Of a DNA stretch of 64,000 nucleotides, positions 1-64,000 are shown one piece after another (position 1 is the stretch's first letter; each line of letters begins with the position of its first letter). Origin of the DNA: Reichenbachiella agariperforans. GTDB taxonomy: Bacteria; Bacteroidota; Bacteroidia; Cytophagales; Cyclobacteriaceae. The stretch is taken from the NCBI RefSeq assembly GCF_900142205.1, contig NZ_FRAA01000002.1, positions 246,282 to 310,281 on the forward strand, in the 5' to 3' direction. Under the pieces are notes generated by a model. That model saw only the letters and a list, made by a program, of their open reading frames with translations. It did not search any database and had not been told where the DNA came from. The translations under genes and the position numbers were made by a program.

Positions 1-2
1 AA

Positions 3-377
3 AAAATCAGAGTCCCCCGACTATCCAGTGACCGAGATAGCTATACGGTCGTCATCACGCTAAAGCAAGACACCACCTATCTCGAAGAGCTAGAAGTCTA
101 CCCATTTCCCAGCGAAGAGATGTTCAAAGAAGCCATCCTAGCACTCGAACTACCTAACCAGTACGATATAGACAACATGCGCCGCAACACCAACCGCAGC
201 AACATCAGGAACTACTCCAACGGACTATCGATGGGTGCAGAAGGCAATCACCAGTACTACATGGCACAGCAGGCATCTGCCTACAACCACAAGTTCCAGC
301 CCAACTCCATCTCTCTACTCAATCCCTTCGCGTGGAACACCTTTATCAAGTCGCTCAAAAAACGAGAGAAAGAGTAG
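3..377 (+). CDS. C-terminal part of a carboxypeptidase-regulatory-like domain protein (5' end outside window)
   Basis: The frame is open from the window edge to a TAG at 375-377, so this is the 3' end of a longer gene. About 124 residues are visible. They begin in a beta-rich stretch with TYLEELEVYPFPSEE and end in a polar, Asn-rich tail (SLLNPFAWNTF, then a Lys/Glu-rich end). This pattern is familiar from the C-termini of small Bacteroidota secreted proteins that carry an N-terminal CarboxypepD_reg-like beta-sandwich, often annotated only as hypothetical. That identification is recall plus inference, because the diagnostic domain lies outside the window. Its stop is 16 bp before the lipB start, so the two may be co-transcribed. 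Confidence 0.55.
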   Translation, partial: KIRVPRLSSDRDSYTVVITLKQDTTYLEELEVYPFPSEEMFKEAILALELPNQYDIDNMRRNTNRSNIRNYSNGLSMGAEGNHQYYMAQQASAYNHKFQPNSISLLNPFAWNTFIKSLKKREKE

Positions 378-393
378 TCTTTTTAGCCACACC

Positions 394-1110
394 ATGAACC
401 ACTTGCTCAACAAACAGACGCAGTTCGTCGACCTAGGACTGATAGACTACCAAGAGGCCTGGGACTACCAAGAAAAACTGTTCAAAGAAACGGTTGATCT
501 CAAAATCCAAAACAGAAAACTACCTGCGACAGATCAAAACCCAACACCTAATTATCTGATCTTCTGCCAGCACCCACATGTCTATACACTCGGCAAATCA
601 GGGCGTGAAGAAAACTTGCTTCTAGATCAAGAAGGACTGGGACAGAAACACGCCACCTTCTACAAAATCAACCGTGGGGGAGACATCACCTATCATGGCC
701 CTGGACAGATCGTAGGCTACCCGATTTTGGACCTGGACAACTTCTTCACCGATATACACCAATACCTCCGACTACTCGAAGAAGCCGTCATCATGACCTG
801 TACGGACTATGGTGTCACGGCAGGAAGAATAGAAGGACTAACTGGGGTATGGATAGATGGAGATGATGAAACCAAGGCAAGGAAAATCTGTGCACTAGGC
901 GTGAAAGCCAGCCGATGGATCACGATGCACGGCTTTGCCTTCAATGTCAATACTGACCTCAACTACTTCGGCAATATTGTCCCCTGTGGAATCGATGACA
1001 AGGCCGTCACCTCTCTAGCCCAAGAACTCGGCAGACCACTCGACATCAAAGAAGTCGAGCTAAAAATAAAAGCACATTTGGCTGATTTGTTTGAGTTTGA
1101 GTGGGTGTAA
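394..1110 (+). CDS. lipB: octanoyl-[acyl-carrier-protein]:protein octanoyltransferase LipB
   Basis: LipB moves octanoate from acyl carrier protein to the lipoyl domains of 2-oxoacid dehydrogenases and GcvH in the cytoplasm, the first step of lipoate synthesis. The 238-residue protein has the family signature RGGDITYHGPGQ (residues 94-105), the catalytic lysine in KICALGV (about K164) and the catalytic cysteine in VPCGI (about C198), followed by VTSL. The frame stays open upstream to an ATG at 235, but that extension overlaps the preceding gene and is not LipB-like. The ATG at 394 starts 16 bp after that gene and gives the usual family length. lipA is not in this window. Confidence 0.95.
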   Translation: MNHLLNKQTQFVDLGLIDYQEAWDYQEKLFKETVDLKIQNRKLPATDQNPTPNYLIFCQHPHVYTLGKSGREENLLLDQEGLGQKHATFYKINRGGDITYHGPGQIVGYPILDLDNFFTDIHQYLRLLEEAVIMTCTDYGVTAGRIEGLTGVWIDGDDETKARKICALGVKASRWITMHGFAFNVNTDLNYFGNIVPCGIDDKAVTSLAQELGRPLDIKEVELKIKAHLADLFEFEWV

Positions 1111-1220
1111 GTAGCTTGCGCTTACAGCTAGTACCAGAAACTATGCTGGCCTGCAAGGACGATATGCCGTAAAATGATATAAAGGTGTACTGAATACGAT
1201 ACCTAAAGACAACTTTGCAT

Positions 1221-1253
1221 AGTAAACAGGTTACTTGAAGTAACCTGTTTACT
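1221..1253. repeat. 33-bp perfect inverted repeat, single-base centre
   Basis: Two 16-bp arms (AGTAAACAGGTTACTT and its exact complement) flank a central G at 1237. The repeat lies between lipB (plus) and a convergent minus-strand gene, so it could end transcription in both directions, but neither side has a long U run. The inner GGTTACTT word recurs in the palindromes near 20270, so it may instead belong to a dispersed palindromic family. Confidence 0.75.
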
Positions 1254-1288
1254 TCAAGTGATTAGCCTATGAGGCTGGCTCTCAGTTT

Positions 1289-2032
1289 TTATTCAGGCTC
1301 TATTGCAAGTTCGAATTTGTCGATATATTCAAGCGAAAAGCCTTGTTTAATCGGCATGAGCCAAATCGACTGGAGAGTTCTACCGACATTTCGCATGTAC
1401 CCAAAACCAATAACTTCTTGTTCATCCAGCTGAAATTTGAATTTTGCCACAACTTCTTCGCTATCCATGTAGTGATCTTCAAGCAGTTCAACTTCTGTTA
1501 TGCCGATGTTATTCAGCATACCTTCAAGTGACCCTCCAAATGATTCAGCCAAATTGAGAGTGTCTACCAGAATCTTCGCATTCATGAATGAAGTAGTTCT
1601 ATCGTTATTCTCATCAGTGTAAACTTCAAGGGAGCCATAGAATTGTTCAGTGCCTTGCGGTATAGAAGCAGAAGCCAGTTTTAGTTTTGATGGAGATTCG
1701 AAATTGATGGTTCCTATTTTTTGATTTATCCATTCTTGTTCGATTAGTTCTTTGTCTGTTGGTTGAGCAAGTATAACCCGTATTCCAACCGCCAACATCG
1801 CAAAAAGGGCAACTAATATTGAAATTTTGATCGCAGTATTTAAATGTTTGGTAAAGAAATATAGACCGTAACCAATCATTCCCCCCATTCCACCCAAGAT
1901 TGCGCTGAGTAAGGTGCTATTTAAACCTAGTGTTCTGGATAAATCTCCACCAAGGTTACCGAGCATTACGGCAGGAATGACAGTAAATACAGTCATCCAT
2001 ATTTGTTCCTTCTTATTTTCTTTCTTAACCAT
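1289..2032 (-). CDS. hypothetical membrane protein
   Basis: Predicted protein of 247 residues. The frame runs upstream to 2146, but that extension is Arg/Leu-rich and lies in a repeat-like segment. The start MVKKENKK at 2032 gives a better N-terminus. Two hydrophobic Gly-rich segments at about residues 13-60 and one at about 70-90 indicate two or three membrane helices. The soluble C-terminal half has two short beta-type blocks (residues about 105-240) and may face the periplasm. I recognise no family. It ends 36 bp from the 33-bp palindrome and sits in an island of poorly conserved genes. Confidence 0.6.
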   Translation of the reverse strand: MVKKENKKEQIWMTVFTVIPAVMLGNLGGDLSRTLGLNSTLLSAILGGMGGMIGYGLYFFTKHLNTAIKISILVALFAMLAVGIRVILAQPTDKELIEQEWINQKIGTINFESPSKLKLASASIPQGTEQFYGSLEVYTDENNDRTTSFMNAKILVDTLNLAESFGGSLEGMLNNIGITEVELLEDHYMDSEEVVAKFKFQLDEQEVIGFGYMRNVGRTLQSIWLMPIKQGFSLEYIDKFELAIEPE

Positions 2033-2159
2033 TTCGGTAATTGATGTCAACGCCTGTGTAAGACGATGTGCCCTCACAGTTTGATTAAGGCAGAAAGGTA
2101 ACCGATCCGCGCACAACCTCAAAAGTCTATTTAGCCGATAGCGCAAGTTTGGAGCGACA

Positions 2160-2280
2160 AAATAACCACGAATGCGTTAACGGTATTCTGGAGATTCCGC
2201 GAGGAGCGGTGGTACTGATTCTAGCATTGCTTCGAAAAGCTCGCATGGGCATTCATGTCTACACCTTGTTAGCACACTTA
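2160..2280 (-). repeat. attC-like long imperfect inverted repeat
   Basis: Read on the minus strand, one end carries GCTAACAAGGTGTA (2263-2276) and the other ATACCGTTAACGCA (about 2173-2186). The two ends are imperfect inverted complements about 75 bases apart, with smaller hairpin-forming GC-rich pieces between them. This arrangement (TAAC-containing box, variable middle, GTTA-containing box) resembles integron cassette recombination sites. No integrase is visible, so this is an inference from layout only. Confidence 0.35.
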
Positions 2281-2857
2281 TTTTTTGACAGTCATTTGGT
2301 TATAAGAGTATACAAATTTGTCATAAGAAATATGTGCAGCCATAAGTTCTAGGATTGTCACTGATTCTGCAACGGTTTTATTTTCAAATAACCCCCATTT
2401 ATAATACTTCTTTTTGGCTTCAATTGGAATGTTAAGCGAGGACTTCAAATTAAGGCTTTTCATAGTTATTTACTACGATACCAAAATGTTCCTTAGCGTT
2501 GCTTCTGAAATAGTTTTCCCCATCAAAGAAGTTCATTACTTGATTTGTGGAATGCGGGTTAAACAATTCACCATCTTCTGTTACCCCTCCTGAAGAGCTT
2601 ATTAGTTCATCGAAAAGTTGTAGTAGGTTACTAACCGTGGAGTCCATTAGGACTGTTGTAGAATCTTGAAATTTAAAAAGGCTATCAGAAGCCGTTAAGA
2701 CATGAATAGGTTGAAATAATGAAATGTCAGCATATGATTTTTTCAATCGTTCCTCTTCATTCACATATTCGAATAAGACAGAGTCTAATACAAAATAGTT
2801 TAACCCTAGCGATAAGAAGACTAGAGTTGCTAGTGATATTAAGATTTTTTTTGTCAT
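2278..2857 (-). pseudogene. orphan GldM-like N-terminal domain, apparently frameshifted
   Basis: Two overlapping frames read as one protein. The first, 2857-2450 (135 codons), starts with MTKKILIS and one membrane helix (residues 5-26), followed by a helical periplasmic region with ELISSSGG. The second, 2463-2278 (61 codons), contains YYKWGLFENKTVAESVTIL and ends in a lysine-rich tail. The order matches the GldM N-terminus: helix, a helical domain, a Gly-Gly turn, then a W/Y-x-x-F-x-x-x-x-x-A-x-x-x-L segment. One A fewer in the A run at about 2458-2461 would join the frames after NNYEK. The rest of GldM (Ig-like repeats) is absent and no gldKLN genes are nearby. It may be a decayed copy, a small diverged paralogue, or two separate small genes. 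The family call is from memory of GldM sequences. Confidence 0.45.
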
Positions 2858-2871
2858 TTGAAGTAAATGGG

Positions 2872-2904
2872 TGCTAACACGTGACACCATGTCACATATA
2901 CGCA
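2872..2904. repeat. hairpin with GTGACA/TGTCAC stem and TAAC-type ends
   Basis: The sequence TGCTAACACGTGACA, loop CCA, TGTCACATATACGCA forms an imperfect 15-bp stem whose inner 6 bp are perfect. It lies 14 bp upstream of the GldM-like start (minus strand). The outer TGCTAAC box matches the one near 2270, as if this gene were bracketed by the same type of site. Confidence 0.55.
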
Positions 2905-2988
2905 ATGTATCTTTGCTAAATCTAGTAGATTTTTTATGGTTGCCAAACCTTTGACTGCTACATGGGTGTAAATTTCTGTGGCTCGTAA

Positions 2989-3073
2989 CGAGTTGTGCCC
3001 CAGCAAGGTCGTAGAGTCCGTCCCTTCTCGTCTTAAAACAAGGGCTTTTCAATGATTTAGGGGGCAACATGCT
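2989..3073. repeat. third long imperfect inverted repeat of the island
   Basis: GTTGTGCCCC near 2991-3000 faces GGGGGCAAC near 3060-3068, with AGCA and TGCT extending the pairing on the inner and outer sides. About 60 bases separate the arms. It is similar in scale to the attC-like element at 2160-2280. Open frames that cross it are poor in coding character. Confidence 0.3.
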
Positions 3074-3078
3074 GAACT

Positions 3079-3199
3079 AAGCTTACCATAATCTCCATGT
3101 AAGCTTATGTGACTCTTCAGGTAAGCTTACATGAGCCTCTAGGTAAGCTTACCTGAGCCTCCAAGTAAGCTTACTTGACACCTGATGTAAGCTTACATC
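3079..3199. repeat. 22-bp tandem array of GTAAGCTTAC palindromes
   Basis: AAGCTTA occurs at 3079, 3101, 3123, 3145, 3167 and 3189, exactly 22 bp apart. The flanks differ between copies but stay symmetric: AGGT/ACCT around the fourth copy, CAAGT/ACTTG around the fifth, GATGT/ACATC around the sixth. The second copy keeps its pairing on the plus strand with two G-U pairs. Compensating changes suggest selection on the dyad itself, as a protein-binding array (22 bp is about two helical turns) or as RNA hairpins. Confidence 0.8.
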
Positions 3200-3459
3200 G
3201 GAGAGCAAGCAAAGGCCGGCGGATAGCACGGTGATTTTGTTCATCTCTCCAGCTCATTTATCAAAACCATCCTCCCATCCATCAAATCGGTTCATTCATC
3301 CTTTATCTAAGATTGACTTCCCTCCATTGTATATCATTGACCTTTAATCCATACAAGATCAAGGAGGCATCAACTTCGTTTGTTTTCGATAAAGCAAAAC
3401 AGGGCCGTGTGGGTTCAGAGAAAAATTAAAAAGCATCTACGTTATTTCAGTTCAGCTAT
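3200..3459 (+). other. non-coding leader region of the SusC gene
   Basis: These 260 bp separate the palindromic array from susC. I see no convincing gene, no exact TAnnTTTG promoter and no riboswitch-like fold. The last 80 bases are A/T-rich. The susCD promoter presumably lies here, but I cannot place it. Confidence 0.5.
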
Positions 3460-6400
3460 ATGGCACAAACTTTACAAAGAATTTTTACATCAATCACTCG
3501 AAGTAAGTCAAAGGGTATGCTCATAATGACCCTAGGCCTGCTCTGCCTTACCTTCTTAGGTTTCTCTTCCTATGCACAACAGTCCATTCTCTCAGGCAAG
3601 GTGATAGACGCATCCAATGATCTCCCCTTGTCCAACGTCAACATAAAGATCGAGGGCACTAGCATTGGTGCGGTGACGGACGAAAAGGGAGAATTTAGAC
3701 TACCCGCTGACAAGGGGTTGCCCTTCCTCATCACGGCGAGTTATATCGGGTATCAAGAGAAGTACATTTCGATCAACTCCTTCGATCCCTTGACCATCAG
3801 CATGCAAGAATCCGCGATTCAACTGGAGGAGATATTGGTATCTAGTGGATACGATACACGAAGGAAGAGTGAGTTTTCTGGATCTGTGTCGAGGGTCTCT
3901 ATGGATCAAATGCAAAATAGGCCGACCACTAGTTTTGATCAACTGTTGGGCGGGCAGGCGACAGGTGTTGACATTGTACAGTCCTCCAGTGTGCTCAACA
4001 ACGCGCCCGTCATGAGAGTGAGAGGCATCAACACGATCACCTCTGGTTTGTATCCATTGGTGGTGATCGATGGGGTCACTGTTTTTGTAGGATCCATCGG
4101 TGGGTTGATTGGTAACAATCCGCTTTCGGATATCAACCCCAATGATATCGAATCGATAGACGTATTGAAAGATGCCGCTGCGGCCGCTATCTATGGCTCT
4201 AGAGCTGCCAATGGCGTCATGGTCATCACCACCAAAAAAGGCCGTGGCAAGACAAAGGTCAATTATGACACTTGGTTTAGCGTCAGCACACCCTACAACC
4301 TGCCCGAGCTCCTCAGTGCCGAAGACTATGTGATGATCAAGAATGAAGCCATGGTAAATGCGGGCAAAGAACCCGGGTTTGCACTGATGCAAAATCCCGA
4401 TGGCAGCACAGTCGATACGAACTGGTATGATGTGGCCTACGAACCCGGGTTGTCACAAAGTCATCATGTAAGTATCTCTGGCGCACATGATTCTACACGG
4501 TATTACCTATCGATGGGCTATCTCAACCAAAACAGCTTTATAAAAACCAACAATTTTGAGCGCTTTTCGGCAAGAATCAACATAGATCATCAATTGAATA
4601 AAAGGATCAAGATTGGCACCAATGTCTCCATGAACAAGTCCAAAAATACTGCTCCAAATACAGGCGCTATTTCGAGTAACTCTATGTCCTCCTCTGCCTA
4701 CAATACCGAGTACATCACCAACGAAGGGCTGGGTAGGATGACATACGTATTGCCGCCAAACGTACCCGTCTACAACGAAGACGGCTCGTACAGCATCCAA
4801 AATGGCAACAGCGTAGGCTATGGTGCCAATGACCCCAGCCTGGTCGGTTCGATCAATGCATACAATCTCGCCGCTACCATCTACGAAGACAAAAACACCT
4901 CTGACAACAACTCACTGATAGGCAATGTATTTGGTGAACTCGAAGTATTGAAAAATTTGACTTTTAGAACCAGCCTAGGAGCCAACTTCTTACAAGCAGA
5001 AAACAAATCATTCCTGAATCCCTTGAATGGTGGCGGTGCATCTGCCAATGGAGTGGCCACCAATTCGACAACCAAATTCTCTCGCATCGACTTTGTCAAC
5101 TCCTTGATCTACCGTCTCAACATTCATGACAAACACGCCATCAACGCACTGGTAGGACATGAAAAAATTACAACGACCATCGACGGTTGGGGAGCACAAC
5201 AAAGCAACCTGACCGACCCGAGCTATACGCTCTACCAAGGCGTATACAAAAACATTTCCCCCTCGGGCAACCAATATGGCGTCAATGGGCTACTGTCCTA
5301 TTTCGCCTCTGTCAACTATGACTACAAAAAAAAATACCTCGTGAGTGTCAATTTCCGAAGAGACGGATTATCTGCATTAGCAGAAGACAACAAATATGGG
5401 AACTTCGGCAGTGGTTCGCTGGGATGGAATGTGGATCAGGAAAGTTTTTATAAAACGTCCGCACTGGCGACCGTCCTCAACAAACTAAAAATAAGAGGTA
5501 GTTATGGAATCGTAGGCAACAGCGAAATTGGCGACTATGCGTCCATCGGTACCTACAGCTCATCTACCTATGGTGGCTCCTCCACACTGGGCTACTCGCA
5601 GACTGCTAACCCAGATTTGAAATGGGAAAAAAGCACCAAGATGGACATTGGATTCAATGCCTCTTTGCTGAACAACAGGGTGAATATCGAATTTGATTAC
5701 TATAAAAACCTCGTAGACGGACTCATACTACAAGCCCCTCAGGCATTGTCGGCGGGCTTGCCCAACAATTATATCAACGCCAATGTTGGTAGCATGTACA
5801 ACAAAGGAATTGAATTGAACATCAGTGCGCTGATCATCAAGCAGTCTGATTTCGGATGGAATGCCAGTTTTAATCTATCTACCCTGGAGAACAAAGTGAC
5901 CGAGCTGGTCAGCGATGTGTTCGTTCCGAGTGTATTTGGTGTGCAAAACATGACCCGTGTAGGCTATTCGGTGGGGTCATTGTTTGCTGTTCCCTGTGCT
6001 GGTGTCAACCCAGACAACGGACAAATGATGTTCGTCAACAGTGAGGGCAATACGGTACAATACAATCATATCGGCTCCCCAAAATGGACATATCTCGATG
6101 GATCAGAAGCGCCTGCGATCGACAACTATAAGGATGGCGTGATCCAAGGGCCATCATTGCCGACTGTGTATGGAGGGATCAACAATTCCTTCACCTACAA
6201 AAACTTCGATTTGAACATCAACTTCACCTTTGTCGGGGGCAACAAGCTCTACAATGGCACCAGAGCCACCAATTCTGACCAAAGGTATTTCAACAATGGC
6301 ACCTTCATCAAAGACAGATGGACGACCCCTGGCCAAGTCACCGAAATCCAAAAGCTATATTATGGAGACAATGTATCAGCAGGGTTCTCCTTTAGCAGCA

Positions 6401-6663
6401 GTACCAAGGTAGAAAGTGGCGCCTATATGAAGTTGAAGAATCTTTCTTTGGGATACCATGTCCCTGTACACCATTCCTTTTTGAGCGGGACGATTGACAA
6501 TGCTTATCTATACGTCCAGTCCTCTAACGTATTTACCATCACCAATTACAGAGGCTCAGATCCTGAAATATCCATCAATGGAAACTCCATCAACTCAGGC
6601 AAAGACCAGAATGTCCCACCCACAGCTAGAGTTTTCACAGTCGGTCTGAACGTACAATTTTGA
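3460..6663 (+). CDS. SusC/RagA-family TonB-linked outer-membrane transporter
   Basis: Large TonB-dependent outer-membrane barrel that, with a SusD lipoprotein lid, imports oligosaccharides or peptides. The 1067 residues show a signal peptide (about 1-40, ending in SYAQ), a carboxypeptidase-regulatory-like domain (about 43-125, ISGKV- and DEKGEF-type motifs), a plug domain with the SusC signatures RGINTI, PLVVIDGV and SIDVLKDAAAAAIYGSRAANGV (about 190-265), and a barrel ending in an aromatic residue (NVQF). The signal peptide starts late because of a basic N-terminal extension. The susD partner follows 6 bp downstream. No glycoside hydrolase, peptidase, anti-sigma factor or hybrid sensor is adjacent, so the substrate cannot be inferred. 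Confidence 0.95.
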   Translation: MAQTLQRIFTSITRSKSKGMLIMTLGLLCLTFLGFSSYAQQSILSGKVIDASNDLPLSNVNIKIEGTSIGAVTDEKGEFRLPADKGLPFLITASYIGYQEKYISINSFDPLTISMQESAIQLEEILVSSGYDTRRKSEFSGSVSRVSMDQMQNRPTTSFDQLLGGQATGVDIVQSSSVLNNAPVMRVRGINTITSGLYPLVVIDGVTVFVGSIGGLIGNNPLSDINPNDIESIDVLKDAAAAAIYGSRAANGVMVITTKKGRGKTKVNYDTWFSVSTPYNLPELLSAEDYVMIKNEAMVNAGKEPGFALMQNPDGSTVDTNWYDVAYEPGLSQSHHVSISGAHDSTRYYLSMGYLNQNSFIKTNNFERFSARINIDHQLNKRIKIGTNVSMNKSKNTAPNTGAISSNSMSSSAYNTEYITNEGLGRMTYVLPPNVPVYNEDGSYSIQNGNSVGYGANDPSLVGSINAYNLAATIYEDKNTSDNNSLIGNVFGELEVLKNLTFRTSLGANFLQAENKSFLNPLNGGGASANGVATNSTTKFSRIDFVNSLIYRLNIHDKHAINALVGHEKITTTIDGWGAQQSNLTDPSYTLYQGVYKNISPSGNQYGVNGLLSYFASVNYDYKKKYLVSVNFRRDGLSALAEDNKYGNFGSGSLGWNVDQESFYKTSALATVLNKLKIRGSYGIVGNSEIGDYASIGTYSSSTYGGSSTLGYSQTANPDLKWEKSTKMDIGFNASLLNNRVNIEFDYYKNLVDGLILQAPQALSAGLPNNYINANVGSMYNKGIELNISALIIKQSDFGWNASFNLSTLENKVTELVSDVFVPSVFGVQNMTRVGYSVGSLFAVPCAGVNPDNGQMMFVNSEGNTVQYNHIGSPKWTYLDGSEAPAIDNYKDGVIQGPSLPTVYGGINNSFTYKNFDLNINFTFVGGNKLYNGTRATNSDQRYFNNGTFIKDRWTTPGQVTEIQKLYYGDNVSAGFSFSSSTKVESGAYMKLKNLSLGYHVPVHHSFLSGTIDNAYLYVQSSNVFTITNYRGSDPEISINGNSINSGKDQNVPPTARVFTVGLNVQF

Positions 6664-6669
6664 TACACT

Positions 6670-8166
6670 ATGAGCTTAACAGATAAAACAATGAATAGTA
6701 CATATAAGACAGGGTTCAATTGGAAAGTAATAGTTGTAAGCTTCATTCCCTTCTTGGGATTGTCTGCTTGCAACGATGATTTTTTGGACACTGTGCCTCA
6801 AACAGCCATTGAAGAATCCGAAGCTTTCAGTACGGAAGGAAAAATACTCGCTCAAGTCAATAACCTGTACAGACAACTGCAAAACCCGACCCTGTATGGT
6901 GGCAGATACATCGTCTTCAATGAACAGCGAGCAGATGAGTTTGGACAAAATGATGGCAATGCCGCAGCAGGATCGGCTGTCTGGAATCAAAGTGTCGCCT
7001 CTACCAATGACTTTGCCAACAACGTATGGTCGGCTGCCTATACCGCTATCAATTCCGCCAACATCCTCCTCAGTGCACTAGAAGATACGGACGTGATCAC
7101 AGAAGAAACAAAGGCATTTTATATGGCAGAGGCCAAATATGTAAGAGCGTTGAGTTACTTGTGTTTGGTACAGACCTACGCTCGGCCTTATACTTATGAT
7201 CCAGATGGATTGGGCGTACCGCTTCGCTTGTCGCCCATTAGAACCTCTGGACACAACAACCTCGCGCGAAGCACCGTCGCAGAAGTCTATGATCAAATCC
7301 TCCAAGACTTAGACGAAGCAGAAACGGAATTGCCAGAATCCTACCCCACAGCCTTGCTCAATACCTCTAGGGCGCACAAAGCTACCGCCATTGCTTTGAA
7401 ATCTAGGGTCTACCTGCTACAAGGGGACTACCCAAATGTCGTCTCGGAATCTTCAAAACTTGTCCCTAGCACCATGCCCTATCAGTATGTGACTAGCACG
7501 ATTACGCATGAGTTAGAAACCGATATCGCTACAGTGTTTGGTGGTAGCTATACAGGTCCAGAAGCCATATTCTCGATACCCTTTATTAATTCTACCACAG
7601 AAACACCCCCGACCCAGAGTTCGTTGGCTTTCAACTATCTAGGTCAACCCATCATATTCATGGCAGCCGCGGGCATAGCCAGTGATCCAGCACTCAACAG
7701 TCCAGAAGACAGTCGTTCCTTGCTCGTCACGACCAATGCCAATAACCAAAAAGTGTTAACAAAGTTCTCCATTACCGTTGCACCTTTTAGGGATTATGTA
7801 CCTGTCATTCGCTACGCCGAGATTATGCTAAACTATGCCGAAGCAGCAGCCAACACGGGCGATCTGACCCTAGGCGCACAACTCCTGCAAGCGGTAAGAA
7901 ACCGAGCCAACCCCAGCCATGTGTTTGCCGATGCAGCGGTCAATACTACTGACGCCTTGCTCAACACGATATGGAAAGAAAGGAGAATTGAGCTAGTCGG
8001 CGAAGGACACAGGTTGGGGGACTTACAGCGGAGAGGTCTTACGCTACCCGCAAAAGTAGGTGCGATCGGCACAGCTCCTGCTGTCAACCCAGGAGCCAGC
8101 AACTACATCTGGCCTATCCCTAGTGGAGAAAGCGCCACCAACAATCTGATCGTAGAGAACCCATGA
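6670..8166 (+). CDS. SusD/RagB-family nutrient-binding outer-membrane lipoprotein
   Basis: Surface lipoprotein that caps the SusC barrel and binds its ligand. The 498-residue product has a lipoprotein signal (lipobox LSAC, Cys at about residue 34), the N-terminal SusD motif DDFLDTVPQTA, TPR-like helical repeats, and the C-terminal signature (R-x-AE-x-x-LNYAEA, then WKERRIELVGEGHRLGDLQRRG). A second ATG at 6691 (MNSTYKTG) would give a more normal signal peptide and is an equally good start. Transcribed with the SusC gene upstream and closed by a strong terminator. Confidence 0.94.
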   Translation: MSLTDKTMNSTYKTGFNWKVIVVSFIPFLGLSACNDDFLDTVPQTAIEESEAFSTEGKILAQVNNLYRQLQNPTLYGGRYIVFNEQRADEFGQNDGNAAAGSAVWNQSVASTNDFANNVWSAAYTAINSANILLSALEDTDVITEETKAFYMAEAKYVRALSYLCLVQTYARPYTYDPDGLGVPLRLSPIRTSGHNNLARSTVAEVYDQILQDLDEAETELPESYPTALLNTSRAHKATAIALKSRVYLLQGDYPNVVSESSKLVPSTMPYQYVTSTITHELETDIATVFGGSYTGPEAIFSIPFINSTTETPPTQSSLAFNYLGQPIIFMAAAGIASDPALNSPEDSRSLLVTTNANNQKVLTKFSITVAPFRDYVPVIRYAEIMLNYAEAAANTGDLTLGAQLLQAVRNRANPSHVFADAAVNTTDALLNTIWKERRIELVGEGHRLGDLQRRGLTLPAKVGAIGTAPAVNPGASNYIWPIPSGESATNNLIVENP

Positions 8167-8184
8167 GTCTGAGCCTTACAAAAC

Positions 8185-8215
8185 AAAAAAGCCCTTCGAC
8201 GAAGGGCTTTTTCTA
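8185..8215 (+). terminator. intrinsic terminator of the susCD operon
   Basis: AAAAAGCCCTTC, loop GAC, GAAGGGCTTTTT: a perfect GC-rich stem followed by a T run, 18 bp after the susD stop. The A/T arms make it able to work in both directions, which would also serve the convergent NifU gene ending at 8238. Confidence 0.9.
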
Positions 8216-8237
8216 TTTTCTTTAAAGACAACTGATG

Positions 8238-8837
8238 TTATCCGTTGATCGCTTCTACTTCTTTTACCTCTGGCACCATTCTCTTTAGTAGGTTTTCGAT
8301 CCCTGCTTTCAATGTCAGCGTAGACGATGGGCATCCACTGCATGACCCCTGCAAGACCACTTTCACTACACCATCTTGGTACGAATGAAAGCTGATCGCC
8401 CCCCCATCCTGCTCTACCGCTGGACGAATATACTCATCGAGGATACCTTTGATGTTCTCATCGAGTGCTGATACGGGTGCTGCTGCCTGCTCCTCCGTCT
8501 GCGCTTGTTCATACGCCTTGGATAGGTCTACAGCTGACTGTCCTGAATCCAAATAACTTTTGATGTGATCTCTGATCCCGTTTTGTACCTCTGCCCAGTC
8601 TGTCTCAGCATCCTTCGTGACAGTAACAAAATTGCTCATCACGAACACGCCCTTGACGAACGGGAAGGTAAATAGCTCCTGTGCTAGTGTAGAATTGGTC
8701 GCTGACTCCACTGTCGGATAGTCAAAATTCATTCCCTCTGGAATCAAAAAATAATTGACCACAAACTTGAGTGTGTTTGGGTTTGGGTTTGACTCTAGGT
8801 ATATCGTTGCTGGTGCGTTTTTTACTCCGTCTTCCAT
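8238..8837 (-). CDS. Nfu-type NifU-family iron-sulfur scaffold protein
   Basis: Carrier that receives and hands on Fe-S clusters. The 199 residues contain an N-terminal Nfu_N-type domain (ESNPNPNTLKF near residue 14) and a C-terminal NifU domain (about 125-195) with the cluster-binding CSGC motif in GSCSGCPSSTLTLK. The two domains are joined by an Ala/Gln/Glu-rich linker at about residues 105-120. A promoter-like TAGTTTTG lies 22 bp before the start on the minus strand. The gene stands alone and is not in a suf or isc cluster. Confidence 0.93.
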   Translation of the reverse strand: MEDGVKNAPATIYLESNPNPNTLKFVVNYFLIPEGMNFDYPTVESATNSTLAQELFTFPFVKGVFVMSNFVTVTKDAETDWAEVQNGIRDHIKSYLDSGQSAVDLSKAYEQAQTEEQAAAPVSALDENIKGILDEYIRPAVEQDGGAISFHSYQDGVVKVVLQGSCSGCPSSTLTLKAGIENLLKRMVPEVKEVEAING

Positions 8838-8859
8838 GATTGTATCTTTTCTTCTTTTG

Positions 8860-8882
8860 CAAAACTAGTGGAATTGCTCCAC
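8860..8882 (-). promoter_or_regulatory. candidate promoter and dyad upstream of the nfu gene
   Basis: On the minus strand TAGTTTTG (8860-8867) matches the Bacteroidota -7 box TAnnTTTG, 22 bp before the ATG. Immediately upstream is an inverted repeat, GTGGA-ATTGC-TCCAC (8868-8882), placed where a regulator would contact RNA polymerase. No clear -33 TTTG is seen. Confidence 0.5.
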
Positions 8883-8921
8883 ATCACTTAGGACGTGAAG
8901 CACATAAATTGGTTGGGTTGA

Positions 8922-10328
8922 TTAGGAATACTTTTCCAGCTCCCCTTCAGACTTAGCGATCAACGTACATACTGTAGCATCACCTGTCACATTGACGACT
9001 GTACGGCACATATCCAAAATACGATCTACTGGAAAAATAATCGCTACCCACGCAGGATTCAAACCCACCGACTGTAGCACGATGATCATCATCACCAACC
9101 CTGCACTCGGAGTAGCTGCCGCTCCTATCGAAGCAAGCGTAGCAGTGAGTACGATAGTCAACTGCTGTGCCACGGTCAAGTCCACCATGTGCAGCTGCGC
9201 CAAGAACACTACTGCCACTGCCTGATACAGGCTCGTCCCGTCCATGTTGACCGTTGCGCCGATTGGCAATACAAAGCTGGTCACGTTACGCGGTACTCCC
9301 ATGTTCTCCTCCACACACTCCATCGTTACAGGCAAGGTCGCTGCACTAGAACTGGTAGAAAATGCCAAGAACTGCGCCGGGCTGATGTTTTTGAACAATT
9401 CTTTGTAACTGATCTTGTGGACGAAAATTTTAAGTAATACTGGATAAAACACAAATACCATGAATGCCAATCCTGCGAGCAATGTCAACGAATATGACCC
9501 TAATCCTAGGAAGATCTCCAATACCTCCGCAGGTGTATCTGCCATCTTAGCAATCACTCCTGCTAATAGCGCAAATACAAACACAGGCGCAGCCTGCATC
9601 ACCATATCTACCATCTTGAGAAAAATAGCATTGAGCCCTTCGATGAAGTCGACAACTGGCTGAGACTTCTCTCGAGGGATGATCACGATCGTGATCCCAA
9701 AAAAGATCGAAAAGAAAATCACCTGTAGCATCAACTTATTGTTGGAGATGGACATCACGATATTCTCAGGTACTATATCTACAATGAACTGTAGCGGACT
9801 AGCATCCTTTTGTGCTTTGGCCAGAGCCATCTTTTTCTCTACTTCTTTCAGATCTTCTACAGCGATCTGATTGTTCATGCTTTCATCGATCAGATGTGAG
9901 TTCGCAGGCATATTGATATACCACTCACCATCTTTTGGACTCATAGCGTTGTCCTTGAGCCACATCTCATAAGCGATACGGTTTTTCAAACGCTGCTCAT
10001 CGTCCATGAAGGCACCAGGCTTGACTATATTCACCAGTACCAAACCTATCCCTACCGCGACGATCGTCGTGACAAGATAAGCGCCTAAAGTCTTACCGCC
10101 TAACCTACCCAGCTTCGATACATCACTGAGTCCAGCGACTCCACTGATGATCGAGAATAGCACCAACGGCACTGCGATAAACTTCAACAATCGAATAAAA
10201 ATCGTCCCGAACGGATCGATCCATGTAATCGTAAATTCGTTCCAACCGAGGGCACTAGAGATCAGTGCCCAAACAACACCAGCGACCAGCCCCAGTATTA
10301 TTTTGACATGTAAGGGTAATTTTTTCAT
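8922..10328 (-). CDS. dicarboxylate/amino acid:cation symporter (DAACS family)
   Basis: Inner-membrane sodium- or proton-coupled importer of glutamate, aspartate or C4-dicarboxylates. The 468 residues carry the family hallmarks: the Ser-rich hairpin STSSSAATLP, the helix-7 motif NMDGT, and the second re-entrant loop with IGAAATPSAG. A hydrophilic insertion between helices 3 and 4 (about residues 108-180, with many charged residues) is longer than in GltP/GltPh but is seen in other bacterial members. Substrate specificity cannot be read from the sequence. Single-gene unit. Confidence 0.93.
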   Translation of the reverse strand: MKKLPLHVKIILGLVAGVVWALISSALGWNEFTITWIDPFGTIFIRLLKFIAVPLVLFSIISGVAGLSDVSKLGRLGGKTLGAYLVTTIVAVGIGLVLVNIVKPGAFMDDEQRLKNRIAYEMWLKDNAMSPKDGEWYINMPANSHLIDESMNNQIAVEDLKEVEKKMALAKAQKDASPLQFIVDIVPENIVMSISNNKLMLQVIFFSIFFGITIVIIPREKSQPVVDFIEGLNAIFLKMVDMVMQAAPVFVFALLAGVIAKMADTPAEVLEIFLGLGSYSLTLLAGLAFMVFVFYPVLLKIFVHKISYKELFKNISPAQFLAFSTSSSAATLPVTMECVEENMGVPRNVTSFVLPIGATVNMDGTSLYQAVAVVFLAQLHMVDLTVAQQLTIVLTATLASIGAAATPSAGLVMMIIVLQSVGLNPAWVAIIFPVDRILDMCRTVVNVTGDATVCTLIAKSEGELEKYS

Positions 10329-10391
10329 TTTTGGGTTATTAATTCCTAATAATCAGCATCAAGAATACTAAGAAAACAATTTTGAGGTTTG

Positions 10392-10435
10392 TATAAAAAC
10401 AAAGCGGAAACTTAACAAATTAAGTTTCCGCTTTG
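10392..10435 (-). terminator. intrinsic terminator downstream of the 132-aa gene
   Basis: Perfect 15-bp stem (CAAAGCGGAAACTTA and its complement, loop ACAAAT), followed on the minus strand by five T residues (10399-10395). It lies 24 bp after the stop at 10459. Confidence 0.9.
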
Positions 10436-10458
10436 ATAAGCTAATTATAAAAATATTG

Positions 10459-10857
10459 TCAGTACCCTTTTGCAAGCTCCTTTGCTGATGCCAAATCTTT
10501 CGCTTCGAACATGTCAAATGAAAAGGGAGAACTCGTTTCAACCCACTTCTTTGAGGCCAATTTGGTAATAGCGCTTGCTGGCAAAATTGTTACTGCGACC
10601 TTTAGCCCATGCTCAGAAAACGCAGGGAACAAAACTGTCTCAAACCATTTCTGTCTTTCCTGTTTAGGAACCCCTACTGCATCTGACACATCCAAATACA
10701 TTCTTATCACTCCATTTTTGACCTGCTCAATCTGAGCTAAACAACACTCTTCTATCACACTGTCATTAGATAGTTTGGCCCATTTTATATACATAGATTT
10801 GTCACTTAAATCTATGTTAGCCGTGACAAACCCTTCTTTCTCGTAAAATGAATTCAT
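10459..10857 (-). CDS. STAS/SEC14-like small soluble protein
   Basis: 132-residue cytoplasmic protein with no signal or membrane segment. The layout, a beta strand with MYLDVSDA, a helix QERQKWFETVLFPAF, a strand VAVTILPAS, and a C-terminal FDMFEAKDLASAKELA, matches small Bacteroidota proteins of the STAS/SEC14-like type (FxxxxEAxxWL ending). Such proteins are uncharacterised. I chose the ATG at 10857 (MNSFYEKEG). The frame runs nine codons further, but those give an odd MCFLNKTKV start. It has its own terminator and looks monocistronic. Confidence 0.7.
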   Translation of the reverse strand: MNSFYEKEGFVTANIDLSDKSMYIKWAKLSNDSVIEECCLAQIEQVKNGVIRMYLDVSDAVGVPKQERQKWFETVLFPAFSEHGLKVAVTILPASAITKLASKKWVETSSPFSFDMFEAKDLASAKELAKGY

Positions 10858-10938
10858 GACTTTAGTTTTGTTTAAAAAGCACAAAACTACTGATTTAACT
10901 GATATTAAGTCAATAAGTGATTAAACCTATTTTGCCCC

Positions 10939-12015
10939 CTAAAGCTTTGTTGTTCTCTGGAGCAAATAGAAATCTAAAATCGTCAAGGCTGCCATCGCTT
11001 CTACGATAGGTACGGCTCTAGGCACAACACATGGATCATGGCGCCCCTTGCCCGAAACAGTCACCGCTTCGCCATGGACATCAACTGAATCTTGATCACG
11101 CATAATCGTCGCTACGGGCTTGAAGGCGACATTGAAGTAAATATCCTCCCCATTCGAAATACCGCCTTGGATACCACCAGACAAGTTGGTTCGTGTGGTG
11201 ACCTTTCCGTCTTTGCTATCGAACAAATCGTTGTGCTGAGAGCCTCTCATCTTGGCTCCCTCGAAACCACTACCGTACTCAAAGCCCTTAACGGCATTGA
11301 TGCCTAGCATTGCTGCACCCAATCGAGCGTGCAACTTGTCAAACACTGGTTCGCCTAGCCCTACTGGCGTGCCTTTGATCACACAGCTCACCACTCCTCC
11401 TATGGTGTCTCCATCCTTTCTCACGCTATCAATGAGGGAGATCATATCATCAGCCACCTCTAGATCTGGGCATCTCACGATATTAGACTCAGTGAGCGAA
11501 AAATCTAACTCAGTATGAGACTTGCTGGTTTTGATATCCCCTGCCTGAGACACATAGCCATGGATTTGGATTCCCAATTGACGCAATGCCAGTTTGGCAA
11601 CAGCTCCTGCTGCTACACGCGCGGCAGTCTCTCTCGCCGAGCTGCGTCCACCTCCACGATAGTCACGGATTCCATACTTCTCTTGGTAGGTAAAGTCTGC
11701 ATGAGAAGGTCGGTAAGAATCCGCGATGTGCGAGTAATCTTTGCTTTTCTGATCCGTATTAAAAATCACCATCGCCAAAGGCGTACCCGTCGTTTTCCCT
11801 TCGAACACACCGCTCAATATCTCAAACGAATCTGGCTCTTTACGCTGTGTCGTGATCTTAGACTGCCCTGGCTTTCTTCTCGCCAGTTCGTCTTGGATAA
11901 AATCCATATCCAATGTGATACCTGCTGGACAACCATCAATGGTGACACCTAAAGCTCTGCCGTGTGATTCTCCGAATGTTGTGATCTTAAAAACTGATCC
12001 AAATGAATTGCTCAT
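10939..12015 (-). CDS. aroC: chorismate synthase
   Basis: Last step of the shikimate pathway: makes chorismate from 5-enolpyruvylshikimate-3-phosphate with reduced FMN. The 358 residues are full length, with the three family signatures: GESHG near the N-terminus, [12 protein letters not shown] near residue 125, and the C-terminal block with [12 protein letters not shown]. aroK lies 20 kb away in this window, so the aromatic genes are not clustered. Confidence 0.97.
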
Positions 12016-12080
12016 CTACTATATTTTTTGTCTCACGATCGATTATCAGCCTCCGTGAAGAATATTTAAAGTGGGGTGTT

Positions 12081-12097
12081 GTTTTCGGTCCGAAAAC
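12081..12097. repeat. 17-bp perfect palindrome GTTTTCGG-T-CCGAAAAC
   Basis: It abuts the batD stop codon (minus strand, 12099) and lies between batD and aroC. There is no T run on either side, so it is not a normal intrinsic terminator. Confidence 0.6.
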
Positions 12098-12098
12098 G

Positions 12099-13544
12099 CT
12101 ACTTTTTGAACATCAGCGCTACGACCAGACCTATCATCGCAAAAATAATAACATTGATGACAGTTCGTAGGTTTTTGCGACTATCTAGCGATACGAGCTT
12201 ATTATTCTCTATATCCATCGCATCGTAGAATGACCCCATATCGTTGGAGAGGATGGATTCATTCTTCTTGCTCTCCCCTGTCACGACGAGGGTCACATCA
12301 GACTTTAAAGTATCATACTTCTCCGTTCGGGTATTAAAATAAATCCAACTGAAGTAATCTCCCATGTCGAAAGTTCCAGGCTCATTAGGGATGCCATAAA
12401 AACTAAAAGACTTACGCCCCCTTACTTTCCCATTGTTTCGGTTGATACTTTGCTTGGTATTGGGAGGGAAAAGGTCAAAATTCTCATCGCTCTTCAACTG
12501 CAACTCATTGATTCCTGAGATATTTCCTTCTCCCACGATAGAGAACTCATAGTTGAAGCTATTGCCCGTATGGACTGACCTGTCACTGATTTTCTCCTCC
12601 AGTTTGTAATTCCCCACTGACACGCTCTCCTTTAGCGGATGCTCAGGCATTTCTTTGATCGTGACTGTTTTTGGTTTGGAGTAGAACTTGACCAGTTCTT
12701 CCTTTTTGTTCTGCCCAAAGAAAGTCCTGTTCTTGGCTATCTGATACTTGATCAATTCTAGCCCTATTTTTGGAATCTCTATAGGGTCGTTATTGAGCGG
12801 GTAGTAAGTCGCCTGATAGATTTTGAACTGGTTGAACTGCTCGCCATTAATGGTCACAGGTTCACCAGAAATACTTTCGATATTAAAATTCTCCTCCCAA
12901 CAATTCGCTGGTTTTATCTTCTTGATAATTTTCTCTAGCTGCTCACCCAGCTGATGAAAACGCATCTCGGCTCTGTTGTTTTGGGATACATAAAAAGCCA
13001 AGGTCATCGTGAAACCCTCGCCAGGATAGACCGCAGACTTGTCCGTCGTGAGAGCCAAAAATGCATCCGCTTCTATATTAACAAACTCCTGTGGCTGGGC
13101 TTGATTTCGCTGCCCAAAGAAATCCTGAAAAGGGTCTCCAAAAGGATCTTGTCTACGAGATTGCTGCTGTATCGCTGGCCCTACCCGCACAGTCGTACCT
13201 TCCGATCTCACATCTTCTCCGTTGACCCGAATCGTAAAAGGAGCCACTTTGAAAGTCCCCTCTGCGGTGGGTAGATAGTTTTGGGTGATGCTCTGGGTCG
13301 AACTGCGAACTCCGTTGATGAAGTTAGTTGACGATGATGAGGATGTACCTCGCTTTTGGAATCCCGATATTTCAGGGAAACCGCTGTAACTCTGCAAGCG
13401 AGCGTTCTGTACTTCTAGAGTGATCGTAAAGAGCTGGTTGAGCGCGATATCGTTACGCCCCATCTCTATGTTCACCTTTTGAGCTTGTAGCCCAAATGAC
13501 ATTAACACTGATAAAATAATGAAGGAAAAACCTACTTTACTCAT
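12099..13544 (-). CDS. batD: BatD-family protein
   Basis: Periplasmic protein of the Bat (Bacteroides aerotolerance) system. The 481-residue product has a signal peptide (about 1-21, ending LQAQ), the BatD beta-sandwich region with PEISGFQKRGTSSSSS and YLPTAEGTFKVAPF, a linker with QRNQAQPQEF, and one C-terminal membrane helix (about 457-478) followed by FKK. It is shorter than many BatD proteins (about 550-600 residues). The usual moxR-batA-batB-batC-batE neighbours are absent here, so this copy is solitary. Confidence 0.9.
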   Translation of the reverse strand: MSKVGFSFIILSVLMSFGLQAQKVNIEMGRNDIALNQLFTITLEVQNARLQSYSGFPEISGFQKRGTSSSSSTNFINGVRSSTQSITQNYLPTAEGTFKVAPFTIRVNGEDVRSEGTTVRVGPAIQQQSRRQDPFGDPFQDFFGQRNQAQPQEFVNIEADAFLALTTDKSAVYPGEGFTMTLAFYVSQNNRAEMRFHQLGEQLEKIIKKIKPANCWEENFNIESISGEPVTINGEQFNQFKIYQATYYPLNNDPIEIPKIGLELIKYQIAKNRTFFGQNKKEELVKFYSKPKTVTIKEMPEHPLKESVSVGNYKLEEKISDRSVHTGNSFNYEFSIVGEGNISGINELQLKSDENFDLFPPNTKQSINRNNGKVRGRKSFSFYGIPNEPGTFDMGDYFSWIYFNTRTEKYDTLKSDVTLVVTGESKKNESILSNDMGSFYDAMDIENNKLVSLDSRKNLRTVINVIIFAMIGLVVALMFKK

Positions 13545-13569
13545 AGCCCGTATTTAAGTGACAAAATTG

Positions 13570-13577
13570 CAAATCTA
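13570..13577 (-). promoter_or_regulatory. candidate -7 box upstream of batD
   Basis: TAGATTTG on the minus strand matches TAnnTTTG exactly, 25 bp before the batD ATG. No good -33 TTTG is present, so this is only moderately supported. Confidence 0.45.
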
Positions 13578-13658
13578 ATTGATAATTATTATATTCATCG
13601 CCCGATAAAAAACAGTTAGACGAACTGCCTTTTTAATCAGCACTAAACCGAAAGTTAA

Positions 13659-13844
13659 ATGTTAGAGTATTCAAAAACGATTCTGTCGAAAGTAAGTTTT
13701 GACAGATCATTATTCGAAAAAGAGCTTTTAAAAGCAATAACATCAGTAGGCGAACAAATCGAAGCATTAAGAGCATGGTGCTACGAAAAGTTCGGAAACC
13801 AGTACCCCAAAATTCTTGATCGACATTTCAAATTATCCCACTAA
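13659..13844 (+). CDS. small hypothetical protein, 61 aa
   Basis: A compact, mostly helical, soluble 61-residue protein: hydrophobic heptad-like spacing in residues 6-35 (LSKVSFDRSLFEKELLKAI), then EALRAWCYEKFGNQY and a basic tail. No family recognised. Support for a real gene is its own intrinsic terminator 5 bp after the stop and its position in a divergent gap facing batD. It ends 34 bp before the next start, with the terminator in between, so it is probably transcribed alone. Confidence 0.6.
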   Translation: MLEYSKTILSKVSFDRSLFEKELLKAITSVGEQIEALRAWCYEKFGNQYPKILDRHFKLSH

Positions 13845-13848
13845 ATTG

Positions 13849-13872
13849 AGCCACTTAATTGTGGCTTTTTTA
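13849..13872 (+). terminator. intrinsic terminator of the 61-aa gene
   Basis: AGCCAC, loop TTAATT, GTGGCT followed by a T-rich run. It separates the small gene from the lipoprotein gene starting at 13879. Confidence 0.8.
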
Positions 13873-13878
13873 TTTATC

Positions 13879-14790
13879 ATGAAATCTTACTTTACTATCC
13901 TACTGGCTGCTATCACCCTGTTGGCCTGCCAAAGCAAAGCGCCGAGTACCGAGCGATTAGAAACCATCCCCTACACGAGTCAAACAGACCAAAGCGATCG
14001 CAACTACTACCTGTATGTACCCAAAGGATACGACGATACGCAAGCCGACTGGCCACTCATGATGTTCCTCCATGGTCACGGCGAGCGAGGGAATGGCCAG
14101 GAAGAACTAGCCTATACCATGGCGCATGGCCCAGTCTATGAGGCATGGGTACAGCGCAGAGACCTTCCATTTTTGATCATCATGCCGCAGCTACACATGT
14201 TCGGGTTCGATACATTGGGTGTTTCTTACCTACTGAATAGAAAAGTGGAAAATGCCCCCAAAAGACTCCAAGAAGGAACACCAGGCCGTGAGCCTTTCTT
14301 TCCGACCCAAATAGAGATGTCTGGATCAGTAGCCAATGACTCGCTCCCTTATGAAAACTATGGCCCTATGCGCGGTTGGGAAATGGTAGAAGAAGACTTG
14401 GTCGCAATGATTGAACACGTCCAAAACAACTATCGCGTAGATACCCAACGCATTTATCTCACAGGATTAAGCTACGGAGGATTTGGGACGTGGTACATGG
14501 GTAGCAAACACACCGATCTGTTCGCTGCGATCAGCCCTATCGTCGGCTGGGGACACCCTGATCTGATGCCCACACTCGCTGGTGCGCAAACTCCCATATG
14601 GTGCGTAGTAGGGGGACGAGATGAGGTAGTCAAGTCAGAATACTTCTACCCTGGCATGAATGCACTAGAAGCAGCGGGGCACAAGAACTTTCGCTTTTCT
14701 ACGGAAGAAGACCTAGGTCACGACACTTGGAAACGTGTCTATGCAGGGGAGGACATTTACAACTGGATGCTGAAGCAGAAAAAACAATAA
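13879..14790 (+). CDS. alpha/beta-hydrolase-fold lipoprotein (esterase-like)
   Basis: 303-residue exported hydrolase. The start at 13879 gives a lipoprotein signal, MKSYFTILLAAITLLAC, with the lipobox Cys at about residue 17. The frame extends 21 codons upstream through the terminator, which argues against the longer start. The fold is shown by MMFLHGHGERG (oxyanion region), the nucleophile motif GLSYGG (about S198), an Asp in GGRDEVV (about D248) and a His in LGHDTW (about H281). The family is that of PHB-depolymerase/dienelactone-hydrolase-like enzymes that Bacteroidota place on polysaccharide-degrading lipoproteins. The substrate is unknown. Confidence 0.85.
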   Translation: MKSYFTILLAAITLLACQSKAPSTERLETIPYTSQTDQSDRNYYLYVPKGYDDTQADWPLMMFLHGHGERGNGQEELAYTMAHGPVYEAWVQRRDLPFLIIMPQLHMFGFDTLGVSYLLNRKVENAPKRLQEGTPGREPFFPTQIEMSGSVANDSLPYENYGPMRGWEMVEEDLVAMIEHVQNNYRVDTQRIYLTGLSYGGFGTWYMGSKHTDLFAAISPIVGWGHPDLMPTLAGAQTPIWCVVGGRDEVVKSEYFYPGMNALEAAGHKNFRFSTEEDLGHDTWKRVYAGEDIYNWMLKQKKQ

Positions 14791-14794
14791 TTCA

Positions 14795-14802
14795 TACTTT
14801 TG
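14795..14802 (+). promoter_or_regulatory. candidate -7 box TACTTTTG upstream of the MscS-type gene
   Basis: An exact TAnnTTTG match 15 bp before the ATG at 14818. Transcription from it would start downstream of the ATG at 14800, which supports the later start codon for the channel gene. No clear -33 box. Confidence 0.55.
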
Positions 14803-14817
14803 CAGCCAAATCAAGAT

Positions 14818-16446
14818 ATGTATATGCGACATCTTTTCACACTGCTATTCCTTTTTCTTTCGCTCTCCACGCTGGCTCATGTCCAAAAGGACACCATCAC
14901 GAGCAGGCTAGAGTCTCCATACGAGACCCTAAAGACCTTCTCGACCAACATCAAATCAGGGAGCAGAAATCTACCCGCTGCTTCTATCGTTTTTAACAAC
15001 CCATCACTCAAACAAGAAGAGAAAGAAAAATATGCTGTCAAACTAGAGCAAATTTTAGAAGGAGCAGGCATATTCATATTTTTCGACGAAGTGCCAAAGA
15101 GCAAAGACTACTATGACTCGCTGACCAACGAGTACCGCTATGTCATCAATAAGAACTACCCCGAAATTTTCATAGAGAAGCGTCGGGGACGATGGCAGTT
15201 CCAACCTCCTGAAATCGCTCAAATCGATTCGGTACATAAAGAAATATTCAAATTCGGGACAGATTTTCTCATCAGCGAAGAAATAAAAGAAAGTGTCCTA
15301 GGCATGAAAATCCTAGGGCTTAAACTGTGGCAAATCATAGGGATCGCAGCGATTTTGTTCGCCAGTTTTTTAATAAAACATATCTTTGCCCTCCTATTCG
15401 AGCGTGTTTTCATATCCCTTCTCGACCGTTTCAAACAGAAAAATATTGGCAGCAAATATTTACTTCCTGTCACCAAGCCGATCGGCATGGTCTGCGTGTT
15501 TATATTCATCAGCATGGTCTATCCACTCCTACAGCTCCCACAGATCGTCGGGTACTATGTAGTCATGGCACTCAAGGGACTTATCCCTCTCTACGGAATG
15601 ATCTCGCTTTACCGACTGGTCAATATTCTAGAGGTCTACTTGACCCGTCTTGTCAACCGTACAGAAAGCAAACTGGACGACCAGCTCGTACCGTTACTCA
15701 AGAAGATTCTACGCGCCATGGTCATCGTGGCAGGTGTACTTATCATCTTGCAAAACATGAATGTCCCCATCCTTCCGCTCCTGACAGGGCTTTCTATTGG
15801 CGGTCTGGCATTCGCTTTGGCAGCTCAGGATACCATCAAAAACTTTTTCGGTTCGATGATGATCTTCATAGATAAGCCTTTCCAGATCGGAGATTGGATC
15901 ACAGCAGGTGATGACATAGACGGCATGGTCGAGGAGGTCGGATTTCGATCGACTAGAATCCGGACATTTAGGAACTCTGTGATCTCTGTCCCGAACGGTC
16001 AGTTAGCAGACAGCACCATCGACAACAATGGCCTCAGACAGTACCGAAGGTTTCGTACGATGCTGGCGATCACCTATGATACACCTCCAGAACGCATCGA
16101 GGTATTTGTGCAGGGGCTAGAACAAATCCTCCTACATCACCCAAACACCAACAAGGACAACTATGAGATTCACCTCAGTGAGATGGGCTCGCACTCGCTT
16201 GACATTCTGTTCTATATCTTTTTCTCAGCACCTACTTGGTCAGACGAGTTAAAATTCAAGCAAGAGATTATTTTGGAAATCCTAAAATTAGGAAGAGAGC
16301 TGAGTGTTCATTTTGCGTTCCCAACACAGACACTACACGTTGAAAATCTACCAGGGCAAGCCAGCCTTTCGCCAGAATACACGCTAACCAAGGAGGACCT
16401 TCAGGCTAGGCTTAACAAATATTTCAATATGGAAGCTAAGGCTTAG
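14818..16446 (+). CDS. MscS-family mechanosensitive ion channel
   Basis: Inner-membrane channel that opens under tension to release solutes. With the start at 14818 the protein is 542 residues: a signal peptide (residues about 1-20), a periplasmic N-terminal region of about 140 residues, four hydrophobic helices (about 165-330), then the MscS pore helix and beta domain (GLSIGGLAFALAAQDTIKNFFGS, then IGDWI and EVGFRSTRIRT) and a C-terminal alpha/beta domain. It is longer than E. coli MscS (286 residues) and closer to the YnaI/YbdG-like members. An alternative start is 14824. Its stop overlaps the convergent membrane-protein gene by 11 bp. Confidence 0.9.
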   Translation: MYMRHLFTLLFLFLSLSTLAHVQKDTITSRLESPYETLKTFSTNIKSGSRNLPAASIVFNNPSLKQEEKEKYAVKLEQILEGAGIFIFFDEVPKSKDYYDSLTNEYRYVINKNYPEIFIEKRRGRWQFQPPEIAQIDSVHKEIFKFGTDFLISEEIKESVLGMKILGLKLWQIIGIAAILFASFLIKHIFALLFERVFISLLDRFKQKNIGSKYLLPVTKPIGMVCVFIFISMVYPLLQLPQIVGYYVVMALKGLIPLYGMISLYRLVNILEVYLTRLVNRTESKLDDQLVPLLKKILRAMVIVAGVLIILQNMNVPILPLLTGLSIGGLAFALAAQDTIKNFFGSMMIFIDKPFQIGDWITAGDDIDGMVEEVGFRSTRIRTFRNSVISVPNGQLADSTIDNNGLRQYRRFRTMLAITYDTPPERIEVFVQGLEQILLHHPNTNKDNYEIHLSEMGSHSLDILFYIFFSAPTWSDELKFKQEIILEILKLGRELSVHFAFPTQTLHVENLPGQASLSPEYTLTKEDLQARLNKYFNMEAKA

Positions 16447-17122
16447 GTTTGATCATCAAAAACGTCGCATAGATCGCCGCTATAGTCAATACTATACTGG
16501 CGATCATGCCATGATCATAGTGCACAGCATCTCGCAGCTGGTGCGCTTGACTACCCACCCATACAAAGAACAAAGTCCGAGGCAACATCCCAATCAGTCC
16601 ACCCCAAAAGAAACTAGCCAATCGGATTTTAGCAGCTGAGAGCACCACGTTCATGAGAGCGAAAGGCAAAGCGGGTGACAACCGTGCCAACAATGTCGTC
16701 ATCACCTGCTTGTCGAGTACGTTATCAAAATAGCCCGCAGATTTGGGATAGTAACTGATGATTTGGTCGACAAACCCGCGGTTGATCCCTCGTGCCAGTA
16801 TGTAGCCCAAAAGGGATGCGCCTTGGTAAGCAACTACCACACCGATCAGACTTTCCATCCCAATAAAATACCCACTGAGCAAAGCAATGTAAGTTGTCGG
16901 AGTGATGGCCAGTGCCATCGTCAGCATGGTGCATGCGTAGAACAATAGCCACTGCCATGTCACCATATTAGCGATCAGTTCCTCCGCTCCGAGCAAAAAA
17001 TATCCACTCACCAACGAAGTACCTATCGGCACAATCGCCATCCAAGCCATCAATACGGCCATGCGTCGGTTTTCCCTAAAAAGTCTAAATATTCGTAGCT
17101 GAGTCAATCTTCCAAATGTCAT
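16436..17122 (-). CDS. VTT-domain (TVP38/TMEM64/DedA-like) membrane protein
   Basis: 228-residue polytopic inner-membrane protein with about five or six helices. The VTT/SNARE-associated signature is visible: ALAITPTTYIALLSGYFIG, then QGASLLGYILARG, and RLSPALPFALMN with the conserved Arg-x-x-Pro. DedA-superfamily proteins are thought to move or scramble phospholipids and polyprenyl phosphates. The role of this member is not known. The 3' end overlaps the channel gene by 11 bp on the opposite strand. Confidence 0.85.
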   Translation of the reverse strand: MTFGRLTQLRIFRLFRENRRMAVLMAWMAIVPIGTSLVSGYFLLGAEELIANMVTWQWLLFYACTMLTMALAITPTTYIALLSGYFIGMESLIGVVVAYQGASLLGYILARGINRGFVDQIISYYPKSAGYFDNVLDKQVMTTLLARLSPALPFALMNVVLSAAKIRLASFFWGGLIGMLPRTLFFVWVGSQAHQLRDAVHYDHGMIASIVLTIAAIYATFLMIKPKP

Positions 17123-17133
17123 GATGAATTATA

Positions 17134-17163
17134 ATTGCGAATATCTGATATTGATTACTTTTG
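17134..17163 (+). promoter_or_regulatory. candidate promoter of the trans-sulfuration gene
   Basis: TACTTTTG (17156-17163) matches the -7 consensus, with a TTG about 19 bp upstream (near 17135). The predicted 5' UTR is about 65 nt. No SAM or cobalamin riboswitch fold was seen in it. Confidence 0.55.
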
Positions 17164-17235
17164 TCAATCACGAATCCTCAAAACAATTGATATTATTCGA
17201 TCGGTTAGAGGGTAGAAATCCAAAATCCAACTCTT

Positions 17236-18378
17236 ATGAAATTTGGTACCAAGGTCATACATGCGGGAATAGAGCCAGATCCCACCACTGGCGCGATCAT
17301 GACTCCCGTCTATCAAACGTCTACCTTCGCTCAACCCTCTCCTGGCAAGCACAAAGGCTATGAATACGCACGCACTCAAAACCCAACACGCGACGTATTA
17401 CAAAACAACCTCGCAGCACTAGAGAATGCAGCCCACGGGTTGGTCTTTGCTTCAGGTATGAGTGCCATAGACGCAGTGCTCAAACTACTCAAACCTGGGG
17501 ATGAAGTTCTCACCTCTACTCATCTCTACGGTGGCACTTACAGATTATTCACCCAGACTTATCAAGATTTTGGGATTAAGTTCAAGTTCGTCGATATGCA
17601 GGAACTGAACCGTATATCCGAGCACTTCAATGAGCATACCAAACTCGTTTGGATAGAAACACCATCCAACCCAATGATGAACATCATAGACATCAAAGGG
17701 TTAGCTGGCGTTTGCAAAAAATTCAACGCGCTATTTTGCGTAGACAACACCTTTGCTACACCCTATCTCCAAAACCCCGTGACATTGGGTGCTGATATCG
17801 TGATGCACTCGGTGACCAAATACATCTCAGGACACTCGGACGTGATCATGGGCGCACTCATGACCAATCACCACGACCTCTACGAAAAGCTCGCTTTCAA
17901 CCAAAACTCTACTGGGGCAGTACCCGGACCACAGGACTGCTTTCTAGCACTGAGAGGAGTCAAAACCCTCCACATCCGGATGCAGAGACATTGTGAAAAC
18001 GGTCGAAGAATTGCACATTTCCTCAAGTCTCATCCCAAAGTGAGTAAAGTCTACTGGCCTGGGTTCGAAGAGCACCAAAACCACATGGTAGCCAAAAGGC
18101 AAATGAGTGATTTTGGTGGTATGATTGCCTTTGTACTCAAGGATGACAAAATCGAACCCGCCATCCAAGTGATGGAAAAACTAAAGCTATTTACCCTTGC
18201 CGAATCCCTCGGAGGAGTGGAGTCGCTGGTCGGTCATCCAGCCAGCATGACCCACGCAAGTATCCCGAGAGAAGAACGCATCAAGTCGGGACTAAAAGAT
18301 TCGCTCATTCGTCTGAGTGTAGGAATAGAAGATGCTGAAGACCTAGTCACAGACCTAGAACAAGCCCTCGGCAAATAG
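17236..18378 (+). CDS. cystathionine gamma-synthase/lyase-family PLP enzyme
   Basis: Trans-sulfuration enzyme acting on cystathionine, O-acylhomoserine or related substrates. The 380 residues carry the family signatures: QTSTFAQPSP, YEYARTQNPTRD, the PLP-phosphate motif ASGMSAI, and DIVMHSVTKYISGH with the Schiff-base lysine at about K195. The short N-terminus and overall pattern are closest to cystathionine gamma-synthase/gamma-lyase, but sequence alone does not separate the two activities. It is 8 bp upstream of an MTHFR-like gene, which suggests a role in methionine metabolism. Confidence 0.9.
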   Translation: MKFGTKVIHAGIEPDPTTGAIMTPVYQTSTFAQPSPGKHKGYEYARTQNPTRDVLQNNLAALENAAHGLVFASGMSAIDAVLKLLKPGDEVLTSTHLYGGTYRLFTQTYQDFGIKFKFVDMQELNRISEHFNEHTKLVWIETPSNPMMNIIDIKGLAGVCKKFNALFCVDNTFATPYLQNPVTLGADIVMHSVTKYISGHSDVIMGALMTNHHDLYEKLAFNQNSTGAVPGPQDCFLALRGVKTLHIRMQRHCENGRRIAHFLKSHPKVSKVYWPGFEEHQNHMVAKRQMSDFGGMIAFVLKDDKIEPAIQVMEKLKLFTLAESLGGVESLVGHPASMTHASIPREERIKSGLKDSLIRLSVGIEDAEDLVTDLEQALGK

Positions 18379-18386
18379 CTGATTAC

Positions 18387-19349
18387 ATGATTGATTGCAT
18401 GCTGAAAGACAAACTACTACAAAACAAAGGGCAGTACTTATTCTACGGACTGACTCCTCCCAAATACACCACTGACAAAGAGAAGATACAAGCGATCGCT
18501 GACAAGCAGATCGCTCGACTCAGGGACATCAAACTAGATGCACTGGTATTGTACGACATACAAGATGAGTCCTCTCGCACCGATGTGCCTAGACCATTTC
18601 CCTACATGCAGACCCTGGATCCAGGCGTGTATAGTGCACAATACCTCACCGCACTCGACATCCCAAAGATCGTCTACAAGAGTGTCGGCAAATTCACCCC
18701 GGACAGCTTTCAGGATTGGCTCAAAGAGAACCCCAATAAAATAGAATACTCTGTTTTTGTAGGGTCTCCGTCTGCGCAAGAGAATGGACTCACTCTACAG
18801 GAAGCCTATGCTGCACGTCTCGCCTCTGCCTCCGAAGTGCTCATCGGTGGTGTCACCATCCCAGAGCGTCATTTCAAAAAGGAAGACGAACACCTGCGGG
18901 TGACCCGAAAAATCGAAAATGGCTGTAGTTTTTTCATCTCCCAGTGCGTCTACAGTATAGACAATGCCAAAGACTTTCTATCAGACTACTACTACCACTG
19001 CCTAGAGACCAAGACTCCTTTGGCTCCTATTATTTTCACCCTCACGCCCTGTGGCTCGCTCAAGACCCTACAGTTCATGGAGTGGCTGGGGATTTACATC
19101 CCTAAGTGGCTCAGAAATGACCTCAAGCACTCCGAAAACATTCTCTTTCGCTCGGTGGATATCTGCAAGACTGTCGCCAAAGAACTGCTGGAGTACAGTC
19201 GTGTCAAAGGCATCCCGATAGGATTCAACATCGAAAGCGTCGCGATTCGCAAAGCAGAAATAGATGCCTCGATAGAACTCCTCCGAGAGATCGAAATGAT
19301 GCAGCGTGCATCAGCATTGAAGAATGAGCTGCTCGCTGGCAACTCCTGA
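18387..19349 (+). CDS. methylenetetrahydrofolate reductase-like protein
   Basis: 320-residue TIM-barrel protein related to MetF, which makes 5-methyltetrahydrofolate for methionine synthesis. Visible features are YGLTPPK near the N-terminus, GGVTIPERHF followed by a Lys-Ile-x-x-Gly-Cys-x-Phe stretch (MetF: K-x-x-AG-A-x-F), and the folate-site-like GIPIGFNIES near the end. It departs from canonical MetF in several core positions, so enzymatic activity is inferred only. Start 18387 or, equally possible, 18399. It probably forms a two-gene operon with the preceding PLP enzyme. Confidence 0.75.
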   Translation: MIDCMLKDKLLQNKGQYLFYGLTPPKYTTDKEKIQAIADKQIARLRDIKLDALVLYDIQDESSRTDVPRPFPYMQTLDPGVYSAQYLTALDIPKIVYKSVGKFTPDSFQDWLKENPNKIEYSVFVGSPSAQENGLTLQEAYAARLASASEVLIGGVTIPERHFKKEDEHLRVTRKIENGCSFFISQCVYSIDNAKDFLSDYYYHCLETKTPLAPIIFTLTPCGSLKTLQFMEWLGIYIPKWLRNDLKHSENILFRSVDICKTVAKELLEYSRVKGIPIGFNIESVAIRKAEIDASIELLREIEMMQRASALKNELLAGNS

Positions 19350-19433
19350 TCGACACGCCCAACCACGACTCCTTTCATTTTGAGAAGAATAAAAATTGCG
19401 CTACTCCGCGCTTTTTTGTAAATTTCATAAAAA

Positions 19434-19449
19434 ACTAACAACTGTTAGT
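19434..19449. repeat. small inverted repeat ACTAACA-AC-TGTTAGT
   Basis: Perfect 7-bp arms around a 2-bp centre, 27 bp before the phhA start, which could be an operator. The 40 bp before it contain GCGC-TACTCC-GCGC followed by six T, a weak terminator for the upstream operon. Confidence 0.45.
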
Positions 19450-19476
19450 CCTTTACTGCCCCAAAATGATACCCCT

Positions 19477-20250
19477 ATGTTGGAAAACAAAACACCCTAT
19501 GATTTCCCAACCGAGCCCATGCATCAGGCTTATGACGAGTATACACCTGAGCATTTCGAGGTTTGGAAATCTCTCTACCAAAAGCAACTCCTCCTCCTCA
19601 AGAGCAGAGCTTCCTCTGCCTATCTAGATGGGCTAGACATCTGTGGTTTCACTGCGGACAAAATCCCTCGACTGGAAGAAACCAACGCCTACCTGAAACA
19701 AGCGACAGGTTGGCACCTCTACATCGTCCCTGGCCTGATCGCTGACCGACCCTTTTTCGAGTTCTTGCACAACAAACATTTCCCAGTCACCACCTGGCTA
19801 AGAGATCTATCCCAACTAGAGTATCTCGAAGAACCAGACATGTTTCACGACGTGTTTGGACACGTCCCCTTGCTCAGCAACCCACATTTCAGTGCGTTCA
19901 TGAAGGGACTGGCCGCCATCGCGCTCAAACACATCGATAGTCCACAAGCGATCGAACTGATGAGCAGACTGTATTGGTTTACAGTAGAGTTTGGATTGAT
20001 CAGAGAGGATGGGGAAATCAAAATCTATGGCGCAGGCATCGTGTCCTCTCCTGGCGAATCGCTCTATGCCCTAGAAGACCCCAACGTGCCACGCATCCCC
20101 TATGATGTATCGACTGTACTCGACACGCCCTTTTACAAACACGACTTCCAAAAGCAATACTTCGTCATCGACAGCTACCAAACTCTCTTTGATAGCCTGC
20201 CCGAACTAGAAGTCTGTATAGCTGCAAGAGCTCATTCCTCTTCTCGGTAA
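19477..20250 (+). CDS. phhA: phenylalanine 4-monooxygenase
   Basis: Non-haem iron, tetrahydrobiopterin-dependent hydroxylase that turns phenylalanine into tyrosine, the first step in phenylalanine breakdown. The 257 residues are the normal bacterial length. Iron ligands are visible as H124 and H129 in FHDVFGH and E171 in TVEFGL. SSPGESLYAL is the conserved C-terminal block. The open frame extends to 19396, but the first codons cross an inverted repeat and a T-rich segment. The ATG at 19477 (MLENKTPYDFP) fits the family. No pterin-recycling gene is adjacent. Confidence 0.95.
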   Translation: MLENKTPYDFPTEPMHQAYDEYTPEHFEVWKSLYQKQLLLLKSRASSAYLDGLDICGFTADKIPRLEETNAYLKQATGWHLYIVPGLIADRPFFEFLHNKHFPVTTWLRDLSQLEYLEEPDMFHDVFGHVPLLSNPHFSAFMKGLAAIALKHIDSPQAIELMSRLYWFTVEFGLIREDGEIKIYGAGIVSSPGESLYALEDPNVPRIPYDVSTVLDTPFYKHDFQKQYFVIDSYQTLFDSLPELEVCIAARAHSSSR

Positions 20251-20673
20251 CCCAATTATTTAGAGTAATCAGGTTACTCAAGCTCGACACAGTAAAAAAC
20301 AATTCTTACAATAACCAACAGAACCACTTGATACTACCTTGAGTAATCACTTGCCTAGATTTAGTCTAACAATGCCCTCTTGGCTCGAAACCATCTCTAG
20401 GAATCGTTCAACGCTGACTATTTGCCATGTTTTTGATTGTCTTATCAGCTAAAAACAAGCTCTCGAAGGAGAAAATCAACTCGATATGAAAATTAGCCAA
20501 TTACAATTGTCTCAGACCACATAGCTATCAAGACATATTGACAATAAATTTTGCTCCTTAGTTCTACCACGCAGATGCCCAAACCTTCACCTGCTCAAAT
20601 CTGACCACTCATATAAGTCCCCTGACTTATTGCTGACAAATTTGCGATATTAGCACACATAGATTCTACTATT
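20251..20673. other. 423-bp intergenic region with GAGTAA-type inverted repeats
   Basis: No gene seen. It holds GAGTAA-TCAGG-TTACTC (20263-20279), and a second pairing of TTACTCAAG (20274-20282) with CTTGAGTAA (20338-20346). These use the same GGTTACT word as the perfect palindrome at 1221-1253. Downstream sequence to 20673 is A/T-rich and without recognisable structure. The M1 peptidase promoter presumably lies at its right end. Confidence 0.55.
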
Positions 20674-22293
20674 ATGCGCTACGTACTCCTTTCTTTATTG
20701 CTCTTCACTGCTCAACTGAGCACAGCACAAACCTACGACAGACAAGACAGCCTACGTGGCACGATCACGCCGGAGCGTGTCTGGTGGGACCTGACCTACT
20801 ACCACCTGACCGTGGAGGTACTGCCAGAGCGCAAAAGCCTCGTGGGTAGCAACCTGATCCAGTACGAAGTGTTAGAACCACATCAGGTCATACAGATCGA
20901 TCTACAGCCTCCACTGAAGATCACCCAGGTGACACAAGATGGAAAAGTGCTTGATTTCAAATCCGAAGGCAATGCACATTTCATTTCACTCCAAAAAGAA
21001 CAAAAAAAGGGTGCTACAGAGTCCATCGTCGTGACCTATAGCGGCCAACCGAGAGAAGCAGTCCACGCGCCGTGGGATGGCGGCATCAGTTGGAAGAAGG
21101 ACGAAAAAGGCAAACACTTCATCGCCAGCTCTTGCCAAGGGCTGGGCGCATCGGTCTGGTGGCCATGCAAGGATCACATGTACGACGAAGTGGACAGCAT
21201 GCTGATCAGTGTAGAGGTGCCCAAAGGCCTCATCGACGTATCCAACGGACGCCTCGTCAAGACAGAGGAAAACAAAAAGAAAAAAACGAAGACCTATCAC
21301 TGGGCAGTCTCCAACCCCATCAACAACTATGGCGTCAATATCAACATCGGCAACTACACCGACTGGCACGAGACCTATGCGGGAGAAAAAGGGACGCTGG
21401 ACATAGACAACTGGGTACTCCGATACAACGAAAAAAAGGCGCGTGCGCAGTTCAAAGAAAACCACCGCATGCTAGAAGCCTTCGAGCACTGGTTCGGTCC
21501 CTACCCCTTCTACGAGGATGGATTCAAACTCGTAGAAGCGCCCTATCTAGGCATGGAGCACCAAAGCTCCGTTACCTATGGCAATAAATTTGCAAATGGC
21601 TATCTGGGCAGGGATCTGAGTGGTACAGGCTGGGGACTCAAATTTGATTTCATCATCATCCACGAGTCAGGACACGAGTGGTTTGCCAACAACATCACCC
21701 ATCGTGATGCGGCTGACATGTGGATACACGAGAGTTTCACGGCCTACTCCGAGGGGATATTTGTAGAGTACTTCTACGGCACAGATGCGGGTAGGGAGTA
21801 TGTGCGCGGCACCAGAATGAACATCGCCAATGCCTACCCCGTCATCGGAGACTATGGCATCAACGCCGAGCATCACGATTCGGATGTGTACTACAAAGGC
21901 TCCAACATGCTCAACACCCTACGCAGCTGGATCAATGATGACGTACTATGGCGTGAGATTCTGCGCGGACTGGGGGAGGAGTTTTACCATCAGACGGTCA
22001 CCAGTCAGCAGATAGAAAACTACATCAGTCAAAAAGCGGACTTAGACTTAGCCGCGTTCTTTGACCAATACCTGCGAGATACACGCCTACCGATTTTGGA
22101 ATACTACAGCAAAGACGAAATCCTAAACTACCGCTGGACCAATACGGTGGATGGGTTTAACATGCCGATCCAAGTGACGATAGATGGCGTAGCGCGAACC
22201 CTAACCCCGCAGGCGGGGACATGGCAACAGGAGATGGGGACGGCATTAGTCGTCGACCCGAACTACTACATCGCGGAGATGAAGATAAAATAA
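20674..22293 (+). CDS. M1-family metallopeptidase, secreted
   Basis: Zinc aminopeptidase of the gluzincin class. 539 residues with a signal peptide (about 1-19, ending STAQ), an N-terminal beta-sandwich, and the catalytic domain with GMEHQSS (the GxMEN-like exopeptidase motif, here with H in place of N), the zinc motif HESGHEW (H330, H334) and the third ligand Glu at about E353 in MWIHESF. It is shorter than the four-domain PepN type and lacks the long helical C-terminal domain, ending in a small beta domain as in cold-active M1 enzymes. Probably acts in the periplasm or outside the cell. Confidence 0.92.
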   Translation: MRYVLLSLLLFTAQLSTAQTYDRQDSLRGTITPERVWWDLTYYHLTVEVLPERKSLVGSNLIQYEVLEPHQVIQIDLQPPLKITQVTQDGKVLDFKSEGNAHFISLQKEQKKGATESIVVTYSGQPREAVHAPWDGGISWKKDEKGKHFIASSCQGLGASVWWPCKDHMYDEVDSMLISVEVPKGLIDVSNGRLVKTEENKKKKTKTYHWAVSNPINNYGVNINIGNYTDWHETYAGEKGTLDIDNWVLRYNEKKARAQFKENHRMLEAFEHWFGPYPFYEDGFKLVEAPYLGMEHQSSVTYGNKFANGYLGRDLSGTGWGLKFDFIIIHESGHEWFANNITHRDAADMWIHESFTAYSEGIFVEYFYGTDAGREYVRGTRMNIANAYPVIGDYGINAEHHDSDVYYKGSNMLNTLRSWINDDVLWREILRGLGEEFYHQTVTSQQIENYISQKADLDLAAFFDQYLRDTRLPILEYYSKDEILNYRWTNTVDGFNMPIQVTIDGVARTLTPQAGTWQQEMGTALVVDPNYYIAEMKIK

Positions 22294-22660
22294 ACGACGA
22301 TAATGATGATCGTTCGGGTATGACGAGAGGGGAAATATTTGAGGCGCTCTAGGTTTGTTTGCTCTACTCTGCACTGTCCTTTTGTCTAGGTACTAAAATC
22401 TAAATGCTACTAATCTAAGTTTGATTTTAACTTTCATTAAAACCGTCTCTGAAATGCATCAATCGTACTATGTCTTCAAGCCAGACAGGCTCTTCCTTTT
22501 TTCATTGCCAAAAAAGAAAGCAAAAAGACTAGAAAATTTCAAACCTCGCTTCGCTCAAACAGTGAAATTTTCGAAATAATCTTTCCTCTCGATTGATCAA
22601 ACCTCAGTTTATGAAGTGCTAAATATCAGACCATTGATCTAGGTTCTAAAATCTAAAAAG
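22294..22660. repeat. intergenic segment flanked by 20-bp direct repeats
   Basis: TCTAGGTACTAAAATCTAAA at 22385-22404 and TCTAGGTTCTAAAATCTAAA at 22638-22657 differ at one base and enclose about 230 bp. Inside are an A/T-rich stretch with TCATTGCCAAAAAAG and an inverted repeat, GAAAATTTC (22532-22540) with GAAATTTTC (22564-22572). The inner part resembles intergenic repeats scattered in many Bacteroidota genomes (recall). No coding frame is supported. Confidence 0.55.
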
Positions 22661-23275
22661 CTATATCAATCCATTTTCTTTGGCGTACTGCACGACCTGT
22701 ACGCCTTTGTTCATGTCGAGTTTGCGCATGAGATTGCGGCGATGCGTCTGCACGGTGAGGTCTGAGATGAACAACTTCTCACCAATCTCTGTACTGGTCA
22801 GCCCCTCTGCCATAAGTCGTATCACATCGATTTCTCGTGCGCTCAACTTGTGTTGTTTGATCTCCTCATCAGATTTAAACTCCCTGAGCCTGTCATAATA
22901 GGGCTGTCCACTCATGACCCGATTGATCGCTCCAATCAGTTCTTTACCCGTGTTGTTTTTGAGTAAACATCCATCGATTCCTATTTTGAGTATCTCATCT
23001 ACAAATGACTTTTGCGCAAACATGGTCAAGATGATGATTTTGAGAGCGGGGTACTTCTTTTTCAGTTTCCGTGCACACGTGATTCCGTCCATGACGGGCA
23101 TGTTGATATCGAGAATCACCATATCCACTTCATTCGCTGCGACGAATGCCAGTACCTCTTCGCCATTGGCAGCTGTACCGACTACCTGCACCTGCTCGTC
23201 CGAACTCAGGATCACTTCTAACCCTTCCATGACGATGGCATGATCGTCCGCTAACAACACTTTGATTTCGCTCAT
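22661..23275 (-). CDS. NarL/LuxR-family response regulator
   Basis: DNA-binding regulator of a two-component system. 204 residues: a receiver domain with the acidic pocket (LADDHA) and phospho-acceptor Asp in VILDINMP, then a LuxR-type helix-turn-helix (LSAREIDVIRLMAEGLTSTEIGEKLF, VQTHRRNLMRKL). The frame starts at 23296, but the ATG at 23275 overlaps the kinase stop by 4 bp (ATGA), the usual sign of translational coupling, and gives a normal receiver N-terminus. Partner of the kinase directly upstream. Confidence 0.93.
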   Translation of the reverse strand: MSEIKVLLADDHAIVMEGLEVILSSDEQVQVVGTAANGEEVLAFVAANEVDMVILDINMPVMDGITCARKLKKKYPALKIIILTMFAQKSFVDEILKIGIDGCLLKNNTGKELIGAINRVMSGQPYYDRLREFKSDEEIKQHKLSAREIDVIRLMAEGLTSTEIGEKLFISDLTVQTHRRNLMRKLDMNKGVQVVQYAKENGLI

Positions 23276-24066
23276 AATGGTATATCTATTATACAAGTGG
23301 TACCTCTTCCCAGGCCTGATTCCATCGTGATCTGCCCCTCTAGCTTCGCTACTCGAGATTTAATATTTTTCAGCCCCAGTCCTCGCTCATACTCCTCGAC
23401 ATTGACCATCCCAATCCCATCGTCCTCAAAGATGACGTTGAGATGCCCCTTGGCCTCTGATACATCGATGTTTAGATTCTTGGCCTTGGCATGTTTGAGG
23501 GTATTGTTCACCAGCTCCTGAATGATACGGTAGAGATTCAGACTCACATGTCCCTCTAATTCGGTCGTGATCTGAACTTCTACATGGACCGAGATCGTGT
23601 GCGACTCATTGAGTGCCCCAGCCAGTTCGTGAATCGCAGAGGCCAAGCCAAAATGCATCAGTGCCTCCGAATGTAGACTATGCGAAATCTGACGTGTCGC
23701 CTCGGTGGCTTTCGTAGCGACCTCCGATATCTTCTTGGCGATCAGGTTCAGCGACGCTGGGTCAGTCTTTTGGGGAATAGTGTCCGAGAGCATATTGAGC
23801 GTCACGAGCATACTACCAAGATTGTCATGTAGCTCCTCGGCTACTTCTCTGTAGGCCTTGTCCTTGCCTGCCAGCATCGCGTAGGCAGATTTCAACTCTT
23901 GCTTTTTGAGTAAATCCTCGATCTCCTGATACTCTAGCTTCTTCTTGATCAGCTTGCGTTGATAGAGATAGATAAACAAGACGATGGAGGTGACCAAAAA
24001 CAACATCCCACTCGTCCCCAAGATGAGCACCATCTCCACATTCAATTGACTACTCTGGCTTTCCAT
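23272..24066 (-). CDS. sensor histidine kinase of the NarX/LiaS (HisKA_3) type
   Basis: 264 residues: one N-terminal membrane helix (about 11-34), a coiled-coil linker rich in Lys/Glu/Leu, the HisKA_3 dimerisation box with the phosphorylated His in EELHDNLGS, and a HATPase domain (ELVNNTLKHA, DDGIGM, GLGLKNI, GRGTT). There is almost no extracellular sensory domain, so the signal is probably sensed in the membrane or through a partner. The overlapping upstream membrane-protein gene is a candidate. Couples to the NarL-type regulator through a 4-bp overlap. Confidence 0.92.
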   Translation of the reverse strand: MESQSSQLNVEMVLILGTSGMLFLVTSIVLFIYLYQRKLIKKKLEYQEIEDLLKKQELKSAYAMLAGKDKAYREVAEELHDNLGSMLVTLNMLSDTIPQKTDPASLNLIAKKISEVATKATEATRQISHSLHSEALMHFGLASAIHELAGALNESHTISVHVEVQITTELEGHVSLNLYRIIQELVNNTLKHAKAKNLNIDVSEAKGHLNVIFEDDGIGMVNVEEYERGLGLKNIKSRVAKLEGQITMESGLGRGTTCIIDIPL

Positions 24067-24659
24067 AGACCTAAGGCAAAAAGGATGTTTTTTAGAATGT
24101 TACCGAGGTGCACTATTAGCATTGAATATTTCGGATTGTTCACTATTTCAGAACTCATCAGCCACAGGAAGAAAGACCCTGCTGTATAGAAAATAAAACC
24201 TATGACTATCCAAAACAGTGGTGTGTTCTCCAAAAAAATTTCTGTATCACTTTGAAACACTTGCAAAAAGTACAAGACACAAAGTCCCATTACCAGTATG
24301 TTTTTCATTGACAGTACTTCGCCCCAAATAACATGAACACCAACAGAATAACAATAATATCCCGACATGACCAGTATAATTCCAAGCATAAAATAGGATA
24401 CCAACCTGTGATTCAAAATCCTACTAAAAAAGAAAAAAACTAAAATTGTATCGAGTAAGTTATAGGTATTGACAATCCAATAGGTAGAATGTCCAGTGAG
24501 ATGATAATAGCCAAACGAACCAACATCCGACAAGAATGAAAGTCCTATAATCACACTCAAAACTTTCAAGTTGAAATTGAACGAGCGAAACATTAATCCC
24601 ATTATGAATAATGGGATTAATGGGGAGCTAATCGACCCATAAAGGAATAGCTTAGTCAT
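24042..24659 (-). CDS. hypothetical polytopic membrane protein linked to the two-component system
   Basis: 205 residues with about six or seven hydrophobic helices and short loops (for example MLGIILVMSGYYCYSVGV, then NILVMGLCVLYFLQVFQ). No domain recognised. Its 3' end overlaps the histidine-kinase start by 25 bp, so the three genes are translated from one message. Proteins of this layout are found beside NarL-type kinases in other Bacteroidota (recall). A role as membrane sensor or input subunit for the short kinase is inference. Confidence 0.7.
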   Translation of the reverse strand: MTKLFLYGSISSPLIPLFIMGLMFRSFNFNLKVLSVIIGLSFLSDVGSFGYYHLTGHSTYWIVNTYNLLDTILVFFFFSRILNHRLVSYFMLGIILVMSGYYCYSVGVHVIWGEVLSMKNILVMGLCVLYFLQVFQSDTEIFLENTPLFWIVIGFIFYTAGSFFLWLMSSEIVNNPKYSMLIVHLGNILKNILFALGLWKARVVN

Positions 24660-24668
24660 TTAGAATAA

Positions 24669-25277
24669 TTAGCAATCATCTGGGCAAATGGCACTGTTAT
24701 TAAAAGCTGTACCGTCTTCTTCTTTGTTCAGTTTACCTGGCAATCCCTCACAAAAATCCTCAAGGACTTTGTTCTTCTCATTAACAGGAAACATTGTGCA
24801 ATCAATATAGCTAATCATACCTCCCATTGAACCCGCTCTCTTGTTTAGAAATAGACCAACACCTGCAATATTAGCATCACAATTTTCATTCAAGCTGTCG
24901 TAGAGCGTAACCATCTCCCGCATTGTACCCAGAGTGTAGTAAAAACTTCTAGAAAATGACAGGTCCAGCGGTATCCGATCCTCTACATATTTAAACACCT
25001 TATCTAATTTCTTTACTTCGCCTTTCACCTCTCCTTCTCGCTTCTTAGATAGCCGTTTACCTCTTGGCCCCATGAGGAACTCTTCACGAAGCTTCTCTTT
25101 CAACTGAGCTTTTTGCTCTTTAAGCTCTTCAAGCTCCTCTACAGACAGAATTGGCAGATCCAAAGCTCTATAATAGTCCAACTCTTCTTCTAGGGACGTA
25201 AAGCCCCCTTCTGGTTGGATCTGATTGCATGATATCAAGCAAAAAACAACAACTCCAAAAAAAATTAAATTTCTCAT
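24669..25277 (-). CDS. hypothetical lipoprotein
   Basis: 202 residues, with lipoprotein signal MRNLIFFGVVVFCLISC (lipobox LISC, Cys about residue 17). The mature part starts with a Glu/Leu-rich helical region (SVEELEELKEQKAQLKEKL) that is probably coiled-coil, then a mixed region ending in several cysteines (C-D, C-T-M, DFCEGL, ICPDDC), which could form disulfides in the periplasm. It is the first gene of the unit containing the membrane protein, kinase and regulator (gap to the next gene 9 bp). No family recognised. Confidence 0.65.
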   Translation of the reverse strand: MRNLIFFGVVVFCLISCNQIQPEGGFTSLEEELDYYRALDLPILSVEELEELKEQKAQLKEKLREEFLMGPRGKRLSKKREGEVKGEVKKLDKVFKYVEDRIPLDLSFSRSFYYTLGTMREMVTLYDSLNENCDANIAGVGLFLNKRAGSMGGMISYIDCTMFPVNEKNKVLEDFCEGLPGKLNKEEDGTAFNNSAICPDDC

Positions 25278-25320
25278 TTCATTCTAAGTTTAATTATAGT
25301 TAATTATTGAAAGTACAGCT

Positions 25321-25413
25321 ATGACCGTAGAAATCAAAATTGTCTACGTTGATCCAGAAAGTAAATACCCTAAACACAGTATTCGTAGAAGACGAAAACC
25401 AAAAGAGCCCTGA
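25321..25413 (+). CDS. possible 30-residue basic peptide
   Basis: An ATG-to-TGA frame in the gap between two minus-strand genes encodes a short peptide starting MTVEIKIVYVDPESKYP and ending in an Arg/Lys-rich tail (IRRRRKPKEP). Its stop lies inside the terminator hairpin at 25402-25433. There is no clear promoter and no Shine-Dalgarno sequence. The basic tail could be chance. Confidence 0.25.
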   Translation: MTVEIKIVYVDPESKYPKHSIRRRRKPKEP

Positions 25414-25433
25414 ATGTGTATTCGGGGCTCTTT
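25402..25433 (-). terminator. intrinsic terminator downstream of floA
   Basis: AAAGAGCCC, a 14-base loop, GGGCTCTTT: a perfect 9-bp stem with T runs on both strands, 26 bp beyond the floA stop (25459). It would end the nfeD-floA transcript. Confidence 0.85.
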
Positions 25434-25458
25434 GAATATTATCTAACAAGGAGATCAA

Positions 25459-26442
25459 TTACTTATCGTCCTTCTTTTTAGTCGGAGTAGACTTTGGTTT
25501 AGCGATTGACTCACGCATCTCGGTGTCTGCTTTGATGTTGTCCATCTTATAGTAATCCATGATACCCAAGTTACCTTCTCTAAATGCCTCAGCCATCGCC
25601 TTTGGAATCTCAGCTTCTGCCTCGATCACCTTCGCACGGGCTTCTTGTGCTTTGGCTTTCATTTCTTGCTCGACCGCTACTGCCATCGCTCTTCTTTCTT
25701 CTGCCTTAGCCTCTGCTACTTTCAAGTCTGCCGCTGCTTGGTCTGTTTGCAGATCTGCACCGATGTTCTTTCCTACATCCACATCTGCGATATCAATAGA
25801 TAGGATCTCAAACGCCGTACCCGCATCCAGTCCTCTTGACAGTACCAATTTCGAAATTTTATCTGGGTTCTCTAACACATCTTTGTGCGTCACTGCCGAA
25901 CCAATAGAGGTCACAATACCTTCCCCAACTCTCGCTAGGATCGTATCTTCACCTGCTCCGCCGACGAGTTGCGTCAGGTTGGCACGTACCGTCACTCTCG
26001 CTACAGCGATCAATTGAATACCATCAGACGCTACTGCTGCTACTCGTGGAGTAGTGATTACTTTAGGGTTAACAGAAATCTGAACCGCCTCGAAGACGTC
26101 TCTACCCGCTAGGTCGATCGCTGCTGCTTGGTTAAACTCCAACTCGATGTTGGCCTTATCGGCAGAAATCAATGCCTTGATCACTGAAGGCACATGCCCT
26201 CCTGCGAGATGGTGTGTCTCTAGTTCGCTAGAGGTCACTTGCAAACCTGCTTTGGTCGCCGTGATCAGTGAATTAACAACCAATGATGGCGGCACCTTTC
26301 GGATTCTCATGAATACCAGCTCGAACAAGCCGACTTTCACTCCCGAAAACTGCGCTGTAATCCACAGCCCTAGTGGCACAAAGTACAAGAAAACGAAAAA
26401 TCCTACGACCGCTATAATGGCGTAGATAGCATAATACATCAT
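25459..26442 (-). CDS. floA: flotillin-like protein FloA
   Basis: Membrane scaffold protein of lipid-raft-like microdomains (YqfA/FloA family). 327 residues: N-terminal hydrophobic hairpin (about 1-30), an SPFH-like domain ([29 protein letters not shown]), a long Ala/Glu-rich coiled-coil (about 225-295: [20 protein letters not shown]) and a Lys-rich tail. This matches FloA length (about 330). An ATG one codon later is possible. It follows nfeD by 10 bp, the normal pairing of these genes. Confidence 0.95.
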
Positions 26443-26452
26443 GTCTATTCAG

Positions 26453-26971
26453 TTAAATTAGTTCTACGTATATTTTGTTTTGTTCCATCTTGATAATCTT
26501 GATGGCCTTTTGTTGTTCTATAAAATTGCCCAAAGATCGTACCTCATACACGATCCCGTCAAACTCTCCTTTCCCGATCGGCTTGAGCGAAGAAACGGTC
26601 ATTCCTTCCAGCCCTACCGTTAGGGAAATATTTCTATTCTCATTCACCTTAGACTGAATACTACCCTTGAGTGCAAACCGCTTCCAAGTGTTCGATTTGA
26701 AACTCACGATAATAGCTGCAAACCCAGCAACAACAGATACAGCTAGTACCCAATGCCCCGTTTCAGCCCCAAACAACTCATAGCTGTGATAGATGCCATA
26801 TCCTCCTACGAGAAAACCACCAATCCCAACTATAGTCGTCCCCGGTACGAAGATAATCTCCAGAATAATCAGGGCAATGCCTGTTAAGATTAGTAAACAA
26901 ATGATAATCCAGTCTATCAAAGTAAAGGTCTTTTTTTGGTTGCCTAATATACAGCTATATCTCACGTACAT
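26453..26971 (-). CDS. NfeD-family membrane protein
   Basis: Short NfeD protein, partner of flotillin-type proteins. 172 residues with two to three N-terminal membrane helices (about 18-80) containing VPGTTIVGIGGFLVGG, followed by a cytoplasmic OB-fold domain (about 110-170: VGLEGMTVSSLKPIGKGEFDG, then EVRSLGNFI). The serine-protease domain of long NfeD is absent. Directly upstream of floA in the same unit. The N-terminus has an extra hydrophilic stretch (MYVRYSCILGNQKK), and translation could begin a little later. Confidence 0.85.
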   Translation of the reverse strand: MYVRYSCILGNQKKTFTLIDWIIICLLILTGIALIILEIIFVPGTTIVGIGGFLVGGYGIYHSYELFGAETGHWVLAVSVVAGFAAIIVSFKSNTWKRFALKGSIQSKVNENRNISLTVGLEGMTVSSLKPIGKGEFDGIVYEVRSLGNFIEQQKAIKIIKMEQNKIYVELI

Positions 26972-27025
26972 TACGTGTCTATACTAGAAAAATCGCCAAT
27001 CTCTTGACGACTTTTCTACATTTAT

Positions 27026-28510
27026 CTAATACGCTTTCGCAAAAACGACTCTCCCCTTAGAAGGAGCTCCAGAATAGACGCATTTCCCTTCTTCCTCTAC
27101 TTGATCGATAGGAATACAACGTATGGTCGCTTTGGTTTCGTTTTTGATTTTCTCTTCGGTCTCCGCCGTGCCATCCCAGTGCGCATAAACAAACCCGCCC
27201 GCTTCACTAGAGATGATTTTCTTAAACTCATCGTAGCTATCCGCCTTGAACGAGTGCTCTTCGCGGTATTTCAGCGCTTTCTGATAGATCGTGTCTTGGA
27301 TATTATCGAGCAGTACTGAAATATTCTGCGCAAAGTCATCATCCATCGGCATGACATTTTTCTCCAAGAGGTCTCTTCTAGCTACCTCTACCGTACCGTT
27401 CTCCAAATCCTTCGGCCCAATTGCGATCCGCACAGGTGTGCCTTTCAGTTCATACTCGGCAAATTTCCATCCCGGCTTATGAGTATCTCTATCGTCATAT
27501 TTGACACTAATACCGAACTTCTTCAGATCTGCTTTGATCTTATTGGCTACCTCAGATATCTCTGCCAGTTGTTCTTCACTTCTAAATATAGGTACAATCA
27601 CCACTTGGAATGGTGCCAACTTAGGCGGCAATACTAACCCATTGTCATCCGAATGCGCCATGATCAATGCGCCCATGAGTCGCGTACTCACTCCCCATGA
27701 TGTTCCCCAGACGTACTCCATCGCTCCACCTTCTTTATTCGCGAACTTTACATCGAAAGCCTTCGCAAAATTCTGTCCCAAGAAATGCGACGTACCTGCT
27801 TGCAGTGCTTTGCCATCCTGCATCAGAGCCTCTATACAGTAGGTGTCCTCCGCACCAGCAAATCGCTCACTCTCCGTCTTCACACCCTTCAGTACAGGTA
27901 GCGCCAAGTACTCCTCAGCAAATGTCGCATAGACATTCATCATCTGTACCGTCTCGTCGATGGCTTCTTGTCTGGTGGCATGGGCGGTATGCCCTTCTTG
28001 CCATAGAAACTCAGCAGTTCTTAAAAACAAACGAGTTCTCATCTCCCAACGTACTACGTTAGCCCATTGGTTGATCAACAAAGGCAGGTCACGGTATGAC
28101 TGAATCCAATTTTTGTAAGAGTTCCAAATCACCGTCTCAGATGTAGGTCTGACAATCAGCTCCTCCTCCAGTTTGGCATCTGGATCGACAACTACGCCAT
28201 TTCCATTTTCATCATTTTTCAATCGATAGTGTGTCACTACGGCACACTCTTTAGCAAACCCTTCTACATGATCAGCCTCTTTGCTCAAGTATGATTTGGG
28301 GATGAAAAGCGGAAAATATGCATTGCTATGTCCTGTATCCTTGAACATCTCATCGAGTGTCGCTTGCATTTTTTCCCATATAGCATAACCATAGGGCTTG
28401 ATCACCATGCAACCACGGACCGCTGAGTTTTCTGCTAGATCTGCTCTTTTCACTAATTCATTATACCACAGCGAATAATCCTCGCTTCTTTTTGGTAATC
28501 CTTTGCTCAT
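27026..28510 (-). CDS. proS: prolyl-tRNA synthetase (short, archaeal-type ProS)
   Basis: Charges tRNA-Pro with proline. The 494 residues are the short (type 3) form without the bacterial YbaK-like insertion: class II core with [11 protein letters not shown], motif 2 [24 protein letters not shown], and motif 3, then the anticodon-binding domain and a C-terminal domain ending KAY. An exact -7 box (TATATTTG, minus strand) lies 56 bp upstream at 28567-28574. Single gene. Confidence 0.96.
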
Positions 28511-28566
28511 CTTGATTTTGTATTCTTTGGTATGAAAATTGCTAATTTCTTGATGAAATTACGTGA

Positions 28567-28574
28567 CAAATATA
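28567..28574 (-). promoter_or_regulatory. candidate -7 box of proS
   Basis: TATATTTG on the minus strand, an exact TAnnTTTG match 56 bp before the proS ATG. The divergent gene at 28628 must share this small region. Confidence 0.5.
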
Positions 28575-28616
28575 ATTGTTTGCCGTATAATATAACCGAA
28601 AGTATCATCATTTAGC

Positions 28617-28622
28617 AGGAGG
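28617..28622 (+). promoter_or_regulatory. Shine-Dalgarno-like AGGAGG
   Basis: A perfect AGGAGG ends 5 bases before the ATG at 28628. Most starts in this window have no such sequence, as is usual for Bacteroidota, so this gene stands out. Confidence 0.6.
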
Positions 28623-28627
28623 TCACT

Positions 28628-30043
28628 ATGAAACGAATCTACTTTAACATCGCCAACCTATCATTAGGTGTTTTACTACTGGGAAGTCAAATTCCCGTCA
28701 TGGCACAAGAGTACGACGACATGTACTTCACTGCTGCGGATAGAGAAAAAAAGGAAAAACAAGAAGAAGCCCAAGCCAAAGACTCGCAAGAGACAATCAG
28801 TGCTTATAATACCAATACCTATTCTAACACCTATGCGGACAAGCAAGTCAACCCCGACTACATCCAAAAATACAAGGATGAGACAAATACGGTCGCATCA
28901 GAGGCCTATGCAAATGCGCCCATCTACTCAGATCAAGACTACTATGTAGAAGAATATGACAACAACTACTCTGGTGCAGACTACAGCTACAGTGCACAGC
29001 AGCAGCCGACCACAGTCGTCAACAACTACTATGGTGGTAATGGGTATGGTGGTGGATACCCAGCCTACGGTGGGTACGGAGGATATGGACCCTCATGGGG
29101 TATCGGCTATGGATCAGGCTTTGGCTGGTCCATGAGCATGAGCTACGGATGGGGATTTGGCGGTGGATTTGGTGGCGGATACGGCTACTACGATCCGTTC
29201 TACTATGACCCGTTCTACTGTCCAGTATACAGCTACAACAGATATAGATGGTATTCTCCCTACTATGGTGGTGGATACTATGCCTACAACAATGGGTATT
29301 ACAACGGTTTCTATGATGGCTATTACTCTTCTCGTAACGTCTCTAGAGGTGCGAGATACAGCCGTGGGTCGAATGTTTCTAGCGACAATGGCCGTATTAG
29401 TAGACTTTCATCTGTAGAGCCTACCCGCTCATCAGCTAGCAGAACATCGAGAACCAGTAAATCATCCAATGCCAGAGTGGCTTCATCCTCTACGAGGACT
29501 CGCACATCCAATAGCAGTGTGCGATCTGCCAGCAGTGCAGCGAGAAGCCGTTCATCACAAAACGAATACGTAGCAAACAGCAGAACGTCTAGTTCGTCAA
29601 GAGGGCGCACGACAGCTAGCCAGAGTACAACTAATACTAGAAGAAATAGTGCTACAAGACCTGCACCGAGCAGCAGTCAATCAAACTCATACCAGAGAGC
29701 AAGCAGAACCTCTACGAGTACCAGCAGTAATAGTAGAAACACCAGCACTCGCACACGTACGCAACCTACAAGCACGCAGACACAGACGCGCACCAGAACG
29801 TCTAACAGTAGTTATTCTTCTCCTGCTCCGTCAAGAAACACCCAACAGCGTAGTAGTTCACAGTCGAGCAGTGGATCGAGAAGCTCCTACAGCAGTAGCC
29901 CATCTAGATCAAGTAGTAGCTACTCTAGTGGCTCTAGGTCGTCTGGCAGTTCATCGGGTTCTAGAACCTCGTCAGGGTCAAGAAGTTCATCAGGATCGAG
30001 AAGCAGCGGGTCTAGTTCTTCATCGAGCCGAAGCAGACGCTAG
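28628..30043 (+). CDS. secreted low-complexity protein, Gly/Tyr-rich then Ser/Arg-rich
   Basis: 471 residues in four zones: signal peptide (about 1-26, ending VMAQ), an acidic Tyr/Asn-rich zone (about 27-135), a Gly/Tyr-rich zone (about 136-235 with GGYPAYGGYGGYG and YYDPFYYDPFY), and a Ser/Arg/Thr-rich zone to the end (about 250-471) that becomes nearly pure Ser/Gly/Arg. Such compositions are found in proteins that phase-separate or form extracellular matrix, but no function is established here. No membrane helix and no sorting domain of the T9SS CTD type seen. The gene has an unusual strong Shine-Dalgarno and is 31 bp before the FadL-family gene, so they probably share a message. Confidence 0.8.
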   Translation: MKRIYFNIANLSLGVLLLGSQIPVMAQEYDDMYFTAADREKKEKQEEAQAKDSQETISAYNTNTYSNTYADKQVNPDYIQKYKDETNTVASEAYANAPIYSDQDYYVEEYDNNYSGADYSYSAQQQPTTVVNNYYGGNGYGGGYPAYGGYGGYGPSWGIGYGSGFGWSMSMSYGWGFGGGFGGGYGYYDPFYYDPFYCPVYSYNRYRWYSPYYGGGYYAYNNGYYNGFYDGYYSSRNVSRGARYSRGSNVSSDNGRISRLSSVEPTRSSASRTSRTSKSSNARVASSSTRTRTSNSSVRSASSAARSRSSQNEYVANSRTSSSSRGRTTASQSTTNTRRNSATRPAPSSSQSNSYQRASRTSTSTSSNSRNTSTRTRTQPTSTQTQTRTRTSNSSYSSPAPSRNTQQRSSSQSSSGSRSSYSSSPSRSSSSYSSGSRSSGSSSGSRTSSGSRSSSGSRSSGSSSSSSRSRR

Positions 30044-30074
30044 TACATAACACATTAACTCAAATTCACACTGC

Positions 30075-31658
30075 ATGAAGTCCATGACAATGTCAAAAGC
30101 TATCTTGTCATCAGTTATTCTGATGCTTTGCATCACACAAATCCGTATCGCGCAAGCGCAAGAAGGGTCATACGGATATTACAATGATGCGCTGCTGTTT
30201 AGCAGAACCTACTATGGAGGTACTGCGCGTATGCAATCCATCGGTGGCGCACAAGTATCTCTGGGAGGAGACATGAATGCCGCCTATGTTAACCCTGCGG
30301 GGCTAGGCTCTATCCGCCAATCTGGCATCACAGTGACGCCATCTCTGGACTTCAACAATACCGATGCACAGTATTTTGGCAACAATACGCATGATTTCAA
30401 AGCCAATTTTAATTTCGCCAACCTAGGGATTGCCTTTAGCATGCCTAATGAAGATGAAAACTCACCCTTCAAGGGCGGGACATTTGCCATCACCATGACC
30501 CGTACCAACAACTTTCATGGTCAGTATAACTATGATGGGTTTAACACGACGGAAGTCGGGAAATCCTCTATCATAGACTCCTACATCGATGGAGCATGGG
30601 GAATAGAAGAAGACAATCTAGGAGGAATAGAATATGATGCTTACCAGAGCTATCTTATCAATCCAGAAACATTAACTGATGATGCTACAGGCTCGTCCTT
30701 TACAGGTTACTACAAGCTAATCGGTGATCAACCTAGACAAGTCGAAAAAATCAGAAACACTGGCGCACAATACGAATGGAACTTCGCAGGCGGTGCTAAT
30801 ATTAATGATATTTTTTACTTTGGCGGTGGACTAGGCATCACCACCATCAATTACTTTTCTGAACAAACCTTTACCGAATCTGAATACTTCTACGATGGAA
30901 GCATAGATCCGGCCATTAACTCACATCGTCTTATTAATACACTGCGAATTGACGGCACTGGTCTCAATGGTACACTCGGCATAATAGTTCGTCCCATTCC
31001 TATTCTACGTGTAGGTGCCTCATTTAAGACACCAACTATCTACGGCATGTACGACACTAGCTCTGAAGATTTTTTAGTCGATTGGAACAACAACTTCGTC
31101 TTTAATATCGATGGAAATGACATGACACTGGATGATTATGCACCTGAAGGTGGACCTTATTATTCTGAATCCAAGTACAGCTTATCTACTCCTTGGAAAT
31201 TCTCTACGGGAGCTTCTATATTTCTGGGAAAATCAGGTTTCTTGTCAGCTGATGTAGAATTCACGGACTATTCTAGTGCTAACTTGTCGTCAAACGATTT
31301 CTCTACCACTGCGGACAATAATGAAATTCAATCACGTTATCAAAACGCTATGAATATTCGTATAGGAGGCGAGTTTAGAATCACCAACCAATTCATGGTA
31401 CGTGCGGGATATGCCCATGATGGTGATCCATACCGATATAGCTCAATAGACAATAGCATACAGAGAATATCTGGAGGCTTAGGCTATAGAACCAAAGACA
31501 TGTTCATCGATCTATCTATAGTACACACGCAGTATGAGACTTTAAGAAGTCCTTACACGATATACAGCTTTGACGATCCGAATGAAGACATCAGTCCCAC
31601 CGCTCATATTGATCACAAAAATCTGAATGCATCGGTAACCTTTGGGTTTAACTTCTAG
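30075..31658 (+). CDS. OmpP1/FadL/TodX-family outer-membrane protein
   Basis: Outer-membrane barrel for hydrophobic compounds. The 527-residue product has a signal peptide (about 1-28, AQAQ), the conserved N-terminal hatch region (MQSIGGAQVSLGGDMNAAYVNPAGLGSI) and alternating barrel strands to the C-terminal FGFNF, which ends in the Phe typical of outer-membrane proteins. An ATG at 30084 or 30090 could also start it. The substrate is not shown by the sequence. It follows the Ser/Arg-rich secreted protein and its stop overlaps the convergent aroK stop by 4 bp. Confidence 0.88.
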   Translation: MKSMTMSKAILSSVILMLCITQIRIAQAQEGSYGYYNDALLFSRTYYGGTARMQSIGGAQVSLGGDMNAAYVNPAGLGSIRQSGITVTPSLDFNNTDAQYFGNNTHDFKANFNFANLGIAFSMPNEDENSPFKGGTFAITMTRTNNFHGQYNYDGFNTTEVGKSSIIDSYIDGAWGIEEDNLGGIEYDAYQSYLINPETLTDDATGSSFTGYYKLIGDQPRQVEKIRNTGAQYEWNFAGGANINDIFYFGGGLGITTINYFSEQTFTESEYFYDGSIDPAINSHRLINTLRIDGTGLNGTLGIIVRPIPILRVGASFKTPTIYGMYDTSSEDFLVDWNNNFVFNIDGNDMTLDDYAPEGGPYYSESKYSLSTPWKFSTGASIFLGKSGFLSADVEFTDYSSANLSSNDFSTTADNNEIQSRYQNAMNIRIGGEFRITNQFMVRAGYAHDGDPYRYSSIDNSIQRISGGLGYRTKDMFIDLSIVHTQYETLRSPYTIYSFDDPNEDISPTAHIDHKNLNASVTFGFNF

Positions 31659-32164
31659 AGAGCGTCGAGATAGGCGATCACCTCGTCTATCTGAGAGTCT
31701 GTAGTGAAGTCAGCTTGCTCGTAGAAAGTGATGCGCTTCTCAAAAAGCACCTTCATATCTTCTACTATTTTCTCATCAGGAATAGCATTGACCAAGGGTC
31801 GAGAGGCTTTGTCCTCCATCACACGTGCTGCGATCGTTTCTACTGGCGTATTGAGAAATATAGTGGTACCAGACTGTTTCATCATATCCATATTCCCATT
31901 GAAGCAAGGCGCGCCACCTCCAGTAGCGATGAGCGATGGTTCATTGAGCTGAGTGATCATACCTAACGCGTAAGTCTCGAACATACGAAACTGATCTTCA
32001 CCTGCATCAGCAAAAATCTCAGGGATAGTCATGCCAGACATTTTTACGATTTGCTCGTCCAAGTCAAAAAACTGACGACCAATCTTTTCTGCGAGGATCT
32101 TACCAAAAGTACTTTTGCCAGATCCCGGCATACCAACTATAAATATTTTTTTAGGATAAGCCAA
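31655..32164 (-). CDS. aroK: shikimate kinase
   Basis: Phosphorylates shikimate with ATP, the fifth step of aromatic amino-acid synthesis. 169 residues, standard length: Walker A GMPGSGKSTFG (residues about 8-18), the shikimate-binding DLDEQI region, ATGGGAPC (GGG motif), and the lid-region arginine in KASRPLV. The next gene on the same strand, an ABC exporter, ends 3 bp upstream at 32168, so aroK is the last gene of that unit. Confidence 0.95.
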   Translation of the reverse strand: MAYPKKIFIVGMPGSGKSTFGKILAEKIGRQFFDLDEQIVKMSGMTIPEIFADAGEDQFRMFETYALGMITQLNEPSLIATGGGAPCFNGNMDMMKQSGTTIFLNTPVETIAARVMEDKASRPLVNAIPDEKIVEDMKVLFEKRITFYEQADFTTDSQIDEVIAYLDAL

Positions 32165-32167
32165 TGG

Positions 32168-33937
32168 TCATTCTCTGATTAATACTTCCTTGTATTGCAT
32201 TTTGTGAAGCTGCGAATAATAACTGTCTTTCGCAAGTAATTTGTCATGAGTTCCACTCTCTTTTATCTCTCCATTGTCGAGTACGAGTATCTTATCCGCA
32301 TGCTGTATCGTAGATAGTCTGTGTGCTATCACGATAGAGGTACGTCCTTTCATCATCTTATTGATGGCATTTTGGATCAACTCTTCGGTCTCTGTATCCA
32401 CACTAGAAGTTGCCTCATCCAGTACGATAATCTTTGGATCATAGACCATCGCCCGTACAAACGAGATCAACTGACGCTGACCTACCGAGAGTGTGGCGCC
32501 TCGTTCCATCACATTGTACTCGAACCCTCCAGGCAGACGATCGATAAACTCCCTAGCCCCCACCAAATCAGCTGCTTCGATAATTTTCTCCAGCGGAATA
32601 TCGGGATTACCCAAAGAGATATTGTCACGGATAGATCCCGAAAACAAGAACACATCCTGCAACACCACGCCTATATGCTGACGCAATGCACTCAGGTCAT
32701 ACTCCTTGATACCGACCCCATCAATCGCAATACTTCCCCGATTGATATCATAGAAACGACTCAGCAGATTGATCACCGACGACTTCCCTGCACCCGTAGC
32801 TCCCACCAAAGCAATCGTCTGACCAGACTCTACCTCGAAGTTGATATCTTTCAGTACATAATTCTCATCCTTGTAGGCAAACCAAACATCCTTGAATGAA
32901 ACACTACCCTGAAAATTATCCGGCACATAGTTCCCTTCATCTGGAATGTGTTCTTGGCTATCGAGCAATTTCATAATACGGTTGGAGCTCACGATCCCCA
33001 TCTGTAGCGTATTGAACTTATCAGCGATCATTCGGATGGGACGAAAAAACATCATAATGTACATAATGAACGCAATTAGTTCTCCAGGTTTGAAGGCACT
33101 ATCGATCATGTTGATCGCTCCATACCAAACCACCAGTCCAATACCTATCGCCTGTATCACCTCCGCTACTGGAAAGTACACCGAATAGTATAGCACAGAC
33201 TTGATATTTGCGCGCCTGTGCTCTTGATTGATTTCTTTAAATTTTTTAAACTCCTCATCTTCGCTATTGAAAATCTGGACGATATTCATCCCCGTGATGT
33301 GTTCTTGGACGAATGAGTTGAGATTCGCCACAGCTGTTCTGACGTGGTTGAAGGACACTTTGATTTTCTCTTTGAAAATATAAGTTGCAAAAATCAATAC
33401 AGGCAACGTAGACAAACTCACCAACGTCAGCTGCCAGTTGGTATAGAACATGAAACCCAAAATGAAAATCAGCTGCAGCAGATCTCCAATCATCATGGCG
33501 ATCCCCTGGCTAAACACGTCTGCTAGCGTCTCTATGTCTGACACATTTCGCGTCACAAGTCGTCCAATCGGCGTGTTGTCAAAAAATTTAAGTTTGAGTC
33601 GCTGTACATGAGCATAGAGCGTCGTGCGAATATCTCGAATGATATGCTGTCCCAGCCAACTCGACAAATAGGTGTGGTAGTATTGCACAAAGGCCTGCAC
33701 GACCAGCAACCCGACCAGTAGCCAAACCATTCGGATCAATCCATCATAGTCTCCATTGGCTACTTCTGTATCTATAGCGTACTGAATCAGATAAGGTCTA
33801 ATCGGTACCAATACTGCTAGCGCAATGGTCAAAAATATCAGAAAATTGAACTGAACGATGTAAGGCTTAACAAACACAAATAGTCGTTTGAGCACCTGAA
33901 TGTCTAAGATGTTGCCGCTGGGTGTTTCCTTCTTCAA
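32168..33937 (-). CDS. ABC exporter, fused permease and ATPase (MdlB/MsbA-like)
   Basis: Half-transporter of 589 residues: six-helix membrane domain (about 20-310) followed by an ATPase domain with Walker A GATGAGKSS, the Q-loop, the signature LSVGQRQ, Walker B KIIVLDEATSSVD and the H-loop IAHRLST. It dimerises to export lipids, drugs or peptides, and the substrate cannot be read from the sequence. Located between truA (16 bp upstream) and aroK in a minus-strand unit. Confidence 0.93.
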   Translation of the reverse strand: MKKETPSGNILDIQVLKRLFVFVKPYIVQFNFLIFLTIALAVLVPIRPYLIQYAIDTEVANGDYDGLIRMVWLLVGLLVVQAFVQYYHTYLSSWLGQHIIRDIRTTLYAHVQRLKLKFFDNTPIGRLVTRNVSDIETLADVFSQGIAMMIGDLLQLIFILGFMFYTNWQLTLVSLSTLPVLIFATYIFKEKIKVSFNHVRTAVANLNSFVQEHITGMNIVQIFNSEDEEFKKFKEINQEHRRANIKSVLYYSVYFPVAEVIQAIGIGLVVWYGAINMIDSAFKPGELIAFIMYIMMFFRPIRMIADKFNTLQMGIVSSNRIMKLLDSQEHIPDEGNYVPDNFQGSVSFKDVWFAYKDENYVLKDINFEVESGQTIALVGATGAGKSSVINLLSRFYDINRGSIAIDGVGIKEYDLSALRQHIGVVLQDVFLFSGSIRDNISLGNPDIPLEKIIEAADLVGAREFIDRLPGGFEYNVMERGATLSVGQRQLISFVRAMVYDPKIIVLDEATSSVDTETEELIQNAINKMMKGRTSIVIAHRLSTIQHADKILVLDNGEIKESGTHDKLLAKDSYYSQLHKMQYKEVLIRE

Positions 33938-33952
33938 AACCGAATGTTGATG

Positions 33953-34696
33953 TTATATATAAATATCCTCAGGGTAGATGATGTCTTTGAGGTAGAGTCC
34001 ATGCGCTGGCACACTACGTCCAGCCTTAGTTCGATCTCTACTCGCCAATATTTCCTCAAAAGTATCCAAATTAATGTTGCCCTCACCGACTAGCAGCATA
34101 GTTCCTACCATGGCACGGATCATCCCTCTTAAAAATCTATTGGCACTAACGTGAAAATGGATTTCATCGTTGTACCGCTCCCATCTTGCATCGAATATTT
34201 GGCAATTAAAGTGGTTAACATCCGTCTGTACTTTGCTGAGACTTTCAAAGTCTGTCCAGTTTTTAATAACCTCACAACTGGCATTCATCAAATCTATATC
34301 CAATGATCGATAATGGTGATAAGACCGCAACTCTAAAAATGGGTTTTTGTGCTGATGGATACGATATAGATATGATCTCGATATCGCAGCAAAGCGTGCA
34401 CTCGCTTCGTCGGTCACAACTCTCAACTCCAGCGCAGCTATATCACGTGGTAAGAGTCGGTTCAGCTTGTGACACAGCTCATCGGTATTTACCTCATCAC
34501 TCAAATCAAAATGCACTACTTGATTCAAGGCATGAACACCTGCATCGGTCCTTCCACTACCAATAGTAGAGATTTCGCATCTGAGAATGGTAGACAGTGC
34601 CTCATTGAGCGTTTGCTGCACGGTCGAGGCATTGTTCTGCACCTGCCAGCCATGGTAGGCCGTCCCATCATACGAAATCTCTAAAAAATATCTCAT
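33953..34696 (-). CDS. truA: tRNA pseudouridine(38-40) synthase TruA
   Basis: Makes pseudouridine at positions 38-40 of the tRNA anticodon arm. 247 residues, normal length, with the opening motif YDGTAYHGWQVQ, the catalytic Asp in GSGRTDAGVHA, and the C-terminal blocks FLRGMIRAMVG and AHGLYL. Starts immediately after kbl ends (34697), so the two are in one unit, which is not an obvious functional grouping. Confidence 0.97.
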   Translation of the reverse strand: MRYFLEISYDGTAYHGWQVQNNASTVQQTLNEALSTILRCEISTIGSGRTDAGVHALNQVVHFDLSDEVNTDELCHKLNRLLPRDIAALELRVVTDEASARFAAISRSYLYRIHQHKNPFLELRSYHHYRSLDIDLMNASCEVIKNWTDFESLSKVQTDVNHFNCQIFDARWERYNDEIHFHVSANRFLRGMIRAMVGTMLLVGEGNINLDTFEEILASRDRTKAGRSVPAHGLYLKDIIYPEDIYI

Positions 34697-35884
34697 CTAG
34701 ATAACCCCGAGTTCCTTTCCTACTTTAGTGAATGCTGCTATGGCTTGATCCAAATGACTGATCTCATGTACGGCTGACAACTGGACTCTGATACGTGCCT
34801 GTCCCTGTGGTACAACTGGGTAATAAAACCCAATAACATAAATCCCTTCTTCTAACAATCGTGCTGCAAACTGCTGAGAAAGCACCGCCTCATACAACAT
34901 GATCGGCACAATTGCCGAGTCTCCTGGTTTGATATCAAAGCCAGCGGCTATCATACCTTTTCTGAAATATGCTGTATTGCGCTCCAACTTGTCACGCAGT
35001 GTAGTCGTCTTGCTCAACATATCGATTACCTTGATAGAAGCTCCCACAATAGATGGTGCTACAGTATTCGAAAAGAGATAAGGTCTAGATTTTTGCCTCA
35101 GCATCTCTATGATTTCTTTGGGACCCGAAGTGAAACCGCCTGATGCTCCACCCAGTGCCTTTCCTAGTGTGCCCGTGATGATATCCACTCTACCCATCAC
35201 GTCACGGTATTCATGTACCCCTCGACCAGTCTTGCCCATAAACCCCGTCGAGTGACACTCATCTGACATGACAACTGCATCATATTTGTCTGCTAGGTCA
35301 CAGATTTTGTCCAACTGTGCAATCGTACCGTCCATAGAAAACACACCGTCAGTGACAATTATTTTGCACCGGGCATCCTTCGCCTCGATCAACTTGGCTT
35401 CTAAATCGGCCATGTCATTGTGCGCATAGCGGTAGCGCTCTGCTTTACATAGACGGACTCCATCTATGATAGAGGCATGGTTGAGCGCATCGGATATGAT
35501 CGCATCCTCTGGCCCAAACAACGGCTCAAACACTCCACCATTCGCATCAAAAGCCGCCGCATACAATATCGTGTCCTCCATCCCGAGAAACTCCGAAATC
35601 TTATGCTCCAGTTCCTTGTGAATATCCTGTGTCCCACAGATGAACCGAACCGAAGACATCCCATAACCATGCGTATCAATGGCTTCTTTGGCAGCTGCCA
35701 ATACTTCAGGGTTAGAAGATAGCCCGAGGTAGTTGTTTGCGCAGAAGTTAATCACCTCTTTGCCCTCAGTGGTTTTGATGTCCGCTCCCTGTGGCGTGGT
35801 GATAATTCGTTCTTTTTTGAACAGCCCTGCCGCTTCGATCTCTGCTAGATCCGCAGTTAGCTTGTTTTTTAGTGATTGATACAT
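34697..35884 (-). CDS. kbl: glycine C-acetyltransferase (2-amino-3-ketobutyrate CoA ligase)
   Basis: PLP enzyme that cleaves 2-amino-3-ketobutyrate with CoA to glycine and acetyl-CoA, the second step of threonine breakdown. 395 residues, full length, with [33 protein letters not shown] and the PLP-lysine motif [14 protein letters not shown]. The frame-matched threonine dehydrogenase is divergently transcribed about 360 bp away, which supports the assignment over other alpha-oxoamine synthases such as BioF or SptA. Confidence 0.95.
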
Positions 35885-35885
35885 A

Positions 35886-36134
35886 TCATTTTTGGATTTT
35901 GGGTTTGAAAACTGTTTTCGGTTTGGCTACAGAGAGTGCTGCAGTCGTATCGAGTAAATATTTCCGTCTCAGGGGATTGATGAGAAATAGTTTCTGTTGC
36001 GTAAAACTATTAGCATTCATCTGATCAAAGTCCGATTGGAGCGCATCATAGAGCGATTTTTCTTCCAATTTAAATTTCGATGAATCAATTTTTTTCGAAA
36101 TTAAATATGCCTCAAAGCTTTGATCGTTTTCCAT
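35886..36134 (-). CDS. small hypothetical protein upstream of kbl
   Basis: 82 residues, soluble, with [15 protein letters not shown], a helix ([13 protein letters not shown]) and a basic tail including LRRKYLL. It recurs in related Bacteroidota next to kbl or elsewhere (recall) but has no assigned function. It is 1 bp from kbl and translated in the same unit. It lies across the divergent promoter region from the threonine dehydrogenase. Confidence 0.6.
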
Positions 36135-36196
36135 GTCGACAGATATATAATGTTAGAATGTGGGCAATTTATGGCTTTTATAGAGCAAAATCGCAC

Positions 36197-36225
36197 TTTC
36201 AGCACTGGAAATCTCACTACCTTTG
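36197..36225 (+). promoter_or_regulatory. candidate promoter of the threonine dehydrogenase gene
   Basis: TACCTTTG (36218-36225) is an exact -7 match 20 bp before the ATG at 36246, with TTTC at 36197-36200 as a possible -33 element (17-bp spacer). It supports the start at 36246, because the longer open frame (ATG at 36120) would begin upstream of this promoter. Confidence 0.6.
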
Positions 36226-36245
36226 ACGAACAACATTTTACCCTT

Positions 36246-37175
36246 ATGAATCATATATTAGTCATCGGTGCGTGCGGCCAGCTGGGTGCAGAGCTCACCG
36301 TACAACTCCGCCAAATCTATGGCACCGAAAACGTCATAGCAGCGGACAAAAGAGAGCCCGTAGCGGCACTACAAGACGGTATCTTCGAAGTGCTAGACGT
36401 CATGGATATCAACCGTGTCAAAGAGGTTCTCAAGAAATACCAGATCACCGAAGTGTACCATCTCGTAGCACTCCTTTCTGCCACCGCAGAAGCCAGTCCG
36501 CGCTTCGCATGGGAGCTCAACATGAACAGCCTTGTCAACTTACTAGATTTGGCAAAGGAAGGGCATTTCAAAAGATTATATTGGCCCAGTTCTATCGCAG
36601 TATTTGGACCTAACACGCCCAAGGTCAACACACCGCAACAGACCTTTATGGACCCAAACACCATCTATGGCATTAGCAAATTGGCTGGTGAGCGATGGTG
36701 TGACTACTACTTCGAAAAGCATCACGTCGACGTACGCAGCCTGCGCTATCCAGGCTTGATAGGCTACAAATCTCTCCCTGGCGGTGGTACCACAGACTAT
36801 GCGGTAGACATCTATCACAAAGCCAAAGCAATGCAGGACTTTAGCTGTTTTCTCAAAGAAAACACCCGTCTCCCCATGATGTATATGGATGATGCTGTAC
36901 GTGCCACCATAGATATCATGAATGCACCCGCCGAGCAAATCACGATACGATCGAGTTACAACATCTCCGCCATGAGTTTCACGCCGAAAGAAATCTACGA
37001 AGAGATCAAAAAACACTACCCTGATTTTAAAATCAGCTATGCGCCAGACTTTAGACAGGGGATCGCAGAATCATGGTCTGAGAGCATAGATGACAGCACT
37101 GCACAGCGAGACTGGGGATGGGAACCTGAATTTGACTTACCAAAAATGACAGAAGTAATCCTAGAAAACCTTTAA
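36246..37175 (+). CDS. L-threonine 3-dehydrogenase, SDR/epimerase type
   Basis: Oxidises L-threonine to 2-amino-3-ketobutyrate with NAD+. 309 residues with the Rossmann motif GACGQLGAE (residues about 8-16), the Asp/Lys coenzyme-binding ADKREP region, the catalytic pair in YGISKLAGE (Tyr and Lys, YxxxK), and PGLIGYKSLPGGGTTDYA, a stretch typical of the bacterial SDR-type threonine dehydrogenase. The partner kbl is divergent, so the two enzymes together turn threonine into glycine plus acetyl-CoA. An intrinsic terminator follows. Confidence 0.9.
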   Translation: MNHILVIGACGQLGAELTVQLRQIYGTENVIAADKREPVAALQDGIFEVLDVMDINRVKEVLKKYQITEVYHLVALLSATAEASPRFAWELNMNSLVNLLDLAKEGHFKRLYWPSSIAVFGPNTPKVNTPQQTFMDPNTIYGISKLAGERWCDYYFEKHHVDVRSLRYPGLIGYKSLPGGGTTDYAVDIYHKAKAMQDFSCFLKENTRLPMMYMDDAVRATIDIMNAPAEQITIRSSYNISAMSFTPKEIYEEIKKHYPDFKISYAPDFRQGIAESWSESIDDSTAQRDWGWEPEFDLPKMTEVILENL

Positions 37176-37180
37176 ATCAA

Positions 37181-37222
37181 AAAAAGCGTACTTGCTTCTA
37201 AAAAGAGCAAGCACGCTTTTCT
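37181..37222 (+). terminator. intrinsic terminator after the threonine dehydrogenase gene
   Basis: AAAAGCGT-A-CTTGCT, a loop of about 9, AGCAAG-C-ACGCTTTT: a 14-bp stem with one mismatch and a T run, 6 bp after the stop. Confidence 0.9.
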
Positions 37223-37283
37223 CCAATCCATACTCTCCTTCTCATATTTAGCAGTATCATTAGTAATTATTCACAGCTTTAAA

Positions 37284-37291
37284 TACATTTG
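37284..37291 (+). promoter_or_regulatory. candidate -7 box upstream of the enoyl-CoA hydratase gene
   Basis: TACATTTG, an exact match, 20 bp before the ATG at 37312. No clear -33 element. Confidence 0.5.
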
Positions 37292-37311
37292 GCAAGGCCT
37301 TTTGAACAAAA

Positions 37312-38097
37312 ATGGAGGAACTGAAAAATCTAATAGTTAAAAACAAGGACGAAATCTTAATCGTCACGATCAATAGAGAAAACGCACTCAATGCGCTCAA
37401 CGATGCAACACTCACCGAACTCGGTCAGGTATTTGAAAAAATAGATGATGACAAAGGTGTAAAAGGGGTAATCATCACAGGCGCAGGAGACAAAGCCTTC
37501 GTAGCAGGCGCCGACATCAAAGAACTGGCACTAGTCACTGAGGTCAATGGCCGAAGCATGGCAGAAAAAGGCCAAGAGCTCTTTGGGAAAATCGAAAGGT
37601 TATCTAAGCCCGTCATTGCTGTTGTCCATGGATTCGCGCTGGGTGGAGGGTGTGAACTAGCGATGGCCTGCCACATACGTATCGCCAGCAATACGGCCAA
37701 ATTTGGTCAACCCGAAATTAACCTTGGTATTATCCCAGGATACGGCGGCACACAGCGCATGACCCGCCTCGTAGGCAAAGGCAAAGCCATGGAACTACTC
37801 ATGACTGGAGACATGATCGCTGCGTCAGAAGCACTCGACCTAAGACTAGTCAACTATGTTATGGATAGTAAAGAAGCCTCTATGGACAAGGCTTTTGAGA
37901 TCCTCAATAAAATCAAAGAGAAAGCACCCGTAGCTATCGGCCTCATGATCGACAGCATCAATGCCGTACACACCACAGGAGAAAATGGTTTCCAGACAGA
38001 AGCCAATTCTTTCGGGATATGCTGTGGCACAGAGGACTTCATAGAAGGCACCAGAGCCTTTATCGAAAAGCGTAAGCCCAATTTCATTGGCGAATAA
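37312..38097 (+). CDS. enoyl-CoA hydratase (crotonase family)
   Basis: Hydrates 2-enoyl-CoA in fatty-acid or amino-acid breakdown. 261 residues with the crotonase signatures: AGADIKEL (oxyanion-hole Gly), ALGGGCELAMACHIR with a catalytic Glu, and QPEINLGIIPGYGGTQR with the second Glu. This pattern fits short-chain enoyl-CoA hydratase or 3-hydroxybutyryl-CoA dehydratase. Specificity is not read. The next gene, a flippase, begins 15 bp later. Confidence 0.93.
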   Translation: MEELKNLIVKNKDEILIVTINRENALNALNDATLTELGQVFEKIDDDKGVKGVIITGAGDKAFVAGADIKELALVTEVNGRSMAEKGQELFGKIERLSKPVIAVVHGFALGGGCELAMACHIRIASNTAKFGQPEINLGIIPGYGGTQRMTRLVGKGKAMELLMTGDMIAASEALDLRLVNYVMDSKEASMDKAFEILNKIKEKAPVAIGLMIDSINAVHTTGENGFQTEANSFGICCGTEDFIEGTRAFIEKRKPNFIGE

Positions 38098-38112
38098 AGC
38101 AAGCAAACCATC

Positions 38113-39630
38113 ATGGCGGGATTAAAAGCACTAGCAGGTGATACTGTCTGGTATGGACTCAGCAGTATCATCGGGCGCATGATTACCTATTTTTTGGTAC
38201 CGCTCTATACGGGTGTTTTTGCTACCGCGGAATACGGTATCGTCACTGAGCTATATGCCTATGTTGCCTTTCTGCTAGCCCTCTATACCTATGGGATGGA
38301 AACGGCTTACTTTCGCTATGCCTCCAAAGCAGAAAACCGAGCAGAAATCTACAATTTATCACTGAGTGCTATCATTGCATCCAGTTTGATTTTATCTGGA
38401 ACGGCTGCTTTGTTTGCCGATGAGATCGCAAATCTACTGGGCTATGAAGGGCATGCTACGGTCATTTATTTACTCGCACTCATCATCGCCATAGATGCCA
38501 TCGTTGCGATACCTTACGCGAAATTACGATTAGAAAAAAAAGCCAAAAAATTCGCATTCATTCGACTTTTCAATGTCGCCCTCACCGTAGTACTCAACCT
38601 TTTCTTCTTCGTGTTTTGCTACCAGATATCAGAGGGAAATATGCTCCCTGAGTTACAAAGCTTGGTTGCAAAATATTACGACGCAGCCTTCAAGGTCAAG
38701 TACGTGTTTTGGGCAAACTTCTTAGCGAATGCAGCAGTGCTTTTTCTACTCTGGAAGGAGTTTAAAGTCCTAAAGTTTCGACTCGATCTAGAAAAATTAA
38801 AACCCATTTTAATCTATGCCTTTCCGTTGCTCATCATGAGTCTAGCAGTCGTAACCAATGAGATGCTCTCACGCTCAATGCTCAAATACTGGTTACCCGA
38901 AGGCTTCTATCCCGGCAAAAGCAATCAAGCTGTACTTGGGATATTTGGCGCCTGCTATAAGCTCTCCGTATTTATGTTGCTCGGTATTCAGGCTTTTCGC
39001 TACGCTGCAGAACCTTTCTTCTTCTCCAGTGCGGGCGACAAGAATTCTCCGAAACTGTTTACTCAGTTGATGAGTGGTTTTATCATCTTCAACGCCCTCG
39101 TGTTCTTTGCGATATCCGTCAATCTCCAGCCCATCAGTGTGGTATTCCTGACCAATCCAGAATACCGAGAAGCACTTTACATCGTGCCTTTCTTACTACT
39201 GGGCTACCTATTTAGCGGGATCAACTACAACCTCTCCGTGTGGTACAAAGTCTCAGACAAAACTCGCTATGGGGCATGGATCACAGGCACAGGTGCATTG
39301 ATCACCTTTGTCCTCAACTACCTGCTAATCCCAGTCTACGGCTACTTCGGGAGTGCAATAGCGACACTGGCTACCTTTGTCAGCATGACGCTATTGAGCT
39401 ATTTCGCTGGGCAAAAGCACTACCCGATTCCTTACGACTGGCGCAAAGCACTAGAGTACCTGACCATATCATCCGTAGGCGTGGCTTTACTATTTAATCT
39501 CGACCTAGGACACTGGATGATTGATTTTCTGATCAAAAACTCAGCGGTAGTGTTGTTCATTGCGTACATCTATTTTAGAGAAAGAAAACACATTTCAGGC
39601 CGCATTATTTTCGGTTTTAGGATTCCCTAA
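38113..39630 (+). CDS. polysaccharide flippase (Wzx/MATE-like oligosaccharide flippase family)
   Basis: Polytopic inner-membrane protein of 505 residues with about 14 helices, basic loops and a start typical of the polysaccharide-biosynthesis family (GDTVWYGLSSIIGRMITYFLV). It moves lipid-linked saccharides across the membrane in the related families. No glycosyltransferases are adjacent, so the substrate is unclear. In Bacteroidota this gene is often followed by the same TPR, DUF4292 and M23 genes as here (recall). Confidence 0.85.
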   Translation: MAGLKALAGDTVWYGLSSIIGRMITYFLVPLYTGVFATAEYGIVTELYAYVAFLLALYTYGMETAYFRYASKAENRAEIYNLSLSAIIASSLILSGTAALFADEIANLLGYEGHATVIYLLALIIAIDAIVAIPYAKLRLEKKAKKFAFIRLFNVALTVVLNLFFFVFCYQISEGNMLPELQSLVAKYYDAAFKVKYVFWANFLANAAVLFLLWKEFKVLKFRLDLEKLKPILIYAFPLLIMSLAVVTNEMLSRSMLKYWLPEGFYPGKSNQAVLGIFGACYKLSVFMLLGIQAFRYAAEPFFFSSAGDKNSPKLFTQLMSGFIIFNALVFFAISVNLQPISVVFLTNPEYREALYIVPFLLLGYLFSGINYNLSVWYKVSDKTRYGAWITGTGALITFVLNYLLIPVYGYFGSAIATLATFVSMTLLSYFAGQKHYPIPYDWRKALEYLTISSVGVALLFNLDLGHWMIDFLIKNSAVVLFIAYIYFRERKHISGRIIFGFRIP

Positions 39631-39671
39631 AAAGCCTAAATTAGTCACAGACAAGGTATAAAGGCACTGAA

Positions 39672-39705
39672 TTTGATAAGGAACTCTTCTTTTTAGTTAA
39701 TTTTG
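39672..39705 (+). promoter_or_regulatory. candidate promoter of the TPR-DUF4292-EnvC operon
   Basis: TAATTTTG (39698-39705) matches the -7 consensus, with TTTG at 39672-39675 upstream (22-bp spacer, slightly long). It is 22 bp before the ATG at 39728. Confidence 0.5.
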
Positions 39706-39727
39706 TTTTTCGTTTCAATTCGATACA

Positions 39728-41479
39728 ATGATTTTTCGCGCATACATCCATCACTACATTCAATTAAGCTTTATCGCTCTAGCACTTTTCATGGTGACTG
39801 AGACTGGCTATGCTCAGAAGAAAAATCGAAAAAGAGACAAGTCTGCCAAAAGCGAACTAAGTGAAGAGAAAAAAACAGAGCTTGATCATTATTTTTTAGA
39901 AGGAGAAAAATTTTTCATCCTCAAAGACTATGTGAAGGCTTTTACTTTTTTTGAGCGAGTACTAGAAATAGACCCAGACAATGCCACCGCCAATTTCAAA
40001 ATTGCAGAGGTTTATAACGCCGAGAATGACATCCCAAAAGCCGTCCCCTATGCAGAAAGAGCCAAAGATTTAGCGCCAGAAAACAAATTCTACTACCTCC
40101 TATTGGCCAATCTCCAAACCAGCCAAGGAGAACTCGACAAAGCAGAAGAGACCTATATTGATCTAACCGACAATGTCCCTAATTCAGAACAGTACCTCTT
40201 CGATTTGGCAGCCATACAGATCTACCAACAAAAATTCACAGAAGCACTAGTGACTTACGAAAAAGCCCAATCCAAGCTAGGGCCTATGGAAGAAATATCT
40301 GTACAAAAACAACAAGTCTACCTCAAACAGAATGACTTAGATGGTGCCATTCGTGAAGGACATGAACTGATTCGCATCAACCCTGACGATGAGTCCTATA
40401 TCATGACGCTCGCTCGTATCCTCATCTCAAACGAAAGAATCGCAGAAGCTAAAGAGTTTTTGACTACTCAAATAGAGGCACACCCGCAAAACGAAACACT
40501 ATACATACTACTGTCAGAGGTCTACAGAAAAGAAGGAAATACAATTCTTGCACTAGAGTCATTGAAAGTTCCATTCGCTAGCCACACGGTCGATGTAACT
40601 GCCAAAATACGAACCCTAGCGGGCTACCTCGGTATGCTACCCAACGAGTCTCTAAACGAGCCGCTACTGGAGCTGTCTGTATTGCTCGTTGATACACATC
40701 CAGATTCCTATCAAGCGCTTGCGATGACTGGAGATTTGTATTTCAACCTGGGGCAGGTAGAAGAGGCTAGAGAGTACTACCTACGCACGATAGCCGTAGA
40801 TGCATCCAATTTCAACGTGTGGCAAAACATCCTCAACCTAGACATGGATATGCAGGACTATCAAGCAGTCATCAAACATACCAACGAAGCACTAGAGATA
40901 TTTCCTAACCAAGCCTCTCTATACTACTACAATGGCACAGCACACTTGATCAGCAAAAACTACGAAGCAGCCATCAAGTCTTTCAATGCAGGCAAAGTCT
41001 ACGCTGCTAGAGACGCCAACATGAACAGCCTGTTTAACGGTCAACTTGGAGACGCATACAATAGCATCGGTGATCACAAAAACTCTGACGCATCCTATGA
41101 GGCAGCCCTCAAAGCAAAACCAGACAATGACCATGTACTAAACAACTATTCTTACTTTCTTTCCCTCCGAAAAAAAGATCTAGAGAAAGCCAAAACCATG
41201 TCTTCTAAACTAGTAAAAGACTATCCTGGAAACCCTACTTACTTAGACACTCATGCCTGGGTGCTCTATATGATGGAAGACTATGACGGAGCGGTTCGTT
41301 ACCTCAAAGAAGCCATGAAATATGATGCAAGTGGCGTCATCATCGAACACTATGGTGATGCGCTTTTTCAGTCTGGGGATATAGACGAAGCAGTCACACA
41401 ATGGAAAAGGGCACGAGATTTGGTAGACGACACCAGTACATTGGACAAGAAAATAGCGGATAGACAGCTCTATGAATAA
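39728..41479 (+). CDS. tetratricopeptide-repeat protein, exported
   Basis: 583 residues with a signal peptide (about 1-29, ending GYAQ), a basic linker (KKNRKRDKSAKSEL), then tandem TPR units throughout (for example KAFTFFERVLEIDPDNATANFKIAEVY). It is a helical adaptor, probably in the periplasm, that would hold other proteins together. It overlaps the lipoprotein gene by 8 bp, the same arrangement as the conserved TPR-DUF4292-M23 trio of Bacteroidota. Confidence 0.88.
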   Translation: MIFRAYIHHYIQLSFIALALFMVTETGYAQKKNRKRDKSAKSELSEEKKTELDHYFLEGEKFFILKDYVKAFTFFERVLEIDPDNATANFKIAEVYNAENDIPKAVPYAERAKDLAPENKFYYLLLANLQTSQGELDKAEETYIDLTDNVPNSEQYLFDLAAIQIYQQKFTEALVTYEKAQSKLGPMEEISVQKQQVYLKQNDLDGAIREGHELIRINPDDESYIMTLARILISNERIAEAKEFLTTQIEAHPQNETLYILLSEVYRKEGNTILALESLKVPFASHTVDVTAKIRTLAGYLGMLPNESLNEPLLELSVLLVDTHPDSYQALAMTGDLYFNLGQVEEAREYYLRTIAVDASNFNVWQNILNLDMDMQDYQAVIKHTNEALEIFPNQASLYYYNGTAHLISKNYEAAIKSFNAGKVYAARDANMNSLFNGQLGDAYNSIGDHKNSDASYEAALKAKPDNDHVLNNYSYFLSLRKKDLEKAKTMSSKLVKDYPGNPTYLDTHAWVLYMMEDYDGAVRYLKEAMKYDASGVIIEHYGDALFQSGDIDEAVTQWKRARDLVDDTSTLDKKIADRQLYE

Positions 41480-42224
41480 AATACTCACATGCATCATTTG
41501 CATCCTTCTACTTACCTCCTGTAACAAGAAGTTCCCACTCTTTAATAACGGCAACAACGAGCGCTTTCACCTCAACGATTTGTCCTATGACAACATAGCC
41601 ATCAAATCTAAGATGAAATACAAAGGCGATGACAACCTCAAATTCACCGCTAACATCCGAATGAAAAAAGATAGCGCGGTTTGGTTCTCACTATCCCCAG
41701 GGTTTGGTATAGAAGCTGCCCGAGGAGTAGTTGACAAAGACTCGCTTCTAATTCTGGATAAAATCCACAAAGAATACTCCGTTCGTAGCATGCAAGAGCT
41801 TTTCAAAGGCTTCAATTTTAATTTCGAATTGAGCATGATCGAATCGATAGTCATTGGCAACCTAGTCTGGCACATCGAACACAAAGACCGAGCGGTCAAG
41901 CAAAACGGATATTATCAGATCGTACAAGAAAAAGGAGATCTACGACTAACCAGTTACATAGGAGCTAATTCTATGAAACTGGAAAAACTATTAGCAGAGA
42001 GTATCAATACTGACAACCAAGTCATGGTGACCTATGGAGATTTTCAAAAGGAAGAAAAAGCCATCTACCCCACCTCTATAGAAATCGAAGCAACCTACTA
42101 TGATACAAAGTACAAAAAAGAAAAAAGTGCTAACATTACAATGGATCATCTCAAAGTAGAGATTGACAAAAAGGACTACAATTATCATATCGGCATTCCT
42201 TCTAAATATGCACTTAAAAACTAA
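41472..42224 (+). CDS. DUF4292 lipoprotein
   Basis: 250 residues: lipoprotein signal (lipobox LLTSC, Cys about residue 17) and a DUF4292 domain with the LolA-like layout (KMKYKGDDNLKFTANIRMKKDSAVWFSLS, then AARGVV). DUF4292 proteins resemble LolA/LolB-type lipoprotein carriers in fold. The role is unproven. Translation starts 8 bp inside the TPR gene and ends 17 bp inside the next gene, so the three proteins are coupled. Confidence 0.88.
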   Translation: MNKILTCIICILLLTSCNKKFPLFNNGNNERFHLNDLSYDNIAIKSKMKYKGDDNLKFTANIRMKKDSAVWFSLSPGFGIEAARGVVDKDSLLILDKIHKEYSVRSMQELFKGFNFNFELSMIESIVIGNLVWHIEHKDRAVKQNGYYQIVQEKGDLRLTSYIGANSMKLEKLLAESINTDNQVMVTYGDFQKEEKAIYPTSIEIEATYYDTKYKKEKSANITMDHLKVEIDKKDYNYHIGIPSKYALKN

Positions 42225-43416
42225 ACTCCTGCTCCTGTGTGTTTTTGCGCTGCTCTCTACGAGTCTACTCGCTCAAAAGAGCAAAGCACAGTTGGAAAAA
42301 GAAAAGAAGGAAAACCTCAAAAAAATCAATGAAACTGAAAAAATCCTAAAGGAAACAGCTTCAGAAAAAAATTCATCCCTCGGGCAACTCAAGGCCATCA
42401 ATCACCAGATTGATATCCAACAAGACGTCATGTCGACCATCAACCAAGAAATCTCCATGCTCAATGGAGAAATCAGTGACCTTAGTATCGTGACCAACGC
42501 CTTGGAATCCGATCTAGCACAACTCAAAAAAGAGTATGCTGACATGATCTATAGTGCATATAAAGCCAACCAAGGCTATAGTCAACTGACTTTTCTGTTT
42601 TCGGCGAGCACATTTAATCAACTCTTTCTCCGACTCAAATACCTCGAACAATACGCCAAAGCGCGCCAAAGACAGGTGACTCAGATAGAAAAAGTCCGTG
42701 ATGCACTCAACGGTCAAAAATCTAATCTGGTAAGCAAAAAAGAAGAGCAAGGGGAATTATTGAATTCTAAAATTGCCGAAAATCGAAACCTAATCAATCT
42801 GAAAAGTAAGCAAAACCAGATCGTCCAAGATCTCAGTAAGCGTGAAAAAGAACTAAAAAGAGAATTAGCCAGCAGAAAACGATCTATCGAGCAACTCGAC
42901 AACTTGCTAGCAGATATCATCAAGAAAGAAATCGCAGCATCCAACAAAGGTAAAAACACAAGTGCCAACACCATCTCTCTCTCGGCAGAAGGAGCAGTAC
43001 TCTCCGCCTCCTTCGAGGACAACAAGAACAAACTGCCTTGGCCAGTCGCATCAGGTTTTGTTTCCGAAAAATTCGGAAAACATGCCCACCCTGTACTAAA
43101 AAACATCACTGTCGAAAACCAAGGCGTAGACATCCAAACACAAAAAGACGCCAATGTACAAGCCGTCTTCTCTGGCAAAGTAGCTACCACAGCATTCGTA
43201 CCTGGCATGAACAGCGTCGTGATCATTCAGCACGGTGACTACTACACACTATACGCTAAGCTAAAAACAGTCAATGTCAAAAAGGGGCAAGTCATCACCG
43301 CCAAACAAAGTATCGGCTCAGTCTTCACCAACAAAGATGGCATCACAGAACTACAGTTTCAAGTCTGGAAAAATAACGTGAAACTTGATCCAGAAAAATG
43401 GCTCTTTAAAAAGTAG
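42208..43416 (+). CDS. EnvC-like coiled-coil protein with degenerate LytM (M23) domain
   Basis: 402 residues: signal peptide (about 1-23), a long coiled-coil (about 24-265: EKEKKENLKKINETEKILKE, KKEYADMIYSAYKANQGYSQL) and a C-terminal LytM domain (about 290-402). In the LytM domain the zinc ligands are missing: the H-x-x-x-D site reads NQGVDI, the H-x-H site reads YAKL/ELQFQVW. As in E. coli EnvC, it should therefore regulate amidases instead of cutting peptidoglycan. The ATG at 42208 is chosen because the longer frame (42163) begins inside the upstream gene with no signal peptide. Confidence 0.87.
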   Translation: MHLKTKLLLLCVFALLSTSLLAQKSKAQLEKEKKENLKKINETEKILKETASEKNSSLGQLKAINHQIDIQQDVMSTINQEISMLNGEISDLSIVTNALESDLAQLKKEYADMIYSAYKANQGYSQLTFLFSASTFNQLFLRLKYLEQYAKARQRQVTQIEKVRDALNGQKSNLVSKKEEQGELLNSKIAENRNLINLKSKQNQIVQDLSKREKELKRELASRKRSIEQLDNLLADIIKKEIAASNKGKNTSANTISLSAEGAVLSASFEDNKNKLPWPVASGFVSEKFGKHAHPVLKNITVENQGVDIQTQKDANVQAVFSGKVATTAFVPGMNSVVIIQHGDYYTLYAKLKTVNVKKGQVITAKQSIGSVFTNKDGITELQFQVWKNNVKLDPEKWLFKK

Positions 43417-43503
43417 GCCTACCCCACACGAAACATCTATGGCAAATTGTCTGTTTTAGGGACTCTTTTGCTAGTAAACCTTCGATAGGAGCAAAGCAAA
43501 TTC

Positions 43504-43511
43504 TATATTTG
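43504..43511 (+). promoter_or_regulatory. -7 box TATATTTG immediately before gpmI
   Basis: An exact TAnnTTTG match ends 5 bp before the gpmI ATG (43517). With the usual distance to the start point, the transcript would begin at or next to the ATG, giving a leaderless or nearly leaderless mRNA. Confidence 0.6.
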
Positions 43512-43516
43512 CGCCT

Positions 43517-45037
43517 ATGAACAAGAAGGTAATATTAATGATACTAGACGGCTGGGGAATAGGTACAAATCCCGAGGTGTCAGCGATTAACAGCGCAAAA
43601 ACTCCTTTCGTAGACGCTATGTATAGCAAATATGCCAACAGCACATTGGAGGCATCTGGACTAGCAGTAGGTCTACCCGAAGGGCAAATGGGTAACTCCG
43701 AAGTAGGACACATGAACATCGGTGCAGGACGAGTAGTCTATCAAGATCTCGTTAGACTAAACAAAGCAGCAGCAGATGGTTCATTGGCCAAAAACGAAAC
43801 ACTACTAGAAGCTTTTGCTTATGCAAAAGAGAATAAGAAAAAAGTCCACTTTATAGGTCTCGTATCTAATGGTGGAATCCACGCCCACATCGACCATGTC
43901 AAAGCACTCAGCGATGGCGCAGCAGCTTATGGTCTAAAAGATGTGTTTGTTCATGCCTTTACTGATGGTCGTGATACGGACCCAAAAAGCGGAAAAAACT
44001 TCCTAACAGACCTACAAAAGCATCTAGATGCTACGACTGGCCAAATCGCCTCTGTAACTGGACGATACTATGCCATGGATAGAGACAAAAGATGGGAAAG
44101 AGTCAAACTCGCCTATGACGCCATGGTCAACGGTGAGGGAGAAAAAACCAATGACGTGATCGCTACCGTAGAAAAATCTTATACAGATGGCGTAACTGAC
44201 GAGTTCATCAAACCTATCATACACGTAGACGAAGAAGGTAAGCCTCTAGCAACTATCGAAGAAGATGATGTAGTGATCTGCTTTAACTTCCGTACGGATA
44301 GAGGTCGTCAAATCACCGAAGCACTGACTCAAGTAGACTTTCCAGAAGCTGGAATGAAAAAGCTGTCTCTGAAGTATTACACTATGACCAACTATGACAA
44401 CACCTTCAAAGGTGTGACGGTCATGTATGACAAAGACAACCTCGTCAACACCCTCGGTGAAGTACTCGCTGCTGCTGGAAAAAAGCAAATCCGTATCGCA
44501 GAGACTGAAAAGTACCCTCACGTAACGTTCTTTTTCTCTGGTGGTAGAGAAGAAGCCTTCGATGGAGAAACTAGACTTTTGTGTCCTTCTCCTAAAGTAG
44601 CGACCTACGATCTACAACCAGAAATGAGTGCTGCAGATATCCGTGACAAAATCAATCCAGAGTTGGAAAAAGGAGATGCAGACTTCATCTGTCTCAACTT
44701 TGCCAATGCGGACATGGTAGGTCATACGGGCGTATTCGAGGCAGCAGTCAAAGCCTGTGAGACAGTAGATGCATGTGCTAAATCAGTAGCGGAAACCGCT
44801 CAGGCTAACGGTTACTCTGCGATCATCATCGCTGATCATGGCAATTCTGATATCATGGTCAATGCTGACGGCTCTCCGAACACCGCACACACGACTAACT
44901 TGGTGCCGTGTATCTTTGTCGATGACGACATAAAAGAACCCGTAAAGAATGGAAAACTTGGTGATCTAGCACCTACAATTCTAAAGATGATAGGTGTAGA
45001 TATTCCAAAAGAAATGACCGGAGATATATTAATCTAA
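43517..45037 (+). CDS. gpmI: 2,3-bisphosphoglycerate-independent phosphoglycerate mutase
   Basis: Interconverts 3- and 2-phosphoglycerate in glycolysis, with two manganese ions. 506 residues, full length, with MILDGWGIG, the catalytic Ser in GNSEVGHMNIGAG (about S61), HAFTDGRDTDP, FNFRTDRGRQ, NFANADMVGHTG and IIADHGNSD, the metal-binding motifs of the alkaline-phosphatase superfamily. A strong terminator follows the stop. No glycolytic neighbours. Confidence 0.97.
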   Translation: MNKKVILMILDGWGIGTNPEVSAINSAKTPFVDAMYSKYANSTLEASGLAVGLPEGQMGNSEVGHMNIGAGRVVYQDLVRLNKAAADGSLAKNETLLEAFAYAKENKKKVHFIGLVSNGGIHAHIDHVKALSDGAAAYGLKDVFVHAFTDGRDTDPKSGKNFLTDLQKHLDATTGQIASVTGRYYAMDRDKRWERVKLAYDAMVNGEGEKTNDVIATVEKSYTDGVTDEFIKPIIHVDEEGKPLATIEEDDVVICFNFRTDRGRQITEALTQVDFPEAGMKKLSLKYYTMTNYDNTFKGVTVMYDKDNLVNTLGEVLAAAGKKQIRIAETEKYPHVTFFFSGGREEAFDGETRLLCPSPKVATYDLQPEMSAADIRDKINPELEKGDADFICLNFANADMVGHTGVFEAAVKACETVDACAKSVAETAQANGYSAIIIADHGNSDIMVNADGSPNTAHTTNLVPCIFVDDDIKEPVKNGKLGDLAPTILKMIGVDIPKEMTGDILI

Positions 45038-45064
45038 TATCATCCAGCTTTATACAAATTCTTA

Positions 45065-47068
45065 TCAAACCGAAGCGATACCGCTTCGGTTTTTTTCGTT
45101 TAAGCTTTGTTTGTTCCCTTTTGAGTGGGCAAGTCTCATATGAAATGTCGTACCAACACCCAACTGTGATTCGATAGTAATCGTACCCCCTAGTTTTTCC
45201 ACGAGCGTCTTCACAATCGATAGGCCTAGACCTGTAGAGTTCTCTCCACCCGTAGGTCTAGCAGACAGCTTTTTGAATCGTTGAAACGCGTTCGTCACAT
45301 CCTCATCGGTCATGCCAGGTCCTTGATCTGTGACGCTGATTGTCACATCATCACCCGTATCTTGTAACATGACCAATACTCGTTTCGAAGGGTTAGAAAA
45401 TTTAATGGCATTGGACAACAAATTATCCATAATACGTGTCAAACTCTCTTTGTCTGTCACTAGGTAGATTTCATCCGTACTAGCATGCATCTCAAAAGAG
45501 ATGTTCTTCTGCTCTGCATAAGCCGCATGAATCTCTATCTCTTCTGCCATCCAACTGTTCAAATGCAGCTGCTCAAAACTAACCTCTGCTACATTTTCCA
45601 TGCGCGTGAGATTCACTATATCGTTGATCAGAGATTCTCCCCCTTCTATCACCTGTAGTGACTTATCATGAAGCTCATGTTGCTCCGGATTTAAAGACCC
45701 GGACATCTTCACAAGGCTATTGAGTGCTTTCAGATTGTTAAGTGGGGTACGAAGATCATGTGCAACCACTGCAGTCAAATTATTCAGTTCATTATAAGAC
45801 TCGGTGAGTTGTGCGTTTTGCTGCGCAATGAGCAAATTGCTCTTCTTCAATTGAGCTGATTTCTGCGCAAGTTCAATATTGAGCTTTTTTTCTTTCTGGC
45901 CTTTTTTCCAGAAGAAAAACATCATCAACATTAAAGCAATCATCAAAATTGCCCCAGATACGATCACTATTTTTTGCTTTTTGTTCTCCAGTTCACTTAA
46001 TGCCAAATCATGATCTCTTCTGTTCATCGCATAGGCGACTTCTAGTTCATCTATAGTAGCCTGCTTAGATTCGGAGAGGATCTGATCATTGAGTTCGTCG
46101 TACTGATGATGATAGGAAAGGGCTTTTTCAAAGTCTCCCAATTGAACATACAGTGAGCTAAACTGACCATAAACATTTCGAGTATCAATCTTACTTTCTA
46201 AGACACGAGATAAGTCGAGGCTCTTCTCCAAGTAAAACAATGCGCTATCGTAGAGCCCCATTTTTTGATAAATCTTATTGAAATGATTGTAGGCAGATAC
46301 CAGATACACCGTATAGTTCATGCGCTCAAAATAGGCCATTGCCGCTTGCATACTCTGTTTAGACGCATCCAGCTCATACATTTCTTCCTGCAAAATCGCT
46401 AGGTTACCATAAGCCAAAGCGACTCCTCTTTCGTACTCCGCTTGTTTAAAATAACCAATAGCTTTATGAATATGTGGCACAGCCTTTTCGAAATAATTCA
46501 TCTGCGCTACGGTATCGTTTTTCACCTCTATGCTATTCCAGCCTATATTGATATATAAAGAAGCCTTATCATTGTGTGCATTACCCATTAGGCGATGATC
46601 TCCTAACCGCTTGGCAATAGCGTACTCTTTACTGTAATAGCTTTCTGCATTCTCAAAACTACCTCGCTGCACATGTACATGCCCGAGGTTTTGATAGATT
46701 TTGAATAAAGATTGCTGATCGTCCTTCTTCTCGTAGTACCGGAGCGCCTTCAACATAAAAATTTCAGCCGAATCTAAAATCCCTTTATCTAGATAAATCA
46801 CTCCTAATAGGTCATACGCATCATACAACCCGTCATCAAAAGAAATACGTTTCGCCAAAGCAATAGATTGATAAACTCTCGGCAATGCCTCATACTTGTC
46901 CCCATATGACAGCTCGTGTACCAATTCATTGAGTAGGCGCACTTTACTACTATCCTCTTTGGCAGTGGACAGTGATTTTTTAATCCCCTCAACGCGCAGT
47001 GACTGAGAGTAACTGTAAGAAGATAACAACAGGAGGAAGGATAATAAAACAAGTATGTATCTCTTCAT
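45065..47068 (-). CDS. TPR-containing sensor histidine kinase
   Basis: 667 residues from the ATG at 47068 (the frame runs 8 codons further upstream): signal peptide (about 1-21), tandem TPR repeats in the periplasm (about 30-350), a coiled-coil, one membrane helix (about 365-388), the histidine-kinase core with the H-box HDLRTPLNNLKAL, and HATPase motifs (N-box NLLSNAIKFSN, G1 DQGPGMTDED, G2 GLGLSIV). Orphan in the window, with no response regulator next to it. The extreme C-terminus is encoded in the terminator hairpin of gpmI and is probably an added tail. Confidence 0.9.
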   Translation of the reverse strand: MKRYILVLLSFLLLLSSYSYSQSLRVEGIKKSLSTAKEDSSKVRLLNELVHELSYGDKYEALPRVYQSIALAKRISFDDGLYDAYDLLGVIYLDKGILDSAEIFMLKALRYYEKKDDQQSLFKIYQNLGHVHVQRGSFENAESYYSKEYAIAKRLGDHRLMGNAHNDKASLYINIGWNSIEVKNDTVAQMNYFEKAVPHIHKAIGYFKQAEYERGVALAYGNLAILQEEMYELDASKQSMQAAMAYFERMNYTVYLVSAYNHFNKIYQKMGLYDSALFYLEKSLDLSRVLESKIDTRNVYGQFSSLYVQLGDFEKALSYHHQYDELNDQILSESKQATIDELEVAYAMNRRDHDLALSELENKKQKIVIVSGAILMIALMLMMFFFWKKGQKEKKLNIELAQKSAQLKKSNLLIAQQNAQLTESYNELNNLTAVVAHDLRTPLNNLKALNSLVKMSGSLNPEQHELHDKSLQVIEGGESLINDIVNLTRMENVAEVSFEQLHLNSWMAEEIEIHAAYAEQKNISFEMHASTDEIYLVTDKESLTRIMDNLLSNAIKFSNPSKRVLVMLQDTGDDVTISVTDQGPGMTDEDVTNAFQRFKKLSARPTGGENSTGLGLSIVKTLVEKLGGTITIESQLGVGTTFHMRLAHSKGNKQSLNEKNRSGIASV
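45068..45099 (+). terminator. intrinsic terminator of gpmI, overlapping the 3' end of the convergent kinase gene
   Basis: AACCGAAGCG, loop ATAC, CGCTTCGGTT, then seven T: a 10-bp stem 30 bp after the gpmI stop. The minus-strand histidine-kinase gene stops at 45065, so its last codons (NRSGIASV) are encoded inside this hairpin. Confidence 0.9.
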
Positions 47069-47216
47069 ATCGAAAAGATACATATTTTTCAAAACTGAAG
47101 CATATCAAAATAAATGGTTTTCTATTCAATATAGAATTTTGACCCACGTTCCCGTCACGGTCTCAGTAATCACCACTTTTCTTCACCTCCTCGATAGCGA
47201 AAAGGCGTTAGATCAA

Positions 47217-48623
47217 TCACACCTCAATTAATTTCCATTTACCTTTTCTGAACCAGTAAATGCATGCCAAAGCATGTAGCGCAAAGGCCACTGCAACAGA
47301 AGAAATTGCTCCTTTGAATCCAAGTTCGAACACAAAAGCAAGTACATAAGCCAGTGGAATCTGAACCAGCCAAAAGAATATGATGTTCATAATCGTCGGT
47401 GTCTTCGTGTCTCCCGCACCATTGAAGCCCTGACTGATCACCATGCCATAGGCAAAGGTGATATATCCCACACAGATGATCCGCAAAGCGGTAGCTCCAT
47501 ATTCTGTCGCAACCAAATCATCGGTAAAAATCATCACAAAATCTGGCGCCATGATGAAAAACAAAATAGAGACCGCAAAAAGGAAAGCAGTATTAAGGTG
47601 CGCTGTGAACCAAACAGACTTCTCTGCCCGATCAGGCTTGTTCGCGCCTAAGTTCTGCCCTACTAGAGTCGCAGCAGCATTGGCCATCCCCCAAGAGGGC
47701 AAAATCGTAAAGACGATAATACGAAACGCTATCGTATAACCAGCCAAAGCAGCAGAGCCAAACTCCGAAATAATCCTCACTAAAAATAACCAGCTGGCCG
47801 ACTCGATCAGAAACTGCCCCATGCCTCCAAGCCCTATATTGAAAATCCGTTTGATGGTTTTCCATCGCAGGTTAATGTTTTCTAACCCTAGTTTGATAAT
47901 ACGGCTACCTGACAGTAGCCCAAAGACTTGATAAAACACACCCATCGAACGACCAATAGTCGTCGCAATAGCTGCTCCTTCCACACCATAAGCTGGGATA
48001 GGTCCCCATCCAAATATGAACAAAGGATCTAGCACGATATTCAGCCCATTAGCTATCCATAGCGAACGCATCGCCATGGATGCGTCACCTGCTCCACGAT
48101 AGATGGCGTTAATCAGGAACAACAGCATGATGCAAAGATTCCCCCCCAGCATGACACGCGTATACCCGAACCCCTTGGAGACAAGCGCTTCAGACCCGCC
48201 CATCAACCTTAGTATATCCTCGGCATAGATGATCCCAAAAAAGGAAATGACCACCGAAAAAATGGCTGCAATCAAAATCGCTTGAAATGCGGCATCCCCT
48301 GCTCGTTTATAATCTTTCTCTCCTACACGACGAGAAACTACTGCAGTAGCAGCCATACTTAGTCCGATAGCAATAGCGTATACCATCATCATCACAGACT
48401 CAGTGAGCCCCACAGTCGCTACAGCATCTACGCTGACTTTTCCGACAAAGTAGACATCCACCACAGCGAATAGGGCCTCCATCACCATCTCCAACACCAT
48501 CGGTACGGACAGTAAAAAAATAGCCTTATTAATACTACCAGTGGTAAACTCCGTTTCCTCTCCACGCAGTGCGAGCAGAAAATATTTATATATTTTATTG
48601 ATTTTATTAAATAGAGATGTCAT
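47217..48623 (-). CDS. MATE-family efflux transporter
   Basis: Sodium- or proton-driven exporter of drugs or metabolites. 468 residues with 12 membrane helices in two homologous halves; MATE features include SVPMVLEMVMEALFAVVDVYFVGK, ISQGFNGAGDTKTPT and GQNLGANKPDRAEK. It begins after an N-terminal amphipathic extension (about 1-30) with a basic character. The upstream gap carries the palindrome at 48662. No partner gene. Confidence 0.92.
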   Translation of the reverse strand: MTSLFNKINKIYKYFLLALRGEETEFTTGSINKAIFLLSVPMVLEMVMEALFAVVDVYFVGKVSVDAVATVGLTESVMMMVYAIAIGLSMAATAVVSRRVGEKDYKRAGDAAFQAILIAAIFSVVISFFGIIYAEDILRLMGGSEALVSKGFGYTRVMLGGNLCIMLLFLINAIYRGAGDASMAMRSLWIANGLNIVLDPLFIFGWGPIPAYGVEGAAIATTIGRSMGVFYQVFGLLSGSRIIKLGLENINLRWKTIKRIFNIGLGGMGQFLIESASWLFLVRIISEFGSAALAGYTIAFRIIVFTILPSWGMANAAATLVGQNLGANKPDRAEKSVWFTAHLNTAFLFAVSILFFIMAPDFVMIFTDDLVATEYGATALRIICVGYITFAYGMVISQGFNGAGDTKTPTIMNIIFFWLVQIPLAYVLAFVFELGFKGAISSVAVAFALHALACIYWFRKGKWKLIEV

Positions 48624-48661
48624 CAGAATATGGTTATAAGTAAATAAAAGAAGCTGATCTG

Positions 48662-48678
48662 GCGTCTAGGTTAGACGC
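48662..48678. repeat. 17-bp palindrome GCGTCTA-GGT-TAGACGC
   Basis: Perfect 7-bp arms, 39 bp upstream of the MATE gene start (minus strand), in the gap shared with the gene at 48822. It has the look of an operator for one or both genes. No long T run is next to it, so it is not a terminator. Confidence 0.5.
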
Positions 48679-48821
48679 ACATGAGGGCGGGGCAATTCTT
48701 TCTTACTATTAACATGACAATACTATTTTTTTTGGTGATGCAAGGTACGTAGTTTTTAAATCTTGATACACATGTATCCATATAAAAAACTTTCCAACTA
48801 TACGGCTTTCTATCGGGTCTT

Positions 48822-49253
48822 ATGAATATGAAGAAAAAAACCACCCTAATCATAGGCACACTCGTCGCTATCCTGCTAGTGGCGCTACTGCTACAGCGCT
48901 GTAAGTCCTCCGATACTGAAAAATATATCTACTTGGGCGAAACATTCTCTATCTCTGACGGAGAAACACTGACCATTCGTGATACAGACGTTCCTATCTA
49001 CTTCGAATCAGTCCTAGAAAACTCACTATGCCCTGAAGATGTGGTTTGCATTCGCTGGGGGAGCTTCACGATGCGTGGCTACCTAAATCACAAGCCTTTC
49101 GAGCTTTCAGTAGGTGACTCTGACAAACCCGATGTGGCAAAAATAGATTCCTATCAGATCAAGCTCACACAAATACTGTATCCCGTTAAACATAATGATC
49201 CTATAAATGATCAACATCCCACACACATAGAAATGATTATAGATAGACCATGA
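48822..49253 (+). CDS. hypothetical membrane-anchored protein
   Basis: 143 residues with one N-terminal helix (about 7-24) preceded by Lys residues, then a periplasmic domain of beta strands with two cysteines (SLCPEDVVCIRWG, a possible disulfide). The anchor is followed by CKSSD, but the residue before Cys is Arg, so it is not a standard lipobox. No family recognised. The ATG at 48828 (MKKKTT) is a possible alternative start. Confidence 0.6.
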   Translation: MNMKKKTTLIIGTLVAILLVALLLQRCKSSDTEKYIYLGETFSISDGETLTIRDTDVPIYFESVLENSLCPEDVVCIRWGSFTMRGYLNHKPFELSVGDSDKPDVAKIDSYQIKLTQILYPVKHNDPINDQHPTHIEMIIDRP

Positions 49254-49312
49254 CTGGTAGTTTGACCATCGAGAGAACTGTAAAACATCCTCTCGATAGC
49301 ACAAGTCTATTT

Positions 49313-51355
49313 TTATTTGAGCCCACTTCGCTCCAATAAAGCATCCACCGTAGGCTCTTGCCCTCTGAATCTCTTGTACAGCTCCATCGGATGCTCACTA
49401 CCGCCTCGCGAAAGAATGTTCTCTTTGAAGGAGGTGGCAACTTCTTTGTTGAAGATCCCTTTTTCCTTGAAGACAGAAAAAGCATCTGCATCGAGCACCT
49501 CTGCCCACTTGTAGCTGTAGTAGCCTGCGGCATAGCCCCCTTGGAATATGTGACTAAACTGCGTGCTCATGCACGCTCCTTCAATCGCACCAAACAACTC
49601 CGTCTGCGCCATAGCTTTTTGCTCAAATGCTCTCACGTCATCTACCTGAATCTCATCCGCTTTGAGCGAATGCCAAGCCATATCCATGAGTCCAAAACTC
49701 AACTGACGCATGGTCTGGTAGCCCTCATTGAAGTTAGACGAATCCTTAATCTTCTGGATATAATCCTCTGGGATCGGTTCTCCTGTCTCATAGTGCTTTG
49801 CAAATAAATCAAGACACTCCTTCTCCTGTAGCCAGTTTTCCAAAATCTGTGAGGGTAGTTCCACAAAATCCCAGTAGACACTCGTGCCACTCAGTGACGA
49901 ATACTTGCTATCGGCGAGCATACCATGTAGCGCATGACCAAACTCGTGAAAAAGCGTTTCGACTTCATTGTATGTCAATAGTGATGGCTTATCGCCTGTC
50001 GCTGGTGTGAAATTGCACACAATAGACACGATAGGTCGATGATCTATTCCGTCTTTGTATTGACTCTTGTAAGAAGTCATCCATGCACCACCTCTTTTCC
50101 CCTCACGAGGAAAATAATCTTCGAAGAATACTGACACGTGTTCTCCTTTTTCATTCAATACCTCGTAGGCCTTGACATCTGGATGATACACCGGTATCTC
50201 AGGGTTATGTTTGAATGTCAACCCATACAACTTGTTGGCTACATCGAAGATGCCTTTTACTGCATTGTCCAGTTTAAAATAAGGACGAAGCATTTCGTCA
50301 TTGATCTGAAATTTTTCATTTTTAAGCTTCTGCGAGTAATATGACCAGTCCCATCGCTCCAGCTCACCTTCGAACCCTTGACCTTTAGCAAAAGCCTTCA
50401 CAGCCTCTACTTCCGCTTTGGCCTTTGGGGTAGCTTTGGTCAGTAGATCGTTCAAGAATGCCTCGACCTTGTCAGCAGACTCAGCCATGCGCTCTTCCAG
50501 TACATAGTCCGAATAGCTCTCATAGCCTAGCAGTGCTACTTTCTCTTGACGCAGCGCGACTATTTTCTTTACATTCTCTTGATTGTCAAACTTGTCGCCC
50601 TTGAATGCCTTGGACATATAGGCTCGGAACATTTTTTCTCGGAGCGCACGATTGTCTGCATACTCCATGAAAGGCACAAAGCTCGGTGCCTGTAGTGTAA
50701 ACATCCATTTACCTTTATGCCCTTTGGCCTCTGCGGTCGCAGCAGCTCCTTCTTTGATCCCTTCTGGCAATCCTGCCAGATCCTTTTCATCCTCGATAAT
50801 CATCTCGTAGGCATTCGTCTCTGCCAACACGTTTTCCCCAAATTTGAGTTGAAGTTGAGCCAGCTCTTTTGATATCTCAGCGTATTTCTTTTTATCCTCA
50901 TCACTCAGGTTAGCACCACTTCGGATAAAGCCCTTGTAGGTTTTCTCTAGCAACATGCTATCTTCTGCATCAAGGAGCGATTGATCGGTAGCAGTATACA
51001 CAGTTTTCACACGGTCAAACAAAATCGCATTTTGCATAATCGCATTGCTGAAATCTGTCAAGATTGGAGACAGGTCAGAAGCCAATGCTTGCATTTCCTC
51101 AGAAGTCTCCGCAGAATTAAGATTAAAAAACACCTCTGCTACCTGCGAGAGCTGCTTGCCACTGCGATCTAACGCCACTATGGTGTTGTCATAAGTCGGC
51201 GCATCTACAGACGCAGCGATTTTATCAATCTCTAACAGTGATGATTCTATGAGCTTTTCGATCGCGGGCTTGTAATGTTCTAGTCGGATGGACGAAAACG
51301 GAGCTACTTCAAATGGGCTATCAAATGGCAATAACAAGGGATTATTCTCTAACAT
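49313..51355 (-). CDS. M3-family metallopeptidase (oligopeptidase A / Dcp-like)
   Basis: Zinc peptidase that cuts short peptides. 680 residues with the M3 zinc motif HEFGHALH (about H470-H474) and the third-ligand region FVELPSQILENW. No signal peptide, so probably cytoplasmic. Length and motif context fit the peptidyl-dipeptidase Dcp/PrlC group. The precise specificity is not read. Single gene. Confidence 0.92.
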   Translation of the reverse strand: MLENNPLLLPFDSPFEVAPFSSIRLEHYKPAIEKLIESSLLEIDKIAASVDAPTYDNTIVALDRSGKQLSQVAEVFFNLNSAETSEEMQALASDLSPILTDFSNAIMQNAILFDRVKTVYTATDQSLLDAEDSMLLEKTYKGFIRSGANLSDEDKKKYAEISKELAQLQLKFGENVLAETNAYEMIIEDEKDLAGLPEGIKEGAAATAEAKGHKGKWMFTLQAPSFVPFMEYADNRALREKMFRAYMSKAFKGDKFDNQENVKKIVALRQEKVALLGYESYSDYVLEERMAESADKVEAFLNDLLTKATPKAKAEVEAVKAFAKGQGFEGELERWDWSYYSQKLKNEKFQINDEMLRPYFKLDNAVKGIFDVANKLYGLTFKHNPEIPVYHPDVKAYEVLNEKGEHVSVFFEDYFPREGKRGGAWMTSYKSQYKDGIDHRPIVSIVCNFTPATGDKPSLLTYNEVETLFHEFGHALHGMLADSKYSSLSGTSVYWDFVELPSQILENWLQEKECLDLFAKHYETGEPIPEDYIQKIKDSSNFNEGYQTMRQLSFGLMDMAWHSLKADEIQVDDVRAFEQKAMAQTELFGAIEGACMSTQFSHIFQGGYAAGYYSYKWAEVLDADAFSVFKEKGIFNKEVATSFKENILSRGGSEHPMELYKRFRGQEPTVDALLERSGLK

Positions 51356-51460
51356 ATCTATCTATTTATTCAGATTCACTTACTGGTATGAGACGCAATT
51401 TTGCTCAGAACGATTTCAATTAACAAATTATTTACAACCCGAGGTTGCATACCAACTGGT

Positions 51461-51492
51461 TTTTGACAAATTTTAACTAGAACATAAATTTA
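51461..51492 (+). promoter_or_regulatory. candidate promoter of the small barrel-protein gene
   Basis: TTTTG (51461-51465), a 19-bp spacer, then TAAATTTA (51485-51492), one base off the -7 consensus. The -7 box ends 6 bp before the ATG at 51499, so the mRNA would have almost no leader. Confidence 0.5.
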
Positions 51493-51498
51493 ATACAC

Positions 51499-52005
51499 AT
51501 GAAAAAATTATTATTCCTAGTAGTGATCCTATTCGCTGCAAACACGATGTATGCACAGCAAGGCAGTATGTACGTCGGGGGCGGCATCATGTTTTACAAT
51601 GATGACTGGAAAGTAGCTCCTGAGGCCGGTTATTGGTTATCGGATGAGCTACAGCTCGGTGCTGTACTGTCTTTTTCTGGTACTGATAATTCTAACACAA
51701 TCGCTCCACATGTTTACCTCAGAAAATGGTGGTCAGTTGGCGAAAAATTTGGTCTATACATTGGTGCGAATGGTCGATTGGTCAATAGTCATGTTGATGC
51801 ACTAGATGGTGGAGGAAGTGACACCTCAGACACCTATTTTGATGCTTTCTTAGATGCTGGCTTTGCTTTGAGCGTTGCACCGAGATGGGGCATGGTGGGT
51901 CGAGTAGCCACTGTAGGCCTGATTCAAGAAGATTTCAAATTTGAGCTAGAGATGTCCCCTCAATCCATGTTCAACGTCGGTATATACTACACCTTCAAAG
52001 AGTAA
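51499..52005 (+). CDS. small outer-membrane beta-barrel protein
   Basis: 168 residues: signal peptide (about 1-20, ending MYAQ) and eight or so alternating strands (SMYVGGGIMFYND, VAPEAGYWLS, LQLGAVLSFSG, MFNVGIYYTF) ending in a Phe-rich strand, like the OmpX/OmpA-type barrel of Bacteroidota. Function unknown. A hairpin terminator follows. Confidence 0.75.
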   Translation: MKKLLFLVVILFAANTMYAQQGSMYVGGGIMFYNDDWKVAPEAGYWLSDELQLGAVLSFSGTDNSNTIAPHVYLRKWWSVGEKFGLYIGANGRLVNSHVDALDGGGSDTSDTYFDAFLDAGFALSVAPRWGMVGRVATVGLIQEDFKFELEMSPQSMFNVGIYYTFKE

Positions 52006-52014
52006 CAAAACCAA

Positions 52015-52056
52015 CCTAACACTTCTGCTCGTAGAGGTGTTAGGCATTCTTTTTTG
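52015..52056 (+). terminator. intrinsic terminator, overlapping the end of queG
   Basis: CCTAACACTTCT, loop of six, AGAGGTGTTAGG: a 12-bp stem with one G-T pair, followed by six T at 52050-52055. The queG stop (minus strand, 52040) lies inside it. Confidence 0.8.
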
Positions 52057-52975
52057 CGAAAGAAATATTTCGCTTCAGTCCTTCTAGCTTAGTCCGCTTC
52101 ACCGCCGACCCTTTGAATACCTCCCGAAACATCTCCTCGGTGATCTCCTCCCAATCAGACGTTGACATTCCCTCCAGTTTATCGTGAGGTACAAAAGCCT
52201 CCTCCTGATGCTTTTTTGAGAAACGATTCCAAGGACATACGTCCTGACAGATATCACAGCCGAACACCCAATTTTCCATCTTGCCCCGAAACTCCTCAGG
52301 AATCTGATCTCTCAGCTCTATGGTGAGGTAAGAAATACAGCGACTCCCATCCACCACATAAGGCTCAGGTATCGCATCAGTCGGACAAGCATCCATGCAC
52401 TTGGAGCAGGTACCACAGTAGTCCTTGACTGGCCCATCATAGTCTAGATCCACATCGAGGATGATTTCTGCCAAGAAGAAAAAAGAGCCACTCTGCTTAT
52501 TAAGCAACAGGGAGTTTTTACCTACCCAGCCTTGCCCCGCTTTAGCAGCCCAGGCACGCTCATGGACAGGTGCAGAATCCACGAAGACACGTGCATTTAC
52601 ATCCCCTACGTGCTCGATGATCTCGTTGAGAATAGTCTTCAATTTAGGCTTGATGATGTAATGGTAATCTTTGCCATAGGCGTACTTGGCAATCTTGTAA
52701 TTGTCCTCCTCTGCCAAGTTCTTCTCAGGGTAGTAATTATACAGCAGAGAGATCACCGATTTGGCACCATCGACAAGTTTTCTTGGATCAAGACGCTTGT
52801 CAAAATGATTGGCCATGTAGGCCATCTCCCCATGCATGCCTTGGTTAAGCCACTTTTCTAACTTGGGCGCTTCCTCCTCCAAGAATTCCGCTTTTGCGAT
52901 CCCACAAGACAAAAAGCCTTCTTCGGTCGCTTTTTGTTTGATGAAATATGTGAGCTTAGTCTGATCCAAAATCAA
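52040..52975 (-). CDS. queG: epoxyqueuosine reductase
   Basis: Last step of queuosine tRNA modification: reduces epoxyqueuosine with a cobalamin cofactor and two 4Fe-4S clusters. 311 residues, with the cluster motifs [16 protein letters not shown] and [10 protein letters not shown] and the catalytic-region motif [16 protein letters not shown]. Shares a 4-bp overlap with ruvB upstream, so the two are co-translated. Confidence 0.95.
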
Positions 52976-54000
52976 TCAAACAAAGTTCCTGTACGAGATG
53001 GAGGTACGATATTCAAATGCTTATAGGCCAGCTCCGTACACTCTCGTCCACGACTGGTTCGTTTGATATAGCCTTCTTTGATCAAAAACGGCTCGTAAAC
53101 CTCCTCTATCGTATCGGCCTCCTCGCTACATGCCGTGGCGATCGTGGACAGTCCCACAGGCCCGCCTTTGAATTTTTCAATGATCGTGGATAGAATACGG
53201 TTGTCCATTTCGTCCAAGCCATTGGCATCCACATCCAATGCCTCCAGTGTCATATCCGTGATGGGTTTGGTGATCGTGCCATTTCCCTTGATCTGAGCAA
53301 AATCCCTCGTGCGACGCAGTAGGTTGTTGGCAATACGAGGAGTCCCGCGGCTCCTTCGCGCCAGCTCTAACGCTGCATTTTCTTCTATCGGCGTATTCAG
53401 TATAGCAGATGAACGTTTGACAATCCCAGACAGCAACTCCGCATCATAGTACTCCAGTCGGGCATTGATACCAAACCGGGCACGGAGCGGAGAGGTCAAT
53501 AACCCCGATCGAGTAGTCGCGCCTATGAGCGTAAATGGGTTCAAGCCGATCTGTACAGAGCGTGCATTTGGGCCTGAATCCAACATGATATCGATCCGAT
53601 AATCCTCCATCGCAGAGTAGAGGTACTCTTCCACAACAGCATTGAGCCGGTGTATTTCGTCAATGAATAAAACGTCATTTGGCTCCAGATTAGTCAATAG
53701 CCCCGCTAGGTCACCTGGTTTATCGAGTACAGGCCCTGAGGTGATTTTGATGCTAGCATCCAGTTCATTGGCGATGATATGAGATAGCGTCGTCTTTCCC
53801 AACCCTGGAGGGCCATGCAGTAGCACATGATCCAATGGCTCGGAACGTTGCTTGGCTGCCTGTACAAACACCTTGATGTTGTCCACTACCTTTTGTTGTC
53901 CTGCGAAATCATCGAATGACAAAGGCCTCAGTGCCTTTTCGAACTCAATTTCTTCAGGAACCATATCCTCACCCTCTGGATTCAAATAATCTTCTCTCAT
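52972..54000 (-). CDS. ruvB: Holliday-junction branch-migration ATPase RuvB
   Basis: Motor of RuvAB that drives branch migration in recombination repair. 342 residues, full length, with [20 protein letters not shown], Walker [10 protein letters not shown], the Walker B box [11 protein letters not shown], sensor motif GATTRSGLL, and the C-terminal winged helix with GPVGLSTIA. ruvA and ruvC are elsewhere. queG follows with a 4-bp overlap. Confidence 0.97.
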
Positions 54001-54179
54001 ATTAGATTCTACCTATTGATGGCTAAATTACAAGGAAAGCCCATCAATCCTATGCCAATACCCTACCGATGGTGGCAAAAATAATGATTATGACAGGAAT
54101 CATTTCCACTAGCCAAGCCATACATTTCGCTTTCTAGTCTTTCTTCGATTTCTTTGCGCTCCCATATCGACACGATCAC

Positions 54180-55199
54180 ATGCAAAAAAGAAGAATACTC
54201 CTCATCGTACTAGCCCTCGGCATCCTCATTGTTTGGAGGCAAATGCACAAGGAAGATGAGCCCAAGACCATACACATCACAGGTACGACGATGGGTGTAG
54301 TACCCTATTCGATCAAGTATATGGATCTAGCTGGGCGGGATCTCCAAAACGACATTGACTCCCTACTCGTGGACTTTAATAACTCACTATCTACCTACAT
54401 CCCCAACTCTGAAATCTCGACGTTTAACACAACAGATACCGCGACTTATTTGACGCCTTACCTATACCCGATGTTGATGACCAGCCGAGAAATCTATGAC
54501 AAAAGCAACGGCGCATTTGACCCTACCATCGGCCCATTAGTCAACGCTTGGGGTTTTGGACCAGAGAAGAAAATATCACTAGATAGCAGTCTGATCGATT
54601 CTTTGATCGTCAATATCGGCTTTGATAAGGTAACCTTCGATGCGACGAGCGCAAAAAAGAACAAAGGCGTAGTACTGGATTTCAGTGCCACAGCCAAGGG
54701 CTATGCCGTAGATGTGATCGCAGACTACATCCTCGCCAATGGCATCAAAAATTTCATGGTAGAGATCGGTGGCGAAGTAGTTTGCCGAGGGAAAAACGAA
54801 AATGGAACTTATTGGAAAATTGGAATCGAAAAACCTGAAATGACTCCAGAAGTGGGCAATCTATTTGCAACTACTTTCATAAAAAACACCGCGCTGGCGA
54901 CCTCCGGCAACTACCGCAACTACTACCAAGAAGAAGGGCGAATTATCTCGCACACGATTAGCCCATATACGGGATACTCTGTGAGGCATCATCTACTTAG
55001 CGCATCCATTTACGCTCCCAACTGCGCACTCGCAGACGGCTATGCCACAGCCTGCATGGTATTAGGCGTAGAAAAATCCATTAAGCTCTTAGAAGCGACC
55101 CCAGAGATCGATGGATTTTTGATCTTCTCTAAAGAAGACGGTAGCCTAGACACCTACATTTCGCTAGGTGTTCAACCCGTAGTAGAGATTATAAAGTAA
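54180..55199 (+). CDS. apbE: FAD:protein FMN transferase (ApbE family)
   Basis: Attaches FMN covalently to Thr residues of proteins such as NqrC, RnfG and related flavoproteins. 339 residues with an N-terminal membrane anchor (about 4-20), the ApbE motifs TTMGVVPYSI, SEISTFN, DPTIGPLVNAWGFGP, GYAVDVIADY, and the C-terminal block ISPYTGYSVRHHLL. No nqr or rnf genes in view. Confidence 0.92.
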   Translation: MQKRRILLIVLALGILIVWRQMHKEDEPKTIHITGTTMGVVPYSIKYMDLAGRDLQNDIDSLLVDFNNSLSTYIPNSEISTFNTTDTATYLTPYLYPMLMTSREIYDKSNGAFDPTIGPLVNAWGFGPEKKISLDSSLIDSLIVNIGFDKVTFDATSAKKNKGVVLDFSATAKGYAVDVIADYILANGIKNFMVEIGGEVVCRGKNENGTYWKIGIEKPEMTPEVGNLFATTFIKNTALATSGNYRNYYQEEGRIISHTISPYTGYSVRHHLLSASIYAPNCALADGYATACMVLGVEKSIKLLEATPEIDGFLIFSKEDGSLDTYISLGVQPVVEIIK

Positions 55200-55204
55200 T
55201 AAAC

Positions 55205-55606
55205 CTAATGAGCAGAAATCATTTTATCTACACCCATCTGAATCATTTCCTTCCATACTGACAACAATTGCGCATTAGCTTTTTTGTCATGACGAGGGAC
55301 GGTTCTAATCAGTGATTCAATCCAGTGATCATACATCCAAGGTTGGATATCCAACTTTCCTTTGGCATGAGAGTCCGCTAGCCGGTCTACTTTCATGCCT
55401 GCAGCATGACTCCCTGCTGCATACATGATGAGGTGAGACAACCCGTGCCTCAGCAGCGCTCTTTGTGCCTCCATGTCAGTATTTTCAAACCGTGCCCGAA
55501 TCAAAGGTGACGAGTCCATAAAATCATCATAGAAATCTTCAAAAAACTTAGGTGAAACAGCACAGCGACCATAGCTAAGCTTTACTTGCGTTACTTTTTC
55601 TGTCAT
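55205..55606 (-). CDS. globin-family protein
   Basis: 133-residue haem protein of the globin fold. The helical pattern is that of single-domain bacterial globins: PKFFEDFYDDFMDSSPLIRARF (helices A-B), RHGLSHLIMYAAGS (helix E), and a candidate proximal histidine in ADSHAKGKLD (helix F), followed by LLSVWKEMIQMGVDKMI (helix H). A role in oxygen or NO binding is from family knowledge only. Divergent from the methyltransferase gene. Confidence 0.85.
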   Translation of the reverse strand: MTEKVTQVKLSYGRCAVSPKFFEDFYDDFMDSSPLIRARFENTDMEAQRALLRHGLSHLIMYAAGSHAAGMKVDRLADSHAKGKLDIQPWMYDHWIESLIRTVPRHDKKANAQLLSVWKEMIQMGVDKMISAH

Positions 55607-55685
55607 AATACATCAACTGATTTAGCACACAAAACTAGGGCACTCTTTGACGTGCCTTGAGCCAAGCCACATGATGTGAATCATC

Positions 55686-55699
55686 TAATCAGGTGATTA
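55686..55699. repeat. palindrome TAATCA-GG-TGATTA in a divergent promoter region
   Basis: Perfect 6-bp arms in the gap between the globin (minus) and methyltransferase (plus) genes, with a second nested pairing (AATCA...TGATT). Its place between divergent genes and its Fnr/Crp-like half-sites (TGAT/ATCA) suggest an operator. No match to a defined consensus is claimed. Confidence 0.35.
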
Positions 55700-55790
55700 T
55701 ATTCTCATCAACACCACCATATGACAAGCTTTCAGCAGCTTTTCGACACGCCGATCCTTAGCAAGACTAGGTCTTCTTAGCCCCGCGCAT

Positions 55791-55798
55791 TAATATTG
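55791..55798 (+). promoter_or_regulatory. candidate -7 box TAATATTG before the methyltransferase gene
   Basis: One mismatch to TAnnTTTG, 7 bp before the ATG at 55806. Like gpmI and the barrel-protein gene, this would give an mRNA with almost no leader. Confidence 0.4.
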
Positions 55799-55805
55799 CG
55801 CTCGA

Positions 55806-56558
55806 ATGGAGAAACAAGCGCAGAAAAAAGAATGGTTTGATGAATGGTTTGACACCATCTATTACCACATTTTATACAAAAACAGAGATTATACTGAAGC
55901 AGGTCGTTTCCTAGACAACCTCATCACATACTTTGACCTTTCGGCCAATGCCAAAATCCTAGACCTAGCCTGTGGCAAAGGCCGTCATTCGATCTATCTC
56001 AACGAAAAGGGTTTTGATGTGACTGGAGTCGATCTCTCCGAGCAAAATATAACCTTTGCCAAGACAAAGGAGAACAACACGCTGCACTTCGATATCCACG
56101 ACATGCGAGACATCTATCGACCAGAGGCCTTTGATTATGTCTTCAATCTGTTCACATCCTTTGGGTATTTTGACTCGATCGACGAAAACTTGGACGTGAT
56201 CCGTGCCACGGTTGCTTCACTCAAGCCTGGGGGGAAACTGCTGATCGACTTCCTGAATCCCTATGTGGTGGTCAATCACCTCGTCGAGGCAGAAGATAAA
56301 ACCATCGACAACATACACTTCAAGATCAGCCGCGAATACACCGACGATCAATACATCGTCAAAAACATCTCCGTGGATGATCACGGCCAGCACTTTGATT
56401 ACATGGAAAAGGTAAAAGCCATTCGCCGCACAGATTTTTTGAACTATTTCGACGCAAATGGGCTTAAGGTGTTAGATTTATTCGGAGACTATAGTTTGGC
56501 TCCTTACGAAAAAGAAAAATCCGATCGTCTCATCTTTGTGATACAAAAACCCGCATGA
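55806..56558 (+). CDS. class I SAM-dependent methyltransferase
   Basis: 250 residues with the Rossmann SAM-binding motif LDLACGKGRHS (about residues 57-67), the acidic GVDLSE after beta-2, and PGGKLLIDF at motif III. The substrate is unknown. The N-terminus (MEKQAQKKEWFDEWFD) is a conserved helix in related proteins. It overlaps the ZIP transporter gene by 4 bp (ATGA), so the two are translated together. Confidence 0.88.
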   Translation: MEKQAQKKEWFDEWFDTIYYHILYKNRDYTEAGRFLDNLITYFDLSANAKILDLACGKGRHSIYLNEKGFDVTGVDLSEQNITFAKTKENNTLHFDIHDMRDIYRPEAFDYVFNLFTSFGYFDSIDENLDVIRATVASLKPGGKLLIDFLNPYVVVNHLVEAEDKTIDNIHFKISREYTDDQYIVKNISVDDHGQHFDYMEKVKAIRRTDFLNYFDANGLKVLDLFGDYSLAPYEKEKSDRLIFVIQKPA

Positions 56559-57301
56559 TCAAAAGCGCCGTAATCCTATTCTTGTCCGCCTTCCTCGGAG
56601 GTATCCTTGCGATCAACTCCATAGACATCATCAGCAAAAACATCAAGCACTTGCTCGTGTTTGCGGGCTCGTTTCTATTTTCGGTCACCATCATCCACAT
56701 CTTACCTGAGATATTCGAAGCAGGAGAAGACCACCTGCACGTAGGCGGGTTCATACTCCTAGGGTTCTTTTTTCAACAAGTACTAGAATACTTCACCGAT
56801 GGCGTAGAGCACGGGCACATGCACCATCATCACAAAGGGGAAGAAGGGCATACGACCCTCAAAAGCATCTCGCTCATGGTCGCACTCAGCGTCCACGGTT
56901 TTCTCGAGGGTACGCTACTCGCTCATCCCGGGAGCGTACATACCGATCATACCGAAGGCACTCTACTAGCAGGCATCATCTTTCACAAAATCCCTGCAGC
57001 TCTGGCGCTGATCTCGGTACTCGCTTGCCAATACAAGTCTCGCAAGACACAACTGATCTTGCTGACGATCTTTGCTTTGGCCTCACCAATCGGGGTATTT
57101 ACGGGGCATTTTCTAGGAGATTTCGGATTGCTCGACTCGACAGGCATGGTCCTATTGTTTGCATTCGTTTCGGGAAACTTCCTCCATATCTCTACGACGA
57201 TATTCTTGGAATCGAGCCCCGGACACCGCTGGAGTTCACGCAAACTCATCATCAGCCTTTTTGGTGCAGGCTTGGCTGTCCTTTCAGAAATGATCTTTTA
57301 A
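56555..57301 (+). CDS. ZIP-family divalent-metal transporter
   Basis: Inner-membrane importer of zinc or similar metals. 248 residues, eight hydrophobic helices, a His-rich loop between helices 3 and 4 (HGHMHHHHKGEEGH, about residues 86-99), and the ZIP metal-site helices with VHGFLEG and FHKIPAA. The start overlaps the methyltransferase stop by 4 bp. Confidence 0.88.
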   Translation: MIKSAVILFLSAFLGGILAINSIDIISKNIKHLLVFAGSFLFSVTIIHILPEIFEAGEDHLHVGGFILLGFFFQQVLEYFTDGVEHGHMHHHHKGEEGHTTLKSISLMVALSVHGFLEGTLLAHPGSVHTDHTEGTLLAGIIFHKIPAALALISVLACQYKSRKTQLILLTIFALASPIGVFTGHFLGDFGLLDSTGMVLLFAFVSGNFLHISTTIFLESSPGHRWSSRKLIISLFGAGLAVLSEMIF

Positions 57302-57370
57302 AACCATATAATGGCAATCCAAAACATATCCTTGCTCGACAAACTCTCTGAAATAATTCACGATCGAGCC

Positions 57371-57401
57371 GTTTGCAAACCCGTTATTTTTCCTACATTT
57401 G
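57371..57401 (+). promoter_or_regulatory. promoter of the his operon
   Basis: TTTG (57372-57375), an 18-bp spacer, then TACATTTG (57394-57401): the best Bacteroidota-type promoter in the window. The -33 box is inside a 10-bp palindrome, GTTTGCAAAC (57371-57380). The leader-peptide ATG at 57413 is 11 bp downstream of the -7 box. Confidence 0.8.
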
Positions 57402-57412
57402 CGGCAATAGTT

Positions 57413-57472
57413 ATGACAACAAACAGACAACATCATCACCATACAATGAAACGCTCAGGCGAGGTGATATAG
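57413..57472 (+). CDS. his operon leader peptide (His-rich attenuator peptide)
   Basis: A 19-codon frame, MTTNRQHHHHTMKRSGEVI, with four consecutive His codons (CAT CAT CAC CAT, 57431-57442) ending in TAG. It sits between a strong promoter and a strong intrinsic terminator, directly upstream of hisG. Ribosome stalling at the His codons when charged His-tRNA is low is the accepted logic for such leaders. Too short to be found by ordinary gene callers. Confidence 0.9.
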   Translation: MTTNRQHHHHTMKRSGEVI

Positions 57473-57535
57473 TTGTGTCTAAAAAATACTTTTATCAATC
57501 CCGTCTGATTAATTTTGGACGGGATTTTTTTTGCC
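57435..57535 (+). promoter_or_regulatory. his attenuator: anti-terminator and terminator region
   Basis: The His-codon segment ATCACC (57435-57440) can pair with GGTGAT (57463-57468), the classic 1:2 stem. Downstream, AATCCCGTC (57497-57505) pairs perfectly with GACGGGATT (57518-57526), followed by eight T (57525-57532), a 3:4 intrinsic terminator. A weak competing 2:3 pairing of TGATA (57465-57469) with TATCA (57493-57497) is possible. This is the attenuation layout. The alternative pairing is inferred, not proved. Confidence 0.8.
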
Positions 57536-57569
57536 CTTTCCAGAACACCCAGACTTTAAAAACAGAAAC

Positions 57570-58427
57570 ATGAGTACATTAAAAATCGCAGTTCAGAAAT
57601 CCGGAAGATTAAACGACGACTCTATTGGTCTATTGAAGAACTGCGGCATTCACATTGACAATGGCAAAGATCAATTGAAGGCCAGCGCGTCTAACTTCCC
57701 GATGGATGTATTGTATTTGAGAAATGGTGATATCCCCCAATATGTAGAAGATGGTGTGGCAGACATTGCTATCGTCGGCGAAAACCTCCTGGTCGAGGCA
57801 GGCAACGATATAGAAGTAGTGAGAAAACTCGGTTTCTCCAAATGTAAGCTATCTCTTGCTGTACCCAAAGAACTGGACTATGAAGGCGTACAATACTTCG
57901 ACGGCAAACGTATCGCTACCTCCTACCCCAACACCCTTCAGCAATACCTTGACCAACACAACGTGAAAGCCGACATCCACGTCATCAAAGGATCCGTAGA
58001 GATCGCTCCCAACATCGGCTTGGCCGAAGGGATTTGTGACTTGGTCAGCTCAGGCAGTACTTTGTTTAAAAACGGCCTCAAGGAAGCGGATCAAATCTTG
58101 ATATCTGAAGCCGTTTTGGTAAAAAGCAAAAAATTGACCCCAGAGCAAGAAGAACTACTGGACACCCTTCTATTCAGACTAGATGCGGTACAAAAAGGTA
58201 AAAAATCGAAGTATGTCCTCATGAACGTACCCAATGACAAAATCGATGGTGTGATCAACATGCTCCCAGGGATGAGAAGCCCTACGGTACTGCCCTTGGC
58301 AGAAGCAGGATGGAGCTCAGTACACACCGTGATCGAGGAAGGAAAATTCTGGGAAGTCATCGACCAACTGAAAGCTGCCGGTGCAGAAGGAATACTCATC
58401 GTCCCAATCGAAAAAATGGTACTATGA
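57570..58427 (+). CDS. hisG: ATP phosphoribosyltransferase, long form (HisG)
   Basis: First and feedback-controlled step of histidine synthesis: joins ATP and phosphoribosyl pyrophosphate. 285 residues, the long form with a C-terminal ACT-like regulatory domain (MLPGMRSPTVLPL, GILIVPIEKM). The frame is open from 57531 but the first part overlaps the attenuator terminator tail. The ATG at 57570 (MSTLKIAVQKSGRL) is the family start. It overlaps hisD by 4 bp (ATGA). The long form does not need HisZ. Confidence 0.97.
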   Translation: MSTLKIAVQKSGRLNDDSIGLLKNCGIHIDNGKDQLKASASNFPMDVLYLRNGDIPQYVEDGVADIAIVGENLLVEAGNDIEVVRKLGFSKCKLSLAVPKELDYEGVQYFDGKRIATSYPNTLQQYLDQHNVKADIHVIKGSVEIAPNIGLAEGICDLVSSGSTLFKNGLKEADQILISEAVLVKSKKLTPEQEELLDTLLFRLDAVQKGKKSKYVLMNVPNDKIDGVINMLPGMRSPTVLPLAEAGWSSVHTVIEEGKFWEVIDQLKAAGAEGILIVPIEKMVL

Positions 58428-59719
58428 TCGTCTCTCTCTATCCCAAAAAATCAGAATGGGCAGCACTGACACAGCGCCCTGTACTCGAGCAGCAAAACTT
58501 GCAGTCCACGGTTGATGGTGTATTTGATGCGATCAAGACAAATGGCGACCAAGCTGTCTTGTCGTTTACCGAGCGGTTCGACAAGGCACAGTTGTCTTCA
58601 TCTGTTGTCTCGGATCAAGAAATCAAAGCGGCCCAGCAGCGCATCTCTGACGAACTCAAAGCGGCCATTCAATTGGCTGCCCAAAACATCGAGACCTTTC
58701 ATGCCGCCCAAAAACCTGGACGTGTAGAAGTCGAAACGGCTCCTGGCGTAGTGTGCTGGCAAGAAGCCAAAGGCATCCAAAAAGTAGGAATATACATCCC
58801 TGGTGGGACAGCCCCTTTGTTTTCGACCGTACTGATGCTTGCCATCCCTGCTACAATAGCAGGATGCGACGAAATCGTACTCTGCACCCCCCCAGGATCC
58901 GACGGGTCGGTCAACCCAGCGATTCTCTTCGCCGCGCAATACGCGGGCGTCAAGCAAGTGTACAAAGTCGGCGGCATCCAAGCCATCGGCGCGATGACTT
59001 TCGGCACTGAGAGTATCCCAAAAGTGGACAAGATTTTCGGGCCAGGCAACCAATACGTCACAGCTGCCAAACAGCGAGCCGCACAACTAGGTGTCGCAAT
59101 AGACATGCCTGCAGGTCCATCAGAACTGCTCGTCATGGCAGATGAAACCGCTGTACCGGCTTTCGTCGTATCTGATTTGCTATCCCAAGCCGAGCATGGG
59201 ATCGATAGTCAAGTGATTTGTGTAATCAAAAGTGAGAGCCAAGTCAGAGCGATCCAATCCGAATTGGAAGCGCAACTCGCCGTACTGCCCCGCAAAGAGA
59301 TCGCCCAAAAAGCCATCGCCAACTCCAAAATCATCTGCATCGCAGAGGATCAGGACTGTGTGGACTTCATCAACGAATATGCACCAGAGCACTACATCCT
59401 TTGTGTCCAAAACGAGGACTTCTACCTTGATCAGGTTCGGAACGCAGGGTCGGTATTCATCGGCAACTACACCCCGGAGAGCGCGGGAGATTATGCTTCG
59501 GGCACCAATCATACCCTACCAACCAATGGCTATGCCAAGTCATACAGCGGCGTGAATTTGGATTCGTTCATGAAGAAAATCACCTTCCAGAGAATCACGG
59601 CCACAGGCATACAAAATATAGGCCCTGCCATCGAACACATGGCGGCAGCCGAACTGCTAGACGCACACAAAAATGCCGTCACCGTACGGTTAGATTATTT
59701 AAAAACACGAGGCGAATAA
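58424..59719 (+). CDS. hisD: histidinol dehydrogenase
   Basis: Last two oxidations of histidine synthesis: histidinol to histidine with two NAD+, zinc enzyme. 431 residues with the family motifs IYIPGGTAPLFSTVLM, IDMPAGPSELLV, DLLSQAEHGIDSQ and YAPEHYI, and the C-terminal SGTNHTLPTNGYA. The start is the ATG within the ATGA overlap of the hisG stop. The earlier frame (58310) is inside hisG. Confidence 0.97.
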   Translation: MIVSLYPKKSEWAALTQRPVLEQQNLQSTVDGVFDAIKTNGDQAVLSFTERFDKAQLSSSVVSDQEIKAAQQRISDELKAAIQLAAQNIETFHAAQKPGRVEVETAPGVVCWQEAKGIQKVGIYIPGGTAPLFSTVLMLAIPATIAGCDEIVLCTPPGSDGSVNPAILFAAQYAGVKQVYKVGGIQAIGAMTFGTESIPKVDKIFGPGNQYVTAAKQRAAQLGVAIDMPAGPSELLVMADETAVPAFVVSDLLSQAEHGIDSQVICVIKSESQVRAIQSELEAQLAVLPRKEIAQKAIANSKIICIAEDQDCVDFINEYAPEHYILCVQNEDFYLDQVRNAGSVFIGNYTPESAGDYASGTNHTLPTNGYAKSYSGVNLDSFMKKITFQRITATGIQNIGPAIEHMAAAELLDAHKNAVTVRLDYLKTRGE

Positions 59720-59725
59720 AAAGCC

Positions 59726-60763
59726 ATGAACATAAGAAGTCTTTTACGAAAGAACATACAGTCGCTGACGCCTTACAGCTCGGCACGTGACGAATTTGAT
59801 AGCGTAGCAGAGGTCTATCTAGATGCCAACGAAAACCCGTTTGACAATGGCGTCAATCGCTACCCTGACCCCTATCAAAAACCCGTCAAGGCACGCCTAA
59901 GTGAGATCAAAAACATCGCACCAGAGAAAATCCTACTCGGAAATGGGAGCGATGAAGTGCTGGATCTCATCTATCGCGCATTCTGCGAACCCAAAGTGGA
60001 CAATGTCATCTCACACAACCCGAGCTACGGCATGTACCCCGTCTTGTCAGAGATCAATGACGTGGAACTTCGAAAAGTCAATTTGGATGCAGGATTTTCG
60101 CTTGACGCAAAAAAAATGATCGCTGCGTCAGACGAGCATACCAAGCTGTTCTTCATCTGCTCGCCTAACAACCCATCGGGCAATCTGCTCAACAAAGAGG
60201 AGATTCGTCAGATTCTGGATTTGAAAAAGGGAATCGTCGTGATTGATGAGGCATATATAGATTTTGCAGAGACGGATTCTTGGCTCACCGAGCTAGACCG
60301 CTACCCCAACCTCATCGTATGCCAGACCCTGTCCAAAGCTTGGGGGTTGGCAGGCCTGAGAGTAGGTATGTGTTTTGCGGCCGAAGAAATCGTCCGTGTA
60401 CTCAACGCCATCAAACCTCCCTACAACGTCAATGTGCTATCCCAAGAAGCGGCACTGAAGGCGCTAAACCAAGAGGACGAATTCAAAAAGCAACTGGCGA
60501 TTATCCTGGACGAAAAGAAGAAAGTAGAAGCGGCACTGGCTCAGTCGCCTTGTGTCCAAGAGTTGTTCCCATCGGACTCCAACTTTGTACTCGCTCGGGT
60601 CGAAAATGCCAACGCTTTGTATGATTTCTTACTAGAGAGAAAGGTGATCGTAAGAAATCGCTCCAAAGAACATTTGTGTGCCAACTGCCTTCGTTTCACC
60701 ATCGGTACACCCGAGGAAAACCAGCGATTGCTGGACGGAATAACAGACTACGAAAAGAAATAA
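59726..60763 (+). CDS. hisC: histidinol-phosphate aminotransferase
   Basis: PLP enzyme that transaminates imidazole-acetol phosphate to histidinol phosphate. 345 residues, with LDANENPF, the PLP-aspartate region DEAYIDFAE and the Schiff-base lysine in SKAWGLAGLRVG. Starts 6 bp after hisD in the same operon. Confidence 0.96.
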   Translation: MNIRSLLRKNIQSLTPYSSARDEFDSVAEVYLDANENPFDNGVNRYPDPYQKPVKARLSEIKNIAPEKILLGNGSDEVLDLIYRAFCEPKVDNVISHNPSYGMYPVLSEINDVELRKVNLDAGFSLDAKKMIAASDEHTKLFFICSPNNPSGNLLNKEEIRQILDLKKGIVVIDEAYIDFAETDSWLTELDRYPNLIVCQTLSKAWGLAGLRVGMCFAAEEIVRVLNAIKPPYNVNVLSQEAALKALNQEDEFKKQLAIILDEKKKVEAALAQSPCVQELFPSDSNFVLARVENANALYDFLLERKVIVRNRSKEHLCANCLRFTIGTPEENQRLLDGITDYEKK

Positions 60764-60801
60764 AGAAACCGTTGACTACCTAAGTTGACCAAATATCTAT
60801 T

Positions 60802-61935
60802 ATGAAAAAAGTACTATTCATCGACAGAGACGGCACCCTCGTATTGGAGCCTCCAGTGGACTACCAACTAGACTCTCTGGAAAAACTGGAATTCTACCCT
60901 GGGGCATTCCAGTGGATGGCCAAAATCGCCAAGCTCGGTTATGAACTCGTCATGGTCACCAACCAAGACGGTTTGGGCACGGACTCTTTTCCAGAAGACA
61001 CCTTTTGGCCAGCGCACAACAAGTGCATGCAGGCATTTGAAAACGAAGGAGTAAAGTTCGATGCAGTCAAAATCGACCGCAGCTTCCCTGCTGACAATGC
61101 TCCGACACGCAAGCCGCGCACCGGCATGCTCACCGAGTACATGGATGGCAGTTATGACTTGACCAATTCATACGTGATCGGTGACCGTATCACAGACGTA
61201 GAATTGGCAAAAAACTTGGGTGCAAAGGCGATTTTCATCCAACAAGAAGAAGGGCTGGGCGCTGAGGAAATATCTACCAAGGTAGAAGAATTGCAACCCT
61301 CCATCGCGCTGACAACCACTGATTGGGAAGATATCTACAACCTCGTCAGTCGCGGTTCACGCAAGGGTACCGTCAAGCGTACCACCAAAGAAACTGATAT
61401 CGATATCGAAGTGGAACTAGACGGCACAGGCCAAGCCGATATCGACACGGGCATCAAGTTCTTTGATCACATGCTGGATCAGATCGCCAAACACGGACTA
61501 TTGGATCTCAAAATCCAAGTCAAAGGTGATCTCGAAGTAGACGAACACCACACGATCGAAGACACTGGCATAGCCCTCGGCGAGGCGATCGCCGAAGCGC
61601 TAGGCAACAAAAAAGGAATCGAAAGGTACGGCTTCTGCCTGCCGATGGATGATTGCCTCTGTCAGGTAGCCTTAGATTTCGGAGGACGAAACTGGATCGA
61701 ATGGGATGCGGAGTTCAAACGCGAAATGGTCGGCAAGATGCCTACCGAGATGTTCTTCCACTTCTTCAAATCCTTCTCTGATGCAGCCAAGTGCAACCTC
61801 AACATCAAAGCAGAAGGAGACAACGAACACCACAAGATCGAAGGCATTTTCAAGGCTTTTGCGAAAGCCATCAAAATGTCCGTCAAACAAGACAAAGACA
61901 AAATGATCCTGCCATCAACCAAAGGGATGCTATGA
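60802..61935 (+). CDS. hisB: bifunctional histidinol-phosphatase / imidazoleglycerol-phosphate dehydratase
   Basis: Two activities: N-terminal HAD phosphatase (residues about 1-165, DxD motif FIDRDGTLV) and C-terminal dehydratase (about 185-377, with the metal-binding [16 protein letters not shown] and ending in DNEHHKIE). The E. coli-type cysteine zinc-binding loop of the phosphatase half is missing; that region reads [10 protein letters not shown]. The fused form occurs in Bacteroidota and Enterobacteria. It overlaps hisH by 4 bp (ATGA). Confidence 0.96.
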
Positions 61936-62519
61936 GTAAAGTAGTAATAATAGATTACGGAGCTGGCAATGTTCGCTCGGTCAAGTTTGCGCTGGAGCGC
62001 ATGGGCATCACACCGATGCTAAGCCGAGATGCCCCAGAGATCCAATCCGCAGACAAAATCATCTTCCCTGGCGTAGGTGAGGCAAGTAGCTCGATGAAAG
62101 CACTGGAAAACTACGGATTGATCGAGGTGATCCAAAATGCCAAGCAGCCCTTCCTAGGCATCTGTCTCGGCATGCAGATGATGTGTGAGTCATCCGAAGA
62201 AAATAACACCCAAGGGCTCGGCATATTTCCTTTGCCTGTGAAGTTGTTCGCTGGAGGAGCAGTGAAAGTGCCACACATGGGATGGAACCAAATCGAAGCG
62301 TTGAAAACACCGATTTTCAACGGACTGGAAGAGAAAGAGTACATGTATTTTGTGCACTCCTACTACGTACCGGATTCGGAATGGACGATTGCCAAAGCGA
62401 GCTATCCAACCCCCTTCAGTGCGGCACTTCACAAAGACAACTTCTATGGCTGCCAGTTTCACCCCGAAAAGAGTGGGACATTTGGCCAGCAGATTTTGAA
62501 GAATTTTATTGAGATGTAG
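61932..62519 (+). CDS. hisH: imidazole glycerol phosphate synthase, glutamine amidotransferase subunit
   Basis: Supplies ammonia from glutamine to HisF. 195 residues, class I amidotransferase with nucleophile C78 in GICLGMQM, the His-x-Glu of the triad in FHPEKSG near the C-terminus, and an opening [12 protein letters not shown]. Start at the ATGA overlap with hisB. The longer frame is a shadow within hisB. The next gene is a toxin-antitoxin pair, not hisA. Confidence 0.96.
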
Positions 62520-62599
62520 ATTAGTCGGAAATGGATAGTTGGGAGTCAAGGATCGAAGTTGAAATTGAAAATCATCGATAGATTAGGTATTTTTACACC

Positions 62600-62833
62600 A
62601 TGAGTACCTTAGAACAGATAACAGAAAAATTAAAACTGATCAAAGAAGAAACCATTTTAAACCAAATTTTGGAGATGGTAACCCTTGAACTCGAAATGAG
62701 TCAGAAGATCATGACACTAAGTGATGCTCAAAAAGCAGCTATTCAAGAAGGAATTGATGACATTGAAGCAGGGCGAACATTCAGCCATACAGAAGTCAAC
62801 CATCAAATTGAAGGATGGCTGAAAGAAAAATAA
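62600..62833 (+). CDS. antitoxin of a ParDE/RelBE-like module, inserted in the his operon
   Basis: 77 residues. The C-terminal half matches the addiction-module antitoxin pattern (LSDAQKAAIQEGIDDIEAGRTFSHTEV, then a Trp near the end). The N-terminal half is a helical Glu/Leu-rich DNA-binding or toxin-binding segment. It is 80 bp after hisH and overlaps the toxin start by 19 bp, the usual coupling of the two. It may have its own promoter in the 80-bp gap (A/T-rich), although no consensus box is exact. Confidence 0.8.
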   Translation: MSTLEQITEKLKLIKEETILNQILEMVTLELEMSQKIMTLSDAQKAAIQEGIDDIEAGRTFSHTEVNHQIEGWLKEK

Positions 62834-63112
62834 TTTGGACAGCCAAAGCGGCTTTTGATCTTCAAAGGATTGTTGAATACTGGGTAGATAAAACAGGAAA
62901 TAGCCAGTACAGTGCCAAGCTATTCAAACTCGTTAATAAGTCAGTCTTAACCCTCAAAGTATTCCCTAATACAGGTAGAGTTTCTGATTTTGATGATGTA
63001 CGAGTAAAACCAGTCCTCAACTATTTGATTTTCTATCAGACAACCCCCAAAAGAAATAAGAATTTTGAGAGTATGGGACTCTCGCAGAAACCCCGATAAA
63101 CTGAAGATATAA
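62815..63112 (+). pseudogene. ParE/RelE-family toxin gene with a +1 frameshift near its 3' end
   Basis: The frame 62815-63099 codes for 94 residues: RKIIWTAKAAFDLQRIVEYWVDKTG and YLIFYQ are typical of the ParE/RelE toxin fold, but the last 20 residues (KRNKNFESMGLSQKPR) are unlike the family. A second frame that starts in the run at 63044-63052 (five C, four A) gives the expected ending: RILRVWDSRRNPDKLKI, with a stop at 63110-63112. So one extra base in the homopolymer displaced the conserved C-terminus. It may be a true inactivating change, programmed slippage or a sequencing error. Confidence 0.75.
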
Positions 63113-63114
63113 TT

Positions 63115-63834
63115 ATGCGTATCATTCCCGCAATAGATCTAATAGATGGCAAGTGTGTCCGACTCACCAAGGGTGACTATGACCAGAAAAAAATATACAA
63201 CGAAAATCCACTCGAAGTGGCTAAGGAATTCGAAGCGGCGGGTATCAAACACCTCCACCTCGTAGATCTGGATGGGTCGAAAGCTCGTGAAATCAAAAAT
63301 GCAGCAGTACTTGAAAGCATCACTGCTCACACAGGGCTGATCGTCGATTTTGGGGGAGGTATTCGTTCGGACAGAGACATCAACATCGCTTTTGATGCGG
63401 GTGCTGCTCAGGTCAACCTCGGCAGTGTAGCCTTAGAAAACAAAAACTTGTTCGGTGAGTGGCTCCAGAAGTTCGGGAGTGAAAAAATCATCCTCAGTGC
63501 CGACTCCACCAATCGCAAGATCGCCATCAACGGCTGGCAAGAAGAATCTCAAGTAGACCTTTTTGACCTGATCAAAGAATACGAAGCAATGGGCAACCAG
63601 TATATGGTCTGTACAGACATCAGCAAAGACGGTATGTTGCAAGGAATCGCCGTAGATTTGTACGAAGACCTGATGCGTGAATTTCCAAAACAAAAGATAG
63701 TCGCTAGCGGTGGCGTCAAAGACATCACAGATGTAAAGGCCGCAGCTGCACTAAAAATGGACGGCATCATCATCGGCAAAGCCATCTACGAAAACAAGAT
63801 CTCACTGAAACAACTCGAAGCATATGCTGACTAA
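63115..63834 (+). CDS. hisA: phosphoribosylformimino-5-aminoimidazole carboxamide ribotide isomerase
   Basis: Amadori isomerase of histidine synthesis, a TIM barrel made of two half-barrels. 239 residues with the catalytic Asp in [14 protein letters not shown] (N-terminal half) and the second Asp in the [12 protein letters not shown] stretch. The start is 2 bp after the frame-restored toxin stop (63112). It overlaps hisF by 11 bp. Confidence 0.96.
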
Positions 63835-64000
63835 AAGAATCGTCCCATGTCTGGACATCAAAGATGGCCGTACCGTCAAGGGCGTCAACTTCGTCAACCT
63901 ACGTGATGCCGGAGACCCTGTCGAACTTGCTGCAATCTACTCGGAGCAAGGGGCCGACGAACTCGTCTTCCTCGATATCACCGCCACTGGAGATGGCCGA
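63824..64000 (+). CDS. hisF: imidazole glycerol phosphate synthase, cyclase subunit (3' end outside window)
   Basis: First 59 codons seen, cut by the window edge. [20 protein letters not shown], then [15 protein letters not shown], are the unmistakable HisF start, with the first catalytic Asp in CLDIKDG. It starts 11 bp inside hisA, so translation is coupled. Accepts ammonia from HisH to close the imidazole ring. Confidence 0.95.

Follow-up and report, generated by a model that had tools for sequence, protein, structure and literature searches.

A structured leader of hisG has already been described in Flavobacterium psychrophilum, where operons for amino acids are reported to show clues to attenuation by leader peptides and hisG is preceded by a structured element that is conserved in other Flavobacteriaceae and draws no Rfam hits (PMC9723704). 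That element sits in the same place, and belongs to the same class, as the leader examined here; the section of that report on 5' cis-regulatory RNAs gives no peptide, segments, covariation or distribution for it (PMC9723704). Elsewhere among these bacteria, Bacteroides thetaiotaomicron carries long 5' UTRs with short ORFs resembling attenuating leader peptides (PMC7366714), and the Bacteroid-trp motif (RF01692) is a candidate cis-regulatory RNA of Bacteroidetes that differs from a his leader in serving, by its name, trp genes and another amino acid (PMC2864571). His attenuators have also been predicted comparatively in some groups of Firmicutes; these share a predicted His leader peptide, terminator and antiterminator with the present case, but lie in another phylum, and the word "Bacteroidetes" is absent from the main text of that study (PMC9413887). 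For the control of both transcription and translation within one leader, the yxjB/tlrB leader of Bacillus subtilis offers a likeness to the switch tentatively proposed below, combining a leader peptide, a terminator and a read-through structure that hides the ribosome-binding region (PMC6851288). There, tylosin is sensed via ribosome stalling and, as far as that report's account of the leader goes, no overlapping antiterminator was identified (PMC6851288). Unlike yxjB/tlrB, the his leader has a terminator whose arm and loop would themselves pair with a downstream segment.

The textbook scheme is that of the gamma-proteobacterial his operon, whose attenuator is the His_leader family of Rfam (RF00514). 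The E. coli his leader contains more His codons than the leader studied here and, to our knowledge, its scheme has no fifth segment downstream of the terminator. A 2010 comparative attenuation paper by Lopatovskaya and co-workers may cover Bacteroidetes. Our subject is a window of 64,000 nucleotides from Reichenbachiella agariperforans, in which the DNA before hisG shares with the gamma-proteobacterial attenuator a run of His codons in a leader peptide, a competing antiterminator and terminator, and the position upstream of hisG; it differs in having a Bacteroidota promoter and no Rfam match, and its sub-lineage adds a fifth segment. A scan of the window at gathering scores matched no Rfam family, RF00514 included, and a permissive scan (to E 10) of positions 57300-57600 gave nine matches, all below gathering and none of them His_leader; RF01692 was likewise not among the matches of these scans, which rule out any known Rfam family as the identity of the leader. 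The part of the open-access literature that was searched, with queries not aimed at the fifth segment as such, yielded no publication on that segment or on the class-wide distribution of such leaders.

Anatomy of the leader

The features of the locus are collected in Table 1. The initial annotation, drawn from the letters of the window, had recognised a TTTG-N18-TACATTTG promoter, a 19-codon ORF with four consecutive His codons, pairing of ATCACC with GGTGAT between the His codons and the region after them, and a his operon with a bifunctional hisB. All of these stand. The two promoter boxes can be read directly, 18 nt apart, and both are conserved across 82 loci (82 of the 83 used for the swap tests below): 71 of the 82 have TAnnTTTG in the 90 nt preceding the leader ATG, and 53 have a correctly spaced TTG or TNTG box, the window included in both counts, against 5.4% and 0.5%, respectively, in simple shuffles. 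Direct reading confirms the ORF, and AUCACC (57435-57440) pairs with GGUGAU (57463-57468) in the minimum-energy fold of the leader RNA, a fold that beats 200 of 200 dinucleotide shuffles (z -3.6). Downstream, the operon was identified in the order hisG-hisD-hisC-hisB-hisH-hisA. The claim of a perfect, GC-rich 9-bp terminator followed by eight T fared well as to the stem—nine perfect pairs, five G-C and four A-T, which U-G, G-U and A-U extend to twelve—and less well as to the tail, where six T follow the stem and two of the claimed eight belong to the stem itself. What the analysis adds to the 1:2 pairing and terminator described at the outset is a competing antiterminator and a fifth segment.

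Table 1. Positions of the leader, its pairing segments and the his genes within the window
Feature	Position	Strand	Basis or remark
-33-like box TTTG, Bacteroidota-type promoter	57372-57375	+	read from sequence
-7-like box TACATTTG (TAnnTTTG)	57394-57401	+	read from sequence
Leader peptide ORF, MTTNRQHHHHTMKRSGEVI then stop, 19 codons	57413-57472	+	sequence and relatives
Four consecutive His codons, CAT CAT CAC CAT (proposed sensor)	57431-57442	+	
Segment 1, ACAAC and AUCACC, overlapping the His codons	57427-57440	+	minimum-energy fold
Partner of segment 1, GGUGAU and GUUGU	57463-57476	+	minimum-energy fold
Segment 2, UCAGGCG, antiterminator strand	57455-57461	+	3' of the His codons
Terminator hairpin, AATCCCGTCTGA-ttaatt-TTGGACGGGATT	57497-57526	+	sequence
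Segment 3, terminator 5' arm	57497-57508	+	CGUCUGA 57502-57508 can also pair with segment 2
Terminator loop	57509-57514	+	in many relatives pairs with segment 5
Segment 4: terminator 3' arm (57515-57526), then T tract as far as 57532	57515-57532	+	
Segment 5, interrupted in the window: CCAGAA 57540-57545 and CAGAC 57550-57554	57540-57554	+	
hisG, encoding ATP phosphoribosyltransferase, at the head of the operon	57570-58427	+	ATG at 57570
hisD	58424-59719	+	
hisC	59726-60763	+	
hisB, bifunctional	60802-61935	+	
hisH	61932-62519	+	
hisA	63115-63834	+	

Conservation and distribution

Leader and terminator are kept in all eight genomes of the genus that were searched, the window's own included. 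The genus leaders carry a run of four to five His, once in the form HHLHH, and end 97-106 nt before hisG, with the terminator following; the window's HisG shares 86% identity with the Reichenbachiella faecimaris protein. More broadly, a draw of 119 Bacteroidia genomes contained 56 with this HisG, and in 48 of these a His-rich ORF (at least three His in eight residues) lies within 350 nt upstream of hisG, compared with 2.8% of dinucleotide shuffles. Such an ORF is followed by a terminator in 37 of the 56, against 0.2% of shuffles, and for 8 to 11 of the 48 leaders the scans found no terminator. Thus, the His run and terminator that the initial annotation had hoped to see aligned among related genomes prove universal in the genus sample and widespread in the class. 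Its uncertainty as to how well such leaders are described in the phylum is met in part: they are the norm in the class draw, but in the window's own order just 30 of the first 90 loci have a His-rich ORF, 60 have none and 10 have ORF and terminator together (148 of the order's 194 genomes yielded a HisG, upstream DNA was available for 30+60+15 = 105 of them, and the counts are those of the first 90). Judged from the class draw, genes for this HisG in Bacteroidia are usually preceded by a His-rich leader, and probable histidine-sensing leaders look common in the class.

Loci chosen by protein similarity tell of the nearest relatives. Of 80 named loci, 78 have a His-rich ORF no more than 600 nt from hisG, and scans found ORF and terminator in 75; the 80 are the best, by HisG similarity, of 571 confirmed, so the sample is biased to the nearest HisG. 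One of the two loci in which the scan found no ORF has, by eye, a leader with two His (L126), and the other offers only 99 nt of upstream DNA (L130). A covariance model built from 34 leaders, the window's among them, scores 98 bits at the leader in the window's genome, where the next best match reaches 32.5 bits. Across the class draw (118 genomes), the ten best matches of the model outside the window's genome (E at most 1.9e-8) all lie, by their coordinates, directly upstream of hisG. A match with E 3e-7 was rejected as a terminator following a reading frame that we took by eye for yidC (L279), and model matches weaker than 1.9e-8 were left uncounted for that reason. A search of the window's genome with a His-codon pattern requiring CATCACCATCAC gave no matches; the window's own leader does not contain CATCACCATCAC.

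A quick HisG tree, with many weak forks, seven label changes and labels set by hand (some by eye), places 90 of the 91 rows labelled with a CGYYTGAG-type terminator, Reichenbachiella included, on the same side of the deepest split as Flavobacteriia. The HisG of Reichenbachiella and of two metagenome-assembled genomes labelled Cyclobacteriaceae (L099, L101) group with those of Flavobacteriia in this tree; the remaining loci of Reichenbachiella's family group (f1) have other leader types, and their HisG stands apart from that of Reichenbachiella. One locus (L024) has a Flavobacteriia-type leader, yet a HisG on the opposite side of the tree. From these sequences, the leader may have travelled together with the his genes.

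The same distribution bears on a simpler reading of the locus, namely that the terminator belongs to the zupT-like gene upstream and that the run of His codons is a coincidence. That gene does end at 57301, on the + strand like the leader, which would suit such a reading. It is nonetheless hard to reconcile with a His-rich ORF and a terminator recurring together before hisG across the class at a rate so far above that of shuffles, or with the conserved promoter boxes that sit between the upstream gene and the leader. Class-wide conservation rules out an ordinary terminator of the upstream gene, and we give the idea practically no credence.

Terminator and antiterminator as predicted alternative structures

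We consider it very probable, from anatomy and evolution, that the element controls the his operon by ribosome-mediated transcription attenuation. The textbook attenuation architecture proposed at the outset finds support at four levels: its parts, their conservation, covariation and alternative folds. Between leader and hisG, the consensus and the covariation of the stem predict an intrinsic terminator. In an alignment of relatives (A1; 34 of 41 references, chosen by hand), 98.5% of cells are paired in the 3:4 stem, with 33 compensatory cells against 9.3 in shuffles, so the stem covaries as had been anticipated.

A second partner for the 5' arm of this terminator lies 3' of the His codons, where UCAGGCG is complementary to CGUCUGA. 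Taken alone, the window offers only 7 bp for this 2:3 pairing (p 0.04-0.05), and it is the relatives that lend it weight. At p<=0.05 the pairing is found in 64 of 90 loci, the 90 being those remaining of 92 with ORF and terminator after two were dropped in which the terminator starts inside the ORF. In relatives it usually takes the forms CUCAGGCG/CGUCUGAG and CUCAAGCG/CGUUUGAG, such that a change in segment 3 is matched in segment 2 and segment 4 alike. Within A1, 91.2% of cells are paired (at most 47% in slid controls) and 15 are compensatory, against 5.3 in shuffles, a score that none of 500 shuffles reached; three pairs are changed on both sides, as many as 33 of the 500 shuffles attain. 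Swapping partners points the same way: among 83 of the 90 loci (those with a CG/CA-YYTG core and ATG start), reduced to one representative per distinct terminator core (n=32), 2:3 scores 17.4 for native partners against 14.8 (sd 0.48) after swapping, and 0 of 5000 swaps scored as high. The pairing is significant in only 14 of the 40 class-draw leaders with a terminator, and the antiterminator is therefore well supported in the window's lineage and less clear elsewhere.

Constrained folding of the window and three relatives (L098, L144, L128) illustrates how the alternatives might be chosen. The ribosome-free RNA folds into 1:2 and 3:4. Placing a ribosome on the second His codon while arm 4 is still missing gives 2:3, and moving it to the stop codon gives 3:4. 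The two-state behaviour envisaged by the initial annotation is thus seen, with ribosome position deciding between antiterminator and terminator for as long as arm 4 has not been made. When arm 4 has been added, all four sequences have 3:4 as their minimum-energy fold despite a stalled ribosome, from which it follows that antitermination would have to be kinetic. Judged by covariation of 2:3 within the lineage and by this in-silico folding, the antiterminator is predicted to be incompatible with the terminator, and to be hidden when a ribosome stands at the stop codon, only as long as arm 4 has yet to be transcribed.

In the mechanism that we infer, RNA polymerase would initiate just before the leader ORF and a ribosome would translate the His-rich peptide, which would serve as the sensor of histidine shortage. 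When charged His-tRNA is ample, the ribosome would reach the stop codon and cover segment 2, the 3:4 terminator would form, and transcription would end before hisG. When charged His-tRNA is scarce, the ribosome would stall at the His codons and UCAGGCG would pair with CGUCUGA ahead of the synthesis of arm 4; with the terminator then coming too late, the operon would be transcribed, giving the presumed response to histidine. If no ribosome is present, the 1:2 hairpin would leave the terminator free and the operon off. Kinetic antitermination of this kind would require the leading ribosome to stay close behind RNA polymerase, and the his leader makes it testable whether it does keep pace in Bacteroidota.

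A fifth segment upstream of hisG

New here is a putative fifth segment 5' of hisG, predicted from covariation to pair with the 5' arm and loop of the terminator. In many relatives it is located 13-39 nt before hisG, downstream of the terminator, and it appears to be a feature of Flavobacteriia, Reichenbachiella and others, the lineage whose HisG is most similar to that of the window. Chryseobacterium, for example, has GUCUGAGUAAA/UUUACUCAGAC as its two strands, and Flavobacterium has GUUUGAGUACA/UGUACUCAAAC. Loop and segment 5 change together from locus to locus—GAGAAAA/UUUUCUC (L108), GAGCAAUU/AAUUGCUU (L113), GAGUCAU/AUGGCUC (L139), GAGCUAAU/AUUAGCUC (L151) and GAUUUCA/UGAAAUC (L114)—with some of the pairs in these examples being G-U. 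The His leader at one locus (L141) differs from most of its relatives: 226 nt separate the start of its terminator from hisG and include a long extra stretch.

The 3:5 pairing reaches p<=0.05 in 72 of the 90 loci. In the partner-swap test, it scores 20.06 against 14.25 (sd 0.54), with 0 of 5000 swaps as high. A second alignment (A2), comprising 38 of 42 hand-chosen references and leaving out the genus Flavobacterium, in which segment 5 is further from hisG, has 90.3% of cells paired (at most 46% when slid) and 22 compensatory cells against 6.0. Across the class draw, 3:5 is significant in five of the 38 leaders with room for it, and those five have, by eye, CGYYTGAG-type terminators. In the window itself, segment 5 is interrupted. 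Its CCAGAA is complementary to UUUUGG (57513-57518), which is part loop and part 3' arm, and its CAGAC to positions 57503-57507. As one contiguous helix, the window's pairing has p 0.17-0.20; as an interrupted duplex with an internal loop, examined only after the contiguous helix had failed, it amounts to -10.7 kcal/mol with p 0.014 against shuffles. Covariation thus supports the 3:5 pairing in the sub-lineage, and the roles considered below are candidates. The covarying segment offers precise positions for compensatory mutations.

Candidate roles of the fifth segment

It is conceivable, if somewhat doubtful, that a translational layer adds to attenuation, with segment 5 hiding the hisG start codon (pairing 5:6) in whatever mRNA escapes termination. 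That 3:5 pairing would in turn free the hisG start, with one strand deciding transcription and translation together, is an equally tentative proposal. Covariation of 3:5 that includes the terminator loop is unexplained by 3:4 alone, and in 51 of the 68 loci with segment 5 this segment can form at least seven pairs overlapping the hisG start codon, where its partner is AUGAGUAAA or a stretch beginning AUGAGUAC. The 5:6 pairing accounts for 84.1% of cells, compared with at most 37.5% when slid, and none of 5000 partner permutations over 44 forms did as well; on the alignment, however, its covariation does not go beyond shuffles (146 of 500 reach the score), and 11 of the 68 loci retain 3:5 yet have at most four 5:6 pairs. 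Full-length folds are divided, two relatives (L098, L128) giving 3:4 with a hairpin over the hisG start, whereas the window and L144, folded without a ribosome, give no such hairpin. When states are forced in 66 of the 68 loci with good 3:5, the 3:5 state leaves the AUG unpaired in 37 of them, against 3 in 3:4 and 4 in 2:3; the 3:5 state is more stable than 2:3 in only 8 of the 66, such that simple displacement of segment 2 by segment 5 is not favoured. Ser2 of hisG is AGU or AGC in 61 of 61 loci with segment 5, compared with 32% inside hisG, but also in eight of eight loci without a good segment 5. Together, the 5:6 pairing in 51 of 68 loci and the exposure of the AUG in the forced state suggest a translational layer. 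Ribosomes of Bacteroidia are reported not to recognise Shine-Dalgarno sequences (PMC9976891).

The covariation of the terminator loop with segment 5 would also be expected if segment 5 were a target in trans, the loop of the terminated short leader RNA pairing with full-length his mRNA, and in most loci, those of the genus Flavobacterium set aside, 13-18 nt do lie between the end of the helix and hisG. Pairing in cis accounts for the same covariation, and we regard the trans reading as improbable. To return to the switch in cis, its fullest form would be a five-segment, two-level device of Flavobacteriia and allied Bacteroidia in which the 5' arm and loop of the terminator serve as a decoy for the hisG start, a scheme that we rate as possible rather than probable. 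If it is true, engagement of segment 3 in 3:4 would stop transcription, with segment 5 then available to mask the hisG start codon of leaked transcripts, pairing of segment 3 with segment 5 would expose that codon, and one RNA strand would set transcription and translation of the operon alike.

Neighbouring genes and other leaders

Between hisH and hisA, the window contains a small ORF (62600-62833) and a RelE/StbE-like toxin gene (62815-63099) that scores 24.9 bits with TIGR02385, just under the cut-off of 27.9. Among seven relatives in the genus, one (L300) has a divergent pair in this place, tblastn finds the pair absent from the hisH-hisA gap in five, and the corresponding region of the seventh (L301) matched no query.

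A second type of His-rich leader, ending in HHxHHSS or close to it, was seen at a number of loci (L003, L005-L008, L012, L014, L016, L025, L034, L022, L065 and L075). A short palindrome, for instance TTCCTCCTAAGGAGGAA in L003, contains or adjoins its stop codon, and the scan found no terminator downstream except at the palindrome of L005. By eye, the final His codons of three loci in one family (L240-L242, f59) can base-pair with the codons or stop immediately following them, and the scans found no terminator there. Leaders of pheA may serve as a comparison, leaving little room, by eye, for a fifth segment. The window's genome has one such leader (L213; G000:C8:878483-878613, - strand), Phe/Tyr-rich and followed by a terminator upstream of pheA, and similar Phe/Tyr-rich leaders precede pheA in several of 17 class-level loci, both as judged by eye.
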